A stretch of 64,000 bases of DNA from a bacterium. Its GTDB lineage: Bacteria > Armatimonadota > UBA5829. A program made the position numbers and the translations under genes. Positions 1 through 64,000 of this stretch are shown here, one piece after another (positions within the stretch are counted from its first letter, which is position 1; every line of letters begins with the position of its first letter). The notes below the pieces were generated by a model. It worked only from the letters and a program-made list of their open reading frames with translations. It was not told the origin of the DNA and ran no database searches. The stretch spans positions 1 through 64,000 of the forward strand of contig JAJFVF010000011.1 in the NCBI GenBank assembly GCA_021371935.1. Direction: 5' to 3'.

Positions 1-173
1 GTCTCTTTTTAGTCATACAAGGTAGAGGAAACCATCTCGCTAACGTGCTCAAGGCACTCGAATCTGCTCGTCTACTCTACCAGGTGGATCATAGCGTCCT
101 ATTATCCACCATTATCTGACAGGCAAGGCAATAATACAAGAATCTGCTGTGAACCGGACATTCTAAAAGGCAG

Positions 174-1250
174 CTATCTTGCATGTTTGTTGGGTGTGTA
201 ATTACAATAAGGTTCTTCTGCCAGATAATCTCCTGTTTCCGCATATGCACGTGCTCTGCAGCCTCCACACACACGCGAAAACTCACATACCCCGCACTTG
301 CCTGTCAAAAGCGATGGGTCCCTAAGCTGTTGGAAAAGTTCAGACTCTTCCCAAATATGCTGCAATGGTTGTTCCAATACACTGCCCGCGCTCACCGGAA
401 AGTATCCACAAGGGTAGACATCGCCCTTATATGACACAAAGCAGACAGTGCTCCCGGCCAGACACCCCTTCGTCTGTGCAGAAAACGGATGTCCTTTATG
501 GCTCTTCGCTCTCGGCTCTCCACTCTCCACTCTTGATCTCTGTTTTGCGACCCTGAAATAATGCGGCGCACAGGTCGCCTTGAGGTTGATCGGTGCGGTT
601 TCGGATGAATCGTATACCCAGTTGAGCACTCTCTCATATTCATCTGCGCTTATCGTCTCGTTTTCCGGGATTTGTTTGCCGCAGCCAGTCGGCACCAGCA
701 TAAACAGATGCAACGCGCATGCTCCTTGTGATATAGCCGTATCAAGTATTTGTTGGAGCTGGTTGATGTTAGCGCGAGTGACTGATGTGTTGATCTGAAA
801 TGGCATTTCCACACTTTTAAGATGTCCGATTCCGGCGAATGCAGAATCGAATGCGCCCTCGACTCCTCTGAATGCGTCATGACAAGCCGCGTCTGCGCCG
901 TCTATGCTCACGCTCACCCTCTGGATTCCAGCTTCTTTGAGCATTTTCGCGGAGCCGGCATCCAGCATGGTTGCATTAGTAGCAAGGACCATTCGCAGTC
1001 CGAGTTTTGTGCCGTATGAAGCGATATCGTATATGTCGGGTCGAACCAGCGGTTCACCGCCGCTGAGGACAATCACAGGCTTTGCGAAATCAGCAATTGA
1101 GCACAGTAGTTCACGGCTCTGCTGAAGCGTGAGTTCATCAGATGGGCGGTTATTTGTTGCGGACGCGCGGCAGTGCCTGCATTTGAGGTTACAGGCAGAT
1201 GTAGTCTCCCAAAAGACCATTCTCAGGGTGTTTAATTGAGCAGATCGCAT
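174..1250 (-). CDS. Radical SAM/SPASM enzyme, AhbD/NirJ-like
   Basis: A 358-residue radical SAM protein. The CX3CX2C cluster motif is at Cys20, Cys24 and Cys27, followed by a GGEP motif. The C-terminal part has the SPASM-type cysteine pattern (GCLAGSTVCF, YPCGY, CGVC, VCGGC). The GCLAG/VCFVS/GDVYPCGY block is typical of AhbD (Fe-coproporphyrin to haem) and NirJ, so a tetrapyrrole side-chain role is the best guess. Peptide-modifying SPASM enzymes remain possible because no haem gene is adjacent. A basic insert of about 17 residues just before GCLAG reads like translated repeat DNA. No clear Shine-Dalgarno precedes the ATG, and an internal start at Met11 would begin at the family-typical VFWETT segment. 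Confidence 0.75.
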   Translation of the reverse strand: MRSAQLNTLRMVFWETTSACNLKCRHCRASATNNRPSDELTLQQSRELLCSIADFAKPVIVLSGGEPLVRPDIYDIASYGTKLGLRMVLATNATMLDAGSAKMLKEAGIQRVSVSIDGADAACHDAFRGVEGAFDSAFAGIGHLKSVEMPFQINTSVTRANINQLQQILDTAISQGACALHLFMLVPTGCGKQIPENETISADEYERVLNWVYDSSETAPINLKATCAPHYFRVAKQRSRVESGEPRAKSHKGHPFSAQTKGCLAGSTVCFVSYKGDVYPCGYFPVSAGSVLEQPLQHIWEESELFQQLRDPSLLTGKCGVCEFSRVCGGCRARAYAETGDYLAEEPYCNYTPNKHAR

Positions 1251-1327
1251 ATGTTCAGTTTACAACTTATGCATTGCGCAACGCAAAGGCGAAATTAAAA
1301 CTGTTCTCTACCGGCACGCTGGTTATC

Positions 1328-1352
1328 GGGAGGGCAAAGCTCCTGCTGAGCC
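1328..1352 (+). repeat. Dispersed 25-bp repeat, family A
   Basis: One copy of an intergenic element of the form GGGAGGGCGAGGCTCCTGCC plus GAGCC. Near-identical copies lie at 4053, 5825, 21217, 21290, 24515 and 37857. It contains imperfect inverted repeats and is always outside or at the edge of genes. Confidence 0.8.
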
Positions 1353-1400
1353 GAGATTTGTAGAATAATTTCCAGGACAGAACTCTCTCACGAAATGGCA

Positions 1401-1434
1401 AACAGCGGATCGGACAATGCCGATCCGCCGTTTG
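1401..1434 (-). terminator. Hairpin, probable terminator of the KGG gene
   Basis: GCGGATCGG and CCGATCCGC form a 9-bp stem around a 6-nt loop, with A/T-rich flanks that extend the pairing. It lies 50-80 bp downstream of the KGG gene. The T-tract is weak. Confidence 0.5.
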
Positions 1435-1479
1435 TCTATAGCACATTAGCTATTTGCTAAGAGCAAGAGAGTATACGGT

Positions 1480-1671
1480 TTAGGACTGACTCTTCTTCTT
1501 TCGTCCGCCGCCGTGACTTGCTTCGCCGCCTTTACGGCCTGCGACGCGCGCCTCATCGCTAGTCCACTCATGTGCCGTGCCTTTCTGATGAGCGGCACGA
1601 CCTCCTTTGCGAGCGATCTCTCTCTGCTTTTCGGGGTCCATGGAGGCAAACCCCCTAAGCCGAGTGGACAT
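1480..1671 (-). CDS. KGG-domain stress-type protein
   Basis: A 63-residue, highly charged protein with two KGG-type motifs (RKGGRAAHQKG and GRKGGEASHG), as in the KGG/YciG/GsiB family of general-stress hydrophilic proteins. It starts FASMDPEKQREIARKGG, which is the family pattern. The start at 1671 is chosen because GGAGGGAGG lies a suitable distance upstream; a longer in-frame reading would add a cysteine-rich leader not seen in the family. The family is associated with stress and desiccation responses, but its molecular function is not established. It stands alone between two intergenic stretches. Confidence 0.8.
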   Translation of the reverse strand: MSTRLRGFASMDPEKQREIARKGGRAAHQKGTAHEWTSDEARVAGRKGGEASHGGGRKKKSQS

Positions 1672-1853
1672 CCGGACACCTCCCTCCATCCCTGAACTGC
1701 AAAATACAGCCGAGCAAACCACCGAGTAGCTTTTACCCCAGCCTGATAGGTGTTAAACTGAGCAAGATTTGTTATTTTGTTCTTAGCTTGACCAGGAACT
1801 GTCGAAACTTTCTCTTTTGTTGAGGGTATTAAGTGATGGGTGATGTTTAGTCC

Positions 1854-1916
1854 GCATTATTCACAAGGAATGTGAATAATGTTCTCGGAGACCCGGAAGC
1901 GCATAATCCGGGTTAG
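1854..1916 (+). repeat. Double-hairpin repeat, family F
   Basis: Two adjacent stem-loops: CATTATTCACA with TGTGAATAATG, then ACCCGG with CCGGGT around a TATGCG-like core. Related copies are at 3931-3979 and 42492-42564. Each lies just outside a coding region. Confidence 0.7.
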
Positions 1917-1945
1917 GGGAACATGAAAATCGCCTAATCGTCTTG

Positions 1946-1951
1946 TATAAT
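1946..1951 (+). promoter_or_regulatory. Possible -10 box for the Ig-like secreted protein
   Basis: A perfect TATAAT preceded by TG, about 60 bp upstream of the chosen start at 2012. No good -35 box is visible at 17 bp. The rest of the 340-bp gap (1672-2011) holds only the family F repeat. Confidence 0.35.
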
Positions 1952-2011
1952 AGTGGCTGTGGGAGTTCGCAGCATTTTGAGGAATACATAAGTAGAGGAG
2001 CAATCGTAGAT

Positions 2012-2971
2012 ATGAAAACACAAGTTTTGGTATCAGTGGCAATAATCAGTGGTCTGTGTGCGCCTGTTTTTTCGGCGAATGCTCCAATGATGCCGCCTGC
2101 TCAAGCGCTATCGTCGAGTAAGATCAATCGTGCGCTTGTCATCGGTCCTGGAGACAGCTTGACTGCTCCCAAGAATGTCTCAGGTGCTCTGGCGCTGATC
2201 GCAAATGTGCCGCCAAACGTCAAAGCCGCCGAGGTTGAAATATTTGTTGATGAAAAGTCGGTCGGCACTGCAAACGCGAGACCATACAGAGTCGAGATCG
2301 ACACCGCGACCCTGTCAGCAGGCGAGCACATAATCAAAGCTGTTGCCAAAGACGATTCAGCCGAGCAGACCTGGTCAGCTTCGGCGAAAGTAAATGTCGG
2401 GTCCGCCTCACAGTCCTCGAATGTGCATCATGCCGCCAAGCCTGTCGAGCCGTCCGTTGAGCCGATTGTTCCTGCTGGTTCGTCCGAGCCTGTCAATCGT
2501 CCCGGCATTCCCATGGAACCGAACACCACATACACGAGTGATAAGCACGGGTTTGCGATAAACTATCCGCAGGGATGGTCTGTAAAAGACGAGACCGGCA
2601 AAATGGGCGACAAGAAGTCATCCGATAGTTTGTGGCTGGTTATCGGCATGCCGCCGGTTGTAGTAAATCTCCATTGCAAAGAACTCGCTTCTGGGACCAG
2701 TGCAGAGGTATTTGCCAGATATAATCCGTATGTGCAAAAATGGGAGCGAAGAGCAGTTGCGGGGTCTCCTGCATTTGTCACGACTGACGGCAAGCCCGAG
2801 CTTGGCCGGGTAGTGCATCGGATAATATTCATCAAAAACGGATGCGCATGGATGGCGAACTGTATCGATACGACGGGCGGCGATTCCAACAAGACCGCGA
2901 AACTGCTCGAAGATATGCTGGAGAGCATTCGCCCGACCGGTCCGCAGGTAAAGGTTGTGCCTGTCAAATAG
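2012..2971 (+). CDS. Secreted protein with bacterial Ig-like and PsbP-like domains
   Basis: A 319-residue exported protein. The N-terminus (MKTQVLVSVAIISGLCAPVF then SA-NA) is a signal peptide. Residues about 45-135 form a bacterial Ig-like domain of the type seen in multi-domain surface proteins (VEIFVDEKSVGTANARPY, then LSAGEHIIKAVAKD). A Pro/Ser/Glu-rich linker follows. The C-terminal half begins with HGFAINYPQGWSV, a start typical of PsbP-like or DUF1795-like domains. The start at 2012 was chosen over an upstream ATG because of the signal peptide and the GAGGAG upstream. Function is unknown; a cell-surface or periplasmic binding role is inferred. Confidence 0.65.
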   Translation: MKTQVLVSVAIISGLCAPVFSANAPMMPPAQALSSSKINRALVIGPGDSLTAPKNVSGALALIANVPPNVKAAEVEIFVDEKSVGTANARPYRVEIDTATLSAGEHIIKAVAKDDSAEQTWSASAKVNVGSASQSSNVHHAAKPVEPSVEPIVPAGSSEPVNRPGIPMEPNTTYTSDKHGFAINYPQGWSVKDETGKMGDKKSSDSLWLVIGMPPVVVNLHCKELASGTSAEVFARYNPYVQKWERRAVAGSPAFVTTDGKPELGRVVHRIIFIKNGCAWMANCIDTTGGDSNKTAKLLEDMLESIRPTGPQVKVVPVK

Positions 2972-3059
2972 GTTTGATAGTTTGAGCTTTGATAGTGTGA
3001 TAATCATATCACCTATCAGCATCGGACCATCCGACCACCAAACCAAAAAGGGGTAACTA

Positions 3060-3932
3060 ATGGCATTCAAATACGCAGCATCGACCGTAATGATGCCCGA
3101 ATTTCGTCCTGAGCAGGCTGCGCGTATTCTTAAGGAACTCGGTTATGATGGCGTCGAGTGGCGGGTGCATGCGTTGCCTGTGGTGCCTGAAAAGGTGCTG
3201 CAGTCCAATCTGGCGACTTTGAATATCGAGACGATAATCAAGGATGCGGCAGATATACGCAGTCTCTGTCATGATAATGGTCTGGATATAATCGGGCTGG
3301 GCACGTATTTGAGCTATAAGTTTCTCGACGAGATCGAAATGTGCATGGAAGCCGCGAAGATAATGGATTGCCCCAGCATACGTGTGTCTCCGCCTCTCTA
3401 CAGCGGCAGTTTGAACTACAACGATCTTTTCGAGGAGGCCATCGAGGGCTATGAAAAGGTCGAGGGCCTTGCAAAACAATATAAAGTGAGGGCAAACGTC
3501 GAGATTCATAACGGCAACATATGCTCCAGCGCCTCACTTGCATACAAGTTTGTATCGAATTTCGACCCGGATTATGTCGGTGTGATATATGATCCTGGTA
3601 ACATGGTCTGTGAGGGTTATGAAAACTGGCAGCTTGGTCTGGAACTGCTGGGTCCATATCTTTCACATGTGCATGTCAAGAATATGGCGTGGGTGGAGCA
3701 TAAAAAGACCGATAACGAGAGGGTGTGGAGGACGTCTGCCGCTCCGATGAACGAAGGTTTTGTGCCGTGGCGATGGGTAATGCACGTGCTCGACAAGGTC
3801 GGTTACGAGGGCTGGCTGTCTCTGGAAGATTTCTCGAACAGCGAAACGAGGGTCAAGCTTTCCGATGACATCAGGTTTCTCAAATCCATAGAGAACGACT
3901 TAGTACGCAGTATTCATGAGGAACGCAAATAA
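3060..3932 (+). CDS. Sugar phosphate isomerase/epimerase-like TIM-barrel protein
   Basis: A 290-residue protein of the xylose isomerase-like/AP endonuclease 2 family. Typical features are the opening with LKELGYDGVEWR, an EIHNGN strand with likely metal ligands, YDPGNM, LSHVHVKN, and a C-terminal GWLSLEDF. These barrels bind a divalent metal and act on sugars or inositol derivatives; the exact substrate cannot be read from the sequence. A strong AAAAAGGGG sits just before the ATG. It is separated from the previous gene by about 90 bp of word-like repeat (TTTGATAGTTTGAG...), so it may be transcribed with it. Confidence 0.8.
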   Translation: MAFKYAASTVMMPEFRPEQAARILKELGYDGVEWRVHALPVVPEKVLQSNLATLNIETIIKDAADIRSLCHDNGLDIIGLGTYLSYKFLDEIEMCMEAAKIMDCPSIRVSPPLYSGSLNYNDLFEEAIEGYEKVEGLAKQYKVRANVEIHNGNICSSASLAYKFVSNFDPDYVGVIYDPGNMVCEGYENWQLGLELLGPYLSHVHVKNMAWVEHKKTDNERVWRTSAAPMNEGFVPWRWVMHVLDKVGYEGWLSLEDFSNSETRVKLSDDIRFLKSIENDLVRSIHEERK

Positions 3933-4077
3933 TGCTCTTCGAGACCCGGTTTATGCGGTAAGTGCATAATCCGGGTTAAGCCTGTGACGAGAGTTCAGTT
4001 ATCCGGGAATTCGCGCTGATCTTCGGTGCTGTGTGAGTTTTTCTGGCATGCCGGGAGGGCGAGGCTCCTGCCGAGCC
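3931..4077 (+). repeat. Repeat cluster: family F then family A
   Basis: A family F element (ACCCGG with CCGGGT pairing, 3931-3979) is followed by a family A copy at 4053-4077. Nothing else is recognisable before the next gene except a TATAAT-like hexamer at 4139-4144. Confidence 0.65.
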
Positions 4078-4175
4078 AAATCTATTCCCGTCAAACCAAG
4101 CATTATCCCTGTGACACTTTCCGATGAGCATTTACGTATATAATATTAAACAGCCTGATTGTCCAAGGAGTAGTT

Positions 4176-4961
4176 TTGAGTTCGACCCCGCATAAGAAAA
4201 CCTCTTTATTGAGTTTGACTTTCGCACTGTTTTTGTTGATATTGTCCGGTTGTGTTTTGCATGCGGATATGGAGTGCGATTATTCAAAGCCGCCTTTATA
4301 TGACGCGATAGGAGCCACGACTCGCGACTCTTCCGAGTTGTTTAGTGTCAAAAAGAAACCATGGCATCCGCCGCACCAAGTCAAAGTCTGGACCACGAAA
4401 TACAGGAAACGCATCTACAGGGTAACACAGCTCCCGCGCTGCGAGCACATTGAGACAATCATCGCCTACAATTCACATGGCGAGACCCTTGCGCAGGCAA
4501 AGAGGAGGCTTGGGGGCATTGCTGCATGCACAGGCAGCTTTCATAATTCTCAGTCTTTTTGTCTTGCCGATTTTGTTCAGCAAGACGGCGAGATAATCTC
4601 TTCCGCAACGACGGGACGCGCGATAGTCACGATCAATCAGGACGGCATTCTCGGCATTTCGACTGACTATTGTTCGATCAAAGGCCAGTCCGGTATAAGC
4701 GCGCTCGCACTCGGCCAGCGTTTGATCCCGCTTGAGCGGGATGGTTTTTCACTGGCATTCATGAACCGGATCACAGCCCGCATGGCGATAGGTATCAACG
4801 AGAATTTTATCTTCCTGGTGCAGAGCAAGACCAGTATATGGCATCTGGCGAGGTTTATGTCGCGCAGGCTGCCGTGTAAAAAAGCGGTCAACTCAGATGG
4901 TGGCCATGTGGTGCGGGGAAAGGCGCCTGTCCACATCGTATTTCGCTGGAAGAAGCAGTAG
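4176..4961 (+). CDS. Lipoprotein with phosphodiester glycosidase-like (NAGPA) domain
   Basis: A 261-residue lipoprotein: basic N-terminus, hydrophobic run and lipobox LSGC near residue 26. The body resembles the NAGPA/phosphodiester glycosidase domain. It has a VKVWTTKY strand, GGIAACTGSFHNS (compare the family's G-G-F segment) and the closing AVNSDGGHVVRG, which matches the conserved N-x-D-G-G signature. In known relatives this domain removes sugars from phosphodiester linkages or acts on cell-wall and exopolysaccharide material. The start is TTG with AAGGAG about 6 bp upstream. It converges with the PagL-like gene, 9 bp away. Confidence 0.65.
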   Translation: MSSTPHKKTSLLSLTFALFLLILSGCVLHADMECDYSKPPLYDAIGATTRDSSELFSVKKKPWHPPHQVKVWTTKYRKRIYRVTQLPRCEHIETIIAYNSHGETLAQAKRRLGGIAACTGSFHNSQSFCLADFVQQDGEIISSATTGRAIVTINQDGILGISTDYCSIKGQSGISALALGQRLIPLERDGFSLAFMNRITARMAIGINENFIFLVQSKTSIWHLARFMSRRLPCKKAVNSDGGHVVRGKAPVHIVFRWKKQ

Positions 4962-4970
4962 AGGCTGATA

Positions 4971-5534
4971 TCAGCGGAACCACGAGTAACCTAACGCAAC
5001 GATACTGGCATTGACCCCCAGATTAGGCAGTTTGATGCCTGCATTGGATGTGTGTGAGAACACATATTCAATGGTATAAGCCGAACTTGTTTCTGTCGAG
5101 TGTTGCAAGACCAGTCCCAACTGTTCTGTAAAGTTTGTGCGTGTTCCCTGTTCGCTGATGTGGTCACCAAAGTGCAATATGCCTATGTTAAAGTCATATG
5201 CCAGTGCGGTTTGGCCTCTGACGAGGAAATATCTTCTATAGCTGCCGGTCGTCCATAAGGCCGAGTTATCATCATCACCTTCCATATTGCCGTATCCCAG
5301 GTTGACTGCAAGCTGAGTCCTTGGCGAGGTAAAGACGCCATATCTGAGCTTAATAGTGTCGAATGAGAAGCGGTCTTTTGTCGCTTCGGGGATCTTGTGG
5401 TTTTCACCGTAGCCCATAAGCAGCGAGATTTCGCGCTGGCCCCTTGTCATCGAATCGAATCTGAGAGGATCGGCATGCGTCGGGCAAATACAGACAAAAA
5501 AAGCAATGATAGAAAGACACAAGACCCTGTGCAT
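4971..5534 (-). CDS. Outer-membrane barrel protein, PagL-like acyloxyacyl hydrolase
   Basis: A 187-residue protein with a signal peptide ending near THA-DP and alternating beta-strand patterns to a terminal aromatic (GYSWFR). The C-terminal segment EYVFSHTSNAGIKLPNLGVN matches the PagL lipid A 3-O-deacylase signature, in which the His and Ser of H-x-SNA and the N-x-G-x-N are conserved. In this reading His/Ser of FSHTSNA would be the active-site pair. The start at 5534 is supported by GGAGGA upstream. Its presence points to an outer membrane. Other small barrels could share parts of this pattern. Confidence 0.6.
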   Translation of the reverse strand: MHRVLCLSIIAFFVCICPTHADPLRFDSMTRGQREISLLMGYGENHKIPEATKDRFSFDTIKLRYGVFTSPRTQLAVNLGYGNMEGDDDNSALWTTGSYRRYFLVRGQTALAYDFNIGILHFGDHISEQGTRTNFTEQLGLVLQHSTETSSAYTIEYVFSHTSNAGIKLPNLGVNASIVALGYSWFR

Positions 5535-5986
5535 TAAGCGTTCCTCCAATAGCAGCCATCCACACATATATGCTACCGACCGCATTGCCTGCAGTCAAGT
5601 ATGTAAGTGCTCACACATTTTGAAAAAACTATCGCCCCAGCATCCTGAGCTTGGTCGAAAGGTGCGGATAAGTGTAATCAACAGTATATAATTACCCGCA
5701 TGCTTCGACATTGCTCAGCATGCTCACTTTTTCATTTGTGAGCAGTTACTCAAGCAGCAGTTCATTGTAAACCGGCACAAGTTTTTTTGTGTGAACAAGT
5801 TTCTTTGCGCGAATATGATTTTTCGGGAGGGCGAAGCTCCTGCTGAGCCAATTCAATTCACCCGTTGAAACGAATCACTCTTTGTATTCGTCATACCCAA
5901 GAGGCGGCCGAGTGTGATAAAATCTTACATGGTTATCTGGCCTGTCTATAAGTGCTCAACCAATCATATAACAGGGCGGGTGAATT
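5535..5986. other. Intergenic region with repeats, no gene seen
   Basis: About 450 bp between divergent genes. It holds a CTGAGCTTGGTCGAA-type dispersed word near 5650, a GCTCAC/GTGAGC hairpin at about 5722-5743 and a family A copy at 5825-5849. The stretch before 5987 has only weak promoter-like sequence (TGATAAAAT near 5914). Confidence 0.6.
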
Positions 5987-8900
5987 TTGTTCTTCAAGAG
6001 AATAGCCCAATACATCGGGACTCTACTCCTGATTACAATATTGACGTCCGGGGCATGTTGGTCTCAAACGTCTGCAAAGAAGGCCAGGATTCTGGCTCAA
6101 CTTACCCAGGCGACTAAGGCCCAGCTTCCTGCGCGCGTCGACTCTGTCGTGAGAACGAACACCACCGAGTCATCCCAGCTTACAATAGACCTGATCGTCT
6201 ATAAGTGGATGGTCAGGCTCTCGGAGCTGCCCATAGATGTCACAAACATCAACACGGTAATACCCGCTCTTGCCAAGAAACTCAACAACCCTTCGGTCAA
6301 TGCTGCGCAGCAGTTGTTTTCCACCGTTCAGCCAATAGGTAAGCAGGCGGTTCTGAACATAACACGTGACGAGAAGACCAAAGCCCTTGAAGGCATACGA
6401 GCCGAGTTTATGAATGCAATAGACTACAAGGAGTCATATCCCACTCAGGCTGTCGACTCTCTTGTTGCGCTGGTCGAGATGTGTCAAGGTCAACATCTGG
6501 ACATCTCGGAGGCCGTCGTGCTCAAGGAGCTTGGCGATCACTATTTGTACGGCATGTCCAGATATCTTGACGCCGAGGAGTGCTACAAAACCGCTTCCCT
6601 GATATTCACATCATATAGCTGCATCCGTTCGAGCGCCATTGTCTATGATGATTACGGCTGGCTCGACTTCGAGACAGGCCGTTATTCTGCCGCAATGGAC
6701 AATTATACCCTGGCCGCTCAGCAGTGGATGCTGCTTGCCGGTCAGGATGCCAGCAGATATCGATATCGTGATCTGGCCGGACGCGAGTATATGAGGGCTG
6801 GTGATGCATCGCGAGCTGCGGGTGACACATCTGGTGCACTGCAGTTGATGACGGCGTATGGGTTGGATCAGCTCCGCACATGGGCGCATGCCACCAAGTC
6901 ATACTCCGAACTTGTTACGAATTTGATATCAGTGGCGGAGCTTTGTAAAGACCGCGGAGATATTACGAGGGCATTGAGTCTGCTGAATGAAGCCAAGTTG
7001 GCTCCTTGCGATGCCACACTCACAGCAAAGACATATGAAATGCTTTCGGAGGTATATGCCGCTGCGCGTCAGAGTTCGTATTCATCCGAGGCGATGCGCA
7101 AGCGAGAAAAGGCTTTGATTTCAGCCGCTGCGGCAGGTGAGGCCGCCATATCAGGGCTGCAGAAAGACACTCCATCCGATAAGGCGCGTCAAGCAAAAGC
7201 CGAACAAGGCGCATATGCTTATGTCGAGTTGGGCAATTACGATAAATCCGCCTCGGCCTGGAGCAGGATTGCGGATATATATTCTGCTGCCGGAATAGTT
7301 GTTCAGAGGGTAGAGTCTCTACGCAAATATGCGGATGCTTTGTATGCGCAGGGCAAGTCACAGGAAGCGATGGGAGTAAGACTTGATGCCGCCATGACAG
7401 CAAGGAAGGCAAATAAGATGTCACTGGCTGCAGATATTGTTCTATATGATATGGTACCGGCGTTCAAAGAAATGGGTGACATCAATAACGCCATAGAAGG
7501 TTTTAAGGAGCTTGTCCCCATTCTGGGAAGCTCCGGCAACCGGCGGGCATACGCAAGTGTTTTGGAGGCGCGCGGCATTCTGTTCGAGAAATATAGGCAG
7601 TATGACAAAGCGATCTCTGATTTGCAGGAAGCGCGAATCAGATATAGTTCGCAGGTAGGAGACTCATGGGCCGCATGCGATGTCTCTCTCAAACTCGCCG
7701 AAGCCCAGAGGAAGGCTGGTCGCGATAGCGATGCGCTCAGCACGCTCGAGACGAGTCTGGGAATAATTGAGTCGAACGCCGCAAATGACAGAATCGATCC
7801 CGCCATAAACTCTTTCCACAGCGACGTCATTATGAACGTCTATTGTGATCTTGCATCGTCATATGTGCTTGCGGATAGGCCCGCGGATGCCAAGACCCTG
7901 CTGCAGAAAGTGGGGCGCTACACATGGCTGCCGGAGCGCATCAACAGGATGAAGACAGACACAAATCCCAAGATTGCACAGTTTGCGCAGACACTTGATA
8001 TTATTTCCGGCGGCGGCCAGACCAATGATAACAGTATTTCAGGCGGTGAGAGATTATTGGCGGACAACTGGGCGGATTTCTGGCATGCTTGCCTGATGTT
8101 CAGGAAACAGAACCCGTTGGTATTCAATGCGCTGCCTGTCGATCCTCTCGATCTATGCAGAAAGCGCGATATGCTTCCCAGGATGGGCACGGTCGTGGAG
8201 TATATGTTCACTGATACGGCAGTGTATGTATTTATCTGCAAATATGAAAAATCCGTATGCAGACAGATTCGTGTTTCGCGGCAGGACCTGGACAAACAGA
8301 TATCCGATCTGCGTGCAGCTCTCAACAATTGCGAAGACAGCCAGAGCGCAGGCATACCGACACCGCCGATCAATGACTGGCAGTCACAGTCTTTCACTGA
8401 GATCCGCAAGCCCTTGGAGGGGCTATATAACATATTGATTGCGCCGATAAAGCAGGATATAGAAAGCGCCAAGACGCTGCATTTCGCCTTGCCGGATGAG
8501 CTTGCTGGCATTCCGATGCATGCGCTGCTGGAGCCGTCTGATCCGAATGCGGATTATGTTCCCAAGTTTCTCATCAAGGAGTATGGGGTCAGCTATCTGG
8601 GTCATGGAATGCTCGACAATCTGATTGATGAAGACAGCCGGATCGATTCAAAGTCGGACTGGCTTGCGATCTTCGTCGACCCTGACAACAACTTGCCGGG
8701 TGCTCAGGAAGAGGCCAGGACCATAAAGGCGCTGTATCTCAAAAGCGGCTGGTATGTCGGTCAGAACGCCACCAGCGCCAACTTCCTCAAGGAGGCGGGC
8801 AGGGCGAGTGTGCTGCACATTGCCGCTCACCACAAGGTCGATCCGGGCAAGTTCGAGCTTAAATTGGCATCTCAAGCCGGTTCGGACGGCAGTGTTACCA

Positions 8901-9232
8901 TAGACGAGCTTATATCGGTTACAAATCCGCATTTGAACCTTGTTGTATTATCTGCATGTGATTCAGTTGGTTCTTCCGACCCGATATCCTCAGGTCCGTC
9001 GAGTGCCGCAGAGGTATTTTCTATGGTGGGCGCGAAATCAATATTAGGCGGTTTGTGGAAGGTATCGGACAAATCCGCGTCTAGTATAATGGGCGGGTTT
9101 TACCGCGACCTTACGGATGGTGAGACCAGAATAGAGTCACTTCAATCCGCCCAACTTGCAGCCATCGACGGCAAGCAGTATGCCCATCCGTTCTATTGGG
9201 CATGCTTTGCTCTGTACGGATGTCCGTGGTAA
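5987..9232 (+). CDS. Secreted TPR-CHAT caspase-like protease
   Basis: A 1081-residue protein. It has a signal peptide (residues 1-26, ending CWS-QT), then about 600 residues of tetratricopeptide-type helical repeats (for example LKELGDHYLYGMSRYLDAEE, and AYVELGNYDKSASAWSRIA), a linker, and a C-terminal CHAT domain. The CHAT catalytic pair is visible: HIAAHH, with His948 the likely base, and LSACDS with Cys991 the nucleophile. CHAT domains are caspase/separase-fold cysteine proteases, and TPRs usually bind the trigger or substrate. Start is TTG at 5987. A sigma factor and a membrane anti-sigma factor follow directly, suggesting a regulatory protease. Substrate and trigger are unknown. Confidence 0.85.
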   Translation: MFFKRIAQYIGTLLLITILTSGACWSQTSAKKARILAQLTQATKAQLPARVDSVVRTNTTESSQLTIDLIVYKWMVRLSELPIDVTNINTVIPALAKKLNNPSVNAAQQLFSTVQPIGKQAVLNITRDEKTKALEGIRAEFMNAIDYKESYPTQAVDSLVALVEMCQGQHLDISEAVVLKELGDHYLYGMSRYLDAEECYKTASLIFTSYSCIRSSAIVYDDYGWLDFETGRYSAAMDNYTLAAQQWMLLAGQDASRYRYRDLAGREYMRAGDASRAAGDTSGALQLMTAYGLDQLRTWAHATKSYSELVTNLISVAELCKDRGDITRALSLLNEAKLAPCDATLTAKTYEMLSEVYAAARQSSYSSEAMRKREKALISAAAAGEAAISGLQKDTPSDKARQAKAEQGAYAYVELGNYDKSASAWSRIADIYSAAGIVVQRVESLRKYADALYAQGKSQEAMGVRLDAAMTARKANKMSLAADIVLYDMVPAFKEMGDINNAIEGFKELVPILGSSGNRRAYASVLEARGILFEKYRQYDKAISDLQEARIRYSSQVGDSWAACDVSLKLAEAQRKAGRDSDALSTLETSLGIIESNAANDRIDPAINSFHSDVIMNVYCDLASSYVLADRPADAKTLLQKVGRYTWLPERINRMKTDTNPKIAQFAQTLDIISGGGQTNDNSISGGERLLADNWADFWHACLMFRKQNPLVFNALPVDPLDLCRKRDMLPRMGTVVEYMFTDTAVYVFICKYEKSVCRQIRVSRQDLDKQISDLRAALNNCEDSQSAGIPTPPINDWQSQSFTEIRKPLEGLYNILIAPIKQDIESAKTLHFALPDELAGIPMHALLEPSDPNADYVPKFLIKEYGVSYLGHGMLDNLIDEDSRIDSKSDWLAIFVDPDNNLPGAQEEARTIKALYLKSGWYVGQNATSANFLKEAGRASVLHIAAHHKVDPGKFELKLASQAGSDGSVTIDELISVTNPHLNLVVLSACDSVGSSDPISSGPSSAAEVFSMVGAKSILGGLWKVSDKSASSIMGGFYRDLTDGETRIESLQSAQLAAIDGKQYAHPFYWACFALYGCPW

Positions 9233-9312
9233 AAAGAGAGTGGATAGTTGAAAGTGGAAAGCATAAAGCGATCTGTAATGGACTTTTCACTATTTCAGCC
9301 ATATGAGGTTTT

Positions 9313-10368
9313 ATGGACGCACAAGGCTTGCTTGAGGCATATATAAACTCTCCGGGCGCTTCCGGCGACAAATACTGGGAAAGACTTTCTGACGTTGTCA
9401 GGGACCTCGTGCACAGGTCTGTCGGTAAGCGTGAAGTTGCCGACCTCGAGGACTTCGAGGAGGACTGCATTCTTGCGATCTGGACGAAGATAAATATGCT
9501 CAAGCTCGGGCAGTCCGAAACAAGAATCGATAATTTCGAGGCATTCATCAGACGCGCCGTCCACAACCGCTACTGTGATGCAATCCGCCGCAAGCGCCCG
9601 ACTTGGTATAATCTCAAACTCGAGCTGCTTGAAATCTTCTCAGGCAAGGCAAATATCGAAGGCTTTGCACTCTGGCAAAACCCCGAGACCGGCGCGCGAA
9701 TATGCGGTTATGCCGATTGGCAGGGTTCATCAAAGCTTGCGAGCGCAAAATGCCGCGAGATAGTCGATGACCAGCCGGCTTTTTGCAGCAAACATCTCAA
9801 TAACCGTGATCCCCAGGAACTGGCTACTTATGAACTGGCCGCCGCTGTCTTTGACTGCTGCGGAGGACCTGTTGATATCGATGCGCTCACGAGCTGCCTC
9901 ACCGATCTCAAGCAGATTCGCAGTATGGAACCGCTTTCAATAGATTCTCAGCCTGACGGTGACGATGAGAGCGGTGCGCCATTGGAGTGGCTGGTCTCGC
10001 CTGACTCCGACGTAGAGAAACAGGTTGTTGATTCGGGTTGGTTTGCCCATGTCATAGATTGGTTCTGGAAGGAGTTCGTCCAACTGTCGATCAAACAGCG
10101 CAAAGCGCTGCTCTATGGCATGGCCGGCGACCAGGTCATGGCTCTCGGCACGTCTATCGGGCTGAATGAAGTTGCAAAATCTCTGGAAATAAGTTCTCGC
10201 GAGCTTGCGGTGTTGATAAACAAGCTGCCGGTGCCGGATGCAATCACTGCGGATGAGCTTGGCATTCAAGCGAGGGCGGTGCCGAGTGTGCGGTTCAAAG
10301 CCTGGGGCAGAATTCGCCGCCGGACAAAGAAATCCGCGCTCTCGGTCGATGAAGAATTAACTGTTTAG
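9313..10368 (+). CDS. Sigma-70 family factor, large ECF-like
   Basis: A 351-residue sigma factor. Residues about 20-100 match region 2: LEDFEEDCILAIWTKI, then DNFEAFIRRAVHNRYCDAIRRKRP, the -10-recognition helix pattern. A region 4-like helix-turn-helix follows after residue 250 (LSIKQRKALLYG, then IGLNEVAKSLEISSRELAVLINKL). Between them is an unusual insert of about 110 residues with several cysteines and a CGYADWQ motif, so the protein is much longer than a normal ECF sigma (about 180-200 residues). GAGG precedes the ATG. It sits 80 bp after the TPR-CHAT gene and before the anti-sigma gene, which identifies its likely regulator. Confidence 0.75.
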   Translation: MDAQGLLEAYINSPGASGDKYWERLSDVVRDLVHRSVGKREVADLEDFEEDCILAIWTKINMLKLGQSETRIDNFEAFIRRAVHNRYCDAIRRKRPTWYNLKLELLEIFSGKANIEGFALWQNPETGARICGYADWQGSSKLASAKCREIVDDQPAFCSKHLNNRDPQELATYELAAAVFDCCGGPVDIDALTSCLTDLKQIRSMEPLSIDSQPDGDDESGAPLEWLVSPDSDVEKQVVDSGWFAHVIDWFWKEFVQLSIKQRKALLYGMAGDQVMALGTSIGLNEVAKSLEISSRELAVLINKLPVPDAITADELGIQARAVPSVRFKAWGRIRRRTKKSALSVDEELTV

Positions 10369-10527
10369 TATATTGTATTGGTTATTTTGGTCGAATCAAT
10401 ACTTGTTGTTGATCTGAAATGTCCTGATGGTCGTGGGTATTCCTGCCCTTTTACGGTCAGGGTGGGGCATTACCGGTAAAAATTACAGTTTCTTAAGCCG
10501 ATATATTTTCTGGCAACATTTGTATTT

Positions 10528-10558
10528 TTGACACGTCTCAACTAATCGTAGGTACAAT
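10528..10558 (+). promoter_or_regulatory. Promoter immediately upstream of the anti-sigma gene
   Basis: A perfect TTGACA (10528-10533) and TACAAT (10553-10558) separated by 19 bp. The -10 box ends only 3 bp before the ATG at 10562. The expected transcription start therefore falls on or just past the start codon, implying a leaderless or near-leaderless mRNA, or use of a later start. Confidence 0.5.
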
Positions 10559-10561
10559 GCG

Positions 10562-11872
10562 ATGAAATGCATAGATGAAAAAGAAATGAAAATCTACGTT
10601 GAGGGCAAGCTCGATCCCGAGAGGATGGTTGAGATTGACGAGCATATCAGCTCGTGTCCCGATTGCCGGTCTGCAGTCAGCGATATGTTGTCGCTGAAAA
10701 AGGCTGCCGCCGGGTTGGGCGCATCTCTGCTTGGTGTGGACGACTGCCCTGAATACGAGGATATATCGGCATTTGTGGACGGCACGCTTGAGCCGGATAA
10801 GATGGCGTGGATACGGTCGCACATAAATTTGTGTGAGGCCTGCTATAGCGATGTCGAACGCATTCGTGAGATGCGGTCGCATGCCTCTCTTCGTGAGAAG
10901 ATAGTGGTTCGTCCGATGTCGAATCGAGACGCGGCACGTCAGGGTTTCGGCCTTTGGAAGCGGGTAGTCACGGGTTTTGCAGGCGCGGCAGTAATAGCGG
11001 CAGCGGTTTTCGCGATAGGCACATTTACTTCAGCGCCCGAATCTCCGACAATGGTGGCGTCTAAACCGTCCATAGTCGGTCATGTCAAACCCAATGTCTC
11101 AACGCCCGACAGCAATGCTGCAGAGGTGAAGCCGAATGTCACTGCACCATCCACAAAGCCGGACACAGTCGCCGCCAATCCCGAATCCAGGCCAAGTATC
11201 ATACTCCGGGACGGGAAGTATAGTGTAATAAAGAGTAATGGGCGTATGGTTCTGGCTGATGCAAGTGGTGCTCCGAGGACGGCTCTTGAGGCCAAGATAG
11301 CGGCTTCCATAGACGAAAAACTCAGGACCGGCAAGGTGAAGTTAGCGAAGACGGCGCAGTATGCTATGGCAGATGTGCATCTGCGAGGCAGCGAGTCGGG
11401 CTATACACCTTCCCCGGATGCTCCGAAGCCGGTCGCACCGATAGGCAAGGTAATAATGTCTGACAGGCCCACACTTACCTGGTCCAAGGTAGACTTGGCT
11501 GATTCCTATAGAGTCCGCATATACGATTCAAAATCTCAGCTTGTAAGCGAAATCGTGACTAATATGAACTCTATCACACTGCGCAAACCGCTCGCGAGAG
11601 GCGAATGGTATGCTTGGCGTGTCGGTGTAAGGTTCAGTGAGAGCGATTCTTGGGCTGATTCCGCGCGGGCTGAGTTTCAGGTGCTCTCTTCCGATGGTTA
11701 TTCATCGATACAGAGGATAAAGAGAACACTTCCCGGCTCGCACATTGCGCTTGGGGCGGCATATGAGTCGGTTGGTCTTTATGAAGAGGCCAGGCAGGAG
11801 TATAGAGCTGTAAGGCGTTCAAATCCGAACTCCGCTCTAGCCAAAAAAATGCTCTACAACACATCCAAGTAA
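10562..11872 (+). CDS. Membrane anti-sigma factor with two zinc fingers
   Basis: A 436-residue protein. The N-terminus carries two zf-HC2 (ZAS) fingers: Cys3...His28-x3-Cys32-x2-Cys35 and Cys62...His87-x3-Cys91-x2-Cys94. A single transmembrane helix follows at about 135-155 (VVTGFAGAAVIAAAVFAIG). Beyond it is a Pro/Thr-rich linker, a Fn3-like segment (PTLTWSKVDLADSYRVRIYD, WYAWRV) and C-terminal TPR-like helices (HIALGAAYESVGLYEEARQEY). This is the architecture of a transmembrane anti-sigma factor with an external sensing part. Cys3 is needed as a zinc ligand, which fixes the start at 10562. It probably holds the upstream sigma factor; its external part is a candidate CHAT protease target. 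Confidence 0.8.
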   Translation: MKCIDEKEMKIYVEGKLDPERMVEIDEHISSCPDCRSAVSDMLSLKKAAAGLGASLLGVDDCPEYEDISAFVDGTLEPDKMAWIRSHINLCEACYSDVERIREMRSHASLREKIVVRPMSNRDAARQGFGLWKRVVTGFAGAAVIAAAVFAIGTFTSAPESPTMVASKPSIVGHVKPNVSTPDSNAAEVKPNVTAPSTKPDTVAANPESRPSIILRDGKYSVIKSNGRMVLADASGAPRTALEAKIAASIDEKLRTGKVKLAKTAQYAMADVHLRGSESGYTPSPDAPKPVAPIGKVIMSDRPTLTWSKVDLADSYRVRIYDSKSQLVSEIVTNMNSITLRKPLARGEWYAWRVGVRFSESDSWADSARAEFQVLSSDGYSSIQRIKRTLPGSHIALGAAYESVGLYEEARQEYRAVRRSNPNSALAKKMLYNTSK

Positions 11873-11912
11873 TAAATGTAAATACTCAATCTAAAATCCA
11901 AAATATAAAATC

Positions 11913-11943
11913 AAATGGCTCGTTTGTGGCGAGCCATTTTTTT
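11913..11943 (+). terminator. Rho-independent terminator after the anti-sigma gene
   Basis: A 10-bp perfect stem (AAATGGCTCG with CGAGCCATTT), 7-nt loop and a run of T residues, 40 bp after the anti-sigma stop. It closes the CHAT/sigma/anti-sigma transcription unit. Confidence 0.9.
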
Positions 11944-12019
11944 GCGTCATGGTGTTGTTTTCGAGGCATTGTGCAGGGGTAAAGTTGCATGCCTATCACG
12001 GGCTGGGAGGATGCCGATT

Positions 12020-12919
12020 ATGAATACTGCAAACAGACAGAGGCGCCCGAGCGCGCCTAATATCGTCCATAAGATTTCGACCATAGGCCCGAGGATAATA
12101 TCCCGGGCCTTTTTTATTGCTAAACTTGTAGGTGTCATATATCTACTGTATCTATTGAGTATCATCGCATCCGAGTTCAAGAATGTATCATCCAAGCTGA
12201 ACAATATTGAACACATGGCGCGTGATATCAACCGAATGTCGAGCAAACTGTCGTCAATGGACAAGACAAATGCCGGGATCATACGGATGGAAAGGTATAT
12301 GCGTTATATACCTTTGATGGCGGACACCGGCAAAAAGGCTCTCGATCAATCGAGCGCAATGAATCTGAAGGTCGACCAAATGAATTTGCGTCTGATCGGC
12401 GCAAACGCTTCAATGACTGGCAGTGCGGGCATGCTGATGGATGTATCGAGCGGTCTCTACGGCATTAACGGTGAGATACGTCGTATGCGAGCATCGGTGG
12501 AGCATATGGCATCCGGGCTTCCCGAATTGAGCGGTATGCAGCAGATTATGGAGCAGACCAACGCAAGTCTTATCAGGGCTTCGACATGCATGCAGGATGT
12601 AAGCACCGGGATCGATGATATCGGGGGTGATTTCGGTGAAATGCGCGAGCTTCTCAAGGGGATGAGCATGCAGTTTACGATCCTGCCTGAGATGAAGCAG
12701 AGTCTGGACACGACAAATGACCGGCTCACTGCCGCATTTACAGCGATGGAGCCGCTCAGCAATGATATTCCAGCGTTCAGGGCTTCATTGCAGGAGATTA
12801 ACGAGACCAGCCGCCAGATGAACCAGACGACACAGGAAATGTCAGCCGGTCTCAAGAAAGCGCACAAACAGGGAATATTTGGTTTAGCTGTGCTCACCGC
12901 CACTGGCTTGGCTCATTAG
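12020..12919 (+). CDS. Membrane-anchored coiled-coil protein
   Basis: A 299-residue protein of unrecognised family. A basic N-terminal tail of about 30 residues (RQRRPSAPNIVHK) precedes one transmembrane helix (AFFIAKLVGVIYLLYLLSII). The remainder is almost wholly coiled coil, rich in Met, Ser and Asn with heptad spacing (MARDINRMSSKLSSMDKTNA, and LPEMKQSLDTTNDRLTAAFT). It ends in a short hydrophobic tail (GIFGLAVLTATG). The composition resembles the helical stalks of MCE-like or chemoreceptor-like proteins, but no signature of either is present. The start at 12020 is preferred because GGGAGG lies about 10 bp upstream. A terminator separates it from the anti-sigma gene. Confidence 0.6.
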   Translation: MNTANRQRRPSAPNIVHKISTIGPRIISRAFFIAKLVGVIYLLYLLSIIASEFKNVSSKLNNIEHMARDINRMSSKLSSMDKTNAGIIRMERYMRYIPLMADTGKKALDQSSAMNLKVDQMNLRLIGANASMTGSAGMLMDVSSGLYGINGEIRRMRASVEHMASGLPELSGMQQIMEQTNASLIRASTCMQDVSTGIDDIGGDFGEMRELLKGMSMQFTILPEMKQSLDTTNDRLTAAFTAMEPLSNDIPAFRASLQEINETSRQMNQTTQEMSAGLKKAHKQGIFGLAVLTATGLAH

Positions 12920-12972
12920 CCTGCGTTTGGTTATGGTATTTGTCGTAATTGTGTCTTATTTTCTGAAAAGGC

Positions 12973-13001
12973 TTGACTTTAGCGTGCGTGCATGGTAGAT
13001 A
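12973..13001 (+). promoter_or_regulatory. Promoter of the OB-fold/C39-like cluster
   Basis: TTGACT (12973-12978) and TAGATA (12996-13001) with ideal 17-bp spacing, about 60 bp upstream of the chosen start at 13062. Confidence 0.5.
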
Positions 13002-13061
13002 TGAAGTTACTTGAAAGTGCAGAAAGCTGCGCCGATAAGCGCGGCCATATGGGAGCGTGAC

Positions 13062-14309
13062 ATGAATCGACACAAATCAGTTTTATTTGTATTAATTGTT
13101 GGGCTTTTGGTTCTACCGACATTGTCATATGCGCAGCTTGGTGTAAAGGATCTTAATGTAGGTGACGCGGTAGACCTCAGTGGTGTCCGCATCACGGCAA
13201 TCGGTGGAACCGGAGGAATAACCACTGATTACGGTTACATCGAGGATGCGAACCGTATAGAGGGTGCAAGATTTTATATATCTTCGCTGACGGCCAAAGG
13301 TGTCGGCATTGGCGACGAGATTACTATTTCCGGGACCATTGCCCAGGACACCATCGGCAAGTATATCAATATCGGCACCATAGAAAAGACCGGGGCATAT
13401 GTGCCGTTGGAAGCATATGCCATGAACAATACTGCACTGGCCGAGGAAAACGCGAGGGGACTTTTTGTGCTGACGTGGGGAAAGGTAAAGAGCAGCAGCA
13501 CCACTTATTTCACCATCAATGATGGAGGCTCCACTCAGATCAAGGTCTATTGCGGCTCGATGACCAAGCCGACTGTTGGCCAGGTAGTGCGGGTTCGAGG
13601 CATAGCAGGCGGGACCAATTTGTATATGAGGAGAGAGTACACTGATTGGGTATACGCAAGCAGTGAATTCCATGCTCTTCCTTTGCCGGGCAAGTATAGA
13701 TATCCTCGTGAGTGGCTTGTTCTGGGTCCGTTCAAGGATGCGAGCCATACCAACGATTACGAACTGCTGGATGTTGATTTCATAAAGGCATATACGGGCA
13801 TTGACGAGTATGCGGCAACGCCAAAGGCGGGCGATACAGTAGGGGGCAATACCTGGACTCGAGTGAAGAGTCAGTTTGACATACTTCCTCTCGACAGTGT
13901 GCTTGCTCCTGCGGATGTCGAACACGCCGTGATCTATGTTCACTTATATATATGGTCGCAGACCGAGGGTCCCAGTGTTTATATGAATGCCGGATGCAAC
14001 GATTGGTTCAGGGTCTGGCTCAACGGTGATGATCCCGACAATACAACTCCCGAGATTTTGCGGATCGACCAGGGTGATTGTTCAACAGGTCGCGGTGTAG
14101 TATTTGGCGATGACGGTCCATTTGCGATCACTCTGCACGCCGGTCTAAACAGCCTTATGTTCAAGATAGTCAACCAGACCGATCTGACCGGTTTGTGCTG
14201 CCAGTTCACTCAATATACTGCATCGAGCGTTCGTGGTTATGGTGGTTTCTCTGCATACACAGCAACCGGTCTGGGCTATGTATTGAATAGCCCGGATACG
14301 GAGGAATGA
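13062..14309 (+). CDS. Secreted OB-fold-like protein heading the C39-like cluster
   Basis: A 415-residue exported protein: the signal peptide ends near LSYA-QL. Two successive OB-fold-like (tRNA_anti/DUF5689-type) segments follow. The first is about residues 20-115 (LNVGDAVDLSGVRITAIG, then GIGDEITISGTIA); the second is about 125-195 (GLFVLTWGKVKSSSTTYFTI, then PTVGQVVRVRGIAGG). The C-terminal half (YPREWLVLGPFKD, VYLHLYIW, DWFRVWLNGD) resembles beta-sandwich, PA14/NPCBM-like modules found with carbohydrate-active enzymes. The start is set by GGGAGC and the signal peptide. The stop overlaps the first ATG of the next gene, so it is probably co-expressed with the four papain-fold genes. Ligand unknown. 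Confidence 0.6.
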   Translation: MNRHKSVLFVLIVGLLVLPTLSYAQLGVKDLNVGDAVDLSGVRITAIGGTGGITTDYGYIEDANRIEGARFYISSLTAKGVGIGDEITISGTIAQDTIGKYINIGTIEKTGAYVPLEAYAMNNTALAEENARGLFVLTWGKVKSSSTTYFTINDGGSTQIKVYCGSMTKPTVGQVVRVRGIAGGTNLYMRREYTDWVYASSEFHALPLPGKYRYPREWLVLGPFKDASHTNDYELLDVDFIKAYTGIDEYAATPKAGDTVGGNTWTRVKSQFDILPLDSVLAPADVEHAVIYVHLYIWSQTEGPSVYMNAGCNDWFRVWLNGDDPDNTTPEILRIDQGDCSTGRGVVFGDDGPFAITLHAGLNSLMFKIVNQTDLTGLCCQFTQYTASSVRGYGGFSAYTATGLGYVLNSPDTEE

Positions 14310-14311
14310 AC

Positions 14312-15397
14312 ATGTGGCCCAGACTTGCGCTTATTTGTGTTCTTCTGTCTGTCGGGGTAAGCTCCGATGCACTTGAGAGCGGGTGTTCACCAGTGACGAA
14401 TCTTGCTTCGGGCATCACTCCAAGCGTCACGGTAGTAAACAATGACGCCAACCTGGCATATGAGGGTGAGTCACTTTCCGACATAACCGACGGGTCACTG
14501 GTATATACGATGCCGAGTTTGCGGCAGGAAGACGGCTGTGTGGGTTGGCGAAATTCTGTTAGTGGTCGAACGATGACGGTAACGGTGCAGATAAACCTGG
14601 GTTCAAACTGTGCTGTAAACTCGATACGCTACAACCCGGGGAATTTGCCATTGTCAACTTTGGCCGCGGACACAATGACCACTCCGTTTGGGACCACTAG
14701 TGTAAATGGAGTGCCAAACGCCTGGACCACGCAATATGCGACGACTACTATAGAGACCTCAACTGTTACAATTACGTTGAAGAAGAAAAACACGGCTGCA
14801 AACAGGAACTGGATGTTTATCGGTGAGATCGAAGTATACGGGACGGTCATTGAGCCTCCTCCTCCGCCGACTCAGGTAATTCTCGGCGTATCTTTCCTAA
14901 AGCAGTTTTATACATATAATGGCGGTGACTGCGGCCATGCCAGTTGTGGTCCGGCATCTTTGTCGATGTGCGCCTGCTATGTTTTGGGTAGGACTCCGAC
15001 ATATCTGGACATAGTGAATGTATGGTCATACCTCGGACGCGATACCTGTGGCAACGAATCATCGGGAACCAGCCTCACGGAGTTGAGAAATGCGGCGCGT
15101 GGCTGGCCGTTCGGGTTGAGCAATGTGTATAAGTCCACACTGACTCTTCAGGGCGTCAAAAACGAGATTACCGCCGGTCGGCCGGTACTTGTTCATGTGC
15201 AGTGCAGCTATCTGTCAAATAGAGGATATTCATACACTGGAGGCCATTATATTGCCGCTGTCGGATATGACACGGGATACCTTATCTGCAATGATCCGGG
15301 CACATATCTTGGCGAGCACAAGTATTATTCCGACTCAGATATGACCGGAGCAATGGCTTACTATGGCAATGAGGTGCTGCGCGGTTTTTATCAATAG
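14312..15397 (+). CDS. Secreted C39-like papain-fold protein 1, discoidin-like N-terminus
   Basis: A 361-residue secreted protein. After the signal peptide, residues about 25-185 form a discoidin/F5-8C-like beta sandwich (LAYEGESLSDITDGS, GCVGWRNSVSGRTMTVTVQI, then WMFIGEIEVYG). A Pro-rich linker leads to a C39-like peptidase domain with the active-site Cys in ASCGPAS (Cys212), His in GGHYIAA (His312) and the following NDPG. C39-like secreted domains act as cysteine peptidases or transferases, while discoidin modules bind glycans or surfaces. The start at 14312 rather than 14306 gives correct spacing from GGAGG. It is the first of four paralogues in tandem; the target is unknown. Confidence 0.75.
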   Translation: MWPRLALICVLLSVGVSSDALESGCSPVTNLASGITPSVTVVNNDANLAYEGESLSDITDGSLVYTMPSLRQEDGCVGWRNSVSGRTMTVTVQINLGSNCAVNSIRYNPGNLPLSTLAADTMTTPFGTTSVNGVPNAWTTQYATTTIETSTVTITLKKKNTAANRNWMFIGEIEVYGTVIEPPPPPTQVILGVSFLKQFYTYNGGDCGHASCGPASLSMCACYVLGRTPTYLDIVNVWSYLGRDTCGNESSGTSLTELRNAARGWPFGLSNVYKSTLTLQGVKNEITAGRPVLVHVQCSYLSNRGYSYTGGHYIAAVGYDTGYLICNDPGTYLGEHKYYSDSDMTGAMAYYGNEVLRGFYQ

Positions 15398-15445
15398 AGG
15401 TTGGGCTTATTCGTATATTGATGATATGTGGATGAGGGAACTCAG

Positions 15446-16588
15446 ATGAAAAAAATATTTTATAGTTTCTGTGCTTTATGTGTATTGCTGTTGATGGTAA
15501 CATCATGTGTGGTGGCTGACTCTGTATGTCAGAACGACACGAATCTTGCCCTGGGCAAATCTGTCAGCCTAACAGTTGTAAATAATGACGGCAATCTTGC
15601 ATATGAGGGTGAGTCATCTTCGGACATCACCGACGGTTCGCTGGCATATATCGACCCCAGTCAAAGGCAGGAGGACGGATGTGTCGGCTGGAAAAACAGT
15701 GTCAGTGGTCGGACCATGACTGTTGCGGTCACCATCGATCTGGGGGTGGCCTGCAACATCACCGCAATTCGCTATAATAAAGGCAACACTCCTTCTGCTG
15801 GAATGGCTGCAGATACGATTACCACAACCTTGGGCAAAACGAGCGTCAACACCGGCAGCTCTGGTGCATGGACTACGCACTATGCTGCCGCCGCAGTCGA
15901 GTCTTCAGCAGTAACAATAACTCTGACCAAGACCAACACCGGCACCGATAGTGACTGGATGTTTATAGGTGAGATAGAAGTGTATGGATCAGTTGTAGTG
16001 GTTCCTCCTCCGCCTGTCGGCACATTGCTGCCGGTGACATTCCTGGGGCAGCACTTCAGTGATGCTTACTGCTCCGATGGTGGGGGCGGCAGTTGCGGTC
16101 CTGCGTCGCTTGCCATGTGTGCAGCCTACACGCTGGGAAGAGCGCCTGTAGTCGACGATATCAAAAAAGTGTGGTCATACATTCATGGCCATCCAAGCAC
16201 ATACGATTACAGCTATGAATGCGGCAATGACATGACCGGCACCAGCTTGACTCAGCTCAGGAATGCTGCTCGCGGCTGGCCTTTTGGACTGGGCAATGTC
16301 TCATATGTTTACATCAGCACGCTGCAGACGATATGGAACGAGCTGGATGCCGGCCGTCCAATGGTAGTGCATGTGGTTTGCTCACATCTGTCGAATCGTC
16401 CATATGATTGGAAAGGCGGACATTATGTGGCTGTTATAGGCTATGATGAGGACCACATAATTTGCCATGATCCCATAAATTCTTACGGCACACAGATATA
16501 CTATGACAATGACGATATGTTGGCTGCCATCCTGGATGATTGCAGCGGCACGTGCAACGTCGGCGGTCTGCGTTACTTCTACCAATAA
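15446..16588 (+). CDS. Secreted C39-like papain-fold protein 2
   Basis: A 380-residue paralogue of its neighbours. The signal sequence (MKKIFYSFCALCVLLLM, then TSC) could also be a lipoprotein signal with Cys near residue 21. The discoidin-like domain (LAYEGESSSDITDGS, GWKNSVSGRTM, DWMFIGEIEVYG) and linker VVVPPPPVG follow. The C39-like domain has Cys in GSCGPAS, His in GGHYVAV and HDPI. Its catalytic half carries an insert (HGHPSTYDYSYECGND) and is the most divergent of the first three copies. Its N-terminal half is nearly identical in DNA to that of the next gene. The start is chosen for signal peptide and GAGGGA spacing. Confidence 0.75.
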   Translation: MKKIFYSFCALCVLLLMVTSCVVADSVCQNDTNLALGKSVSLTVVNNDGNLAYEGESSSDITDGSLAYIDPSQRQEDGCVGWKNSVSGRTMTVAVTIDLGVACNITAIRYNKGNTPSAGMAADTITTTLGKTSVNTGSSGAWTTHYAAAAVESSAVTITLTKTNTGTDSDWMFIGEIEVYGSVVVVPPPPVGTLLPVTFLGQHFSDAYCSDGGGGSCGPASLAMCAAYTLGRAPVVDDIKKVWSYIHGHPSTYDYSYECGNDMTGTSLTQLRNAARGWPFGLGNVSYVYISTLQTIWNELDAGRPMVVHVVCSHLSNRPYDWKGGHYVAVIGYDEDHIICHDPINSYGTQIYYDNDDMLAAILDDCSGTCNVGGLRYFYQ

Positions 16589-16677
16589 TTACTTGAGCTG
16601 CAGCGGTGACATAGCTGATCCGTATCAGTTAATTAGTGTCAAGCTTGTTCGGATGTAGTGTGGTTGAGGAGATTCGG

Positions 16678-17778
16678 TTGAAAAGGTTGTTATATTCTGG
16701 CAGCGCTCTATGTGTATTTTTACTAGTGATGGCGAATATCGCCTCGGCCTCTATTTGTCAGAACGATACGAATCTTGTTTTGGGCAAGTCGGTGACCGTA
16801 GCTGTCGTAAATAATGATGCGGCCCTGGCCTATGAAGGCGAGTCATCTTCGGACATCACCGACGGTTCGCTGGTGTATATCGACCCCAGCCAAAGGCAGG
16901 AGGACGGCTGTGTCGGCTGGAAAAACAGTGTCAGTGGCCGGACTATGACTGTTGTTGTGGATATCGATCTGGGGGTGGCCTGCAACATCACCGCAATTCG
17001 CTACAATAAAGGCAACACCCCTTCTGCCGGAATGGCTGCCGATACGATTACCACTTCTTTGGGCACAACCAGCATAAATACGGGCACTTCTGGTGCATGG
17101 ACCACGCAATATGCCGCAGCCGCAGTCGAGTCTTCAACAGTAACGATAACTCTGACCAAGACCAACACAGGCGCCGATAGTGACTGGATGTTTATAGGTG
17201 AGATCGAGGTGTATGGCAGTGTAGTTACGACGCCTGTAGAGGAACCCCCGACCTCAGTTCTGCTGAATGTGCCGTTTTTGGAGCAATTTTACTCACTCAA
17301 CGGCAGTAGTTGCGGCAACGGCAGTTGTGGTCCTGCGTCGTTGTCGATGTGTGCATGTTATGTATTGGGAAGGTCTGCAACCTATCTGGATATAGTGAAT
17401 GTTTGGTCATTTCTGGGTCGCGACACATGCGGCAACGACTCATCCGGGACCAGTCTGACGGAGTTAGCGAATGCTGCTCGCGGTTGGCCATTTGGCTTGA
17501 GCAATGTGTATCGCTCCACGCTGACATTGCAGGGTGTCAAAGATGAACTTGCAGCGGGTCGGCCTGTGGTAGTTCATGTCCAGGCGGGTTATTTGACAAC
17601 CCGCAAGTACACGTATACCGGTGGCCACTATATTGCCGCAATAGGTTATGATGAGGATCATATTATCTGCAACGATCCCGGCACGATGAATGGAGAGCGG
17701 TGCAATTATTCCAATGAGGATATGACTGCTGCAATGGCGTATAAAGGAAATGGCGTATTGCGCGGTTTTTATCAGTAA
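16678..17778 (+). CDS. Secreted C39-like papain-fold protein 3, mosaic copy
   Basis: A 366-residue paralogue starting at TTG (16678), with TTGAGGAG about 8 bp upstream and a signal peptide ending IASAS. The discoidin-like half is almost the same as in copy 2 (IDPSQRQEDGCVGWKNSVSG, then NKGNTPSAGMAADTITT). The catalytic half instead follows copy 1 (CGPASLSMCACYVLGR, TYLDIVNVWSFLGRDTCGN, AARGWPFGLSNVYRSTLTLQ). Active-site Cys (GSCGPAS), His (GGHYIAA) and NDPG are intact. The switch in ancestry part-way through suggests recombination between neighbours. Confidence 0.75.
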   Translation: MKRLLYSGSALCVFLLVMANIASASICQNDTNLVLGKSVTVAVVNNDAALAYEGESSSDITDGSLVYIDPSQRQEDGCVGWKNSVSGRTMTVVVDIDLGVACNITAIRYNKGNTPSAGMAADTITTSLGTTSINTGTSGAWTTQYAAAAVESSTVTITLTKTNTGADSDWMFIGEIEVYGSVVTTPVEEPPTSVLLNVPFLEQFYSLNGSSCGNGSCGPASLSMCACYVLGRSATYLDIVNVWSFLGRDTCGNDSSGTSLTELANAARGWPFGLSNVYRSTLTLQGVKDELAAGRPVVVHVQAGYLTTRKYTYTGGHYIAAIGYDEDHIICNDPGTMNGERCNYSNEDMTAAMAYKGNGVLRGFYQ

Positions 17779-17889
17779 ACAAGGAGAACCACATACAACA
17801 AATATAATATATAATGTATAAAATTAGTTGCATGGTTCCGGTATACCGGACAGGGAGAGAGGCTGTGCTAATGTATTGGAGGAAACAAG

Positions 17890-18984
17890 GTGTACTGGAA
17901 ACCGGCAATATGTTTATTTCTATTGCTCACAGTGATATGCACCGCTGCAGCAGCCTCGGATTGTGTATCACCATCAAACATCGTTCTCGGCAAAACGGTG
18001 ACGATCAGTGTCGAGGGCAACGACGGGAAGTTGGCCTATGAAGGCGAATCGGCGTCAGACATCACAGATGGTTCTCTGACATACATCTCGCCCGAACAGC
18101 GAAAAGAGGACGGCTGTGTAGGTTGGTGCAACAGCACTTCAGGTCAGCAGATGACAGTGACTTTGACGATTGATCTGGGTGCAAGGTATGAGATAAGTTG
18201 CATACGGTATAACACAGGCGACACAGACCATGCCGACACATGGGCAGCCGACAGCATGACCACAGCTTTAGGGACGACAAGCATTGAGCCGGGCAGTGAA
18301 GGCAGTGGCGCATGGACGAACCAATACGGCAACACAACCACCTCAAGTTTGACAATCACCCTCACCAAGACCAACTCAGGAACGGATCAGGACTGGCTCT
18401 TTATAGGCGAGATCCAGGTATGGGGAGTGCCTGCTGGTCTGCCTGATTCGGTATTGCTGGATGTAACGTTTGCTTCTCAGTTTTGCAGCACCAGTTTTGT
18501 TATCTCAAGCAATGTATGCTGTGGTCCGACATCTCTGTCCATGTGTGGATGCTATGCCAATGGTCTGACTGATGTCTGCGATCACATCACCGCCATCAAT
18601 ACCTATTTGGGTCGTTCGACAGACTGCAGCGGAACCGGTGGAGTAGGCTGGGATTTGCTGCTTCAAGCTGGTGCAGGCGTGTTTGGCCTGAGTGGCCTGA
18701 CTCATGAGATATGGGATATATCGCAGATCAAGGCCGAACTGGCCGAAGGTGGTCCCATGATTGTGGGGGTAAAGGCGGGCTGTCTAAGTAATCGTGGTTA
18801 TACTTATACAGGTGGTCACTATATTGTAGCGATCGGTTATGATGCCGACGATATCATCTGCAATGATCCCGGCACAAGTTTCAACCAGCCGAAGTATTAC
18901 AGCAACTCTGATTTTACTGAAGCCATTACCGCCACCGGCTCCGGCATACCAAACGGAGTGATCCACGGGTTCAGGAAAGAGTAA
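17890..18984 (+). CDS. Secreted C39-like papain-fold protein 4, divergent copy
   Basis: A 364-residue paralogue starting at GTG with GGAGGA upstream; the signal peptide ends TAAAAS. The discoidin-like half is recognisable (LAYEGESASDITDGSLTYIS, DWLFIGEIQVWG). The peptidase half is the most divergent of the four: CCGPTSLSMCGCYANG with an extra Cys next to the nucleophile, a glycine-rich LLLQAGAGVFGLSG region, GGHYIVA and NDPG. Extra cysteines suggest disulfides. It ends just before a strong shared terminator and closes the cluster. Confidence 0.75.
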   Translation: MYWKPAICLFLLLTVICTAAAASDCVSPSNIVLGKTVTISVEGNDGKLAYEGESASDITDGSLTYISPEQRKEDGCVGWCNSTSGQQMTVTLTIDLGARYEISCIRYNTGDTDHADTWAADSMTTALGTTSIEPGSEGSGAWTNQYGNTTTSSLTITLTKTNSGTDQDWLFIGEIQVWGVPAGLPDSVLLDVTFASQFCSTSFVISSNVCCGPTSLSMCGCYANGLTDVCDHITAINTYLGRSTDCSGTGGVGWDLLLQAGAGVFGLSGLTHEIWDISQIKAELAEGGPMIVGVKAGCLSNRGYTYTGGHYIVAIGYDADDIICNDPGTSFNQPKYYSNSDFTEAITATGSGIPNGVIHGFRKE

Positions 18985-18993
18985 ATGTGAGTT

Positions 18994-19028
18994 AAGGCTG
19001 CATGGAATTTGCCTTCCATGCAGCCTTT
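18994..19028. terminator. Bidirectional terminator between convergent genes
   Basis: A 14-bp stem (AAGGCTGCATGGAA with TTCCATGCAGCCTT) around a short loop, with a T-rich side on the plus strand and A-rich on the other. It lies in the 46-bp gap between the convergent C39-like and LysM-G5 genes. Confidence 0.85.
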
Positions 19029-19030
19029 TA

Positions 19031-20026
19031 TTATCGTAACTTGATGCCGACAGCAATCCTGCGGGGTGTCGGTTCCTTAAGAATCACTTCTTCAAGCACT
19101 TCACTTCCGATCTTGTTGCCATTTTCGTAGATTGTGGCGACTTTCACCTGACGTTTACCCGAGGTTCCTGGTGAGAGCACCACGCTTTTGCCTGTAAAGA
19201 GTGTCGCGCTGGAGACTTTCTGTATGGGTGCAGGGATTTTTTCCATGCGCTCGCTCTGGTCTCTGACAATTACTGTGAGTCCCGCTTTTCGAGGCTGAGT
19301 CTGTTTGATCTTGATCTTATCGCCGATTTGCAGATGGACCAGGTCCGTATTCGAATTAAGAGAAGCAAGTTCATCCAGACTCAGGTGATTTCTTGATGCA
19401 ATTGAGGACGCGACATCGCCGCTTTCGACTGTGTATATCGCATCTTTCCTGATGGGTTCTGTAGAGTCGAATATAAGCTTGATGGCCTGTTGAGCTGTCT
19501 TACAGAAGAGCGCGGGGTTTATAGCCGCGACATCCACGGTCACGTTTTCTTTGAACTGAGGTTCTTCCGCCAGGTTTTTTGCCAACTGTCCGAATTTCAT
19601 TTTAGCCATCTCCAGCACTTCTCCAGCGGTTTTGCGGTCAGCCACTGCCACAATGGGTTTGCCGTCCACTATAACCGACCATCTCGGCGCGACGGGTGTG
19701 ACGACATGCTGGACTACTCTTATGGCCATATGACGGCTCACGGGACGCGCATTGCCGGGTGCTCTCGCAACTCGCACTTCCTGCTTGAACTCAATTTCTG
19801 CGGGGTCACAGCCGGTCTTGCGCTTAACTTCCTGGATAACGCCTCTGGCTTCCTGTTCGGAGGGCACGCACACCACAGGCCTGCCGTCCACGACGATCAC
19901 GGATTTATTGCCATGGAGCCTGCCGATGCCCCATATAGCGATGAGTATGATTGCGATGAGGGCAAAGACGATTCTTTCAATCATCAGCCGTCTTTGCAGG
20001 TTACGGATAATCTGTTCATTGTCCAT
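19031..20026 (-). CDS. Membrane-anchored LysM-G5 cell-wall protein
   Basis: A 331-residue protein. An N-terminal transmembrane helix (IVFALIAIILIAIWGIG) anchors an extracytoplasmic part. Two related segments repeat a VDGRP/VDGKP motif (VIVVDGRPVVCVPSEQEAR and SVIVDGKPIVAVADRKTAG). A LysM domain follows (YTVESGDVASSIASRNHLSL, LQIGDKIKI) and then a G5 domain to the C-terminus (FTGKSVVLSPGTSGKRQVKV, EVILKEPTPRRIAVG). This set is typical of resuscitation/YabE-like or M23-linked peptidoglycan-binding proteins, here without a catalytic domain. The start at 20026 has GGGAG about 10 bp upstream. The role is probably cell-wall binding. Confidence 0.75.
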   Translation of the reverse strand: MDNEQIIRNLQRRLMIERIVFALIAIILIAIWGIGRLHGNKSVIVVDGRPVVCVPSEQEARGVIQEVKRKTGCDPAEIEFKQEVRVARAPGNARPVSRHMAIRVVQHVVTPVAPRWSVIVDGKPIVAVADRKTAGEVLEMAKMKFGQLAKNLAEEPQFKENVTVDVAAINPALFCKTAQQAIKLIFDSTEPIRKDAIYTVESGDVASSIASRNHLSLDELASLNSNTDLVHLQIGDKIKIKQTQPRKAGLTVIVRDQSERMEKIPAPIQKVSSATLFTGKSVVLSPGTSGKRQVKVATIYENGNKIGSEVLEEVILKEPTPRRIAVGIKLR

Positions 20027-20124
20027 ATATTTGCTCCCAACTTGTCCCATCTTTTATTATAACTGACTGGTTGGTGGTGTCAAATATTGATCTTTGCGGT
20101 GCGCTCGCGTATACTTGGCTTGTA

Positions 20125-21183
20125 ATGAAATCGACAGTCGACTCTCACATATTCAGACGCATATTTGTTGGATGCGTTTCACTTCTCATATTGCTGGCGC
20201 TGGCATTTGCGCTTGACGTATCTTTTGGGCAGAGCCATATTCCAGTCGGCACAGTGGCTCGTGTCGTCGGGTCACATTTGCCCGGACTGGCGGGAAGTAT
20301 TGGCGATGTCGGGGAGACTGATCGTGCCATTATCTGGGATATCCGTGTTCCACGGGCGCTGCTGGCGTTGATCGTGGGTGCGCTGCTTGCGATGGCGGGC
20401 GCAGCACTGCAGGGTCTGCTGCTAAATCCACTTGCCGACCCATACACCGTTGGAGTTTCTTCGGGTGCGGCACTCGGCGCGGGCGTGGCGACAATCTTGG
20501 GGTTGGGCACAATAGCATACGGCTACGGAGTGCCCATGGTAGCTTTTGTTTTTGCCATGGGCGCCATGTTTGTAGTATATGCTCTTGCGCGCTCAGCCGG
20601 ACGGGTGTCGATCCATTCGTTTTTGCTGGCCGGGATAGTGGTTGGTTCATTTTTGTGGGCAATGCTGAGTTTCGTGATAGCTCTGGCGCCTCATAGTTCG
20701 GAGGGTGTGCAGTCAAGCATCATATTCTGGCTGTTGGGCAGTTTCAATGCCGCCGACTCATGGGGCTATGTGCGCATAGCCTATCCCTTTGCCATATTCG
20801 GACTGATAGCACTCTTCGCCTTTGCCAGGGACCTCAACGTTTTTTCCATGGGCGAGGAGACCGCGCGTCACCTGGGCATCGAGACCGAGAATCTCAAGGT
20901 TATTATTATCGCAGTCACATCGCTCATAACATCGGCAGCGGTTGCCGTAAGCGGGATAATAGGGTTTGTCGGATTGGTTGTGCCGCACATTTGCAGGAAA
21001 ATTTTCGGTCCCGATCACAGGATATTGATACCCACTGCCGCGATAGGCGGTTCAGTGCTTGCAGTGTTTGCCGATCTGGCATCGCGTGCAGTGCTGCCTC
21101 CGGGTGGTCTGCCGGTCGGGATAGTGACGGCTCTGCTGGGTGCGCCGTTCTTTTTGTATTTACTCAAGACAAGCAAAAAATAA
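20125..21183 (+). CDS. FecCD/BtuC-family ABC permease
   Basis: A 352-residue polytopic membrane protein with the family motifs WDIRVPRALLALIVGALLAM-A, LNPLADPYTVGVSSGAALGA, SGIIGFVGLVVPHICRKIFG and PPGGLPVGIVTALLGAPFF. Such permeases import ferric siderophores, haem or cobalamin with an ATPase and a binding protein. Neither partner is next to it, so it is an orphan here. No clear Shine-Dalgarno precedes the ATG at 20125; it diverges from the LysM-G5 gene with about 100 bp between. No cobalamin riboswitch is visible in that gap. Confidence 0.85.
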   Translation: MKSTVDSHIFRRIFVGCVSLLILLALAFALDVSFGQSHIPVGTVARVVGSHLPGLAGSIGDVGETDRAIIWDIRVPRALLALIVGALLAMAGAALQGLLLNPLADPYTVGVSSGAALGAGVATILGLGTIAYGYGVPMVAFVFAMGAMFVVYALARSAGRVSIHSFLLAGIVVGSFLWAMLSFVIALAPHSSEGVQSSIIFWLLGSFNAADSWGYVRIAYPFAIFGLIALFAFARDLNVFSMGEETARHLGIETENLKVIIIAVTSLITSAAVAVSGIIGFVGLVVPHICRKIFGPDHRILIPTAAIGGSVLAVFADLASRAVLPPGGLPVGIVTALLGAPFFLYLLKTSKK

Positions 21184-21216
21184 GCAGGAGACTCATCCTT
21201 CCAATACAAGCGTATC

Positions 21217-21314
21217 GAGAGGGCGAGGCTCCCGCCGAGCCATATTTCGATGTCAATTATTCAGGTTACGAAACCTTGATTGCGCTGTTGGGAGGGCGAG
21301 GCTCCTGCCGAGCC
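21217..21314 (+). repeat. Two family A repeats in direct orientation
   Basis: Copies at 21217-21241 and 21290-21314, about 73 bp apart, in the gap between the convergent permease and aldolase genes. Confidence 0.8.
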
Positions 21315-21327
21315 ACAAACATCTGGG

Positions 21328-22122
21328 TTATGAAACCATTTCTTTGCCCAGTTTTTTAGCTGTCTGAGCAAATTTGAATGCGGTATCGTTGAAGAATCCG
21401 GTAAGCGTTCTGACATCCGATCCCATCGGCAGGAATGTGTATCCCAGGTCAACGAGTTCTTCTATGTTATTGACATTACCCGTAGTGCCTGCGAATTTGC
21501 CATGTTTTGTGGCTGCTTGAGCAACCCGTTTGCGGGTTTCAATTATTCTCTCGTCGTTCCATTGCCCGGGCGCTCCAATCCCCTGGCTGAAGTCTGCAGG
21601 CCCGAAAAAGAGCATGTCTATTCCGTCGAGCGCGGCTATCGCATCCAAGTCATCGAGCGGTTCCGGGTCCTCTATCTGGACAGTGATAAACCTCTCCCTG
21701 TTGGCGAATTCCATGTATTCGACCATCTCAGCCGCGCAGAAGTCCCCATCCGAGTTACCTCCGTCGATAGGACGTCTGCCGATAGGGAAGAATCTGGTCA
21801 TTCTCACCACATTTTTCGCGTCTTCAAGGCTCATAATATGGGGGACCATTATCCCGGTCGCATCCAGCTCGAGTGGTCTTATGTAATCACTGTAGCAGCC
21901 TCGGGGGACTCTGACCATTGTGTCTGCATCATATGCTTTTGCGGCTAGTATTTGTCTTTCAATCAATGCCAGATCATTCGGAACGTGCTCCATACACAGC
22001 CACAGGCAGTCGAAACCAGCCATAGCGGCCATCTCAGCGGCTCTGGAGCTGTCCAGGTTCAGTTTGACGCAGCTTACTATTTCACCTGCCCTCAATTTCC
22101 GCAGGACTTTACTGTTTTTCAT
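21328..22122 (-). CDS. HpcH/HpaI-family aldolase
   Basis: A 264-residue class II aldolase of the 4-hydroxy-2-oxo-heptanedioate/2-dehydro-3-deoxy-glucarate type. Motifs include AGFDCLWLCMEHV, MVRVPRG, LDATGIMVPHI, VQIEDPE and LFFGPADFSQ-GIG. The Glu and Asp of ED and the PAD segment are the usual metal-binding site. It cleaves 2-keto-3-deoxy sugar acids to pyruvate plus an aldehyde in relatives. AAGGAG lies upstream of the chosen start. It follows the FAD oxidoreductase gene by 10 bp, so the two are co-transcribed and probably act in sugar-acid breakdown. Confidence 0.85.
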   Translation of the reverse strand: MKNSKVLRKLRAGEIVSCVKLNLDSSRAAEMAAMAGFDCLWLCMEHVPNDLALIERQILAAKAYDADTMVRVPRGCYSDYIRPLELDATGIMVPHIMSLEDAKNVVRMTRFFPIGRRPIDGGNSDGDFCAAEMVEYMEFANRERFITVQIEDPEPLDDLDAIAALDGIDMLFFGPADFSQGIGAPGQWNDERIIETRKRVAQAATKHGKFAGTTGNVNNIEELVDLGYTFLPMGSDVRTLTGFFNDTAFKFAQTAKKLGKEMVS

Positions 22123-22132
22123 ATCGTTCTCC

Positions 22133-24391
22133 TTATTCCTCAGGTCCAAATGCCTGTAATTCATATATTCTTGCTGACGCTGAGCCGTAAGTTGCCAGGC
22201 AATCGATTTTGATTCGCCTTGCGGCCACGGCGTCAAATTCATGCGATCTGCAGCGCTGATAATTGCCGGTCACAGCCGTTTTTTTCGTCCATGTCGATCC
22301 GTCATAGATCCATATTTTATAATCTCTCACCATTGTCTCGACCATTCCCGATCCAAGGATTCCATATGGCGGCGGCCAATATATATTCTGGTCGAGATCA
22401 GGGTCGAATACCAGGCTGACTTTATTTATGGTTCGGACTCGGTCGAATTCTATCTCTATCGACTGCGGCAGAGCCTGGTTCGGGTCCGATACCCAGCAGT
22501 TCGTCCATTTTTCGGGCCTGTTTATTCCCGTTCGCAAATTCGACCCGCCATATGGCCGCGACTGCGGCGACAGGTTGAACACGAATGTTCCCCTCGGCAT
22601 TGATCTCCACTTGATTTCGTCTGCATGCTCAAGGCTTGCCCTGTTGGTGGCGAATACTCTGGACGAATGCACCGCGCAATACACACCGGGCACGGCAGGC
22701 AGATGCACCCAATAGAGCTTTCCAGGCTCGACATCCGCATTGAATTCGAATTCGACCCATACTGCACCCTGATCGTCCGGGGTATTCTTGCCCCGGACGC
22801 ACATTGTCGCCGACGCCGTTGCAATATCCGACCGGCTGCTGAAATCGTTTATAGTGTTTGCTCTCCGCAGACCCGCTTCGATCGTAACCGGATGGTCAAG
22901 CTCAGACACCATATAGAAGCCGACTTTGCCCACCTTTGATCCGCTCACGGGAAACATCTGAGCTATTCCGCTCGACAGCTCATGCCATTCATCGGTGCCC
23001 GTAACTTCAAGAGCAGCCTCACTCGAAGTTATAATCGATGCATCTGCAACCAAATTGCCGGCATTGTTCTTAGGCAGCCCCACGATATAGCAGTCATCAT
23101 CAAGCAACTGCTGCTGCAGCTCGCGTATATGATCCTGCCCCAGTTTTCCCGGCACAGTGCCATATTTCGAGCACAGCGCCGCGGCAGTCCCCACAGCCTG
23201 ACCCATCACTGCGCAGGTCGCCATCACCCTCAGTGACCCGAGAGCCACGTGTGTGGCGCTTATGTCACGCCCTGCAAAGAGCAGATTAGGCACATTTTTC
23301 GAGTACAGCGCCCTAAGCGGCACGCTGCACGGAGCAGCCACAGGGTCCTGAACGCATGGCGGCTCTTTTGAATACATACCCTCCGGCGGGTGTATATCTA
23401 TAGGCCAGCCCCCATATGCGACCCGATCATCGAACGCCACCGCGTCCCTTATATCGTTTTGAGTTATTGTATAGTCGCCGATAAGGCGTCTGCTCTCTCT
23501 TGTAGCAATGATAGGGCTGACCCAGGTCAATTCATAGTCAGCGACGCCATGGTCACCGGAATTTTTCATGTGGTCCCACACGCCGTATACTACAGCCATC
23601 AGCTCGTCATATATATTTTCGGCGCCCTCGATCACATCGAGCATGCCGCCGTATTCAAACCACCAGAACCCGAACATTTCGCCTGTTTCAGGATCGAATA
23701 TTTCAAGCTCCGGGTGACGAAACGGAAGACTCTCGTCCGTCGGAAACTTTTTCGCCCATTCCGGGGCAGTAAACTGGACCGGCCTGCCAAGGTTTTGTGC
23801 TCTGAAATAGAGCGAGTCTCCCATTGTGCAGTTGTCGGCGGATTCCGGCGCAAGCGATTCGTCGAATTCGTCGCGCGCTTCTCGACCCATCCTGAACTCG
23901 GCTCCGGCAAGCGCTCCCAGGCTGCCATGGCCTGTGCAGTCCACAAACAGCTTACCCGAGACCATAAGTTCTTTTTCGTTAGTCATCTGCGACGCTCTGA
24001 TGGCCGTAATTGCGCCATCCTTGTCCAAAATGACGTCGCGAACAGACGCATTAAGCAGCAGCTCAAGATTTTTTTCGCGCTTTGCCATCTCCCAGAGAAT
24101 CATACTGCGAAGAGGCAGACTTCCGAGAGCGCTTTTTGAGCGATGCAGCAGTTCCAGTGCAAACTCGCCCATAAGCCCGGTCTCACGAGCATATCGAATC
24201 AGACCTTTGCCGGAGAAATCCGCCCCGCCGATGCCGATCAATATTTCACTGGAAGCGTTTCCGCCCAATACTGATCTATCCTGTATCAGGACGCTCTTGC
24301 ATCCCAGCCGGGCAGCGCTTATAGCCGCGAATGTGCCGGCCAGTCCTCCTCCCGCCACAACCACATCAGCATGAAATTTTTTCACAGTCAT
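22133..24391 (-). CDS. FAD-dependent oxidoreductase with C-terminal beta-sandwich
   Basis: A 752-residue protein. The N-terminus has a Rossmann dinucleotide fold (VVVAGGGLAGTFAAISAARLG), then GKLFVDCTGHGSLGALAGAEF and LLFAGRDISATHVALGSLRV, as in the FAD_oxidored (PF12831) family. The C-terminal third is a discoidin-like or carbohydrate-binding module (SIEIEFDRVRTINKVSLVFD, ending ARIYELQAFG). Residues about 530-542 (VRGKNTPDDQG) are encoded by a palindromic repeat identical in type to intergenic copies elsewhere. Such enzymes are common in polysaccharide-utilisation gene sets; the substrate is unknown. The aldolase gene follows it. Confidence 0.8.
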   Translation of the reverse strand: MTVKKFHADVVVAGGGLAGTFAAISAARLGCKSVLIQDRSVLGGNASSEILIGIGGADFSGKGLIRYARETGLMGEFALELLHRSKSALGSLPLRSMILWEMAKREKNLELLLNASVRDVILDKDGAITAIRASQMTNEKELMVSGKLFVDCTGHGSLGALAGAEFRMGREARDEFDESLAPESADNCTMGDSLYFRAQNLGRPVQFTAPEWAKKFPTDESLPFRHPELEIFDPETGEMFGFWWFEYGGMLDVIEGAENIYDELMAVVYGVWDHMKNSGDHGVADYELTWVSPIIATRESRRLIGDYTITQNDIRDAVAFDDRVAYGGWPIDIHPPEGMYSKEPPCVQDPVAAPCSVPLRALYSKNVPNLLFAGRDISATHVALGSLRVMATCAVMGQAVGTAAALCSKYGTVPGKLGQDHIRELQQQLLDDDCYIVGLPKNNAGNLVADASIITSSEAALEVTGTDEWHELSSGIAQMFPVSGSKVGKVGFYMVSELDHPVTIEAGLRRANTINDFSSRSDIATASATMCVRGKNTPDDQGAVWVEFEFNADVEPGKLYWVHLPAVPGVYCAVHSSRVFATNRASLEHADEIKWRSMPRGTFVFNLSPQSRPYGGSNLRTGINRPEKWTNCWVSDPNQALPQSIEIEFDRVRTINKVSLVFDPDLDQNIYWPPPYGILGSGMVETMVRDYKIWIYDGSTWTKKTAVTGNYQRCRSHEFDAVAARRIKIDCLATYGSASARIYELQAFGPEE
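22770..22802 (-). repeat. Family E palindromic repeat inside a coding sequence
   Basis: 33 bp with the core CGTCCGGGG...CCCCGGACG, matching intergenic copies at 29479-29513 and 40652-40681. It adds whole codons to the FAD oxidoreductase gene and leaves the frame open. Confidence 0.85.
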
Positions 24392-24514
24392 TCTTTACAC
24401 TAATCCACATGTACGCATCAAGCACGTCTGAGCCTATGCGACAAAAGCAGTTCCGTTTTTCGGGAGCAAATTGGCTTGGTAGGAAGCTCGCCCTTTTCGA
24501 CAAAGCTCATTATT

Positions 24515-24539
24515 GGGAGGGCGAAGCTCCTGCTGAGCC
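24515..24539 (+). repeat. Family A repeat
   Basis: Copy with GGGAGGGCGAAGCTCCTGCT core in the 208-bp gap between the FAD oxidoreductase and sialidase-like genes. Nothing else is recognisable in the gap. Confidence 0.8.
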
Positions 24540-24599
24540 GAAAATTCCGGGATAACTGAACTCTGTCATACGATAAAAACCGCTGAGATATTATAGCAA

Positions 24600-25778
24600 T
24601 TACGCTATGTCTACGCCAGGTGCTGGAAGCATTTCAATCCCGCTTAGGTCTTCTCGCACCCGCATTCGCACACCCCAGACCGCTTCGCGCCTAATCTGGT
24701 CCATTCTGATTCCCTGGTTATCCAGATAAACGGCAAATATCGATCCATCCGGCAGCAGCATCGGCTGCGTATAGCCATAGACGTCCGGATCCACGCTGAA
24801 CCCGTATTTCTTTGACGGCGAAAGCCATGTGTGTCCACCGTCTGCGCTGAGTATTGCATATACTCCGCCGTGCGTGGCGTAATTGCCATGTGTGCAGATC
24901 AGTACGCCATTATCCAGACACAGCAGATTGCATGCGAATATTCCGAGCTTACCCATGCAAAGAGGCGCGGGTTTTGTCCACGTATATCCCCCATCATCCG
25001 AAAAACACACATCGGCATAAGGGCGTGCGATCATAACCAGATGTCCGTCCGGCAGTTGTGCAATGCCCGGCTCTTCAAGCGTGTGGTCCGCTTCGACCAC
25101 CGCTATCCTTTTCCATGTGAGCCCAACGTCAGTGGATCGCATGATGGCCAGTTTGTAATGTTCGTCCTTGCCCTCGTCTTTGCCGTATATCGCCAGCAAA
25201 AGTGAGCCGTCATTTAGTGCGATAATCGGTCCGTCAGTCGCATCTCTAGTGAAACCGGTGTCCATACGCTCTGGCTCAGTCCATGTCCTGCCGCCGTCAA
25301 ATGAGCGCATCGTATATGTCATAGCGCTGCTTTTTGCGACTTCGCCTTCTCTGTCCCGATCCTCTCCATATGTAAAGAATGTGCAGATAAGAGTTCCATC
25401 CGCCGCTTCATAGATGCATGGGTGGCGATCATCGTCAGGAGTGTCAACCAGTGTCTCAGGCTTGCTCCAAGTCACTCCCTCATCTTCGGACTTGATAATC
25501 ATTGCCCTTCCGCCTGTAGGGGCTTCAACTACCCATGGCAGCGCATTTTCATATATAGGTTGAACTCTTGGGGAAGCATGCCAGTAGCCTGCGTTGAATG
25601 TAACCAGCCATGTTCCATTTTTGAGTCTGATCACCGCTTCCCATCCCACAAACCCGTTATATCCCGGAAATGGGTCCGGCTGGTTCACTCCGGGTCCCAC
25701 AAGCATTCGGCGGCACTTGGCCGCCGAAAGATTACTTTGTATTTCGTTTGTTATCTTAAGACAAACGGTATGCTCCAT
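24600..25778 (-). CDS. Sialidase-like (BNR/Asp-box) six-bladed propeller protein
   Basis: A 392-residue protein with five Asp-boxes of the S-x-D-x-G-x-T-W type: SEDEGVTW, SFDGGRTW, STDVGLTW, SDDGGYTW and SADGGHTW. This predicts a sialidase-superfamily propeller. No signal peptide is evident with the start used. The catalytic Tyr/Glu and Arg triad of true sialidases cannot be assigned with confidence, so another glycan lyase or hydrolase activity is possible. The ATG at 25778 shares one base with the stop of the pseudopilin gene (TGATG), indicating coupled translation. Confidence 0.75.
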   Translation of the reverse strand: MEHTVCLKITNEIQSNLSAAKCRRMLVGPGVNQPDPFPGYNGFVGWEAVIRLKNGTWLVTFNAGYWHASPRVQPIYENALPWVVEAPTGGRAMIIKSEDEGVTWSKPETLVDTPDDDRHPCIYEAADGTLICTFFTYGEDRDREGEVAKSSAMTYTMRSFDGGRTWTEPERMDTGFTRDATDGPIIALNDGSLLLAIYGKDEGKDEHYKLAIMRSTDVGLTWKRIAVVEADHTLEEPGIAQLPDGHLVMIARPYADVCFSDDGGYTWTKPAPLCMGKLGIFACNLLCLDNGVLICTHGNYATHGGVYAILSADGGHTWLSPSKKYGFSVDPDVYGYTQPMLLPDGSIFAVYLDNQGIRMDQIRREAVWGVRMRVREDLSGIEMLPAPGVDIA

Positions 25779-26482
25779 CAATACAAATCCCAGAGTGAAG
25801 TATCCTTGCAGAGCTTGGTTTTTTTCATCCACGAGGCATGCCCATCGCACCATGCCACAATAGCTCCTCCATTGTGACAATCGGAAACTATATATTCATT
25901 CGGCAGCTTTTTAGGTGTAGCAATATCGCTGTAGATACAGCTTTGTCCATTATATGTGTAAGGCCCATCAGTTGGTACATCGCCGCTCTGCACAGTGCGG
26001 CCAATAGAGTCGACCAGGAATACAGTTTTGGCTGGGTTCTTGACGGTGCTTGCAACGAATCCTGTCGGCACATAGCCCGGTTGTCCTTCGATATTACTTG
26101 CCAGATAGTAATAGTTGATGCCATAGCCTATAAATTTGTACCAGTATGTACCGTTATAATCAGAATATTTGCCCATTGGCCTTGCTGCGCATTCAAATAC
26201 TTTATAATTTCTCACGTATGGCATAATGTTTTCCATCCAATAATGCCAATTCGGATTCCACTGTCCCGCACCTGGCGTTGCGTAAGGACAAAGTTTCCCA
26301 TCATAATTATCACAATAGATTGTATATGCCGTAGCCAGTTGTTTCACGTTATTCAGACATGCTGCCTGTTTTCCTTTCGCTTTCGCGCCTGTGAAAACCG
26401 GAAAAAGTATCGCAGCGAGTATTGCGATAATTGCGATTACGACCAGTAGCTCAATTAATGTAAACCCCTTGACCCTTCTCAA
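25778..26482 (-). CDS. Type IV pilin-like pseudopilin, H-X9-DG type
   Basis: A 234-residue protein with the prepilin leader and methylation site KGFTLIELLVVIAIIAILAA, cut between Gly and Phe. The body continues CLNNVKQLATAYTIYCDNYD and ends in HNGGAIVAWCDGHASW, the H-X9-DG motif of the DUF1559-related pseudopilins abundant in Planctomycetes, Lentisphaerae and Armatimonadota. The start is TTG with AAGGGGG about 9 bp upstream. It is translationally coupled to the sialidase-like gene, which hints that the two products work together at the surface, though these pseudopilins often sit next to unrelated enzymes. Confidence 0.85.
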   Translation of the reverse strand: MRRVKGFTLIELLVVIAIIAILAAILFPVFTGAKAKGKQAACLNNVKQLATAYTIYCDNYDGKLCPYATPGAGQWNPNWHYWMENIMPYVRNYKVFECAARPMGKYSDYNGTYWYKFIGYGINYYYLASNIEGQPGYVPTGFVASTVKNPAKTVFLVDSIGRTVQSGDVPTDGPYTYNGQSCIYSDIATPKKLPNEYIVSDCHNGGAIVAWCDGHASWMKKTKLCKDTSLWDLY

Positions 26483-26856
26483 AATGCAAACCCCCTTCGT
26501 TACAATATATGCTACAGCATTACTTGTATTTGAAGTATACCATGCAATCAGGAAATGTCAACAGAGCATCTAAATTTTGCATATCGTATTTTGTATTGGT
26601 TATTTTGATCGGATCAACAAGCAGGGTAGTGTCTCAATTCCAGTTGTTCCGTGGATGAACGACAAGGAATCTGCTCTTAACAATGCAATACAGTTACAGT
26701 TGATGGTCGGGGGTATTCCTGCCCCCGACCCACTTCATAACAGATTGGTTTAGTCGTGTCTCATTAACCATGTTGTATATGATTACGTATTCAGCTTACA
26801 CGCGAGCAGAGTTATCAACTCCTGTGGATAACTTGTGCACAAGAAATCAGTTAGAA
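26483..26856. other. Intergenic region with repeats and one DnaA-box-like site
   Basis: It contains a family B word (TTTTGTATTGGTTATTTTG, from about 26588), a family I fragment (AAGGAATCTGC, near 26660) and a family E palindrome at 26702-26733. A single TGTGGATAA at 26823-26831 matches a DnaA box. No gene is seen. Confidence 0.6.
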
Positions 26857-27033
26857 CTATAACAAGCTGATATTGCGTATGCTTGAGGATAGCCTAGTTT
26901 TTCCAAAGGACTTATACATGTCAGCCATCTCGATTCTCCATGAGCCGATTTTTTGCCATGTTTCGGCTATCCAAGTCGGAGACAGATGCAGCATGTCCAG
27001 GTTTGCAAGCCTAATGTATAACAAAGCCACCAC
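26857..27033 (-). CDS. Possible small protein, unrecognised
   Basis: A 58-codon open frame from GTG (27033) to TAG, just downstream of surE and in another frame. The predicted peptide includes LHLSPTWIAETWQKIGSWRI and EMADMYKSFGKTRLSSS, which reads like protein rather than random sequence. There is no clear Shine-Dalgarno and no family recognised. It could be a remnant of a longer gene. Low confidence. Confidence 0.25.
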   Translation of the reverse strand: MVALLYIRLANLDMLHLSPTWIAETWQKIGSWRIEMADMYKSFGKTRLSSSIRNISLL

Positions 27034-27041
27034 AACGTGTT

Positions 27042-27821
27042 CTACATAGCCCCATTCACATCAATACTGTCCAGACCCCATGCTCGGATCGATTCAAGCG
27101 CCGCATAATCAGTAAGATCAAGATGGACGGGCGTAATGGAGATGTAATCGTCTGCAATAGCCTTGACGTCGGTCCCCTCATCCAGGCTGTCGATGGGCTG
27201 TTCGCCGCCGAGCCAATAGTAGTCTCTTCCTGTTGGGTCGGACCTTTTTTCCAGGCTTCCCATATATCTGCGTTTACCAGCTCTGGTGATTCTAATTCCC
27301 TTGATTTCCAAGTCCACCGACGGCACATTAATATTGAGCAGTGTGCTTTCCGGCAGTTTATGTTCTTGGAGAATTCGCGCAATTTGAACGGTCAGTCGCG
27401 CAGCTGTCAAGTAGTTTACGTCAGACTCATGTGTTGCGACAGACACAGCCATAGACGGAACTCCTGAGATAGCTCCTTCCATTGCGGCCGAGACTGTCCC
27501 GGAGTATGTCAAGTCCCATCCCAGGTTGGGACCTTTATTGATCCCTGAGATAACGAGGTCGATTTTTTCTTCAACAATACCAAGCAGCCCAAGGCTCACG
27601 CAGTCTGACGGTGTTCCATTGCTGGCAAATGCCGTGCTGCCGTCACGCAGTTTGACTTTGTCGGCGCGCAGTGGTTTGTGCAGTGTTATGGAGTGACCGC
27701 AAGCACTCCTTGGCCGGTCCGGTGCAACGACATGTACACTTGCGATCTTATCGAAAGCAGTTTTGAGTGCAAAAAGCCCTTCGGCGTGTATCCCGTCATC
27801 ATTTGTAATAAGCACATTCAT
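27042..27821 (-). CDS. surE: 5'/3'-nucleotidase SurE
   Basis: A 259-residue SurE. The conserved metal site ITNDDGIHAEGL is at the N-terminus, followed by SGINKGPNLGWDLTYSGTVSAAMEG and NINVP. SurE removes phosphate from nucleoside monophosphates and helps nucleotide turnover in stationary phase. The start at 27821 gives the canonical MNVLITNDDG; a GTG four codons upstream is possible. It lies 40 bp downstream of the MTA-phosphorylase-like gene, so the two probably form a nucleotide/nucleoside salvage unit. Confidence 0.9.
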   Translation of the reverse strand: MNVLITNDDGIHAEGLFALKTAFDKIASVHVVAPDRPRSACGHSITLHKPLRADKVKLRDGSTAFASNGTPSDCVSLGLLGIVEEKIDLVISGINKGPNLGWDLTYSGTVSAAMEGAISGVPSMAVSVATHESDVNYLTAARLTVQIARILQEHKLPESTLLNINVPSVDLEIKGIRITRAGKRRYMGSLEKRSDPTGRDYYWLGGEQPIDSLDEGTDVKAIADDYISITPVHLDLTDYAALESIRAWGLDSIDVNGAM

Positions 27822-27860
27822 AAAATGATCCACCCAATATAAAATCTAAAATCTCAAATA

Positions 27861-28733
27861 CTAAATCCAACTGTGCCAGTCTTCGCCTATGGTTCCCTGT
27901 CGTCTGTAACGCTCCATAGCCAGGTGGCATTTGCATTCCCGCTCATCGGGTACGGATGTGAGTGCCTCAATGACTATACCCGGCAGCGCATCGACAGCCG
28001 CGTCCACTTTTGCCTTCTCTTCACCAGAGAGCAATCCCTCGAAGAGTTCACCGGGTTCGTAGGAACGCTCGACGATCCCCTCGGCGTAGTTAGTAATGTA
28101 ACAGACCGGACAGTAGCACATTTCAAGTTCTCTGGCAAGGAATGCTTCCGGCACGAGTGTCATTCCGACCAATGTTGCACCATATGATGCGAATTTTTTG
28201 ATCTCCGCGCGTGTTTCGAGCCTTGGGCCCTGCGTGCACGCATATATATCGTCTGTGCGGCAGTGTCCCTGTCGGGCTACAATGGCTTGTGCAAGTCTTG
28301 CAGCCAATTCGGGACAAAAGACGGGGTTTTGCCTGATGAACCCGATCCCCAGTCTTTCATAAAAGGTGCATGATCGTCCCTTTGTTTCATCGATAATATC
28401 GCCGAGGACCAATAGTTCTCCAATGGGTATGGACGGATCGATAGCTCCCGGTCCCGACCATGAGATTATCCTTTCCACGCCGAGTTCTTTAAGTGCCCAT
28501 ATATTGGCTCTATAGTTTACGAACGGCGCTGATATTTGGTATCCGGTCTCGCCATGCCGCGACAAGATGAATACTTTCGTTCCGTTTTTGGTAACTTCGC
28601 GTATTGGAGCAGATTCGCCGAACGGTGTCTTTATCGGGTCGATATACAGGCTCCGACCCAATGATTTTATCATTTTATACCCTTGGCTACCTGCTATTAT
28701 TGCAAAGTTTTTGCTAAGTTTGTTCTTTGGCAC
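27861..28733 (-). CDS. MTA/purine nucleoside phosphorylase-family protein
   Basis: A 290-residue PNP/MTAP-family protein. Family marks are FAIIAGSQGY (phosphate loop), ILSRHGETGYQI, VNYRANIWALKELGVERII, QGPRLETRAEIKKF, GMTLVPEAFLARELEMCY and ITNYAEG. In true MTA phosphorylases the last motif is TDYD-like, with Asp selecting adenine. Here it is Asn (TNYAEG), as in enzymes for 6-oxopurines (PNP, methylthioinosine phosphorylase). A hypoxanthine- or guanine-type substrate is therefore inferred. Start GTG at 28733. It is about 1 kb downstream of the futalosine menaquinone genes, whose hypoxanthine-removing step (MqnB) is missing from the window. Confidence 0.75.
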   Translation of the reverse strand: MPKNKLSKNFAIIAGSQGYKMIKSLGRSLYIDPIKTPFGESAPIREVTKNGTKVFILSRHGETGYQISAPFVNYRANIWALKELGVERIISWSGPGAIDPSIPIGELLVLGDIIDETKGRSCTFYERLGIGFIRQNPVFCPELAARLAQAIVARQGHCRTDDIYACTQGPRLETRAEIKKFASYGATLVGMTLVPEAFLARELEMCYCPVCYITNYAEGIVERSYEPGELFEGLLSGEEKAKVDAAVDALPGIVIEALTSVPDERECKCHLAMERYRRQGTIGEDWHSWI

Positions 28734-28771
28734 GATTCTTGCAGCCTTTCATTGTGTCTGGAGGGAAAAAT

Positions 28772-29218
28772 ATGCGCACTATTCTCATTACAATTATTAC
28801 GATAGTCATCTGTCTTGCTCCTGCTTTTGCCGGCATAGAAGATATATTGCCTGCTGGCGAACCGGTTATTGCCGAGCAAGTCCTACAAGAGCCACTCGAG
28901 CTTGCGAGTGAGCCTAATTTTGAAATCACACCTGGACCTGTAGAATCAGCGCCGGTTGATTACAGTGTTCAGGCATATGAAATCCAGCCTGCTCAAACAG
29001 CACCATTGGCACAGGTTGCAAGCACCCAGGCAAATGCGCCTGCGACTTGTGTGGTTTACAAGACTCAGAGCAGCTCACCGGAATGCGGTTTCATACCATC
29101 TGGCAGTGGTGTTCTTGGCGCGGTTCCTCCTCCGCCTGTTCCCGAACCGAGTTCTATGCTGGCTCTGATGACAGGCATCGGCGGTATTATTCTCAGGCCG
29201 TGGAAACGCAGAAAGTAG
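28772..29218 (+). CDS. PEP-CTERM sorted secreted protein
   Basis: A 148-residue protein with signal peptide (MRTILITIITIVICLAPAFA) and a low-complexity Pro/Ala/Glu/Gln body. The C-terminal tail is PVPEPSSMLALMTGIGGIIL followed by RPWKRRK: a PEP motif, hydrophobic helix and basic end. This is the exosortase-dependent PEP-CTERM signal for surface or extracellular-matrix export. GGAGGG precedes the ATG at 28772. It diverges from the phosphorylase gene with only 38 bp between, so their promoters must overlap. No exosortase gene is in the window. Confidence 0.8.
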   Translation: MRTILITIITIVICLAPAFAGIEDILPAGEPVIAEQVLQEPLELASEPNFEITPGPVESAPVDYSVQAYEIQPAQTAPLAQVASTQANAPATCVVYKTQSSSPECGFIPSGSGVLGAVPPPPVPEPSSMLALMTGIGGIILRPWKRRK

Positions 29219-29247
29219 AAAGTCATATCCCAAAATAAACATAAACA

Positions 29248-29273
29248 GCCCCGCTCAGCCGGGGCCTTTTTTA
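29248..29273 (+). terminator. Rho-independent terminator of the PEP-CTERM gene
   Basis: GCCCCG and CGGGGC form a 6-bp GC stem with a 6-nt loop followed by seven T residues, 30 bp after the stop. Confidence 0.85.
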
Positions 29274-29275
29274 TT

Positions 29276-29740
29276 TAGTGTTTTAGATTTTGTATTGATT
29301 ATTTTGCTGGTGTGCAACCATGTCATTCCCGACCTGATCGGGAATCCAGAAAACTGCACTATATAATATAGTTTAGATGTCTGGATTTCCGCTTTCGCGG
29401 AAATGACAAATATAAGCTGAAATGGCAAAACACAATGATTTGTTGGTTGCTTTAAGGTAATGGCACAACCTACCTTACTGATCGTCCGGGGTATTCCTGC
29501 CCCGGACGCACTTATGATGGGCATTCTTGCCTCCGACCTCTCGCTGACATAACAGAAAAGCAAGAGATAACATAACGCATTTGTCATTCCGAGGAGGAAC
29601 GACGAGGAATCTGCTGTGAACCATTCTTTGATATTTTGGTAACCGCAAGGTGTTGGGCGAAGATGCCCAGAGCGAATGCTGATCTTATTCCCTCTCCTTG
29701 GGGTGAGGGCGAAGCTGATTTAGTATTTGATATTTTGTAT
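29276..29740. repeat. Composite repeat island 1
   Basis: A 465-bp gene-free stretch made almost wholly of dispersed elements. They are: family B word (TTTTGTATTGATTATTTTG); family D pair (GTCATTCCCGACCTGATCGG to CGGAAATGAC, 29322-29407); family E palindrome (29479-29513); family I (GTCATTCCGAGGAGGAACGA..., 29583-29627); family J (CCCTCTCCTTGGGGTGAGGG, about 29691-29710); and a second family B word at the end. Confidence 0.75.
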
Positions 29741-29743
29741 TGA

Positions 29744-30769
29744 TTATTTCAGGTGCACTTTCACCAGTTCATACCCAGTTGTCCTCTGAGCCGCATCATA
29801 TCCAGCCCGATGGATCAGTTCAATGATCTCAGACTCATTCATCCTGTGTCGGCATCCCGCCGCAGCCACAACATTTTCTTCTATCATCGTGCTGCCGATA
29901 TCGTTCGCGCCGGAACTTATGGCCAACTGAGCAATCTCACTGCCCTGCGTGACCCATGACGCCTGCACATTCTCCACATTGTCTATATACATCCGCGCGA
30001 CAGCCAGTGTCCGCAGGTAATCATGAGCACCCGCCGCCGGCATGTCCAGTTCAGAGTTGCCCGGCTGAAACGGCCATGGGATAAACGCAGTAAAGACTCC
30101 TGTCTCTTCTTGCAAAGCTCTGATTTTATCCATATGATAGACCCTGTCCGCAAGTGTTTCACCCATGCCGAATACCATAGTCGCAGTCGCGCGCATGCCG
30201 ATCTTTGTGGCGGTTCTCATCACATCCATCCACTGATCGCACGAGCACTTTTTCGGGCTAATGGCTGTCCTCACTTCGTCCACCAGCATCTCAGCCCCGC
30301 CCCCAGGCAGAGAGTCGAGACCCGCGTCATGGAGCCTGCCGAGTGTCGTTTCTATACTCAGGCCGGAGATATCGGCTATATGCACGATTTCAGGTGCGGA
30401 GAGACTGTGAAGTTGTATGTCAAACCGATCCTTGATCTTCGCAAACAGCGCCTCGAAACAGTCTATCTTAATGTCAGGGTGCAGACCTCCCTGCATCAGA
30501 ATTTGAGTAGCCCCCAGTTCGACGGCTTCGCGTATCTTTTCAAGTATCTGATCGTCCGTCAGTACATACCCTTCGGGGTCACCCGGTTTTTTGTAGAACG
30601 CACAGAACTTGCAGCCTGAAACGCATATATTAGTGTAGTTGATATTGCGGTCAATAACGTATGTCCTGAGCCTGTCTGGATGCATACGCTCACATGTGCA
30701 TCCAGCCTTCCACAGCAGCTCGGGCAGTGGCATGTGAAACAGCGTAAGGCCGTCATGCATGTTCATCAT
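29744..30769 (-). CDS. mqnC: Cyclic dehypoxanthine futalosine synthase
   Basis: A 341-residue radical SAM enzyme of the futalosine menaquinone pathway; it cyclises dehypoxanthine futalosine. The cluster motif is CVSGCKFC inside YVIDRNINYTNICVSGCKFCAF, which is diagnostic. Further motifs are ILMQGGLHPD, LHSLSAPEIVHIADISG, DSLPGGGAEML and GSTMIEENVVAAAG. Its ATG overlaps the mqnA stop by 4 bp. It is the last gene of the seven-gene menaquinone operon. Confidence 0.9.
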   Translation of the reverse strand: MMNMHDGLTLFHMPLPELLWKAGCTCERMHPDRLRTYVIDRNINYTNICVSGCKFCAFYKKPGDPEGYVLTDDQILEKIREAVELGATQILMQGGLHPDIKIDCFEALFAKIKDRFDIQLHSLSAPEIVHIADISGLSIETTLGRLHDAGLDSLPGGGAEMLVDEVRTAISPKKCSCDQWMDVMRTATKIGMRATATMVFGMGETLADRVYHMDKIRALQEETGVFTAFIPWPFQPGNSELDMPAAGAHDYLRTLAVARMYIDNVENVQASWVTQGSEIAQLAISSGANDIGSTMIEENVVAAAGCRHRMNESEIIELIHRAGYDAAQRTTGYELVKVHLK

Positions 30770-31524
30770 ACTTCCACCAACCCATGCTCCACAGCCTTTT
30801 TGTGAAATGTCTTGATGCTCTCAGCTTCGCTCTTGCCCATATCGTAATGTATGATCTTTGATAGATACTCATCGCACACTTCAAACGGCAGTCCCAGCCG
30901 CTTGGATTCTTCCATCGCAATCTGGTGAACTTTTGCCATTCCTTTTGTCTTTGCGTCGTGCAGTATATCGACAAGTTCGGGCGTTATTCTCTTGCCTGCC
31001 CAGACAGCAAATACTGCAGGCAGATTTGTGAGCTTCTTCCATTCAGCCGCCAGGTCCATCACAAACAGCCCGTCTTTTGGGTAGAGCATAGCCGGGTCAC
31101 CTATCACCATTGCGGCGTCGCATACATCCAGCATATGCGATACCGGGTCCGGCGGCACCCGGATAAAGTCAGGCTCCATGCCATAGTTTTCTTTAAGAAC
31201 AATTTTGAGCATATTCGCTCCGGACAGACTGCTTGTATCCAGTGCAACTGTGTCTATGTCTTTTGGCTCTTTCTTAGACAGTAAAAGCACGCTCTTGACC
31301 GGCCCGTCAGCAGCAATGCATATTCCGGGGCAGATGCTAAAATTCGGGTAGAGAAAAGTTGCGAAAACAGACACAGGCGCTGCAGCGATCTCCTCTGCAG
31401 CCAGCATTTTGGCAAGCTGGGAGGGTGGGGCGTATGCCAGTTCCCAACCGTCAGGCAGCTCACCGTTTTCCAGCGAATGCACCAGCGGCCTGACATTAAG
31501 ATATGGCAAACATCCCAGTTTCAT
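30766..31524 (-). CDS. mqnA: Chorismate dehydratase
   Basis: A 252-residue periplasmic-binding-protein-fold enzyme without a signal peptide. MqnA dehydrates chorismate to 3-enolpyruvylbenzoate, the first step of the futalosine route. Characteristic motifs are the N-terminal GCLPYLNVRPL, AAAPVSVFATFL, VALDTSSLSGANMLKIVL, AAMVIGDPAML and DLAAEWKKLTNLPAVFAVW. It overlaps mqnE by 29 bp and mqnC by 4 bp, so the three are translated from one message. Confidence 0.9.
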   Translation of the reverse strand: MKLGCLPYLNVRPLVHSLENGELPDGWELAYAPPSQLAKMLAAEEIAAAPVSVFATFLYPNFSICPGICIAADGPVKSVLLLSKKEPKDIDTVALDTSSLSGANMLKIVLKENYGMEPDFIRVPPDPVSHMLDVCDAAMVIGDPAMLYPKDGLFVMDLAAEWKKLTNLPAVFAVWAGKRITPELVDILHDAKTKGMAKVHQIAMEESKRLGLPFEVCDEYLSKIIHYDMGKSEAESIKTFHKKAVEHGLVEV

Positions 31525-32623
31525 CCCTGATTACCTCATTATATACTGTGTCGCGCTCCACCGGCACAGTGCCTGTCTCTTCGATCATCCGGCGCAGACT
31601 GGCGACAGTCATTGCCTGCGGTGTCGTCGCTCCTGCGCGGTGTGTGATTTTTTCTTCGATCACAGTGCCGTCTATGTCGTCCGAGCCATAGCTCAGAGCG
31701 ACCTGCGCCAGTTTTAGCCCGAGCATTATCCAGAAAACCTTGATGTGGTCGATATTGTCAATCATCAGCCGCGAGACTGCATATAGCTTGAGGTGATCCT
31801 TTACGCTCATGGGCTTGGCGACCTCACCCAGCCGAGTATTTTCAGTGTGATACCTGAGAGGGATAAATGTCATAAATCCGCCAGTCTCGTCCTGCAGATC
31901 ACGCAAAGTGAGCATATGCTCGACCCTCTCACGGTCTGTTTCCACATGCCCGTAAAGCATAGTCGAATTGCTCTTGATCCCGAGATTGTGCGCCTGGCGC
32001 ATGATGGAGAGCCACTTCTCGGCAGGCATCTTCTCCGGGCAAACTATTCCCCGCACTCTCGGGTTGAAAATTTCAGCGCCTCCTCCGGGAATCGATCCGA
32101 GCCCGGCATCTTTGAGTGCGATGAGGACGTCGTGCACACTCATGCCTGAAATATCTGCCAAATGCGCAATCTCCACGGCTGTAAACGCCTGAATATGAAC
32201 CTCCGGGAAATGCGATTTGAGTGTGCCCAGCATATCCGTATAGTATGAAAAAGGCAGGGTGGGGTGCAGCCCGCCGACAATATGCAGCTCAGTAAACCTG
32301 ATCTGCTCGTAATACTCCTGTGCGCGCTCGAGCACCTCCGCCACGCTCATTGCATATGCGCATTCATCTCCCTCATTGCGCGAGTATGCACAAAACTTGC
32401 ACCGGTTCTTGCAGATATCGGTGTAGTTTATGTGACGGTTGACAATGTAATACGTCCGATCACCATTGATCCTCAGCCTGATCTCATTTGCGGCAGCTCC
32501 GATTGCATGCACGTCATTCGATCCAAAGAGCCGCACGCCATCTTCAACATTTAGCCTTTCGCCGTTCAGTGCTTTTTGCAGCACGCCCGCGACATCGCTG
32601 CCGCCGATAATTTCATCAATCAT
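31496..32623 (-). CDS. mqnE: Aminofutalosine synthase
   Basis: A 375-residue radical SAM enzyme that joins 3-enolpyruvylbenzoate to SAM-derived adenosine to give aminofutalosine. The motif YYIVNRHINYTDICKNRCKF-C holds the CX3CX2C cluster. GGLHPTLPFSYY, FTAVEIAHLADISG, GSIPGGGAEIFNPRVR and LKLAQVALSYGSDDIDGT agree with MqnE rather than MqnC. The start at 32623 (MIDEIIGG) is preferred to an upstream codon; the Shine-Dalgarno is weak. Located between ubiA and mqnA. Confidence 0.9.
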   Translation of the reverse strand: MIDEIIGGSDVAGVLQKALNGERLNVEDGVRLFGSNDVHAIGAAANEIRLRINGDRTYYIVNRHINYTDICKNRCKFCAYSRNEGDECAYAMSVAEVLERAQEYYEQIRFTELHIVGGLHPTLPFSYYTDMLGTLKSHFPEVHIQAFTAVEIAHLADISGMSVHDVLIALKDAGLGSIPGGGAEIFNPRVRGIVCPEKMPAEKWLSIMRQAHNLGIKSNSTMLYGHVETDRERVEHMLTLRDLQDETGGFMTFIPLRYHTENTRLGEVAKPMSVKDHLKLYAVSRLMIDNIDHIKVFWIMLGLKLAQVALSYGSDDIDGTVIEEKITHRAGATTPQAMTVASLRRMIEETGTVPVERDTVYNEVIRDETGMFAIS

Positions 32624-32690
32624 ATATGCACATCCATCAAAATAAACGTGAGCATGGCTTTGCTTACGCAGATGCCTATTATCTTGTCCA

Positions 32691-33563
32691 TCACGTAAGC
32701 ACATCCACCATTACGAACCCGAGCAGAGCCATACTTACGCACCCGTTCATAGTAAAGAACGCCGCGTTGACCCGGCTGATATCTTTTGGCGACACCATAC
32801 TCTGCTCATATATTAAAAATAGCGCCACCAACCCCGCGCCCGCAAAATAGATCCAGCCTCTTCCAGTGAGCATGCCGAACCAGATGAGCATGATGACCAT
32901 CGACGCATGCAGCAGCCTGGATACCAGCAGTGCTCTACTCGCGCCCAGCCGAGACGGCAGAGAAAATAGTCCCATTTTTTTGTCGAACTCGATATCCTGC
33001 AGTGAATAGATAATGTCGAACCCGGCGGTCCATGCAATCACACCCGCACTGAGCACCATGGGCGCGAATTGGAGCTTCCCGGTTACTGCAATCCATGCAC
33101 CCACCGGCGCTATCCCGAGACACAGCCCCAGCCACAGGTGTGAGAGACTGGTGAATCGTTTCGTGTACGAGTATATAACCACCGCTGCTATAGCCACAGG
33201 TGATAGAACGAACGCGAGCGGGTTAAGCATATAAGCCGCGACCACAAGCAGAGCCGCTGACACAATAGTAAATACCCATGCCGCCCCAACAGAGACGATG
33301 CCGCTGGGTATTGCGCGTGAAGCGGTCCTGGGGTTTTTAGCATCTATTTTTGCATCGGCTATGCGGTTGAATGTCATAGCCGTGCTTCTCGCTCCCACCA
33401 TCGCGACCAATATCCATCCCAACGTGCGCCATTCCGGGATTCCGTTTGCCGCAATGATGGCCGATGACAAAGCAAAGGGCAAGGCGAACACTGTATGCTC
33501 GAATTTAATCATCTCGAGTATGATCCCGAGCTTGCGGAATGGCACTGCAATTGCTGATTTCAC
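32691..33563 (-). CDS. UbiA-family prenyltransferase (MqnP type)
   Basis: A 290-residue integral membrane prenyltransferase. The first Asp-rich motif is NRIADAKIDAKNPRT, the second DIIYSLQDIEFDKKMGLFSL, both needed for magnesium and prenyl diphosphate binding. About eight hydrophobic helices follow the UbiA pattern. Next to ubiX, ubiD and mqn genes it is expected to prenylate the dihydroxynaphthoate precursor. It starts GTG directly after the ubiX stop (TAAGTG). Confidence 0.88.
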   Translation of the reverse strand: MKSAIAVPFRKLGIILEMIKFEHTVFALPFALSSAIIAANGIPEWRTLGWILVAMVGARSTAMTFNRIADAKIDAKNPRTASRAIPSGIVSVGAAWVFTIVSAALLVVAAYMLNPLAFVLSPVAIAAVVIYSYTKRFTSLSHLWLGLCLGIAPVGAWIAVTGKLQFAPMVLSAGVIAWTAGFDIIYSLQDIEFDKKMGLFSLPSRLGASRALLVSRLLHASMVIMLIWFGMLTGRGWIYFAGAGLVALFLIYEQSMVSPKDISRVNAAFFTMNGCVSMALLGFVMVDVLT

Positions 33564-34145
33564 TTATTCGCCCCATCCGTCAATAAGATGCACGTCTGCG
33601 CCTATGGCTCTCAAGACACGGTCGACCACAAAGTCCACAAGCTCGTCTATACTCCTCGGCCTATTGTAGAATGCTGGAACTGCGGGCAGTATTGTTGCTC
33701 CGGCTTCAGCCAGAGAGGTCATATTTCGCAAATGAATCAGACTCAGTGGAGTTTCTCTTGCCACCAGCACCAGTTTTCTTTTTTCCTTCAGACAGACATC
33801 CGCAGCGCGGGTCACCAGGTCGTTGGAGACACCCGACGCAATTCTCCCAATTACGCCCATAGAGCATGGAATCACGATAAGCCCATCATATTCATGCGAT
33901 CCGCTGGCAGTGGGTGCAGACAAGTCTGTGCAACTTAATGGCAAAAACTTACGCATGTTTTCTTGCGGAATCATTTCAGCGAGGCCATCATAGCCCAGTT
34001 CGTCTTTTATGATCCCCAGAGCGTTATCTGATGCAGTAAGATATATGATGTCATAGAGTGAAGGCAGCACTTCCAGTAGTCTTCGAGCGTATATAGCTCC
34101 GCTTGCTCCCGATATGGCGACCATAATTCGTTTGGCTTTATCCAA
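33564..34145 (-). CDS. ubiX: Flavin prenyltransferase, UbiX family
   Basis: A 193-residue UbiX/Pad1 protein. IMVAISGASGAIYARRLLEV is the FMN-binding start; PCSMGVIGRIASGVSNDLVTRAADVCLKEKRKLVLVARETPLS is fully characteristic (quoted in parts: PCSMG, GVSNDL, LVARETPLS). It makes prenylated FMN, the cofactor of the UbiD decarboxylase encoded just upstream. Start TTG at 34145 overlaps the end of ubiD by 8 bp. In this operon it serves the late decarboxylation in menaquinone synthesis. Confidence 0.92.
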   Translation of the reverse strand: MDKAKRIMVAISGASGAIYARRLLEVLPSLYDIIYLTASDNALGIIKDELGYDGLAEMIPQENMRKFLPLSCTDLSAPTASGSHEYDGLIVIPCSMGVIGRIASGVSNDLVTRAADVCLKEKRKLVLVARETPLSLIHLRNMTSLAEAGATILPAVPAFYNRPRSIDELVDFVVDRVLRAIGADVHLIDGWGE

Positions 34146-35586
34146 TCCCCAGTTCCTTCCATATGCTGTCGATCTTCTCTATCACCTCACGGCTCATCAC
34201 GATATCATCCGGCCAGGGTCTGATGTGCTTTTCGCCCTCCATCTTTTTTGTGGCGTCTATACCCATCTTGGAGCCGAACAGAGCCTGCGGAGCGGCATGG
34301 TCGAGCACATCCACCGGACCCTCGGTAAAGAACACATCCCTCTGCGGGTCGATATTGCTCCCAAGCCTCCATATGGCCTCACTTATATCCTGCACGTCCA
34401 CGTTTTCATCAAAAACTATAACAATCTTAGTCAGCGCCATCTGCCCAAGCCCCCACAGAGCATTCACGACTTTCCTTGCCTGCAAAGGATACCGCTTGCT
34501 GATCGAGACCAGTGCTATGTTGTGAAATATTCCCTCCACCGGCAGGTTCATGTCCACAATTTCTGGAATCTGTGTTTTTATAAGCGGCAGAAAAATTCTT
34601 TCGGTTGCCTTGCCGATAAAGCAGTCTTCCATAGGCGGCTTGCCTACAATAGTCGCTGGGTAGATTGGGTTCTTGCGGTGAGTTATACATGTAAGGTGAA
34701 ATACCGGATACTCATCCGCGGGTGAATAATAACCGGTGTGGTCGCCGAACGGTCCTTCAATCCTTCGTTTGCCCGGCTCCACATAACCTTCCAGCACAAT
34801 CTCCGAGTGTGCCGGAACCTGCATATCGATTGTTTTGCACTGCACCATCTCGACCGGAGACTTGCGCAGGAACCCCGCGAATATCATCTCATCGAAATCC
34901 TCTGGCACAGGAGCAGTAGCGGCGTAAGTGATTGCCGGGTCGCCGCCGAGCGCGACAGCCACCGGCATTCTTTCGCCTCGCTTCTCGTATTTTGCAAAGT
35001 GCTTTGCTCCAACCTTGTGAATGTGCCAGTGCATGCCAGTCGTCTTGTCATCATACACATGCATCCGGTACATCCCGACATTACGCTTGCCGGTATCAAG
35101 GTCCTTTGTGAATACCATCGGCAGTGTAATAAACGGTCCGCCGTCCCCCGGCCAGCACGTGAGGATAGGCATAAATGCGAGACTTGCGTCTTCGCCCGTC
35201 CGCACGACTTCCTGGCATGGTGCTTTGTTCACCGTTTTCGGAAAAGCCGATGACAGTTTTGCGAGCTTTGGCAGCATCATAACTTTATCTATCAGCCCGC
35301 CGGGCGCATCAGTCTGGATCAAATTTACAATCTCATCGCCTATATCATCCAGGCTCTCGACTCCCAGAGCCATAGCCATCCTGCGCATACTGCCGTAATG
35401 ATTTATGAGCACCGGCAGGTCTGAGCCTTCTACATTTTCAAACAGCAGTGCCGGTCCGCCGGATTTGACGGTCCTGTCCGCAATCTCAGTGATTTCGAGC
35501 TTCGGGCTGACTTTATGCTTTATCCGCACGAGTTCGCCGCACTTTTCCAGACGCTTTATATAATCCCTCAGGTCGATGTAGGCCAT
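34138..35586 (-). CDS. UbiD-family decarboxylase
   Basis: A 482-residue UbiD-type prenylated-FMN decarboxylase. Motifs include YRMHVYDDKTTGMHWHIHKV, VALGGDPAITYAATAPVPED, EIVLEGYV, GPFGDHTGYYSPADEYPVFH (with the catalytic E-x-x-x-R further on) and the C-terminal FDENVDVQD. In mqn clusters this family removes the carboxylate from the prenylated naphthoate. The gene begins 1 bp after the LutBA stop and overlaps ubiX, so it is part of the same operon. Confidence 0.9.
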   Translation of the reverse strand: MAYIDLRDYIKRLEKCGELVRIKHKVSPKLEITEIADRTVKSGGPALLFENVEGSDLPVLINHYGSMRRMAMALGVESLDDIGDEIVNLIQTDAPGGLIDKVMMLPKLAKLSSAFPKTVNKAPCQEVVRTGEDASLAFMPILTCWPGDGGPFITLPMVFTKDLDTGKRNVGMYRMHVYDDKTTGMHWHIHKVGAKHFAKYEKRGERMPVAVALGGDPAITYAATAPVPEDFDEMIFAGFLRKSPVEMVQCKTIDMQVPAHSEIVLEGYVEPGKRRIEGPFGDHTGYYSPADEYPVFHLTCITHRKNPIYPATIVGKPPMEDCFIGKATERIFLPLIKTQIPEIVDMNLPVEGIFHNIALVSISKRYPLQARKVVNALWGLGQMALTKIVIVFDENVDVQDISEAIWRLGSNIDPQRDVFFTEGPVDVLDHAAPQALFGSKMGIDATKKMEGEKHIRPWPDDIVMSREVIEKIDSIWKELGIG

Positions 35587-35587
35587 G

Positions 35588-37732
35588 CTAGTCGATTATC
35601 CCCTCGATTATCTGCGCGCTGTGACACACTTTAACTCCACTGCCTCGCGCAGCCAACCCGCCCCGTATCTGCATAATGCATCCAGGGCAGTCCGTGACAA
35701 GCGTTTTCGCGCCGGTCTCTTCTATACATTTAATTTTGCGATCGAGTATTGCCGAGGATATTCCCGACTGCTTGACGGCGTAACTGCCTGCAAACCCGCA
35801 GCACTGGTCGGCCTTCTCCATCTCGACAATCTCCATCCCCGTGCTTTTTATCAGCTCTCTTGAGCAGATGGATGTGCCAAGTCCCCTCACCTGGTGACAT
35901 GGATCGTGATATGTCAACTTGCCGTCGAGCTTCTTTTCTATCTTGAGCCCAAGTATCTGGATCGCAAATGACGAAAAGTCATATACCTTATCCAATAGAG
36001 CCTTCGCACGTTCTTCCCATTCGGTACCCGCCAAAAGCTCTGGATACTTTTCCTTGAGCATAATCGCGCATGTCGGGCATCCGGTCACGATATATTCGGG
36101 CGATCCGATCTCCATCGCTGCAATATTGCTGATGGCAAGCTCCTTGGCAGTTTTCTGGTCGCCTATATAAAACGCCGGTGCTCCACAGCAGCATTGAGAA
36201 TGTGGGAAGAAAGTCCTCACGTCACTCTTACCCAGCACATTCCATATGGCCTGTCCGATATCTGGGTAGACAAAGTCGAGCATGCATCCTGCATAGAGCC
36301 CGACACTCATCTTTCCCGACTTGGACGATTCCTCCGGCAATATCTCTCTTAAAAACTGCTTTGCAAGACCGGGCATCTTCCTCGAAGTTCCAAGCGCAAA
36401 GCCGATGGGGAAGTCCTTGAGCAGTCCGTCTCCGCCGACAAACGGCACTTGCATACTTCGCGCCATCGCAAGAACTGATATGAACTTATCTGGCTGCTTG
36501 AGCATAGTCATTGGGATTTGAGAAGTGGCGTTCAACCCATGTTTATCGACCAGCCGCTTTCTCAGTTCAAGCACCATGGATGGTGTGTCGATCTTGGACG
36601 GGCATATACTCGTGCAGTAACCACATCCCGTGCAGAGTCCGATAGTGTCTTGAGTCGAATCCAAATCGCGGTGAAATGCAGTCAGCACCGACCCGATCCC
36701 ACCCATATAAGCGTTGCCGTAAGCATGTCCACCTATGGAGTTATACGCGGGGCACATATTCAGGCATGCGCCGCATTTGATGCAATAAAGCGCCTCCCTG
36801 CAGGTCTCGTCTGCAGCCATAGCCTTTCTACCATTGTCTACAAAGATTATATGCAGCTCCCTGGGACCATGGACTCCAAGTGCGAGAGTCTTTTCGATAT
36901 CTGTGGTGCGGCTGGGTCCGGTTATGAACGAGACATAAGCCGTCTGCTTTTGAGCCGTGCCGTTTTTTGATAGTGTCTTGAGGATGGCGTTCGCGTCGTC
37001 CATAGTCTCGACCAGCTTCTCATATCCGACAATCGCGACATGTATCGGCGGCAGCGTGGAGACCAGCCGACCATTGCCTTCATTGGTGACCAATACGATC
37101 CCGCCCGTCTCGGCAATGGCTATATTTGCGCCTGTGATGCCCATATCCGCTTCGATGAAGGCTTTGCGAAGCTGCACTCTCGCCACATCTACGAGTTTGC
37201 GCACATCCGCATCCTGATGCTCACCAGTCACTTTCGAGAAAAGCTCTGCAATCTGTTCTCGGGTCTTGTGAACTGCGGGCTGTGTGAAATGCGAGGGCTT
37301 TTCTTTGGCGAGCTGGATGATCCATTCGCCCAGGTCAGTCTCAGTGACGTCGATCCCTGCTTCCTGGAGTCTTGGGTTGAGTTCGATCTCTTCTGTGAGC
37401 ATCGACTTGGACTTGACGATCTTCCTGACCCCATGCTCACGTGCCAATTCGAGCACGATCCGCACAGCCTCCGCGCCGTCAACAGCCTCATGTACAACAG
37501 CCGACACACCTTCAGCGCTTTTTTTGAACCTAGTAAAGAGGTCATCTATATTACTCACGCATCGCTCTTTAAGCGCACGGACTTCACTTTGTGACCCAGC
37601 GGCATCGAAGTCTTTCATCACCTCGACGCGAGCCTTATCGTATGTCACAGCCGCACGTTCGAGTGCAGTCTGAAGCTGCCCATCCTTCAGAGCTTTCTTA
37701 ACTTGCCTTTTATGTGCCCTTGATTCTCCCAA
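35588..37732 (-). CDS. LutB-LutA fusion, iron-sulfur lactate-oxidation type protein
   Basis: A 714-residue protein. Residues about 50-290 are a LUD (DUF162) domain. Next is a ferredoxin-type pair, CIKCGACLNMCPAYNSIGGH and CTGCGYCTSICP. The C-terminal half has two cysteine-rich CCG segments: GLYAGCMLDFVYP...CCCGAPAF and DPCHQVRGLG...DQCCGFAGSYAV. LutB and LutA are normally separate subunits of the L-lactate (or related hydroxyacid) oxidation complex feeding electrons to quinone. Here they are joined, with no LutC. Start TTG with GAGGTGGA upstream. It heads the menaquinone operon, consistent with a quinone-linked dehydrogenase. Confidence 0.8.
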   Translation of the reverse strand: MGESRAHKRQVKKALKDGQLQTALERAAVTYDKARVEVMKDFDAAGSQSEVRALKERCVSNIDDLFTRFKKSAEGVSAVVHEAVDGAEAVRIVLELAREHGVRKIVKSKSMLTEEIELNPRLQEAGIDVTETDLGEWIIQLAKEKPSHFTQPAVHKTREQIAELFSKVTGEHQDADVRKLVDVARVQLRKAFIEADMGITGANIAIAETGGIVLVTNEGNGRLVSTLPPIHVAIVGYEKLVETMDDANAILKTLSKNGTAQKQTAYVSFITGPSRTTDIEKTLALGVHGPRELHIIFVDNGRKAMAADETCREALYCIKCGACLNMCPAYNSIGGHAYGNAYMGGIGSVLTAFHRDLDSTQDTIGLCTGCGYCTSICPSKIDTPSMVLELRKRLVDKHGLNATSQIPMTMLKQPDKFISVLAMARSMQVPFVGGDGLLKDFPIGFALGTSRKMPGLAKQFLREILPEESSKSGKMSVGLYAGCMLDFVYPDIGQAIWNVLGKSDVRTFFPHSQCCCGAPAFYIGDQKTAKELAISNIAAMEIGSPEYIVTGCPTCAIMLKEKYPELLAGTEWEERAKALLDKVYDFSSFAIQILGLKIEKKLDGKLTYHDPCHQVRGLGTSICSRELIKSTGMEIVEMEKADQCCGFAGSYAVKQSGISSAILDRKIKCIEETGAKTLVTDCPGCIMQIRGGLAARGSGVKVCHSAQIIEGIID

Positions 37733-37856
37733 TTAATCCACCTCAGCACTAATTATCCTACCCTGTCAGCCGTCAGTCAAGCCGCGTTCTAGGGTGCATT
37801 CCTTATTAGAGAAGTGAGTCAGCCTATGTCATTCCCGCGTTGACGACGACCATGCC

Positions 37857-37881
37857 GGGAGGGCGAGGCTCCTGCCGAGCC
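37857..37881 (+). repeat. Family A repeat
   Basis: GGGAGGGCGAGGCTCCTGCC core, preceded by a half copy of family D (GTCATTCCCGCG, about 37828), in the gap between the divergent LutBA and DUF167 genes. Confidence 0.8.
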
Positions 37882-37971
37882 TTATTTGCTTTCGTAAACT
37901 GTTTCGCATGTCACGCAGTAGGCTCAACCATGGTAAACTATATGCCGGACACATTCAAGGAGATACTCACC

Positions 37972-38235
37972 ATGCCCGATACAACTCTCAAGCTCCATGT
38001 AATCCCGCGCGGCTCCAAGAATGAGATCACCGGCTGGCGTGATGACATTTTGTGCATAAAAATCACTGCGCCGCCAGTCGAGGGCGCAGCCAACGCAGCA
38101 ATCGTGAAGTTTATGGCCGACGCATTGAAGATCAGAAAGAGCCAGATCGAGCTTATATCGGGTGAAAAGAGCCGTGAGAAGGTGATAAGAATAACGGGTC
38201 TGTCCGAAGCGGATATTCATAGTCGATTGAAATAG
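37972..38235 (+). CDS. DUF167 (YggU-family) protein
   Basis: An 87-residue protein of the UPF0235/DUF167 family: LKLHVIPRGSKNEITGW, LCIKITAPPVEGAANAAIVK, then KIRKSQIELISGEKSREKVI. The family is small, conserved and of unknown function. AAGGAG lies 8 bp before the ATG at 37972; longer readings would run into a family A repeat and are rejected. Confidence 0.9.
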   Translation: MPDTTLKLHVIPRGSKNEITGWRDDILCIKITAPPVEGAANAAIVKFMADALKIRKSQIELISGEKSREKVIRITGLSEADIHSRLK

Positions 38236-38383
38236 GTGTTGACAGACCTAATTTTGCGGGGTAAGATAATTTAGATATTTAGCTAAATAGCGTAATATTG
38301 TCAGTCAAAAAGTGAGAAATTCTGGCAGGATCACAAGCATGCAGTGCGAACATATTACTCAACCCATAAAGGAGGTCTGCTTA

Positions 38384-39688
38384 ATGAAAAATCTAGCGAT
38401 TGCGATGTTGATCTTCCTGACTTGTGCCATCAGCGGCTGTGCCCAGGATAAGCAATCAGTTTCGGCAAAAGAGTTCGTCTCGCAGCTTGCAAAAGGCGAT
38501 TTCACAGCCGCCACCGGCAATTTCGATCCACAAATGAAGGCCGCTGCTTCTCCCGACAGGCTCAAGGAGATATGGGATTCGCTGGTCGCACAATATGGTC
38601 CGTTCAAGAATCAAGTGCGGATGCGCAAAGACAAACTGGGAGCCTATGACGTAGTATACGTAACCTGCCAGTTCGAGAGGTACAAAACTGATCTTAAAGT
38701 CGTATTCGACAGCGAGGGCAGGATAAGCGGGCTGTGGATTGTGCCGACTCCTAATGACGATGCGTTCAAGACTCCGGCCTATGTCAAACCCGGAAGATTT
38801 AGGGAGCAGGATGTAATTGTCAGATCAGCTGAATGGAAGCTGCCGGGTATACTTGCCATGCCCGGCGGCAAAGGTCCATTTCCCGCGGTTGTATTGGTGC
38901 ATGGGTCCGGTCCCAACGACCGTGATGAGACGATAGGTTCAAACAAGCCGTTCAAGGACATTGCGCAGGGTCTGGCCTCAAGTGGCATAGCCGCCCTGCG
39001 CTATGACAAGAGAACGAAAGCACACCCGGCCGATATGGCCAAAATAAAGGACTTGACTGTAAAGGAGGAGGTGATCGACGATGCCCTGGCAGCCGTATCT
39101 CTTCTCAGAAAGACAAATGGGATCGATGCTGGGAGAATATACGTCCTGGGTCACAGTCTGGGCGGCATGCTCATTCCAAGGATCGGCGCAAGGGACCCAA
39201 AGATAGCCGGGCTCATCTCACTGGCTGGCTGCACCAGACCGTTGGAGGATGTAATCGTCGAGCAGATGACCTACCTGCTCTCTCTCGACAAAAACACTCT
39301 CGAGTCCAAAAAGAATGCCAAGCTCGACGAAGTCAAGAGGCAGGCCGCACAGGTGAAGAGTGCCGGTGCGTCGAGTGGAATGATATTCGGTGTGCCGCCA
39401 AGTTATTGGATCGATCTGAGGGGATACGACCCTCCGCACTCAGCAAAAATGCTTGCAGCGCCCATGTTTATCCTACAGGGAGGCAGGGACTATCAGGTCA
39501 CTACTGTGGACTTCTCGCGCTGGAAATCAGCTTTATCGAGTAAGAAAAATACGACTTTCAAGCTCTATCCCGATCTAAATCACTTGTTTATGAAAGGCAG
39601 CGGCAAAAGTACTCCGCAGGAATATGAAGTACCTGGGCACGTCTCTGAAGAAGTAATAGATGATATTGCGGCATGGGTCAAAAGATAG
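38384..39688 (+). CDS. Lipoprotein: DUF3887-like domain plus alpha/beta hydrolase
   Basis: A 434-residue exported lipoprotein (lipobox AISGC). Residues about 25-125 are a DUF3887-like domain (FVSQLAKGDFTAATGNFDPQ, VYVTCQFERYKTDLKVVFD). The rest is an alpha/beta hydrolase: oxyanion segment HGSGPNDRDETIGSNKPF, nucleophile elbow GHSLGGM, likely Asp in QGGRDYQV and His in DLNHLFM. This pairing is known in secreted esterase-like enzymes of unknown substrate. AAAGGAGGT precedes the ATG. The next gene, 7 bp downstream, repeats the DUF3887-like domain, so the two are co-transcribed and probably related in role. Confidence 0.85.
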   Translation: MKNLAIAMLIFLTCAISGCAQDKQSVSAKEFVSQLAKGDFTAATGNFDPQMKAAASPDRLKEIWDSLVAQYGPFKNQVRMRKDKLGAYDVVYVTCQFERYKTDLKVVFDSEGRISGLWIVPTPNDDAFKTPAYVKPGRFREQDVIVRSAEWKLPGILAMPGGKGPFPAVVLVHGSGPNDRDETIGSNKPFKDIAQGLASSGIAALRYDKRTKAHPADMAKIKDLTVKEEVIDDALAAVSLLRKTNGIDAGRIYVLGHSLGGMLIPRIGARDPKIAGLISLAGCTRPLEDVIVEQMTYLLSLDKNTLESKKNAKLDEVKRQAAQVKSAGASSGMIFGVPPSYWIDLRGYDPPHSAKMLAAPMFILQGGRDYQVTTVDFSRWKSALSSKKNTTFKLYPDLNHLFMKGSGKSTPQEYEVPGHVSEEVIDDIAAWVKR

Positions 39689-39695
39689 GAGACAT

Positions 39696-40511
39696 ATGAT
39701 GCTAAAGCGATTTGCAATTATACTTGTGGTGACTTTCATTCTGCTTGCAGCGACAAGCACATTTGCAGCCCAGATACACACTGCAGCGGCGACCGGTGAT
39801 GTGGCCACGGTTGAAAAGCTGGTTAAAGCCGATCCAAACATAGTCAATTTGAAGGACGATGACGGCGCGACACCACTGCACCATGCAGCCGCCAAGGGTC
39901 AACTTGCAATAGTGAAGCTGCTTATTGCTGATAAGGCCGATGTCAACGCGCAAAAGAAAGACGGCGTCACTGCCTTGCATGTCGCTGCCGCATTGGGTTA
40001 TAAAGATGTGGTTGTCGCACTGCTGGATGCCAAGGCGGACGCCTGTGCTGTGGATAAAAAAGGCCGCACTCCTCTTTCGATAGCCAAAGCGGGCGGCAAA
40101 GTCGAGATCGAGAATATTATAAGGGAGCGCATCGGCAAGACTCCCGCTGCCAATCTGAATATCCCTCAGCCCCCGCCTCCTCCTATTACTGCCGCGAATG
40201 ATAAGGACATCAAAACTCTTGCTGAGGAGTTTATCGATCACATTTCCAAAGGTGAATACTCTGCCGCAACCAACTATTTGGACAGCAAAATGAAGTCTGC
40301 ACTGTCACCATCCATGCTTTCCGAGGTATGGCAAGTCACACAGTCCCAGGTCGGCGCCTATAAAGGCCGCATTAAGACCAGGACCGACAAGATTCAGGGC
40401 TTTGATGCTGTCTTTGTGACCTGCCAGTTTGAGAATATCACTCTCGACGCGCAGATAGCGTTCGACTCATCAAAGCAGATTTCAGGCTTCTATACGGTTA
40501 AACCCCACTGA
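39696..40511 (+). CDS. Secreted ankyrin-repeat protein with DUF3887-like domain
   Basis: A 271-residue protein with a signal peptide ending STFAAQ. Three to four ankyrin repeats follow (DDGATPLHHAAAKGQLAIVK, KDGVTALHVAAALGYKDVVV, KKGRTPLSIAKAGGKVEIEN), then a Pro-rich linker. The C-terminal DUF3887-like domain (LAEEFIDHISKGEYSAATNY, DAVFVTCQFENITLDAQIAF) is homologous to the N-terminal domain of the preceding hydrolase. AGGAGA precedes the start. Exported ankyrin proteins usually bind partners; here a complex with the hydrolase is a natural inference. Confidence 0.8.
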   Translation: MMLKRFAIILVVTFILLAATSTFAAQIHTAAATGDVATVEKLVKADPNIVNLKDDDGATPLHHAAAKGQLAIVKLLIADKADVNAQKKDGVTALHVAAALGYKDVVVALLDAKADACAVDKKGRTPLSIAKAGGKVEIENIIRERIGKTPAANLNIPQPPPPPITAANDKDIKTLAEEFIDHISKGEYSAATNYLDSKMKSALSPSMLSEVWQVTQSQVGAYKGRIKTRTDKIQGFDAVFVTCQFENITLDAQIAFDSSKQISGFYTVKPH

Positions 40512-40824
40512 TTTAGTAATTGGTATTTAGTATTGATTATTTCAATACCAGTCATTCTGAGCTTGTAATCCGAATTGCAGAATTTTATTTGTAAAGATGT
40601 AGCTGCAATTCGGATTAGCCAAGAATCTGCTTTGAACCATTCTTAGATATCTGATCGTCCGGGGTATTCCTGCCCCGGACGTATCTTGCGAGGGGCATTC
40701 TTGCCCCGGCATCTGGCCATAAGTTGATTGTAAGTTGAGATAAGTCTGTTCCCTCTCCTGGGGGAGAGGGCATCTGATTCAGTATATCTTATTTTATATT
40801 GATTATTTGCTATCCTGATATGCC
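40512..40824. repeat. Composite repeat island 2
   Basis: A gene-free stretch of dispersed elements: family B word; family I (GTCATTCTGAGC...GAATCTGCTTTGAACCATTC) split by a 52-bp hairpin at 40566-40617; family E palindrome at 40652-40681 followed by a shorter GGGGCATTCTTGCCCC copy; family J (CCCTCTCCTGGGGGAGAGGG, about 40751-40770); and a final family B word. Confidence 0.75.
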
Positions 40825-41199
40825 CTATATTGCTCTTCCGACCAGCACCCCGCCGATCAGCGCCACCAGTCCCAACAGCACCTGTCCGGCCACGTTGCCC
40901 AAGGCATGAAGCCACTGTTGAGAGTGAAGCAGCTTTGCCGTATCGAACGCGAATGTGGAGAATGTGGTGAATGCGCCCATAAACCCAACGAGCAGTATGG
41001 TGCGTGTTTCGTGGCTGAGATTGAGCCTGGACTGCGCCGATGCATATAACAGCCCGAAGAAGAAACTGCCCGCGATATTGACGGCAAATGTCCCGAGTGG
41101 GATCGGACCGCCTTTGAGTTTTCCTGCCAGTTCGCACAGGGCATAACGGCTGAGAGTGCCGCATGCGCCAGCGAGCGACAGCCACAAGACCTTGGCCAT
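40825..41199 (-). CDS. crcB: Fluoride ion channel CrcB/Fluc
   Basis: A 124-residue four-helix membrane protein. CrcB exports fluoride as a dual-topology dimer. Motifs are AGACGTLSRYAL, GTFAVNIAGSFFFGLLYA (with the conserved Asn) and GFMGAFTTFSTFAFD (the Phe-box/TTFSTF signature). The start at 41199 is chosen because GGGAGG lies about 10 bp upstream and because longer readings would run through the fluoride riboswitch. Confidence 0.92.
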   Translation of the reverse strand: MAKVLWLSLAGACGTLSRYALCELAGKLKGGPIPLGTFAVNIAGSFFFGLLYASAQSRLNLSHETRTILLVGFMGAFTTFSTFAFDTAKLLHSQQWLHALGNVAGQVLLGLVALIGGVLVGRAI

Positions 41200-41228
41200 T
41201 GGATACATGCCTCCCGCAATGTCGGTCA

Positions 41229-41281
41229 TTGTAGGAGTCATCATCCCGTCCGGGCAGTTACGGCGGACCCCATCGCCGATA
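41229..41281 (-). promoter_or_regulatory. Fluoride riboswitch (crcB motif)
   Basis: Read on the minus strand, the leader has GGCGATGGGGTCCGCC, then GTAACTGCC, a short GC hairpin, and GGGATGATGACTCCTAC. This matches the fluoride riboswitch consensus (GGCGATGG...GCC...AAC.GCC...GATGACTCCTAC) closely. It lies 30 bp upstream of crcB, its classic target. The product of crcB removes fluoride, so the switch turns the gene on when fluoride rises. Confidence 0.92.
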
Positions 41282-41282
41282 T

Positions 41283-41291
41283 ATTATACCA
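41283..41291 (-). promoter_or_regulatory. Extended -10 promoter of crcB
   Basis: TGGTATAAT on the minus strand: a perfect TATAAT with the TGn extension. Transcription would start about at the first base of the riboswitch. No good -35 is seen, as usual for extended -10 promoters. Confidence 0.65.
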
Positions 41292-41336
41292 TAAAGCCGG
41301 CGAGCATTTCTTCTCGACTTAGCCGCACAAAACACG

Positions 41337-41342
41337 TACAAT
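41337..41342 (+). promoter_or_regulatory. Possible -10 box of the hydE-like gene
   Basis: TACAAT, overlapped by TATAAT at 41342-41347, with TCGACT 17 bp upstream at 41314-41319. It lies 46 bp before the chosen start at 41388. Confidence 0.4.
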
Positions 41343-41387
41343 ATAATCATGCAAAATAACGGCTTTACAGGTGCTGATATGGGTTTG

Positions 41388-42440
41388 GATGCAATCATAG
41401 ACAAATGCATAGGGTCTGGAGATTTGTCCAGAGATGATATAGTTTATCTGCTAAACCTGGACAACAAACAGCATACCGACCGCCTTTTGAAAGCCGCGGA
41501 CCAGGTCCGCAAATCATGCTGCGGTGATGACGTCCAGATCAGGGCACTTGTAGAGTTTTCAAATATATGCACGCGCCAGTGCAATTACTGCGGCCTACGT
41601 TCGCCAAATGACAATGTCACCCGCTATAGAATGCCACCGGACGAGATAGTCGACCTTGCCGCAAGACTGAGCGAGAAGGGTCTGCGGACCATAGTGATGC
41701 AGTCGGGTGAGGACCCATACTACACCGGCGAGATCATTGCCGATATCGTACGCCGGATCAAGTCTTCAATGGATATGGCAGTCACACTGTGTGTAGGCGA
41801 GAGGACTTATGAGGATTACAAGCTCTGGAAGGAAGCCGGTGCCGACAGATACCTGCTCAGGCATGAGGCAGCCAACTGCGAGCTGTATCGGCAGCTCCAC
41901 CCGGACAGCGATTATGACAACCGCATGCGCTGCATCAAGTGGCTGCGCGAGCTAGGATACCAGACGGGGGTGGGGTGCATGGTCGGCGCTCCGGGTCAGA
42001 GTGTCGAGCATCTGGCGGATGATATTGAGTTTTTCAAGGATTTCCAACCGGATATGATCGGCATCGGGCCTTTTATACCGCATCCTGAGACACCATATGC
42101 AGACATACTTGGCGGGACAGTCGAGATGACTCTGAAGATGGTCGCGCTTGCCCGGATAGTGACTCGGAATGCACTGCTGCCTGCCACGACGGCTATCGGC
42201 TCGATAGAGGAGATGGGGCGCGAGATGGCCCTGGAGGCGGGTGCGGATGTCGTGATGCCCAACTATACCCCTCTCAAATACCGCGAGAATTATGAGATAT
42301 ACCCCAACAAGCGCTGCATATCGGAGGACCCGGAGCAGTGCCACTCCTGCATGCGGTTGAGGATTCAGGCAATAGGGCGCACGGTCTCCACTGACTACGG
42401 CCACTCGCGCAAGAACGCGATAAAATCAGAGTTTTGCTAA
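41388..42440 (+). CDS. hydE: HydE-type radical SAM protein
   Basis: A 350-residue radical SAM enzyme very like [FeFe]-hydrogenase maturase HydE. IRALVEFSNICTRQCNYCGL-R carries the cluster cysteines 64, 68 and 71. Other HydE marks are IVMQSGEDPYY, GADRYLLRHEAAN, MVGAPGQSVEHLADDI, GIGPFIPHPETP, VALARIVTRNALLPATTAIG and VVMPNYTP. HydE helps build the diiron dithiolate ligand. No hydF, hydG or hydrogenase gene is in the window. The start at 41388 has AGGTG upstream and gives the normal family length; an ATG at 41349 is possible. Confidence 0.85.
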   Translation, partial: DAIIDKCIGSGDLSRDDIVYLLNLDNKQHTDRLLKAADQVRKSCCGDDVQIRALVEFSNICTRQCNYCGLRSPNDNVTRYRMPPDEIVDLAARLSEKGLRTIVMQSGEDPYYTGEIIADIVRRIKSSMDMAVTLCVGERTYEDYKLWKEAGADRYLLRHEAANCELYRQLHPDSDYDNRMRCIKWLRELGYQTGVGCMVGAPGQSVEHLADDIEFFKDFQPDMIGIGPFIPHPETPYADILGGTVEMTLKMVALARIVTRNALLPATTAIGSIEEMGREMALEAGADVVMPNYTPLKYRENYEIYPNKRCISEDPEQCHSCMRLRIQAIGRTVSTDYGHSRKNAIKSEFC

Positions 42441-42490
42441 AACGAACTGAGCGTGAAATCTAAGATTTTGAGCGTGGGGAGTTCGTTTTT
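42439..42490 (+). terminator. Probable terminator of hydE
   Basis: AAAACGAACT pairs with AGTTCGTTTT across a 31-nt loop that has its own small AAATC/GATTT hairpin, and ends in a run of T. It begins at the hydE stop. Confidence 0.6.
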
Positions 42491-42491
42491 A

Positions 42492-42564
42492 CGCATTATT
42501 CACAAGAAGTGTGAATAATGCTCTCGGAGCCCGTATTATGCGTTTCCCGCATAATACGGGTTAG
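42492..42564 (+). repeat. Double-hairpin repeat, family F
   Basis: CATTATTCACA with TGTGAATAATG, followed by CCGTATTATGCG with CGCATAATACGG. It is the most complete copy of the family. The remainder of the gap to 42959 has no gene; a GTTCGTTTCGGGAAC word lies at 42860-42874. Confidence 0.75.
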
Positions 42565-42859
42565 CTGCTTTTTTTATATCAACATTTCTATCCTCTCACG
42601 AAAACACGAAATGGTGAAAGCACGAAAGAGTTAATCATCAGCCAGAATATCCTCCCATAATTATAAGACAACAACCAAGGCAAAATGTAATGACATGGCC
42701 GGTATATTTCAGCTAAAAGGCGTTCACTAATAGTGAATAGGTCGGAATTTGCCTTTTGGTAGGCTGTGATATGACATGAATGTACGAAACGAATCTCTGA
42801 ATATTGACAAGTGCACTGACCGTGGATAGAATACTGGTGAGGTTGTTGATTTTAGGTTA

Positions 42860-42874
42860 GTTCGTTTCGGGAAC
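42860..42874 (+). repeat. Left 15-bp inverted repeat of the Argonaute cassette
   Basis: GTTCGTTTCGGGAAC, present in exact inverted form at 45912-45926. The two copies bracket the TIR-APAZ and Argonaute genes. The right copy overlaps a local palindrome (GTTTCGGGAA with TTCCCGAAAC, 45899-45922). Confidence 0.7.
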
Positions 42875-42959
42875 AAGTTTCTCACCGACTTTTTCTTTTT
42901 TCATTATTTGCTAATGAAACTGAAATATCTGTGTGGTTATCTTGCTGAGAAGCTTAGGC

Positions 42960-44375
42960 ATGGAGCAGGCACCTAGTATGAGTAGCGATAGCGAATCAAT
43001 AGCAATCCGTGATGTGGTATTTATAAGTCATGCAAATCCTGAAGACAATGAGTTTGCGCTCTGGATTTCAACTCAACTAGCACTTCACGGATATAAGGTG
43101 TGGTGCGACCTAACGCAGTTGATTGGAGGCGAGACTTTCTGGACAGATATTCAGCAAATCATTCAACTGCACTGTGTGAAGTTCATTTTCGTTCTATCAC
43201 GTAACTCGAACTATAAGAATGGTACCCTTAATGAGATAGCCGTTGCCACCAGCACTGCATCAATCCATAGACTAGACGACTTTATCATCCCGCTTCATAT
43301 CGACGACTTGCCTCACAGTGAAACCTATGTGGAAATCAAACGTCTAAACGCCATTCCTTTCGAGAATGGCTGGGCAACAGGGCTGGCCAAACTGATTGAG
43401 AAGTTGGAAAAGGACGGAGTTCCCCATGACTCGTCATGCGGTCCTAGTACGGTCGCGTCCTGGTGGAGAAATCATTCTCCAGCCAACCGGTTTATCATTA
43501 CGCAACCACAACATCATCTGTCTAATTGGTTTCCTATTGAAAACTTAACAAGTGACATCTACTTCCATAAGCTTACCAATGGACCACTTAACCGTGATTT
43601 TCCATTATATAATCTGCCCTATCCGGTTTCGGTCTACCGTAATATGCTCATCTCTTTCGCATCCGCTGACGGTTTGTGCTGTCCCTCTGGTCCACGTATC
43701 AAAATAGATCATTCTAAAACAATGTCACTAAAAGAGTTCCTTTCGAAAGGAATAGACATAATGGACGCTCGTCATGCCAGCAACACAATTATCTATCTTC
43801 TCAGAGTTGGCTGGGAACGTGAAATGCGTAAGCGTCAATTGATAAGGTATCAATTGGCTAAAGGTGCAAAATGCTACTTCTTCCGAGATAAACAATTGGA
43901 TAAAAACAAGATCACATTTGTTGGCACTGATGGTAAGACAAAACGTCGAGCCGTTGTAGGCGTAAAAAATCGTACAGATATTGATGGAAGCAAAACAACC
44001 AGATTTTGGCACTTCGGTATAGAAGCTAGGCCTCAGTTGGTGCCATTGCCCACCTTTCGAATAAAACCACATGTAGTCTTTTCTGATGATGGTGCAAAAG
44101 CTTGGGACAATAAAGACAAGCAACATCGAGCACGAAGGCAGCAATGCTGGGATTGGTGGAACGATGATTGGCGAGACAGGCTTTTAGCTGTAATCTCTTG
44201 GCTAACAAACGAAAATGGCTCAATAGATTTGGCTTTGGGAGAATTCGTCACGGCACAGGTGGATAACCGTCCTGTCGATTTTTATAGTCAAGTGCGATAC
44301 GAACCGCCAGAATCTACTCCTATCGAATACAGTGACGAGCCATATCCTAATGAATGGGATGAGGAGGATGTGTGA
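42960..44375 (+). CDS. TIR-APAZ effector subunit of a SPARTA-type system
   Basis: A 471-residue protein. Residues about 18-150 are a TIR domain: DVVFISHANPEDNEFALWIS, GYKVWCDLTQLIGGETFW, and LNEIAVATS with Glu92 the likely NADase catalytic residue. The remainder is an APAZ-type region, which replaces the N-PAZ lobe and binds the partner Argonaute. In SPARTA systems the complex senses invader nucleic acid through a guide and then degrades NAD(P)+. The stop overlaps the Argonaute start (TGATG). Composition is more A/T-rich than the flanking genes, suggesting transfer. The exact start (42933, 42960 or 42978) is uncertain. Confidence 0.85.
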   Translation: MEQAPSMSSDSESIAIRDVVFISHANPEDNEFALWISTQLALHGYKVWCDLTQLIGGETFWTDIQQIIQLHCVKFIFVLSRNSNYKNGTLNEIAVATSTASIHRLDDFIIPLHIDDLPHSETYVEIKRLNAIPFENGWATGLAKLIEKLEKDGVPHDSSCGPSTVASWWRNHSPANRFIITQPQHHLSNWFPIENLTSDIYFHKLTNGPLNRDFPLYNLPYPVSVYRNMLISFASADGLCCPSGPRIKIDHSKTMSLKEFLSKGIDIMDARHASNTIIYLLRVGWEREMRKRQLIRYQLAKGAKCYFFRDKQLDKNKITFVGTDGKTKRRAVVGVKNRTDIDGSKTTRFWHFGIEARPQLVPLPTFRIKPHVVFSDDGAKAWDNKDKQHRARRQQCWDWWNDDWRDRLLAVISWLTNENGSIDLALGEFVTAQVDNRPVDFYSQVRYEPPESTPIEYSDEPYPNEWDEEDV

Positions 44376-45880
44376 TGGATTATCATCTTACATATATTCC
44401 AGAACCACTTCTGCAATTTGGATGCAATCAATCTTTGGAAGATCCACATGATGGATTAAGTCTCTTCGGACCCCTTGACCATGCTCAGACATATGGCATC
44501 AGAATTGGCGTTGTTGGCACACAGAACGGTATTGCTTTATTCCGCGGGTGGCTTGTAAGTATCCGAAGCAGTATCTCAATATCATCGCCACACCTTGCTC
44601 GCCCACCTTTCCCAGGTTTCGAAGCAATATTTCAAACTCGCCTTGAGGGAAAACCCGCTCTTGAGTTGGTAATACCAGATGAAAAGCTTACTACTATTTA
44701 TCTGGATGACATTTACCAACGCGTTTATAAGACTGTTGATGTTTACTCATCCTTAATTTTGGGAGCTGTATCTGGTGAGGATACTGAAGTTGATATTTGG
44801 TTCGTTATAGTTCCAAATGAACTTTACCGCTACTGTCGGCCAAAGTCAGTAGTCGTATTGGATAATCGAGTAAAGGTTGATTCTAAAATGAAATTGTCCA
44901 CGGCACGATCTTTTAGGTCAACCCCTTCATTATTCGAACAGGACAATATTGCTGCAAAGCCCTACCACTATCAGCCGGACTTTCGTAATCAGCTTAAAGC
45001 TCGACTGCTTTCTAATCTTCGTCCCATTCAGATTGTAAAAGAGAGCACTCTTCAACCTTATGATCCAGATACTAGGACTACATGGCGTAAGCCTGTTGAT
45101 TTCTCGTCTGAGATCGCATGGTATTTATCAACCGCTATGTTCTATAAGGCTGGGGGACGTCCGTGGAAATTGAGTGAAATACGCGATGGAGTCTGCTATT
45201 TAGGTATTGTATTCAAACAAGAAGAACGAAGCGGCAAAACAGGGTCGGCATGTTGTGCAGCTCAAATGTTCCTGGATTCTGGAGACGGATTCGTATTCAA
45301 GGGTGCAGTTGGCCCTTGGCACAATCCTAATACTGGTCAATTTCATTTACATAGAGATGCGGCAAGGGAATTAGTTTCTATGGCAAAGACTGCATATCAA
45401 GACAAAATGGGAAAACCTCCGAAGGAAATATTCTTGCACGGTCGCGTTAATTTCGACGACGAGGAGTGGAGAGGATTTAGTGAAGCAGCCGGTGATTCTA
45501 CTGTTCTAGTAGGAGTGCGGATACAACCAAGTAGCAATTTAAAGCTCTTTACTGATAGTACTCTTCCTATACTCAGAGGCTCAATCTTTATTCAAAACAC
45601 TACAACAGCATATCTATGGACGAATGGACTGATACCAAAGATCGGAACATATCCAGGCCGTGAAACTCCAAATCCTTTATTCATTAACATATGCCGTGGT
45701 GAAGCCGGTATAGAGACAGTTGCCAGAGATATTATGGCCTTAACGAAATTGAATTATAATGCTTGTCGTATTAGTGATAGCTTGCCAATAACGCTTAAGT
45801 TTGCAGATGCAGTGGGAGAAATTCTTACTGCAGGGCCAATCACCGCGAAGGCTCCACTGCCTTTCAAATTCTATATGTAG
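44375..45880 (+). CDS. Short prokaryotic Argonaute (MID-PIWI), catalytically inactive type
   Basis: A 501-residue protein of short-pAgo length, lacking N and PAZ lobes. PIWI landmarks are VCYLGIVFKQEERSGKTGSA (the first DEDX Asp position reads Val), then KEIFLHGRVNFDDEEWRGF and LPILRGSIFIQNTTTAYLWT, ending PLPFKFYM as in other short pAgos. Lack of the first catalytic Asp fits a guide-binding, non-cleaving Argonaute that activates the TIR partner. GAGGAGG lies 6 bp before the ATG at 44375. Found directly after TIR-APAZ in the usual SPARTA order. Confidence 0.85.
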   Translation: MDYHLTYIPEPLLQFGCNQSLEDPHDGLSLFGPLDHAQTYGIRIGVVGTQNGIALFRGWLVSIRSSISISSPHLARPPFPGFEAIFQTRLEGKPALELVIPDEKLTTIYLDDIYQRVYKTVDVYSSLILGAVSGEDTEVDIWFVIVPNELYRYCRPKSVVVLDNRVKVDSKMKLSTARSFRSTPSLFEQDNIAAKPYHYQPDFRNQLKARLLSNLRPIQIVKESTLQPYDPDTRTTWRKPVDFSSEIAWYLSTAMFYKAGGRPWKLSEIRDGVCYLGIVFKQEERSGKTGSACCAAQMFLDSGDGFVFKGAVGPWHNPNTGQFHLHRDAARELVSMAKTAYQDKMGKPPKEIFLHGRVNFDDEEWRGFSEAAGDSTVLVGVRIQPSSNLKLFTDSTLPILRGSIFIQNTTTAYLWTNGLIPKIGTYPGRETPNPLFINICRGEAGIETVARDIMALTKLNYNACRISDSLPITLKFADAVGEILTAGPITAKAPLPFKFYM

Positions 45881-46324
45881 TAGCAGATCTATTTTGGCGT
45901 TTCGGGAATGAGTTCCCGAAACGAACCCAACCCGAAAATTACATAATCATCTGAACCGCCAACTATCCATTCGTTGCTTCGGACAGCAGTGAATAGCTGC
46001 TAGTTCTGACATATACATCGGATGCCGCTGCTGAAACCGCCAGACGCAATATGTAGTGCCCTCACCCTAACCCTCTCCCCCAGGAGAGGGAACAAGACTG
46101 GCATCCGCTCTAGACGTAACCAGTATCTAGAAGAATGGTTCACAGCAGATTCCTCGTCGTTCCTCCTCGGAATGACTGGAATCGAAACGCTTAAAATAAT
46201 CAATACAAAATCTCAAATACTAAATCAGGAGCGCCCTCACTCCAACCCGCTCCCCCAGGAAAGGGAGCCGGGCTAAAGTTTGCGCCATACCTGCCAACCG
46301 TCAACTGCCGACTGCCAACCATCC
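45881..46324. repeat. Composite repeat island 3
   Basis: It begins with a perfect hairpin (GTTTCGGGAA-TGAG-TTCCCGAAAC, 45899-45922). Then come family J (CCCTCACCCTAACCCTCTCC, about 46059), family I in reverse (46132-46174), family B in reverse (AATAATCAATACAAAATC, about 46195) and a second family J (about 46233-46275). The order mirrors that of island 1. No gene is seen. Confidence 0.75.
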
Positions 46325-47206
46325 TTAAGGCACAATCAAGCTCAAAGCCTTAGGCACGACCTCTATATCCACATCGCTCTCGCCGTGCAGGTCACCGTCA
46401 AGCTGCATACGCACACTCGGCTCGGATTCCACGTGCACTTTGGCCGCCCTGAAATAGGATGTGCTGGGGTGGGCGATGGAGCCCTGGAATATAGTGTCGA
46501 GCGCCTGGCCGACCAGGTTGATTGCGGTTCGTGCTCCGGCTTCAAACACCAGAATATCCAGCATTCCGTCGTCAAAGATTGCCTGCCGGGCTATCTTGAA
46601 ATTGTGGGCATACGTGCCGCAGTTGGCGGCTATTACAGCGTATGCGTCGGTCTCATATACCGATTTGTCGTTGAAGGTGAGCCGGAAGTGCGCCGGTGAG
46701 AACTTGACAAGTTGCTCTATGATTGCAGGGGCATATGCGACAGTTCCGAGAACGTCTTTTACTTTGGGCGATACGGAGTCGATTACGGCCGCATCGAATC
46801 CAAGCCCTGCCATGAGTATGAACCGCCTGTCCTCTGCCCTGGCGATATCCACATGCCGGGTCTTACCTTTGCGTATAACATCGAGTGCTTTTTGAGTGTT
46901 ATAGACGGGGATTCCGAGATCATGAGCCAGAACATTACCCGTGCCGAGAGGAACAATGCCGAGTGGAATCCCGGAGTCACCGATGCCGTTTATGACCTGG
47001 TTGATCGTGCCGTCTCCACCTGCTGCGATAATGAGATCATAGCCATCATGAGCGGCTTTCCGGGCTGTTTCGGCTGCGTCTTCCGGTCCCGAGGTGATGA
47101 CAGTGCGCATATGAGCGGCGGCTGCGGCATAATCGAGCAGCTTTTTCTTCTCTCTGGCCGCTTTCCCCTGGCCTGAAGTGGGATTGATAATGAGCAGTGA
47201 GCGCAT
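46325..47206 (-). CDS. Diacylglycerol kinase-family lipid kinase (YegS/DgkB type)
   Basis: A 293-residue soluble lipid kinase. LLIINPTSGQGKAAREKKKL is the N-terminal strand-loop, LIIAAGGDGTINQVINGI holds the GGDGT nucleotide loop, IPLGIVPLGTGNVLAHDLGI follows, and the C-terminal QLDGDLHGE completes the family signature. It phosphorylates diacylglycerol or a similar lipid in membrane lipid turnover. GGGAGG precedes the ATG at 47206. A 53-bp hairpin lies directly upstream, between it and purN. Confidence 0.9.
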   Translation of the reverse strand: MRSLLIINPTSGQGKAAREKKKLLDYAAAAAHMRTVITSGPEDAAETARKAAHDGYDLIIAAGGDGTINQVINGIGDSGIPLGIVPLGTGNVLAHDLGIPVYNTQKALDVIRKGKTRHVDIARAEDRRFILMAGLGFDAAVIDSVSPKVKDVLGTVAYAPAIIEQLVKFSPAHFRLTFNDKSVYETDAYAVIAANCGTYAHNFKIARQAIFDDGMLDILVFEAGARTAINLVGQALDTIFQGSIAHPSTSYFRAAKVHVESEPSVRMQLDGDLHGESDVDIEVVPKALSLIVP

Positions 47207-47220
47207 GCCTACACCTCCCA

Positions 47221-47273
47221 AGAAAACGTCTATGTGCGGATGACAAATAAGCTGTTCGCATCCAGACGTTTTC
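47221..47273 (-). other. Long hairpin between purN and the lipid kinase gene
   Basis: GAAAACGTCT pairs with AGACGTTTTC, and GCGGATG/CGCATCC extends the stem inside, leaving a loop of about 15 nt. It ends in TTTTC on one strand and may act as a terminator or processing site after purN. Confidence 0.55.
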
Positions 47274-47327
47274 CTAATCGAAACAAGTGGGCAACCCCCA
47301 CTGGGGGCTCAAAAGGGCGCATATCAT

Positions 47328-47963
47328 CTATCCCTTTTCGGGCGAAACAATAACCTTCCGATTAACTACCCGCAGTCTGCCCTGCGCAAACAGAGCGACC
47401 GCATGCGCATAGGTCTCATGCTCCTTTTCGAGCACACGGGCAGCAATCGTGTCCGGTGTATCGTCCTGCTCGACCGGGACGATTGTCTGCGCGATGATCG
47501 GACCGGAGTCATAGTCTTCGTCCACAAAATGCACCGTTACTCCGGTGAACTTTACCCCACGTGTGATCACAGCCTCATGGACGTGGTGACCATACATTCC
47601 TTTGCCGCAAAACGATGGGATCAGAGCCGGATGGACGTTCATGATTGCGTCTCGATAGGCATCGATTATATTCTGACCCAGGATACGCATATACCCGGCA
47701 AGGCAGATGAGGTCGATCTTATTTTCCTGTAGAGCTTTGAGGACTGCGTCGTCATAGTCCTGTGTATTCTCAAAGCTCTTAGGCGAGATGGAGACTATTT
47801 TGATTGACTGGCTGCGAGCGCGCTCCATGGCGGGTGCATCATCCTTAACGCCTATTACCAGCGCGACCTCGCCGTCAATCTGACCGGTGGCGCATGCATC
47901 GATAATCGCCTGCATATTGCTCCCGCGCCCAGCGCCCGAGACCATCACTGCGATGCGGATCAT
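47328..47963 (-). CDS. purN: Phosphoribosylglycinamide formyltransferase PurN
   Basis: A 211-residue PurN that formylates GAR using 10-formyl-THF (third step of purine synthesis). The N-terminal VMVSGAGRGSNMQAIIDACA, MNVHPALIPSFCGKGMYGHH (catalytic Asn and His) and FVDEDYDSGPII (catalytic Asp) are visible. Its ATG overlaps the purM stop by 4 bp. It is the last purine gene in this run. Confidence 0.95.
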   Translation of the reverse strand: MIRIAVMVSGAGRGSNMQAIIDACATGQIDGEVALVIGVKDDAPAMERARSQSIKIVSISPKSFENTQDYDDAVLKALQENKIDLICLAGYMRILGQNIIDAYRDAIMNVHPALIPSFCGKGMYGHHVHEAVITRGVKFTGVTVHFVDEDYDSGPIIAQTIVPVEQDDTPDTIAARVLEKEHETYAHAVALFAQGRLRVVNRKVIVSPEKG

Positions 47964-48997
47964 ATCACGTTGACCTCTCGACCGCCCCTGTAGACCTCAC
48001 CGATCATCCATGCCATTTCGCCCATCTCTTCCATCTGCTGGACAATTGCGACCCCATGCTCTTTGGGCACGATCAGCACCATCCCGACGCCCATGTTGAA
48101 CGTACGGTGCATCTCAATAGGTTCGATTCCGCCTTTGTCCTGGATGAGTTGGAAGATTGGAGGGACGACCCAAGCTCGTCGCTCAACTGTCACCTGGCAG
48201 TCGCTCGGGAGCACTCTCGGTATGTTGCCATAGAACCCGCCGCCCGTGATATGGACCATCGCATGCACCGGGTGGTCTGCAATTATGGCCGAGACGGGTT
48301 TGAGGTAGCACTTATGCGGGGCGAGCAGCACGTCGCCGAGTATCGCGCCGATCTCCGGGGTATACTGGTCGACCTTATAGTCATTATCCTCAAAGAGGAT
48401 CTTGCGTATCAGAGAGTAGCCGTTCGTGTGCGGACCCGACGATGCAAGCCCGACCAGGACGTCACCGGGTCGGACCTTCGATCCATCGATCACATTTGCC
48501 CGGTCCACCATTCCGATGATGCACCCGGCAATATCGAACTCACCCGGCACATATACGCCGGGCATCTCGGCAGTCTCTCCACCGATGAGCACACATCCGG
48601 CCTCGCGGCATGCCTCAGACATGCCTTTAACCACTTGCTCGACTATCTTCGGGTCCAGCTTGCTGGTGGCGAAGTAGTCCAGAAAAAGGATGGGTTTTGC
48701 GCCCTGGACGAGTATATCATTGATGCAGTGGTTTACAATGTCCTGACCCACCGTGTCGTATTTATCCATCATTGCGGCGATCTTGACTTTGGTTCCCACG
48801 CCGTCGATACTCGATACCAGCACCGGTTCGGCCATAGAGCCTGTATCCAGACGGAACATGCCGCCGAACGTGCCTATATTGGTCAGCACGTTTTCGTTGT
48901 AGGTCGATTGCACGTATTCTTTCATCCGAAAGACGGCTTCTTCGCCCGCTTCTATATCCACACCTGCAGCTTTGTAGGTTGCGCTTTCGTCGGCCAT
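47960..48997 (-). CDS. purM: Phosphoribosylformylglycinamidine cyclo-ligase PurM
   Basis: A 345-residue AIR synthetase. Motifs include YKAAGVDIEAGEEAVFRMK, SIDGVGTKVKIAAMMDKYD, NDILVQGAKPLFFLDY-type segment, GGETAEMPGVY, GLASSGPHTNGYSLIRKI and HITGGGFYGNIPRVLP. It closes the imidazole ring of AIR. AAGGAC lies upstream of the ATG. Upstream, between it and purF, are three regularly spaced hairpins. Confidence 0.95.
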   Translation of the reverse strand: MADESATYKAAGVDIEAGEEAVFRMKEYVQSTYNENVLTNIGTFGGMFRLDTGSMAEPVLVSSIDGVGTKVKIAAMMDKYDTVGQDIVNHCINDILVQGAKPILFLDYFATSKLDPKIVEQVVKGMSEACREAGCVLIGGETAEMPGVYVPGEFDIAGCIIGMVDRANVIDGSKVRPGDVLVGLASSGPHTNGYSLIRKILFEDNDYKVDQYTPEIGAILGDVLLAPHKCYLKPVSAIIADHPVHAMVHITGGGFYGNIPRVLPSDCQVTVERRAWVVPPIFQLIQDKGGIEPIEMHRTFNMGVGMVLIVPKEHGVAIVQQMEEMGEMAWMIGEVYRGGREVNVI

Positions 48998-49053
48998 TAT
49001 AAAGTCCTTAGTTATTAGTTGTTAGTGATTAGTTTGGGTTTCTTTGATCCCTG

Positions 49054-49220
49054 TTCGGGCTGGATATCTGATCCAGCCCGAAACAGAATTATGCAATTTG
49101 AAATTGCAGTTTCCTTTTCGGTCGCGATCGGATATCGCGCCCGAACGTAAGCACGAAACAGAACCATGCGATTTGAAATTGCAGTTTTCTTTTCGGTCGC
49201 GATCAGATATCGCGACCGAA
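49054..49220 (-). repeat. Three tandem 29-nt hairpins between purF and purM
   Basis: Near-perfect palindromes at 49054-49082, 49117-49145 and 49192-49220, each with 12-nt arms and a 5-nt loop. They are separated by related spacers containing CRATTTGAAATTGCAGTTT. Arms begin TTCGGG or TTCGGT and end CCCGAA or CCGAA. The arms of the first and third differ at several positions but both stay fully paired. Confidence 0.8.
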
Positions 49221-49271
49221 CGTAGCCTTCACGCACATCAAAATACTCAATACAAAATATAAAATACTAAA

Positions 49272-50702
49272 TCATAGGGCTGGTGTTTTCTCAAACACGA
49301 ACTTGCTCATCTTCGCTTCTTTAGAGACATCGACAGGATATTTGCCGTCCAGGCACGCGCAGCAGAGCTTGTCTTTCTTGACGCCGATAGCCCGCACAAG
49401 CCCAGGCAGACTCAGGTAACCAAGACTATCCGCACCGATGTGCTGCCTGATCTGCTCAATAGAGAGCTTCGATGCGATGAGTTCGTCCTGGTTCGCCGTG
49501 TCGATCCCATAGAAACATGGATATTTGATCGGCGGGCATGCTATGCGCACATGCACCTCGACAGCTCCAGCATCACGGATCATCTTGATCGTAGGAGCGC
49601 TGGTGGTTCCGCGGACAATAGTATCTTCAACCATTACTACACGCCGGCCTGCAAGAGTTTCTTTGAGAGGTGAAAGTTTCATCCTGACGCCCATCTCGCG
49701 CATGCGCTGGTCCGGCTGGATAAATGTTCTGTGGATGTAACGGTTTTTGATAACGCCTTCTGCGTAGGGGATTCTGGATGCTTCGGCAAGACCGATTGCT
49801 GCGGGGATTCCCGTGTCCGGGATGGGAAAGACTATGTGCGCGCCGGGGCATGGGTGCTCTTTTGCAAGCTCATGACCCATCCTCCTGCGGGCTTCGTGCA
49901 TTGTCCGGTTATACATGCGGCTGTCCGGCCTGGCGAAGTAAACATATTCAAAAATGCAAAGTGCGCGCCCTTCAAGAGGGATAGCCTGATATTCGGTGAG
50001 GCCATTTTCGTCTATGACGACCATCTCACCCGGCTCGACCTCACGAACGAAGTTTGCGCCTATGGTGTTGAATGCACATGTTTCCGATGCGACTGCATAG
50101 TGCGAGCCGTTCAATCGCCCTATACTCAAGGGGCGTATTCCGAACGGGTCTCTGAATGCGATCAGCTTATCCTGTGTGAGCACGACCACCGAATATGCGC
50201 CACGTATTTTGCTCATAGCATACTTGATTGCGTCTTCTATGGTGCTTGCGCCGGATGTTGCGATGAGTTTGAGAATAACTTCGCTGTCGTTTGTGGTTTC
50301 GAGTTCTATGCCGGATGCTTCAAGCTCATCGCGCAATGGTCCCGCGTTTACAAGATCGCCATTATGCGCCAGAGCTATATTGCCAAAGTCACATTCGCAG
50401 AGCATCGGCTGAACGTTGCGCAAAATGCTCGACCCTGTAGTTGAATATCGAGTATGCGCGATTGCGATGTGCCCTTTGAGCGACGCCAGCGTGTCCTCAT
50501 GGAAGACCTGGGTGACAAGACCCATATCGCGGTGAAGGCGGATACACTTGCCGTCCGATGCAGCTATCCCTGCGCTTTCCTGTCCACGATGCTGCAGTGA
50601 GAAGATGCCAAAGAATGCGAGCCTCGCCACATCCTCACCGCCGCTGCAAATTCCGAATACTCCGCATTCTTCCGCAATTTCGGGCCTGTCTATGTAGATC
50701 AT
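49272..50702 (-). CDS. purF: Amidophosphoribosyltransferase PurF
   Basis: A 476-residue enzyme catalysing the first committed purine step. The glutaminase nucleophile is Cys of EECGVFGICSG after a short propeptide, as in the Bacillus-type enzyme. RYSTTGSS, the PRPP loop VVMVEDTIVRGTT and C-terminal cysteines (KDKLCCACLDGKYP) for an iron-sulfur cluster are present. The start at 50702 with AAAGGAA is preferred; the longer frame would translate a family D repeat. Confidence 0.95.
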   Translation of the reverse strand: MIYIDRPEIAEECGVFGICSGGEDVARLAFFGIFSLQHRGQESAGIAASDGKCIRLHRDMGLVTQVFHEDTLASLKGHIAIAHTRYSTTGSSILRNVQPMLCECDFGNIALAHNGDLVNAGPLRDELEASGIELETTNDSEVILKLIATSGASTIEDAIKYAMSKIRGAYSVVVLTQDKLIAFRDPFGIRPLSIGRLNGSHYAVASETCAFNTIGANFVREVEPGEMVVIDENGLTEYQAIPLEGRALCIFEYVYFARPDSRMYNRTMHEARRRMGHELAKEHPCPGAHIVFPIPDTGIPAAIGLAEASRIPYAEGVIKNRYIHRTFIQPDQRMREMGVRMKLSPLKETLAGRRVVMVEDTIVRGTTSAPTIKMIRDAGAVEVHVRIACPPIKYPCFYGIDTANQDELIASKLSIEQIRQHIGADSLGYLSLPGLVRAIGVKKDKLCCACLDGKYPVDVSKEAKMSKFVFEKTPAL

Positions 50703-50745
50703 CGTAATTCCTTTGATCGAGCTGTTATTTACATTTTCTACCGCT

Positions 50746-50813
50746 GTCATTCCCGCGAAAGCGGGAATCCAGGTGTCACAACTTACTGGATTCCCGATCA
50801 AGTCGGGAATGAC
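50746..50813 (+). repeat. Family D inverted-repeat pair
   Basis: GTCATTCCCGCGAAAGCGGG at the left and CCCGATCAAGTCGGGAATGA at the right form a hairpin-capable unit between purL and purF. Similar units are at 29322-29407 and 54339-54419. A degenerate family E element follows at about 50822. Confidence 0.8.
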
Positions 50814-50855
50814 AACACTTCCTGATGGTCGGCGGTATTCTTAACTCCGGCCAAT

Positions 50856-53087
50856 TTAGCTGTCCATCTTTTTACCGATAACCGAGCGCCAGCGCGATTC
50901 CATCTCGCTCACGCATGCGTCCACTATCGAACTATCGTTGACCGCAATTTTAAGTGATTTGCCGCTGACCTTGCCAATGACGGTGCAGTCGACTTCCAGA
51001 CTCTTGGCGATCTTGACAAGGTCTTCCAGCTTATCAGCGGGAAGCGACACGACCACTCTGGACTGCGTCTCGGCAAACAATGCTTCCGATTTTTTGCAAT
51101 TTGTTTGCAGTGAGATTTCAGCACCCACCTTACCTATTATACACGATTCGGCCAGGGTAATCGCAAGGCCGCCGTCCGAGCAATCGTGCGCGGAACTCAA
51201 AAGTCCTCTGCCTATCGCTCTGATGAGCACTTCATGGACTTTCTTCTCACGCTCCATATCCAGCTTCGGTGGTCGACCCACTGCGAGGCCATGGATCGTG
51301 TTCAGATACTCGCTTGCACCCAGCGATTCGCTCTCGCATGTGTTCGATATCAATGCGATGACATCACCTTCGTTTTTGAATTCGGACGTGCACCGTTTTT
51401 GCACATCGTCGATGAGGCCCAATAGACCGATCACAGGGGTGGGGTAGATCGCCATCTCAGGCGTCTCGTTATAGAAACTGACGTTGCCGCTGACGACCGG
51501 CGCACCGAAGAAGTCGCATGCGTCAGCCAATCCCTTTACGGCTCGCTCGAACTGCCAGAACGCCTCGGGTTTTTCGGGGTTGCCGAAGTTGAGACAGTCT
51601 GTTGCGCCTACGGGTCTGGCACCAGAGCATGCCAGGTTTCTGGCCGCCTCGGCAACTGCAATCTGAGCACCCATGTAAGGGTCAAGATAGACATACCGGC
51701 CGTTGCAGTCAGTAGTGACGGCTATGCCTTTTGTAGTCTCTCTGATCCTGATGACCGCTGCATCCGAGCCGGGCATTATGGCGGTGTTTGTCTGCACCAT
51801 ATGGTCGTACTGCTGATAGACCCATTCTTTGCTGGATATGGACGGCGACTCGATCAGCTTGAAGAGAGCTTCAGTGTAATCATCCGGCTCCGGTATCTGC
51901 GAGAGGTCGTAATTCTGGACATCTTTGAGATAGGAGGGTTCCTCGGTTTTGAGATAATAGGTCGGAGCCTCGTCTGCGAGAGACTTTGCCGGGACTTCGG
52001 CAACCAGTTCGCCTTTGTCATACACATGCACTATTCCGTCGCCAGTGACTTCGCCCACCACTACGGCGTTTAGCCCCCACTTCTTGAAAATCGCAATGAC
52101 ATCGTCTTCGCGGCCTTTGTTAACGATTGCAAGCATGCGCTCCTGAGATTCGCTGAGCATGATCTCGTACGGGGTCATGCCGGTCTCGCGCATGGGGACT
52201 TTGCTGACGTCTATGGTCATACCGGTTCCGGCTTTGGCGCTGGTCTCACAGGTCGAGCATGTGATTCCCGCAGCGCCCATGTCCTGGATTCCGGTTATAT
52301 AGCCCGATTTCAAGGCTTCAAGAGTGGCCTCGATGAGCAGTTTTTCGGTGAACGGGTCACCCATCTGCACGTTCGACTTCCGGCTCTCGGACTCTTCAGT
52401 CAGTTCGACCGATGCGAACGTGGCGCCATGTATACCGTCTCGCCCTGTTCTTGATCCGACAATGAGCACTGGGTTTCCGACTCCCTGTGCGCGGGCGTAA
52501 GCCACATCTTCGTGTTTCATAATTCCGATTGCCATAGCGTTGAGCAGCGGGTTGCCTGCATAGCAGTCATCGAAGTAGACCTCACCGCCGACAGTCGGCA
52601 CACCTACACAGTTGCCGTAGGACGCGATCCCGCCGACCACATGCTCAAACAGATACCGTGTGCGAGCGTCGTCTAGGCTGCCGAACCGCAGCGAGTTGAG
52701 GGATGCTATCGGCCTTGCGCCCATTGTAAATATGTCGCGCAAGATGCCGCCGACACCTGTCGCAGCGCCCTGATATGGCTCGACTGCGGATGGATGGTTA
52801 TGGCTCTCTATTTTGAAGCACACACCATAGCCGCCGCCGATGTCTATAATGCCTGCATTTTCCAGACCCTCGCCGTCTATGGCCTCTTTATATTTGCTGA
52901 AATATCGCAATATCGGGCGGGAGTATTTATAGCCGCAGTGCTCACTCCACATAACTGCATACATCCCAACTTCGGTGTATGTCGGGTGACGCCCGAGCAC
53001 CTCGGTTATCTTTTTGTATTCTTCATCATTGAGCCCCATCTCACGGTAGACGGAGGGCTCAATAGGCTTTGTGTTTTTTATACTCAT
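50856..53087 (-). CDS. purL: Phosphoribosylformylglycinamidine synthase II PurL
   Basis: A 743-residue small-type PurL, the synthetase subunit working with PurS and PurQ. Motifs are LGRHPTYTEVGMYAVMWSEH, SHNHPSAVEPYQGAATGVGG, LRFGSLDDARTRYLFEHVVG, DMGAAGITCSTCETSAKAGT, LNFGNPEKPEAFWQF and LLSSAHDCSDGGLAITLAES. AAAGGAA precedes the ATG at 53087; upstream in-frame codons translate only a repeat. Followed on the same strand by purF, preceded by purQ and purS. Confidence 0.95.
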   Translation of the reverse strand: MSIKNTKPIEPSVYREMGLNDEEYKKITEVLGRHPTYTEVGMYAVMWSEHCGYKYSRPILRYFSKYKEAIDGEGLENAGIIDIGGGYGVCFKIESHNHPSAVEPYQGAATGVGGILRDIFTMGARPIASLNSLRFGSLDDARTRYLFEHVVGGIASYGNCVGVPTVGGEVYFDDCYAGNPLLNAMAIGIMKHEDVAYARAQGVGNPVLIVGSRTGRDGIHGATFASVELTEESESRKSNVQMGDPFTEKLLIEATLEALKSGYITGIQDMGAAGITCSTCETSAKAGTGMTIDVSKVPMRETGMTPYEIMLSESQERMLAIVNKGREDDVIAIFKKWGLNAVVVGEVTGDGIVHVYDKGELVAEVPAKSLADEAPTYYLKTEEPSYLKDVQNYDLSQIPEPDDYTEALFKLIESPSISSKEWVYQQYDHMVQTNTAIMPGSDAAVIRIRETTKGIAVTTDCNGRYVYLDPYMGAQIAVAEAARNLACSGARPVGATDCLNFGNPEKPEAFWQFERAVKGLADACDFFGAPVVSGNVSFYNETPEMAIYPTPVIGLLGLIDDVQKRCTSEFKNEGDVIALISNTCESESLGASEYLNTIHGLAVGRPPKLDMEREKKVHEVLIRAIGRGLLSSAHDCSDGGLAITLAESCIIGKVGAEISLQTNCKKSEALFAETQSRVVVSLPADKLEDLVKIAKSLEVDCTVIGKVSGKSLKIAVNDSSIVDACVSEMESRWRSVIGKKMDS

Positions 53088-53165
53088 TGTTGATTCCTTT
53101 GGTTTGATGGTTTGATAGTATGATAGTTTGATGGCATTTGTCTTTACCATCAAACCATCCGACCA
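53088..53165 (-). repeat. Word-repeat hairpin (family C) between purQ and purL
   Basis: Repeats of the word TTTGATRGT (GTTTGATGGTTTGATAG...) are followed by their inverse (CCATCAAACCATCCGACCAT), so the gap can fold into one long stem. Similar units lie at about 2970-3010, 53876-53945, 56098-56175, 56565-56620 and 57095-57190. Confidence 0.7.
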
Positions 53166-53858
53166 TCAAGCCATCAGACTCTCCACTATGGACTGCAGTA
53201 TCAGTTTTCCGTCATCGCTTCCCAAAATGCTTTCGGCCGCACGCTCGGGGTGGGGCATCATACCCGCCACATTACCCTTGTCATTTATGATCCCGGCGAT
53301 GTTGTTGATCGACCCATTCGGATTGGCATCATTTGTGACATTACCGGCCTCATCGCAATAGCGCAAGATGACCCGATTATTGTCCTCCAACTTTTTGATA
53401 GTCTCGGCGTCGGCATAATAGTTGCCACCGTGGTGAGCAATCGGGATCGAAAGGACCTGGCCATCGGTGCACAAGTTTGTGAAGTCAGTTTTGTTGTTCA
53501 CCACCTTCACGTTGACAAATTTGCAAATAAAGCGCAGTCCCTTGTTGGAAATCAGAGCGCCGGGAAGCAGTCCCGATTCGCAGAGTATCTGGAACCCGTT
53601 GCATATCCCAATGAGTCTTCCGCCCTTGGCCGCATGCTCGCTTACGGCATTCATAACGGGGCTGAATTTTGCCACTGCGCCGGTGCGCAGATAATCGCCG
53701 TATGAGAACCCGCCTGGCAGGATAATACAATCAAAGCCGCTGAGGTCCGTCTCCTGATGCCAGATATATTCCACCGGCTGCTTTAGGACGTCGCGCACGG
53801 CGAAATACGCATCCTGATCGCAGTTTGACCCGGGGAATATGACTACTCCGAATTTCAT
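53166..53858 (-). CDS. purQ: Phosphoribosylformylglycinamidine synthase I PurQ
   Basis: A 230-residue class I glutamine amidotransferase that supplies ammonia to Pur[21 protein letters not shown] begins the protein, the nucleophile Cys is in [20 protein letters not shown], and the His/Glu pair is in [16 protein letters not shown] is upstream. It lies between purS and purL, as in most bacteria with the three-subunit enzyme. Confidence 0.95.
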
Positions 53859-53950
53859 TATTCGCTGTCCTTATTAGTTTGATAGTTGGATGGTTTGATA
53901 ATGTGATAGTTAAGACCATCACACCATCGGACTCTCAGACCATCAAGCCG

Positions 53951-54190
53951 TTATTTTACGATCTCGAACCGATAATTCTCCGTGTTCGCGTTTGCCAGAA
54001 GTTTTTTGCACATCTCTTCCACATCGTTTTCGAGATTGCCGTTGCCGTCCACTTCTATCTCGATGAATTTGCCCATGCGCACGCTCTTAACTTTGTCGAA
54101 ACCAAGGTTTTCGAGAGCGCCCTGGACCACCTTGCCCTGCGCATCCAGCAGAGCGGGCTTGAGAGTTACGTATACGTTTACTTTAGCCAT
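53951..54190 (-). CDS. purS: Phosphoribosylformylglycinamidine synthase subunit PurS
   Basis: A 79-residue PurS: KVNVYVTLKPALLDAQGKVV, LGFDKVKSVRMGKFIEIEVD, then EEMCKKLLANANTENYRFEI. It bridges PurQ and PurL in the FGAM synthase complex. AAGGAC is 8 bp before the ATG. Confidence 0.93.
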   Translation of the reverse strand: MAKVNVYVTLKPALLDAQGKVVQGALENLGFDKVKSVRMGKFIEIEVDGNGNLENDVEEMCKKLLANANTENYRFEIVK

Positions 54191-54558
54191 AAAACCAGTC
54201 CTTAGTTTTTAGTTTTTGGTTATTAGTTTTGGATCGCGAAAGCGCCCAATTTTGTATTTATCCCTCCAGATATCTTACCTGGAGGTTAGAGTCTTATTTT
54301 ATCGCAAAAGCGAAAGAGCGAAAACGTGAAACTCTGCTGTCATTCCTGCGAAAGCGGGAATCCATATGAGTATGTTATGGCACACAGTCTTCTGGATTCC
54401 CGATCAAGTCGGGAATGACATGGACACATTTTGAATCGCTGAGACGCTGAAAAAATCTGAATCGCTGAAACCCTACGCCAGCGTAATCTTCAGTGTTTCA
54501 TATAATTCATCCCTTCAGCGGTTCTGGCGTCCTTTCGTTTCTGGAACACCAATTGATT
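54191..54558. other. Intergenic region with hairpins and family D repeat
   Basis: It holds a word-repeat (TTAGTTTTTAGTTTTTGG), a CCTCCAG/CTGGAGG hairpin near 54263-54286, a family D pair at 54339-54419 and GAATCGCTGAGACGCTGA-type words near 54432. No gene or known riboswitch is seen upstream of purS. Confidence 0.55.
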
Positions 54559-56082
54559 CTAGGGCTGACTCTTCGGATCCATATCATATAACAACTCGAT
54601 CATAAACCGCGCAGCAGTCAGCAGTTTTTCTTCACTAAGCGGTTTTATCTTTTCTGAAGACTCGGGTGCCAATTCCAATAGCATTGCACGCAGTGCAGGA
54701 GTACCTTCCATACTATGAATTTCATGAAGCAATTCTGCAACGCTTTCCCGGTATGCAGATAAATACATCGAATCTATTTGGTCTTCAGAATCCAGCCCCA
54801 GCCTCTCAAAAATCCTATCCACATTCCTCAAATGGTGCTCAAGGTCAAAGCACTTATCCAGATCATCTTTCGTGAGCCTCTGCTGCACATCCGGGTCCTT
54901 CTCCAGAGCCTGGCGGAAAGAGATGCCTTCATCCCAGCACTTGGCAGCATTGCGCTGAGCCACTTTGTAGCCCTCCTCGCGCGTCATACCCTTCTGAATC
55001 AGAGCCAGCAGCACGTGCTCACTAAACACAAGCTGGCCCATCATCTCGAGGTTGCGTTTCATGTTGTCCTCGTTCACTTCCAGCCTGCCCAGCAGGCGAG
55101 TGAGAGAGTTGAGCATGAAGTCCACCGCAAGACAGCTATCAGGCAGGATTATTCTCTCAGCGGCTGAGTTCACCAGGTCGCGCTCATGCCACGAGACAAT
55201 ATTTTCCATAGCCGGGATCGCATTGGATCGGATCACCCTCGCGAGGCTGCATATTGTCTCGAACCGCCACGGGTTGCGCTTGTGAGGCATAGCCGACGAA
55301 CCTCTCTGGCCGGGCAGGAACATCTCCTGGACTTCGAGGATTTCGGTGCGCTGGAGGTTTCGCATCTCTGTGGCGAAATTCTCGCAGCTCGACGCTATGA
55401 TCGCAAGGGTCGTAAGGAACTGAGCGTGCCTGTCGCGCTGTATGATCTGAGTGGATACAGGCGCGGGCTTCAGACCCAGGAGGTTGCATACATACTCTTC
55501 CTGGTCGGGTCCGATATTGCCGAATATGCCCACTGCGCCGGAAATCTTGCCTGTGCTGATGGCCTCGCGGGCAGCTTTCATACGTTCGAGGTCGCGCTGG
55601 ACCTCGGAATACCACACAGCCATTTTGAACCCGAACGTGATCGGCTCGGCCTGGACGCCATGTGTGCGCCCGATCATAGGGGTCATCTTGTGCGCCTTAG
55701 CCAGCTTCGCGACAGCCTCCAGCAGCTTTTCGAGGTCTTCAATGATGAGGTCTGCTGCCTGGCGCATGCGCAGAGCTGTGGCGGTGTCCTCTATATCGTA
55801 GCTTGTGACGCCGTAATGGACGTAGCGTCCCTCTTCGCCGAGGTTCTCGGTGACACACTTGACGAACGCGATCAGATCGTGAGCGGTCTCCTTCTCGATC
55901 TCGTCTATCCGCTCGACACAGAATTTTGCGCCTGCCTTGATCTTATCGGTTGTGCCTTTGGGAATATTGCCGAAGTGCTCCTGCGCCGCGCATACGGCTA
56001 TTTCTACATCCAGCCAACTCTGGAACTTGTTTTCCTCACTCCAGATCGATTTCATTTTAGGCAGAGAGTATCTCTCAAGCAT
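54559..56082 (-). CDS. purB: Adenylosuccinate lyase PurB with C-terminal extension
   Basis: A 507-residue lyase of the fumarase/aspartase superfamily acting at two purine steps. MLERYSLPKMKSIWSEENKF, RYVHYGVTSYDIEDTATALR, GRTHGVQAEPITFG and the signature GQRGSSAMPHKRNPWRFE are present. Usual PurB proteins are about 430-480 residues; this one has about 75 extra C-terminal residues (YRESVAELLHEIHSMEGTPA, LSEEKLLTAARFMIELLYDM), which form helices of unknown role. No clear Shine-Dalgarno other than GAGGTAAT before the ATG. Confidence 0.92.
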   Translation of the reverse strand: MLERYSLPKMKSIWSEENKFQSWLDVEIAVCAAQEHFGNIPKGTTDKIKAGAKFCVERIDEIEKETAHDLIAFVKCVTENLGEEGRYVHYGVTSYDIEDTATALRMRQAADLIIEDLEKLLEAVAKLAKAHKMTPMIGRTHGVQAEPITFGFKMAVWYSEVQRDLERMKAAREAISTGKISGAVGIFGNIGPDQEEYVCNLLGLKPAPVSTQIIQRDRHAQFLTTLAIIASSCENFATEMRNLQRTEILEVQEMFLPGQRGSSAMPHKRNPWRFETICSLARVIRSNAIPAMENIVSWHERDLVNSAAERIILPDSCLAVDFMLNSLTRLLGRLEVNEDNMKRNLEMMGQLVFSEHVLLALIQKGMTREEGYKVAQRNAAKCWDEGISFRQALEKDPDVQQRLTKDDLDKCFDLEHHLRNVDRIFERLGLDSEDQIDSMYLSAYRESVAELLHEIHSMEGTPALRAMLLELAPESSEKIKPLSEEKLLTAARFMIELLYDMDPKSQP

Positions 56083-56178
56083 CGAATTACCTCATTCTAG
56101 TTTGATAGTCTGATGGACTGATGGTTTGATAGTTAAGGTGATGCTTTCGCCAAATCAAACTATCCGACTCTCCAGCAA

Positions 56179-56560
56179 TCAAACCTTGCCAGTACATTTA
56201 ATCCAAGAAGTTTCCAGTGAACCTCGAAATTTGCTCAGCATACGTCCAAGCGATTCTGACTTCAAATACAAATCCTTAAAAACTTCATCCTGAATGTATC
56301 CCCGGTCTTTTGCGACAAACAACTCTGCAATTACTTCGCAAAGTGACCCATATGCCATTTCAACATAACGAGAAAATTCTTTTTGAGATGATCTGGAACT
56401 GCCCTCAGCAATATTTGCTGCAATTGAGACGGCTGCACGCCGCAATTGTTGTGCGAGCGCAAATTGTTCGTTTCTTGGAAATGACTCAATAGTCTTATAT
56501 ACCATCGCTTATGAGGGATCGTGAATATTGCCATACATCCAATTTTTCGAATGCAAACAT
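56179..56560 (-). pseudogene. Four-helix-bundle (23S rRNA IVP-like) gene with a frameshift
   Basis: A TIGR02436-type four-helix-bundle protein. The downstream frame (56179-56505) codes SFPRNEQFALAQQLRRAAVS, IAANIAEGSSRSSQKEFSRY and so on to the end. The family's first helix is found in another frame from an ATG at 56560 (MFAFEKLDVWQYSRSLIS), which has GAGAGG upstream. A single extra base near 56505-56510 separates the two parts. It is either a disabled gene, a sequencing error or an internal start at 56505. The family's function is unclear; it sits between purE and purB. Confidence 0.7.
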
Positions 56561-56615
56561 ACGGCCTCTCAACTTTCGTTAGACTATCAAACCATCAAAC
56601 TCTCAAACCATCAGA

Positions 56616-57086
56616 CTATATCCGCACGGCCCCCGCAGAGGCCAGTTTCTCTTTATGTTTCTTAATTGCCTCGCGCAGTTCGGGATATTTCACGCTCAAT
56701 ATCTGCACTGCCAGAATTCCTGCGTTCTTCGCGCCGTCTATAGCGACAGTCGCGACCGGGATCCCTGTCGGCATCTGCACTATCGAATATAGTGAATCCA
56801 CACCGCTTAACGCGGCGGACTTTGTCGGGACGCCGATAACGGGCAGGGCAGTGATCGCGGCCAGGATTCCAGGCAGGTGCGCAGCCATTCCAGCGCCCGC
56901 TATGATCACCTCGAAGCCGTTCTCCTCGGCCTTTGACGCGAATTCGATTGCGACATGCGGAGTGCGGTGAGCCGAGATCACGTATGTCTCGTTTGCCACC
57001 CCAAAACTGGTGAGCATATCGGCAGCACCCTTCATCGTTTCGGCATCAGACTTGCTGCCCATCACTATTGCAACTTTACCTGGCAT
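56616..57086 (-). CDS. purE: 5-(carboxyamino)imidazole ribonucleotide mutase PurE
   Basis: A 156-residue class I Pur[21 protein letters not shown], then [14 protein letters not shown] with the catalytic His, [20 protein letters not shown] and [20 protein letters not shown]. It converts N5-CAIR to CAIR. purK is not in the window. AGGAATAG is upstream of the ATG. Confidence 0.95.
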
Positions 57087-57180
57087 TATCTATTCCTCTG
57101 GTTTGATGGTTTGATAGCTGGAGAGTTTGATAGTAAACCCGGCGACAATCGTCGGCCTCAACCATCAAACCATCAGTCCA

Positions 57181-58461
57181 TCAAACTATCAAACGCCTTC
57201 CTATATCATGCCTAAAATGCGCTCCATCGAAGTGAATCTTGTCCACTGCCGCATACGCCTTTTTGATGCAATTTTCAAAACTTTCGGCTACGGCAGTCAC
57301 ACCAAGAACGCGACCACCGGACGTGACGGTTTTTCCGTCTTTGGTCTCGGTGCCCGCGTGGAACACAATAACGTCTTCGTTAGATTCGGCCTCACCAACG
57401 CCGGTGATGACCTTGCCCTTCTCATAATTGCCCGGGTAACCGCCCGAGGCCATTACAACACAAAGAGCTTTCTTATCATACCAATTTACGTCGATACTGT
57501 CGAGTCTTCCATGCGCCACAGCCAACAATATTTCAACCAAATCTGTCTGTAAAAGTGGCAGCACAACTTGGGTTTCCGGGTCACCGAAACGGCAGTTGAA
57601 CTCGACGACTTTGGGACCCTTACTAGTCAGCGCGAGGCCGACATAGAGCACACCTGTATAATAAATTCCCATTTTCTTAAGCGCGGCGAGTGTAGGTTTA
57701 ACTATAGATTCTTGCACAACCCTGGACACTTCGCTTGTCACGACCGGCACAGGTGAATAACAGCCCATGCCGCCAGTGTTGGGACCTTCGTCGTTATCGT
57801 ATGCACGCTTGTGGTCCTGCGAGGGAATCATCGGAACAAACGTCTCACCATCCACGAAACACATATAGGATGCTTCTGGACCGTCCAGAAATTCTTCGAT
57901 CACCAGCCGATTGCCGGAAGCGCCGAAGGCTTTCTGCTTCATTATTATATCTATGGACTCAAGGGCATCGGCCTTGGTCTTGTTTATGAAAACGCCTTTG
58001 CCTGCAGCCTCGCCATCCGCTTTTATCACAATCGGTGTGTCAGTTTTGGATGCAATGGATTCTATATAGGCGCACGCCTTTTCAGGATTATCGAAGACTT
58101 CACACATGGCAGTCGGGATGCCGTTATCGAGCATCAGTTTTTTTGCAAAGACTTTGCTGCCCTCCATTTGAGCGGCAGCCTTGTTCGGACCGAAGACTGT
58201 GAGGCCTCGCTTCTGAAACTCGTCTACCATGCCGGCGATAAGTGGCGATTCCGGCCCGACCACGGTCAGGTCGATTTTTTCTTTTTCGGCGAAGTCGGCT
58301 GCTCCTATGATATCCATTACGCTGCCGTTTATGCATTCGGCGATATGTCCGATCCCGGCGTTTCCCGGCCAGGCATATATTTTATCCACTTTATCAGACT
58401 GAGCAATTTTCCAGGCAAGCGCATGCTCTCGCCCGCCGCTTCCTATTATGAGAACTTTCAA
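57181..58461 (-). CDS. purD: Phosphoribosylamine-glycine ligase PurD
   Basis: A 426-residue ATP-grasp enzyme making GAR. VLIIGSGGREHALAWKIAQS, VVGPESPLIAGMVDEFQKRG, IVIKADGEAAGKGVFINKTK, SQDHKRAYDNDEGPNTGGMG and VEFNCRFGDPETQVVLPLL are all family marks. The C-terminus carries GRVLGVTAVAESFENCIKKA. It is the first purine gene of the run on this strand, 12 bp after the HEPN gene. Confidence 0.95.
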   Translation of the reverse strand: MKVLIIGSGGREHALAWKIAQSDKVDKIYAWPGNAGIGHIAECINGSVMDIIGAADFAEKEKIDLTVVGPESPLIAGMVDEFQKRGLTVFGPNKAAAQMEGSKVFAKKLMLDNGIPTAMCEVFDNPEKACAYIESIASKTDTPIVIKADGEAAGKGVFINKTKADALESIDIIMKQKAFGASGNRLVIEEFLDGPEASYMCFVDGETFVPMIPSQDHKRAYDNDEGPNTGGMGCYSPVPVVTSEVSRVVQESIVKPTLAALKKMGIYYTGVLYVGLALTSKGPKVVEFNCRFGDPETQVVLPLLQTDLVEILLAVAHGRLDSIDVNWYDKKALCVVMASGGYPGNYEKGKVITGVGEAESNEDVIVFHAGTETKDGKTVTSGGRVLGVTAVAESFENCIKKAYAAVDKIHFDGAHFRHDIGRRLIV

Positions 58462-58473
58462 AACTACCTCCGG

Positions 58474-58884
58474 TCAATCCATATGCAGGTCGATGTTGTT
58501 TATAAGCCAGTTCGACAGTGTATTAACAAATATCTTTGTCTCATTCAGCCAGCTTGTCAGGTCAGAATGATCGAATGTAAAAACATCAGCATAATCACCC
58601 TTCTGTCGATTGTCGAAGAGCAGATGGTAGAACTTACTCATTTCCGGGTTGAGCCGTTTCGGCTTGATCCAATGTTTGTCAAAAAGCGATATCACTCCGC
58701 TGTGTTTTGAGGCTGCGTGGCCTTCAGAAAGCAGCAGAGCTGATACCGCATAAAAGCAGGCATAGTAAAGGCGGTTTACTACGCCGACACTGAATCCTGC
58801 ATTTAGCAGCGTTTCAGCCTCGCCTATAGTATCCTCTGCTCTCGCGAGTCGATGCCGTATATATTCACGCTCGTCGAGCTTCAA
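58474..58884 (-). CDS. HEPN-domain protein, toxin candidate
   Basis: A 136-residue HEPN (UPF0332-type) helical protein: EYIRHRLARAEDTIGEAETL, VNRLYYACFYAVSALLLSEG, SKHSGVISLFDKHWIKP and RQKGDYADV. The start is taken as TTG at 58884, which overlaps the stop of the nucleotidyltransferase gene (TTGA) and has AAGGAGGG about 9 bp upstream. HEPN proteins paired with MNT nucleotidyltransferases form toxin-antitoxin modules in which the HEPN partner is a ribonuclease. A clean R-x4-6-H ribonuclease motif is not obvious here, so activity is uncertain. Confidence 0.75.
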   Translation of the reverse strand: MKLDEREYIRHRLARAEDTIGEAETLLNAGFSVGVVNRLYYACFYAVSALLLSEGHAASKHSGVISLFDKHWIKPKRLNPEMSKFYHLLFDNRQKGDYADVFTFDHSDLTSWLNETKIFVNTLSNWLINNIDLHMD

Positions 58885-59228
58885 ACGATAATACCCTCCT
58901 TGATTACGTTTTTGCGGTAGGGCGACCCACGAAAAACAGGGCTTTTCCATTCATCTTTTGAATATATGGCAAGAGAGAGAAGCACTTGTTCGTTTAGTCC
59001 GAGTTCATATACAGCTTCTCTGAGTTCTCTCTCCCGGCTGGATGATAGTTTACGCTTGGTAAGTATAAGAATGTCATAGTCAGAATCCGGTCCAGCCGAA
59101 CCACGCGCTGCAGAGCCATAGAGTGCGACTTGCGCATCAGGCACATGCTCGCCGACTACATTTTTCAACTCTGTAAGCAGTTGTTTGTCCTGTTCGCTTA
59201 TTATGTTGACCGAGCTTAATTTTCTCAT
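58881..59228 (-). CDS. MNT-type nucleotidyltransferase, antitoxin candidate
   Basis: A 115-residue minimal nucleotidyltransferase. QVALYGSAARGSAGPDSDYD-IL holds the GS-x-ARG-x12-D-x-D active site. In HEPN/MNT pairs this protein neutralises the toxin by adenylylating it. It is translationally coupled to the HEPN gene by a 4-bp overlap. The pair lies between dnaB and purD, an apparently inserted position within housekeeping genes. Confidence 0.82.
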   Translation of the reverse strand: MRKLSSVNIISEQDKQLLTELKNVVGEHVPDAQVALYGSAARGSAGPDSDYDILILTKRKLSSSRERELREAVYELGLNEQVLLSLAIYSKDEWKSPVFRGSPYRKNVIKEGIIV

Positions 59229-59293
59229 GATTATGCCTGAGTCAAAAAGTCAAAACGTCGTGCTTACTACTATCCGACTTTTAGACTTTCCAA

Positions 59294-60697
59294 CTAACCT
59301 TCATATCCTTCAGCCAGGTTTTCAAACGACGCAAACTCGCGCACAAAACCGACCTTGACGGTTCCCGTCGGGCCGTTTCTATGTTTACCGATGATAATTT
59401 CGGTGGTTTCGACATTTCGCGCATCAGGGTCAAAGCCAGACCCATCGCTTCCCTGTACCGATTCAGTATCCTCGACTTCTTTAATCACGTAATATTCGGG
59501 TCTAAAGAGCATCATAACGATATCCGCTTCAGCTTCAATCGAGCCGGATTCACGCAGATCGGAGAGCATAGGACGCTTATCGTCGCGCTTTTCAACTGCA
59601 CGGCTGAGTTGCGAGCCTGCAATTACGGGGCATCGCATTTCTCTTGCCAGGCTCTTAAGTCCACGGGCGATCTCTGAAATTTCCTGCACACGGTTGTCTA
59701 TATTTCTGTGCGAGCGCATAAGCTGCAGGTAATCGACCACAACCAGTCCCAGCCCATGTTCGGCTTTAAGCCTGCGGCACTTGGCACGCATGGCCATTGT
59801 AGTCATATCGGTGGAATCATCAATGTAGATGGGTGCGTCCCAGAGAGAGCTTGAGGCCTGCGCAATCCTTTCCCACTCGGAATCCTGGAAGTATCCGGTC
59901 CGCAAGCGATGAGCATTCGCTCTTGCGCGTGAACAAATCATTCTTTGAACAAGCTGCTCGGCAGACATTTCCAGGCTGAATATCGCAACAGTTTCGTTAA
60001 CTTTGGTTGCTGCATTGAGTGCGATATCCAGTGCGAGGGCGGTCTTTCCCATAGAGGGTCGGCCTGCGATGATTATGAAGTCCGACTTTTGAAGTCCGGA
60101 GGTCATGTGATCAAGTTTTGTAAATCCGGTAGCCACGCCCGAGGCCTCACCCTTATCATGGTAGCGCTTTTCGATCCACTCCCAAGCCTGCATCACGAGC
60201 GGTGTGATCGGTTGGAAATATTCGCCCATTCTGCGCTGAGCCACGCTGAAGATAAGCCGCTCAGCCTGGTCGGCGATGGAGTCTACGTCCTCATCCTCAT
60301 TTTGAGCCATGCCTATGATCTGGGTCCCAGCGGATATGAGCTTGCGGAGGATGGATTTTTTCTCGACTATGTGCGCGTAATATTCGATGTTGGCGGCTGT
60401 GGGCACTGAGTCGACCAGAGCCATCAGATATTCGGTGCCGCCCACGTCATCGAGCTTACCGCGTTTACGCAGTTCTTCCTGGAGTGTGATTAGGTCAGCC
60501 GGTTCGTCGCGTTCCATAAGCGAGACGAGCGCGTCGAAGACCTCCTGATGAGCGGGTCTGTAGAAATCCTCAGCTCTAAGGATTTCTATGGCTTTTTCCA
60601 TAGCCGACCGCTCAATCATCATCGAGCCGAGGGTCGATTGCTCGGCCTCCAGATTCTGCGGCGGAATCTTATCTATTGTTGAAGCTAATCTTTCCAT
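59294..60697 (-). CDS. dnaB: Replicative DNA helicase DnaB
   Basis: A 467-residue DnaB: N-terminal domain (PPQNLEAEQSTLGSMMIERS), linker, and RecA-like helicase with Walker A IIIAGRPSMGKTALALDIAL, LSAEQL, LVVVDYLQLM, SQLSRAVEKRDDKRPMLSDL-RESG and KHRNGPTGTV. No intein is present. The ATG at 60697 gives the normal N-terminus but has no Shine-Dalgarno, because six GGGTGTC repeats lie immediately upstream. An in-frame TTG or GTG before the repeats (60754/60751) would add a repetitive PDTRHPT leader. Confidence 0.92.
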   Translation of the reverse strand: MERLASTIDKIPPQNLEAEQSTLGSMMIERSAMEKAIEILRAEDFYRPAHQEVFDALVSLMERDEPADLITLQEELRKRGKLDDVGGTEYLMALVDSVPTAANIEYYAHIVEKKSILRKLISAGTQIIGMAQNEDEDVDSIADQAERLIFSVAQRRMGEYFQPITPLVMQAWEWIEKRYHDKGEASGVATGFTKLDHMTSGLQKSDFIIIAGRPSMGKTALALDIALNAATKVNETVAIFSLEMSAEQLVQRMICSRARANAHRLRTGYFQDSEWERIAQASSSLWDAPIYIDDSTDMTTMAMRAKCRRLKAEHGLGLVVVDYLQLMRSHRNIDNRVQEISEIARGLKSLAREMRCPVIAGSQLSRAVEKRDDKRPMLSDLRESGSIEAEADIVMMLFRPEYYVIKEVEDTESVQGSDGSGFDPDARNVETTEIIIGKHRNGPTGTVKVGFVREFASFENLAEGYEG

Positions 60698-60742
60698 GGG
60701 TGTCGGGTGTCGGGTGTCGGGTGTCGGGTGTCGGGTGTCGGG
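60698..60742 (+). repeat. Heptanucleotide tandem repeat at the dnaB start
   Basis: Six exact copies of GGGTGTC (60698-60739) plus GGG, abutting the dnaB initiation codon. The unit is 7 bp, not a multiple of 3, so copy-number change would shift the frame of any upstream start. Confidence 0.95.
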
Positions 60743-60780
60743 ACTCTTCACCAACGCCCATCAGCCATTACCTAACACTT

Positions 60781-61230
60781 TTATTGTTCCTCAACAACTT
60801 CTACGTGAATTTTTGTCGATACATCGTGATGGAGTTTGACGGGCACTTCAAACGACCCGATAGTCTTGATCGGTTCATCGGTGTGAATCTTGCGTTTATC
60901 GATTACGATGCCGTGCTGAGCTTTCAGGGCATCTGCGATTTCCTGGTTTGTCACTGATCCATAGAGTTTCGTGCCCGAGCCTGCCTTGCCTTTAATTGTG
61001 ACTTTGATGTTGTCGAGCTTGCCGGCTGTATCTTTTGCGTCGGCGAGCAGTTTCTCACCTTTATGTTCCAGTGTCTTCTTTTTCTGCTCAAATGCTTTCA
61101 TAGCTCCCGCGTCTGCGATGACTGCCATTTTGCGCGGTATAAGGAAATTTCGCACATAACCTTCGGATGCGTTTACCAGTTCGCCTGCCTTGCCCAGGTC
61201 TTTAACGTCTCGGGTAAGGATCACTTTCAT
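60781..61230 (-). CDS. rplI: Ribosomal protein bL9
   Basis: A 149-residue bL9. MKVILTRDVKDLGKAGELVN and GYVRNFLIPRKMAVIA form the N-terminal rRNA-binding domain; the C-terminal domain is KLYGSVTNQEIADALKAQHG to the end. AGGGAGATATATT is upstream. rplI next to dnaB is a common arrangement. Confidence 0.95.
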   Translation of the reverse strand: MKVILTRDVKDLGKAGELVNASEGYVRNFLIPRKMAVIADAGAMKAFEQKKKTLEHKGEKLLADAKDTAGKLDNIKVTIKGKAGSGTKLYGSVTNQEIADALKAQHGIVIDKRKIHTDEPIKTIGSFEVPVKLHHDVSTKIHVEVVEEQ

Positions 61231-61289
61231 AACAATATATCTCCCAAATATTAGATCTCAATACTCAATATAAATTACTAAATCTAAAA

Positions 61290-62735
61290 TCAATTGTTGT
61301 AATTGATGCCGACAAGCAGGTCACGGTTGTCTTCATCGAGCAGGTCCTGCACACCCGTATAGAGTCCCAGGCCGTCCTTGATCCCAAATATGCCGCGCAT
61401 TTCGATCTGAGGGTCGTCCGGTCTGAATATATCGGTCGATATCAGGACTTTTTTCCCGAACCTGTGGTCATATCCGATGCCCACTCTCGAAGCGTACAAG
61501 CCATACCTGAGCGCATTCGATTCATCAAAAGTGTTGCCTGCCTGGAAATTGACTCTGGTGTTTTCGCCGACATTGTATAGGCCTGCCCGCATGAACATAG
61601 GATAACCCAACGCGAATGTGTAATTGGCGTCGAACCTGTATTTGCCTTTGGCGGTATTCCAGAGTCCGTCGCCGCTGATTCCGTAGAGCGGAATTTCACT
61701 CTTTTGCTGCTGGGTCGGACCTTTGAAAGCGCCGAGTTTTTGATTTATCTTGTCCATGGCCAAGTTGGCCTTACAACTGGCTTCGGCTATGTTCTTGGCG
61801 GTGGCTTTGAGGTTGCAAATCAGTTCAGGGTCGGTCGTCAGGTTTTTGATGGATGCGCTGGCAGCATTCAGGTTTGTCAGCATCTGTTCAGCCTGCTGCG
61901 CGGAACCATTTGCTTTTGCCAGGATCTGCTTCATCTCAGGTGTCAGTTCGCCCAATGAGGACAGCAGTGACTGCGCCTCGTTGAGTGCCGATGACATGTC
62001 GACCATTGCCTTTTGTGCCTGCCCGATCAGCGGCTTGACGTTTGGCCTGATATCTTTGGCCAGGCATTCTTCCATCTGCTGACTTATATCGACAGCATGC
62101 TCGGAAGCCGCAGAAAGATTCGCAAGCGTTTTCTGAACCTCTGGAGACGCCTGCGCAATCAGATTTTGAGCGGACAGGATCAGCATAGATGCGGACTGAG
62201 CCGATTTTTTAATTGAGGCGATTGTCTGGTTGATATCTTCCTGCATTTTTTTGTTATCGAGCACTTTATTGATGCCTTTAGCGGTAGTTTTGAGCTCCGT
62301 GAGGAGGTCGTTGGCTTTATTCATCAATTGATCAAACTGCGCAATCTGCTCGCTTTCGATCCGCTGTCCTTTAAGTATGCAGTTGTTTGCTTTTCCAGGA
62401 AGTACCTCGACATAAAAATCTCCGACAAACGCGCCGGTTGTCACACGTGCTTTTGAGTCGGACGGTATGCATACTCCTTTCCAGATAAGCATATTGATAC
62501 GGGCTTTACTGGATTTTGTGAGCACAACATCTGAGACTATCCCGATCTTGACGCCCGCCATGCGGACGTCGGCGCCCTTATCGAGTTTCTGGGCATTAGG
62601 AAAGATGGTGTACGCGGGGAAACTGGACGCCCTGAGGCTGAATCCGCCGAGGAACCAGTAGATTCCGATCAGCAGCGCCAGTGCGCCGACCACTATCAAA
62701 CCGACTTTTGCTTCGTTTCTCAGTCTCACGTTCAT
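61290..62735 (-). CDS. MCE-domain protein (MlaD-like) with C-terminal beta-barrel-like domain
   Basis: A 481-residue protein. An N-terminal transmembrane helix (VGLIVVGALALLIGIYWFLG) is followed by an MCE domain at about 35-115 (DVRMAGVKIGIVSDVVLTKS, VTTGAFVGDFYVEVLPG). Next is a long helical region at about 130-325 (QLMNKANDLLTELKTTAKGI, MLTNLNAASASIKNLT). The C-terminal 150 residues have alternating strands of outer-membrane barrel type (KYRFDANYTFALGYPMFMRA, SRVGIGYDHRFGKKVLISTD) ending LLVGINYN-N. One chain could thus span the envelope and carry phospholipid between membranes, as described for diderm Firmicutes. It belongs with mlaF and mlaE upstream. Confidence 0.82.
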   Translation of the reverse strand: MNVRLRNEAKVGLIVVGALALLIGIYWFLGGFSLRASSFPAYTIFPNAQKLDKGADVRMAGVKIGIVSDVVLTKSSKARINMLIWKGVCIPSDSKARVTTGAFVGDFYVEVLPGKANNCILKGQRIESEQIAQFDQLMNKANDLLTELKTTAKGINKVLDNKKMQEDINQTIASIKKSAQSASMLILSAQNLIAQASPEVQKTLANLSAASEHAVDISQQMEECLAKDIRPNVKPLIGQAQKAMVDMSSALNEAQSLLSSLGELTPEMKQILAKANGSAQQAEQMLTNLNAASASIKNLTTDPELICNLKATAKNIAEASCKANLAMDKINQKLGAFKGPTQQQKSEIPLYGISGDGLWNTAKGKYRFDANYTFALGYPMFMRAGLYNVGENTRVNFQAGNTFDESNALRYGLYASRVGIGYDHRFGKKVLISTDIFRPDDPQIEMRGIFGIKDGLGLYTGVQDLLDEDNRDLLVGINYNN

Positions 62736-62862
62736 ACCTTAGTTATGAGTTATTGTGTTATGGGTTGTGAGTTAAACAGCATATAACGCCATACTAAATT
62801 AATGTCATACGCATCAAGAATTGCCATCCCCAACCCACAACTCATTACTCACAACTCATAGC
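62736..62862. repeat. Word-repeat hairpin between mlaF and the MCE gene
   Basis: TTAGTTATGAGTTATTGTGT and GGGTTGTGAGTT near 62739-62774 are matched by an inverted block (CAACCCACAACTCATTACTC) at 62830-62860, so the gap can fold back on itself. Same style as family C but with a different word. Confidence 0.65.
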
Positions 62863-63612
62863 TTAACTTGTTATTTTGATAGGTCCCTGAGTCTCGCCGT
62901 TCATAAACTGGCACACAGTGGCGTCTTCACACTGCTGCATCTCTTCGACGCTGCCACTCGCGATAATCCTTCCACGGTGTATCATAGCAATCCTGCTTGC
63001 CACTTTGGTGATACTTTGTATATCGTGTGTCACCAACACCGACGTCACACCAAGCTCATCACGTGTCTTGACGATAAGTTCCGCAATAGTTGCTGCCGTG
63101 ATAGGGTCCAGGCCGGAGGTCGGCTCATCATAGAGCACAATATCCGGGTCAAGCGCAAGTGCTCTTGCGAGTCCGACTCTTTTTTGCATTCCTCCTGAAA
63201 GTTCAGACGGCATTTTCTTCTGCGTATCGGCAAGCCCCACCATCGCAAGTCTATGCGCCACCATATCGGCGATTTCGCTCTCAGTCATTTGCGTATGTCT
63301 TCTCAGACCGAAAGCCACGTTTTCGAAGACGTCGAGCGAATCGAAGAGCGCGGCATATTGAAAGACCATGCCGATCCTTCTGCGAACCGTGTCCAGGCAG
63401 CTCTCAGACATACGTGCGATATCCGTGCCGTCTATAAGCAGTTCGCCGCCTGTGGGCTGCAGGAGTCCGCCTATACACTTGAGGAGCGTGCTTTTGCCTG
63501 CTCCCGACATCCCCATGACCGCCATAGTCTCGCCTTTGCGGACATGGAGGTCGACCCGCCGGAGGATCGAGCCTCCGTTCACTCTATATGAAAGCTGTTT
63601 TGCCGTAATCAC
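62863..63612 (-). CDS. mlaF: ABC transporter ATPase MlaF
   Basis: A 249-residue ATPase of the Mla/MCE lipid-transport system. Walker A is MGMSGAGKSTLLKCIGGLLQ, signature LSGGMQKRVGLARALALDPD, Walker B IVLYDEPTSGLDPITAATI. The pattern YAALFDSLDVFENVAFGLR is typical of MlaF (QSGALFxxxxVxEN). Its start overlaps the mlaE stop by 4 bp. Confidence 0.93.
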   Translation of the reverse strand: MITAKQLSYRVNGGSILRRVDLHVRKGETMAVMGMSGAGKSTLLKCIGGLLQPTGGELLIDGTDIARMSESCLDTVRRRIGMVFQYAALFDSLDVFENVAFGLRRHTQMTESEIADMVAHRLAMVGLADTQKKMPSELSGGMQKRVGLARALALDPDIVLYDEPTSGLDPITAATIAELIVKTRDELGVTSVLVTHDIQSITKVASRIAMIHRGRIIASGSVEEMQQCEDATVCQFMNGETQGPIKITS

Positions 63613-64000
63613 AGGAATGCCGTTTGCCCGCCGAACATAACATAGGCCAGGAAGAAGTTAAGTATATAAATGATTACAATAGAGATGACGACCGAGCTGG
63701 TAGTTGACTTACCGACTCCCGTTGCTCCGCCGGTAGTTTGAAGTCCCTGCTGCGAGCCGACGATCACGATTGCGATCCCAAAGAAGATGGTCTTCAGAAG
63801 TCCCATCATTACGTCGTATGGGACCACCTGTGCCTTAAGGCTGCTGATGAAGCCACCACCTGCCACACCATTGACAACTGCGACCCAGTATGCACCGATT
63901 ATTCCTATAATGTCTCCGAAGATTGTAAGCACCGGGAGCATAAGGATACCGGCGAGTAACCTGGGCACGACCAGGTGTTGCACAGGGCTTACTGCCAGCG
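63609..64000 (-). CDS. mlaE: ABC transporter permease MlaE (partial)
   Basis: The C-terminal part (at least 130 residues) of an MlaE-family permease. The frame stays open to the right edge, so the start lies outside the window. SPVQHLVVPRLLAGILMLPV, TIFGDIIGIIGAYWVAVV, DVMMGLLKTIFFGIAIVIVG and GVGKSTTSSVVISIVIIYIL match the family. With MlaF it forms the inner-membrane lipid transporter to which the MCE protein binds. Confidence 0.92.
   Translation of the reverse strand, partial: LAVSPVQHLVVPRLLAGILMLPVLTIFGDIIGIIGAYWVAVVNGVAGGGFISSLKAQVVPYDVMMGLLKTIFFGIAIVIVGSQQGLQTTGGATGVGKSTTSSVVISIVIIYILNFFLAYVMFGGQTAFL

Follow-up and report, generated by a model that had tools for sequence, protein, structure and literature searches.

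A predicted secreted TPR-CHAT protease encoded with a large sigma factor and a membrane anti-sigma factor in Armatimonadota: an arrangement resembling a split Myxococcus DdvA

The window analysed here, i.e. the whole 64,000-nucleotide stretch of contig JAJFVF010000011.1 (assembly GCA_021371935.1, Armatimonadota, UBA5829; host genome of 3.54 Mb), carries three same-strand ORFs between positions 5987 and 11943 (features lie on the + strand unless stated otherwise). The first (5987..9232, TTG start) encodes a TPR-CHAT caspase-like protease of 1081 aa, the second (9313..10368) a large sigma-70 family factor of 351 aa, and the third (10562..11872) a membrane anti-sigma factor of 436 aa. They are followed by an intrinsic terminator (11913..11939), which consists of a 12-bp stem and a T-run (-15.8 kcal/mol, z -3.5). 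As 193 bp separate the sigma and anti-sigma genes, co-transcription is presumed. Just 5' of the CHAT gene, a conserved promoter-like element, TGTGNTARAATCT (5913..5932), was recognised in four congeneric species. This element is similar to an extended -10 box and has one exact match in its own genome, at the operon itself, along with two more matches carrying 2-3 mismatches and one control match. With no clear recurrence elsewhere in the genome, the motif is at most a possible regulon marker. When the three proteins were searched with defence-system models, the CHAT protein matched BovA only (0.0098), and neither the sigma nor the anti-sigma factor matched any model.

The CHAT domain (residues 808-1078, 8408..9220) matches Pfam PF12770 with an E-value of 1.8e-45 (156.1 bits for a cut-off of 24), which places the protein among the CHAT peptidases (clan CD). 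Its His and Cys motifs, LHIAAHH and VVLSAC, are invariant among orthologues, and so are the catalytic residues His948 (codon 8828..8830) and Cys991 (codon 8957..8959) in a nine-orthologue alignment. More broadly, these columns hold His and Cys in 17 of 17 sigma-linked CHATs and in 32 of 33 ECF-linked CHATs. It is preceded in the chain by a long TPR solenoid (residues about 129-630, 6371..7876; TPR_12, E 7.5e-16), visible as helical pairs in the structural model. Residues about 1-27 (5987..6067) read as a signal peptide, KRIAQYIGTLLLITILTSGACWS followed by Q, which is kept in orthologues (leaders and transmembrane helices were read throughout from hydropathy and by eye, here together with the alignment). 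From this leader, we infer that the protease is secreted, i.e. extracytoplasmic. The AF2 model (mean pLDDT 80.6) superposes on separase 5fby over 325 residues of its 696-1081 part (Z 28.6, rmsd 3.0 A) and aligns to Csx29 with a Z of 27.4. In the PDB, Foldseek ranks 8rw5 first ("transmembrane anti-sigma factor DdvA", E 2.2e-12), separase and Csx29 coming after it, whereas by VIA Z DdvA (19.5) comes below both.

Taken alone, the sigma factor of the window scores weakly (Sigma70_r2, E 0.026; TIGR02937, E 2.9e-4). Its assignment is clear at the family level: TIGR02937 is matched by 12 of the 18 family members (best E 5.5e-11) and Sigma70_r4_2 by four relatives (best E 1.9e-5). As the sigma profile has no match at E 1 among PDB sequences, the assignment draws on these relatives and on the fold, which agrees with the presence of regions 2 and 4. 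The AlphaFold model is moderately confident (mean pLDDT 71.6, pTM 0.40), and its top fold matches are all sigma factors, over both ends of the protein. Region 2 (residues 1 to about 96, 9313..9600), which carries the Sigma70_r2/TIGR02937 match, aligns to sigmaE region 2 (4lup, Z 7.2, 3.4 A over 82 residues), and region 4 (residues 240 to about 343, 10030..10341) aligns to CnrH (4cxf, Z 7.6, 2.7 A over 67 residues). They are separated by an unclassified insert of about 140 residues, parts of which are modelled with confidence.

The anti-sigma factor begins with two zf-HC2 zinc fingers (E 2.7e-14): C3, H28, C32 and C35 (10562..10681), then C62, H87, C91 and C94 (10745..10852). A profile of the first finger matches DdvA, RslA, ChrR and RsiW in the PDB. 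The fingers are followed by a single transmembrane helix (residues 135-153, 10964..11020), with a hydropathy of 2.2 across 19 residues. From the WKR just before the helix, the N-terminus is predicted to lie inside. With a zf-HC2 finger, a transmembrane helix and an adjoining sigma gene, the protein belongs to the ZAS anti-sigma factors, and its fingers are predicted to sequester the sigma factor. The putative extracytoplasmic part (11204..11854) comprises a conserved L-DG...LRTGK segment, an Ig/Fn3-like domain (weak matches, E 0.083 to 0.32) and a C-terminal TPR (TPR_14, E 3.6e-4 to 6.5e-4). The same architecture was read in relatives from families f9, f15, f21, f22, f24 and f31. In the anti-sigma alignment, the stalk that follows the helix reads as a variable Pro/Thr-rich linker, with no recognisable cleavage site.

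These observations agree with a first-pass annotation of this DNA, which had described three consecutive genes ending at a terminator: a TPR-CHAT protease with a signal peptide and an intact His/Cys pair, placed outside the cytoplasm, a large sigma-70 factor, and an anti-sigma factor with two zinc fingers inside and TPR/Fn3-like parts outside. Its account holds for the coordinates, the hairpin and the domain assignments, the sigma factor included; the location of the protease is supported by its leader-like N-terminus, and the Ig-like match is weak.

A divergent gene beside the operon (4971..5585, - strand) encodes a PagL-like outer-membrane lipid A 3-O-deacylase (PF09411, E 8.9e-13), an enzyme that implies an outer membrane. 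A PagL homologue lies directly upstream of, and co-directional with, the CHAT gene in genomes G006 and G010 (gaps of 78 and 39 bp); in G002 it is divergent, and in G011 about 6 kb separate it from the sigma gene. The PagL-like gene may be an accessory member of the module. Further downstream, at positions 14306-18984, a tandem array of genes encodes secreted proteins that resemble one another and carry C39-like papain-type domains. The three that were scanned match PF13529 (E 1.3e-8 to 5.3e-16), and one also matches F5/8 C weakly. In sister species G004, a homologue is encoded downstream of the operon. The array adjoins a gene (19031-20050, - strand) for a LysM and G5 membrane protein of cell-wall-type architecture.

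Conservation of the linkage was evaluated in Armatimonadota only (291 genomes). A search of the 30 nearest genomes found one copy each of the sigma family in 12 of them, in addition to the copy of the window; phylum-wide, the family is present in 28 of the 291 genomes. CHATs are found in 26 of the 28 sigma-positive versus 130 of the 263 sigma-negative genomes (Fisher 4e-6, not corrected for kinship). Among the 24 sigma loci with flanks long enough to be resolvable, 17, representing eight families, carry a CHAT gene no more than about 5 kb from the sigma gene, for a chance expectation roughly estimated at about 0.65% per locus. Gene order varies: the CHAT gene may precede or follow the sigma gene, be convergent to it or flank it on both sides. 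In families f1 and f2 (order-mate), it immediately precedes the sigma gene in most cases, and in f2 the CHAT stop overlaps the sigma start by 1 base. The CHAT tree requires six changes of the sigma-linked label, at least two of them forced by supported branches, which suggests that the linkage arose or disappeared repeatedly. The linkage of the three genes is therefore conserved in Armatimonadota, a check that the first-pass annotation had proposed and that it passes.

Exceptions nevertheless exist. In G007 and G011 the CHAT is kept but lies on another contig than the sigma/anti-sigma pair, G005 has a CHAT without the large sigma factor, and five sigma loci (L086, L087, L088, L092 and L098) have no CHAT nearby. 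Furthermore, about half of Armatimonadota genomes have CHATs, many of them away from the sigma gene. Anti-sigma factors vary as well: the ectodomain is short in f2, with no recognisable Ig/Fn3 or TPR part, and lacks a TPR in G009, yet the CHAT linkage holds in both cases. The suggestion that the TPRs carried by the CHAT and the anti-sigma factor of the window could meet is weakened by these ectodomains. Other variations were observed at sigma loci. Family f2 (L020:5475-8040, L021:4781-7333) has a second, ordinary ECF sigma factor and a single-finger anti-sigma factor, whose ectodomain is short and disordered, inserted after the large sigma factor. In G083 (L085:818-2494), the large sigma gene adjoins a gene whose zinc-finger anti-sigma-like N-terminus is continuous with a multi-pass membrane part (several transmembrane helices). 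In G032 (L086:8570-10000), the large sigma factor has an FHA domain at its N-terminus (Pfam, E 1.2e-13), and the anti-sigma factor found with it is soluble.

All sigma-linked CHATs with an intact N-terminus show a leader-like hydropathy profile (weak in L021), and the anti-sigma factors of the leader-bearing ones have a transmembrane helix and an outside part (borderline by hydropathy in L083 and L090). Another 33 Armatimonadota CHATs lie near a small ECF gene; 25 of them have no leader by hydropathy, and eight of these 25 are accompanied by a soluble zinc-finger-like protein, encoded beside the ECF gene or between it and the CHAT, which we take for an anti-sigma factor. For example, L152 (3069-7234), L155, L156, L205 and L208 carry an ECF gene, a gene for a soluble H-x(4)-C-x(2)-C zinc-finger-like protein and a leaderless CHAT gene side by side. 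Such loci form a second arrangement of CHAT and sigma factor, apparently a cytoplasmic one. When an anti-sigma factor was identified, it was a membrane protein for 22 of 22 leader-bearing CHATs, whereas the leaderless ones had eight soluble and five membrane anti-sigma factors (raw Fisher p 5.5e-5). Under phylogenetic control, this association loses significance, falling to 2-3 independent contrasts, none discordant (clade-level p 0.5), and compartment matching was thus discarded as independent evidence. The agreement between the CHAT leader and the predicted membrane location of its anti-sigma factor is no more than suggestive. A comparison of CHAT adjacency with ectodomain-bearing anti-sigma factors on the sigma tree was underpowered, with long-branch joins, and was set aside.

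The closest known counterpart of this unit is DdvA, whose structures are available under PDB 8rot, 8rw5 and 8rlz. Residues 8-44 of the 8rw5 CHAT chain match the zinc finger deposited as "Antisigma factor DdvA" (8rlz) letter for letter, which makes DdvA a natural fusion of a ZAS anti-sigma factor and a TPR-CHAT. It reportedly has an incomplete active site, and its autoproteolysis before the action of RseP has reportedly been proposed. In Myxococcus xanthus, DdvA inhibits the ECF sigma factor DdvS, with an external trigger given as unknown as of 2015 (PMC4374960); DdvS controls an antiphage defence island (PMC12288465). Both systems combine a cytoplasmic ZAS-type finger, a transmembrane helix, an extracytoplasmic TPR-CHAT (predicted in the window) and a partner sigma factor. 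The window unit does not qualify as DdvA-type (finger, helix and TPR-CHAT in one chain), as two separate genes are found here and the CHAT is a separate, putatively secreted protein. In addition, its anti-sigma factor combines two zinc fingers with an Ig-like/TPR ectodomain of its own, its sigma factor is of a large divergent type with an insert, and its His/Cys pair is conserved. No zinc-finger/CHAT fusion was noticed among the Armatimonadota CHAT genes examined. Given the DdvA precedent, an extracytoplasmic CHAT coupled to an anti-sigma factor is not new in itself.

The first-pass annotation had instead drawn its comparison with Csx29, which cuts Csx30 and thereby frees CASP-sigma in the type III-E CRISPR Craspase system (PMC10028731). 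This comparison stands in that a TPR-CHAT protease, a sigma factor and its inhibitor are encoded together in both cases, with similar CHAT folds, but it was incomplete, as the nearest precedent, DdvA, had been missed. The Csx29 system is cytoplasmic, RNA-guided by Cas7-11 and without a membrane anti-sigma factor, and the window CHAT is not a member of the Csx29 family (13 bits for a 300-bit cut-off). Proteolytic control has also been proposed for ECF54 from the presence of CHAT in its genetic context (PMC8999054). The CHAT neighbour is shared, but ECF54 is a small ECF sigma factor described as lacking an anti-sigma factor, and the zinc-finger anti-sigma factor of the window sets it apart from that description. 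Finally, RseA (with RseP) and RsiW resemble our case in that a membrane anti-sigma factor would be cut first in its ectodomain and then by an M50 protease. Their site-1 protease is of the DegS/PrsW type, whereas the candidate in the window is a caspase-like CHAT. As read from its sequence, the window unit differs from the DdvA, ECF54 and Csx29 systems: its CHAT and anti-sigma factor are separate and predicted to be extracytoplasmic, its His/Cys pair is intact and its sigma factor is large. Overall, it looks like a split version of Myxococcus DdvA, Csx29/Csx30/CASP-sigma being a cytoplasmic analogue.

We favour a model in which the unit probably turns genes on upon an event outside the cell membrane. 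The double-zinc-finger anti-sigma factor would keep the large sigma factor bound on the cytoplasmic side of the membrane and expose its own ectodomain to the compartment that receives the secreted protease. An envelope signal sensed by the TPR-CHAT protein would activate the His948/Cys991 site, and the activated CHAT would then cut the anti-sigma ectodomain (site-1), the favoured though putative step. An RseP-type M50 protease would subsequently cut within the membrane and free the sigma factor; an RseP-like M50 protease is encoded in the host genome (E 1.3e-55). Such a dedicated extracytoplasmic switch, a split DdvA, is suggested by the linkage in 17 of 24 loci, the leaders and transmembrane anti-sigma factors, the His/Cys pair in all 17 sigma-linked CHATs, the fold match to DdvA and the M50 protease. 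Against it stand the lack of a visible cleavage site, the split in G007/G011, the short ectodomain and extra ECF factor of f2, the G005 CHAT and the drop to 2-3 contrasts, so that we give this reading an even chance.

Alternatively, the CHAT could be an output under sigma control, acting on other envelope or foreign proteins once outside. It is indeed the first gene of the unit, with the promoter-like element just 5', it has been kept in G007/G011 after moving away from the sigma pair, and DdvS drives a defence island in M. xanthus (PMC12288465). However, in DdvA the CHAT is part of the anti-sigma factor itself, leaderless CHATs at ECF loci come with soluble anti-sigma factors, which fits an upstream role better, and the promoter-like element resembles an extended -10 box without clear recurrence. 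We therefore regard an output role as rather unlikely. Another possibility is that the CHAT is a non-cleaving sensor or scaffold, which would dock on the ectodomain and either reshape it or change how accessible it is to another site-1 protease, as may be the case for the periplasmic part of DdvA. The long TPR solenoid and the TPR at the anti-sigma C-terminus would suit such docking, and DdvA, the closest structure, is said to have an incomplete active site, but the invariance of His948/Cys991 in all sigma-linked CHATs argues for catalysis and makes this possibility distinctly unlikely. Lastly, separate functions merely travelling together would account for the five sigma loci with no CHAT nearby and for the many CHATs not near a sigma gene, but are highly improbable given the repeated linkage in differing gene orders, the at least two forced label changes on the CHAT tree and the natural fusion in DdvA.

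Under the favoured switch model, a freestanding, catalytically intact, secreted TPR-CHAT would be a dedicated site-1 protease, and Armatimonadota would possess two parallel CHAT/anti-sigma/sigma switches, one outside the cytoplasm (with the large sigma factor) and one inside (with a small ECF factor and a soluble anti-sigma factor); we consider this extension plausible, if somewhat short of an even bet. If true, caspase/separase-type proteases would be found among bacterial transcription regulators outside CRISPR, and Csx29/CASP-sigma and DdvA would be linked as members of a wider CHAT-sigma theme. One protease and one candidate substrate would then form a simple pair converting an envelope or phage signal into a sigma response.
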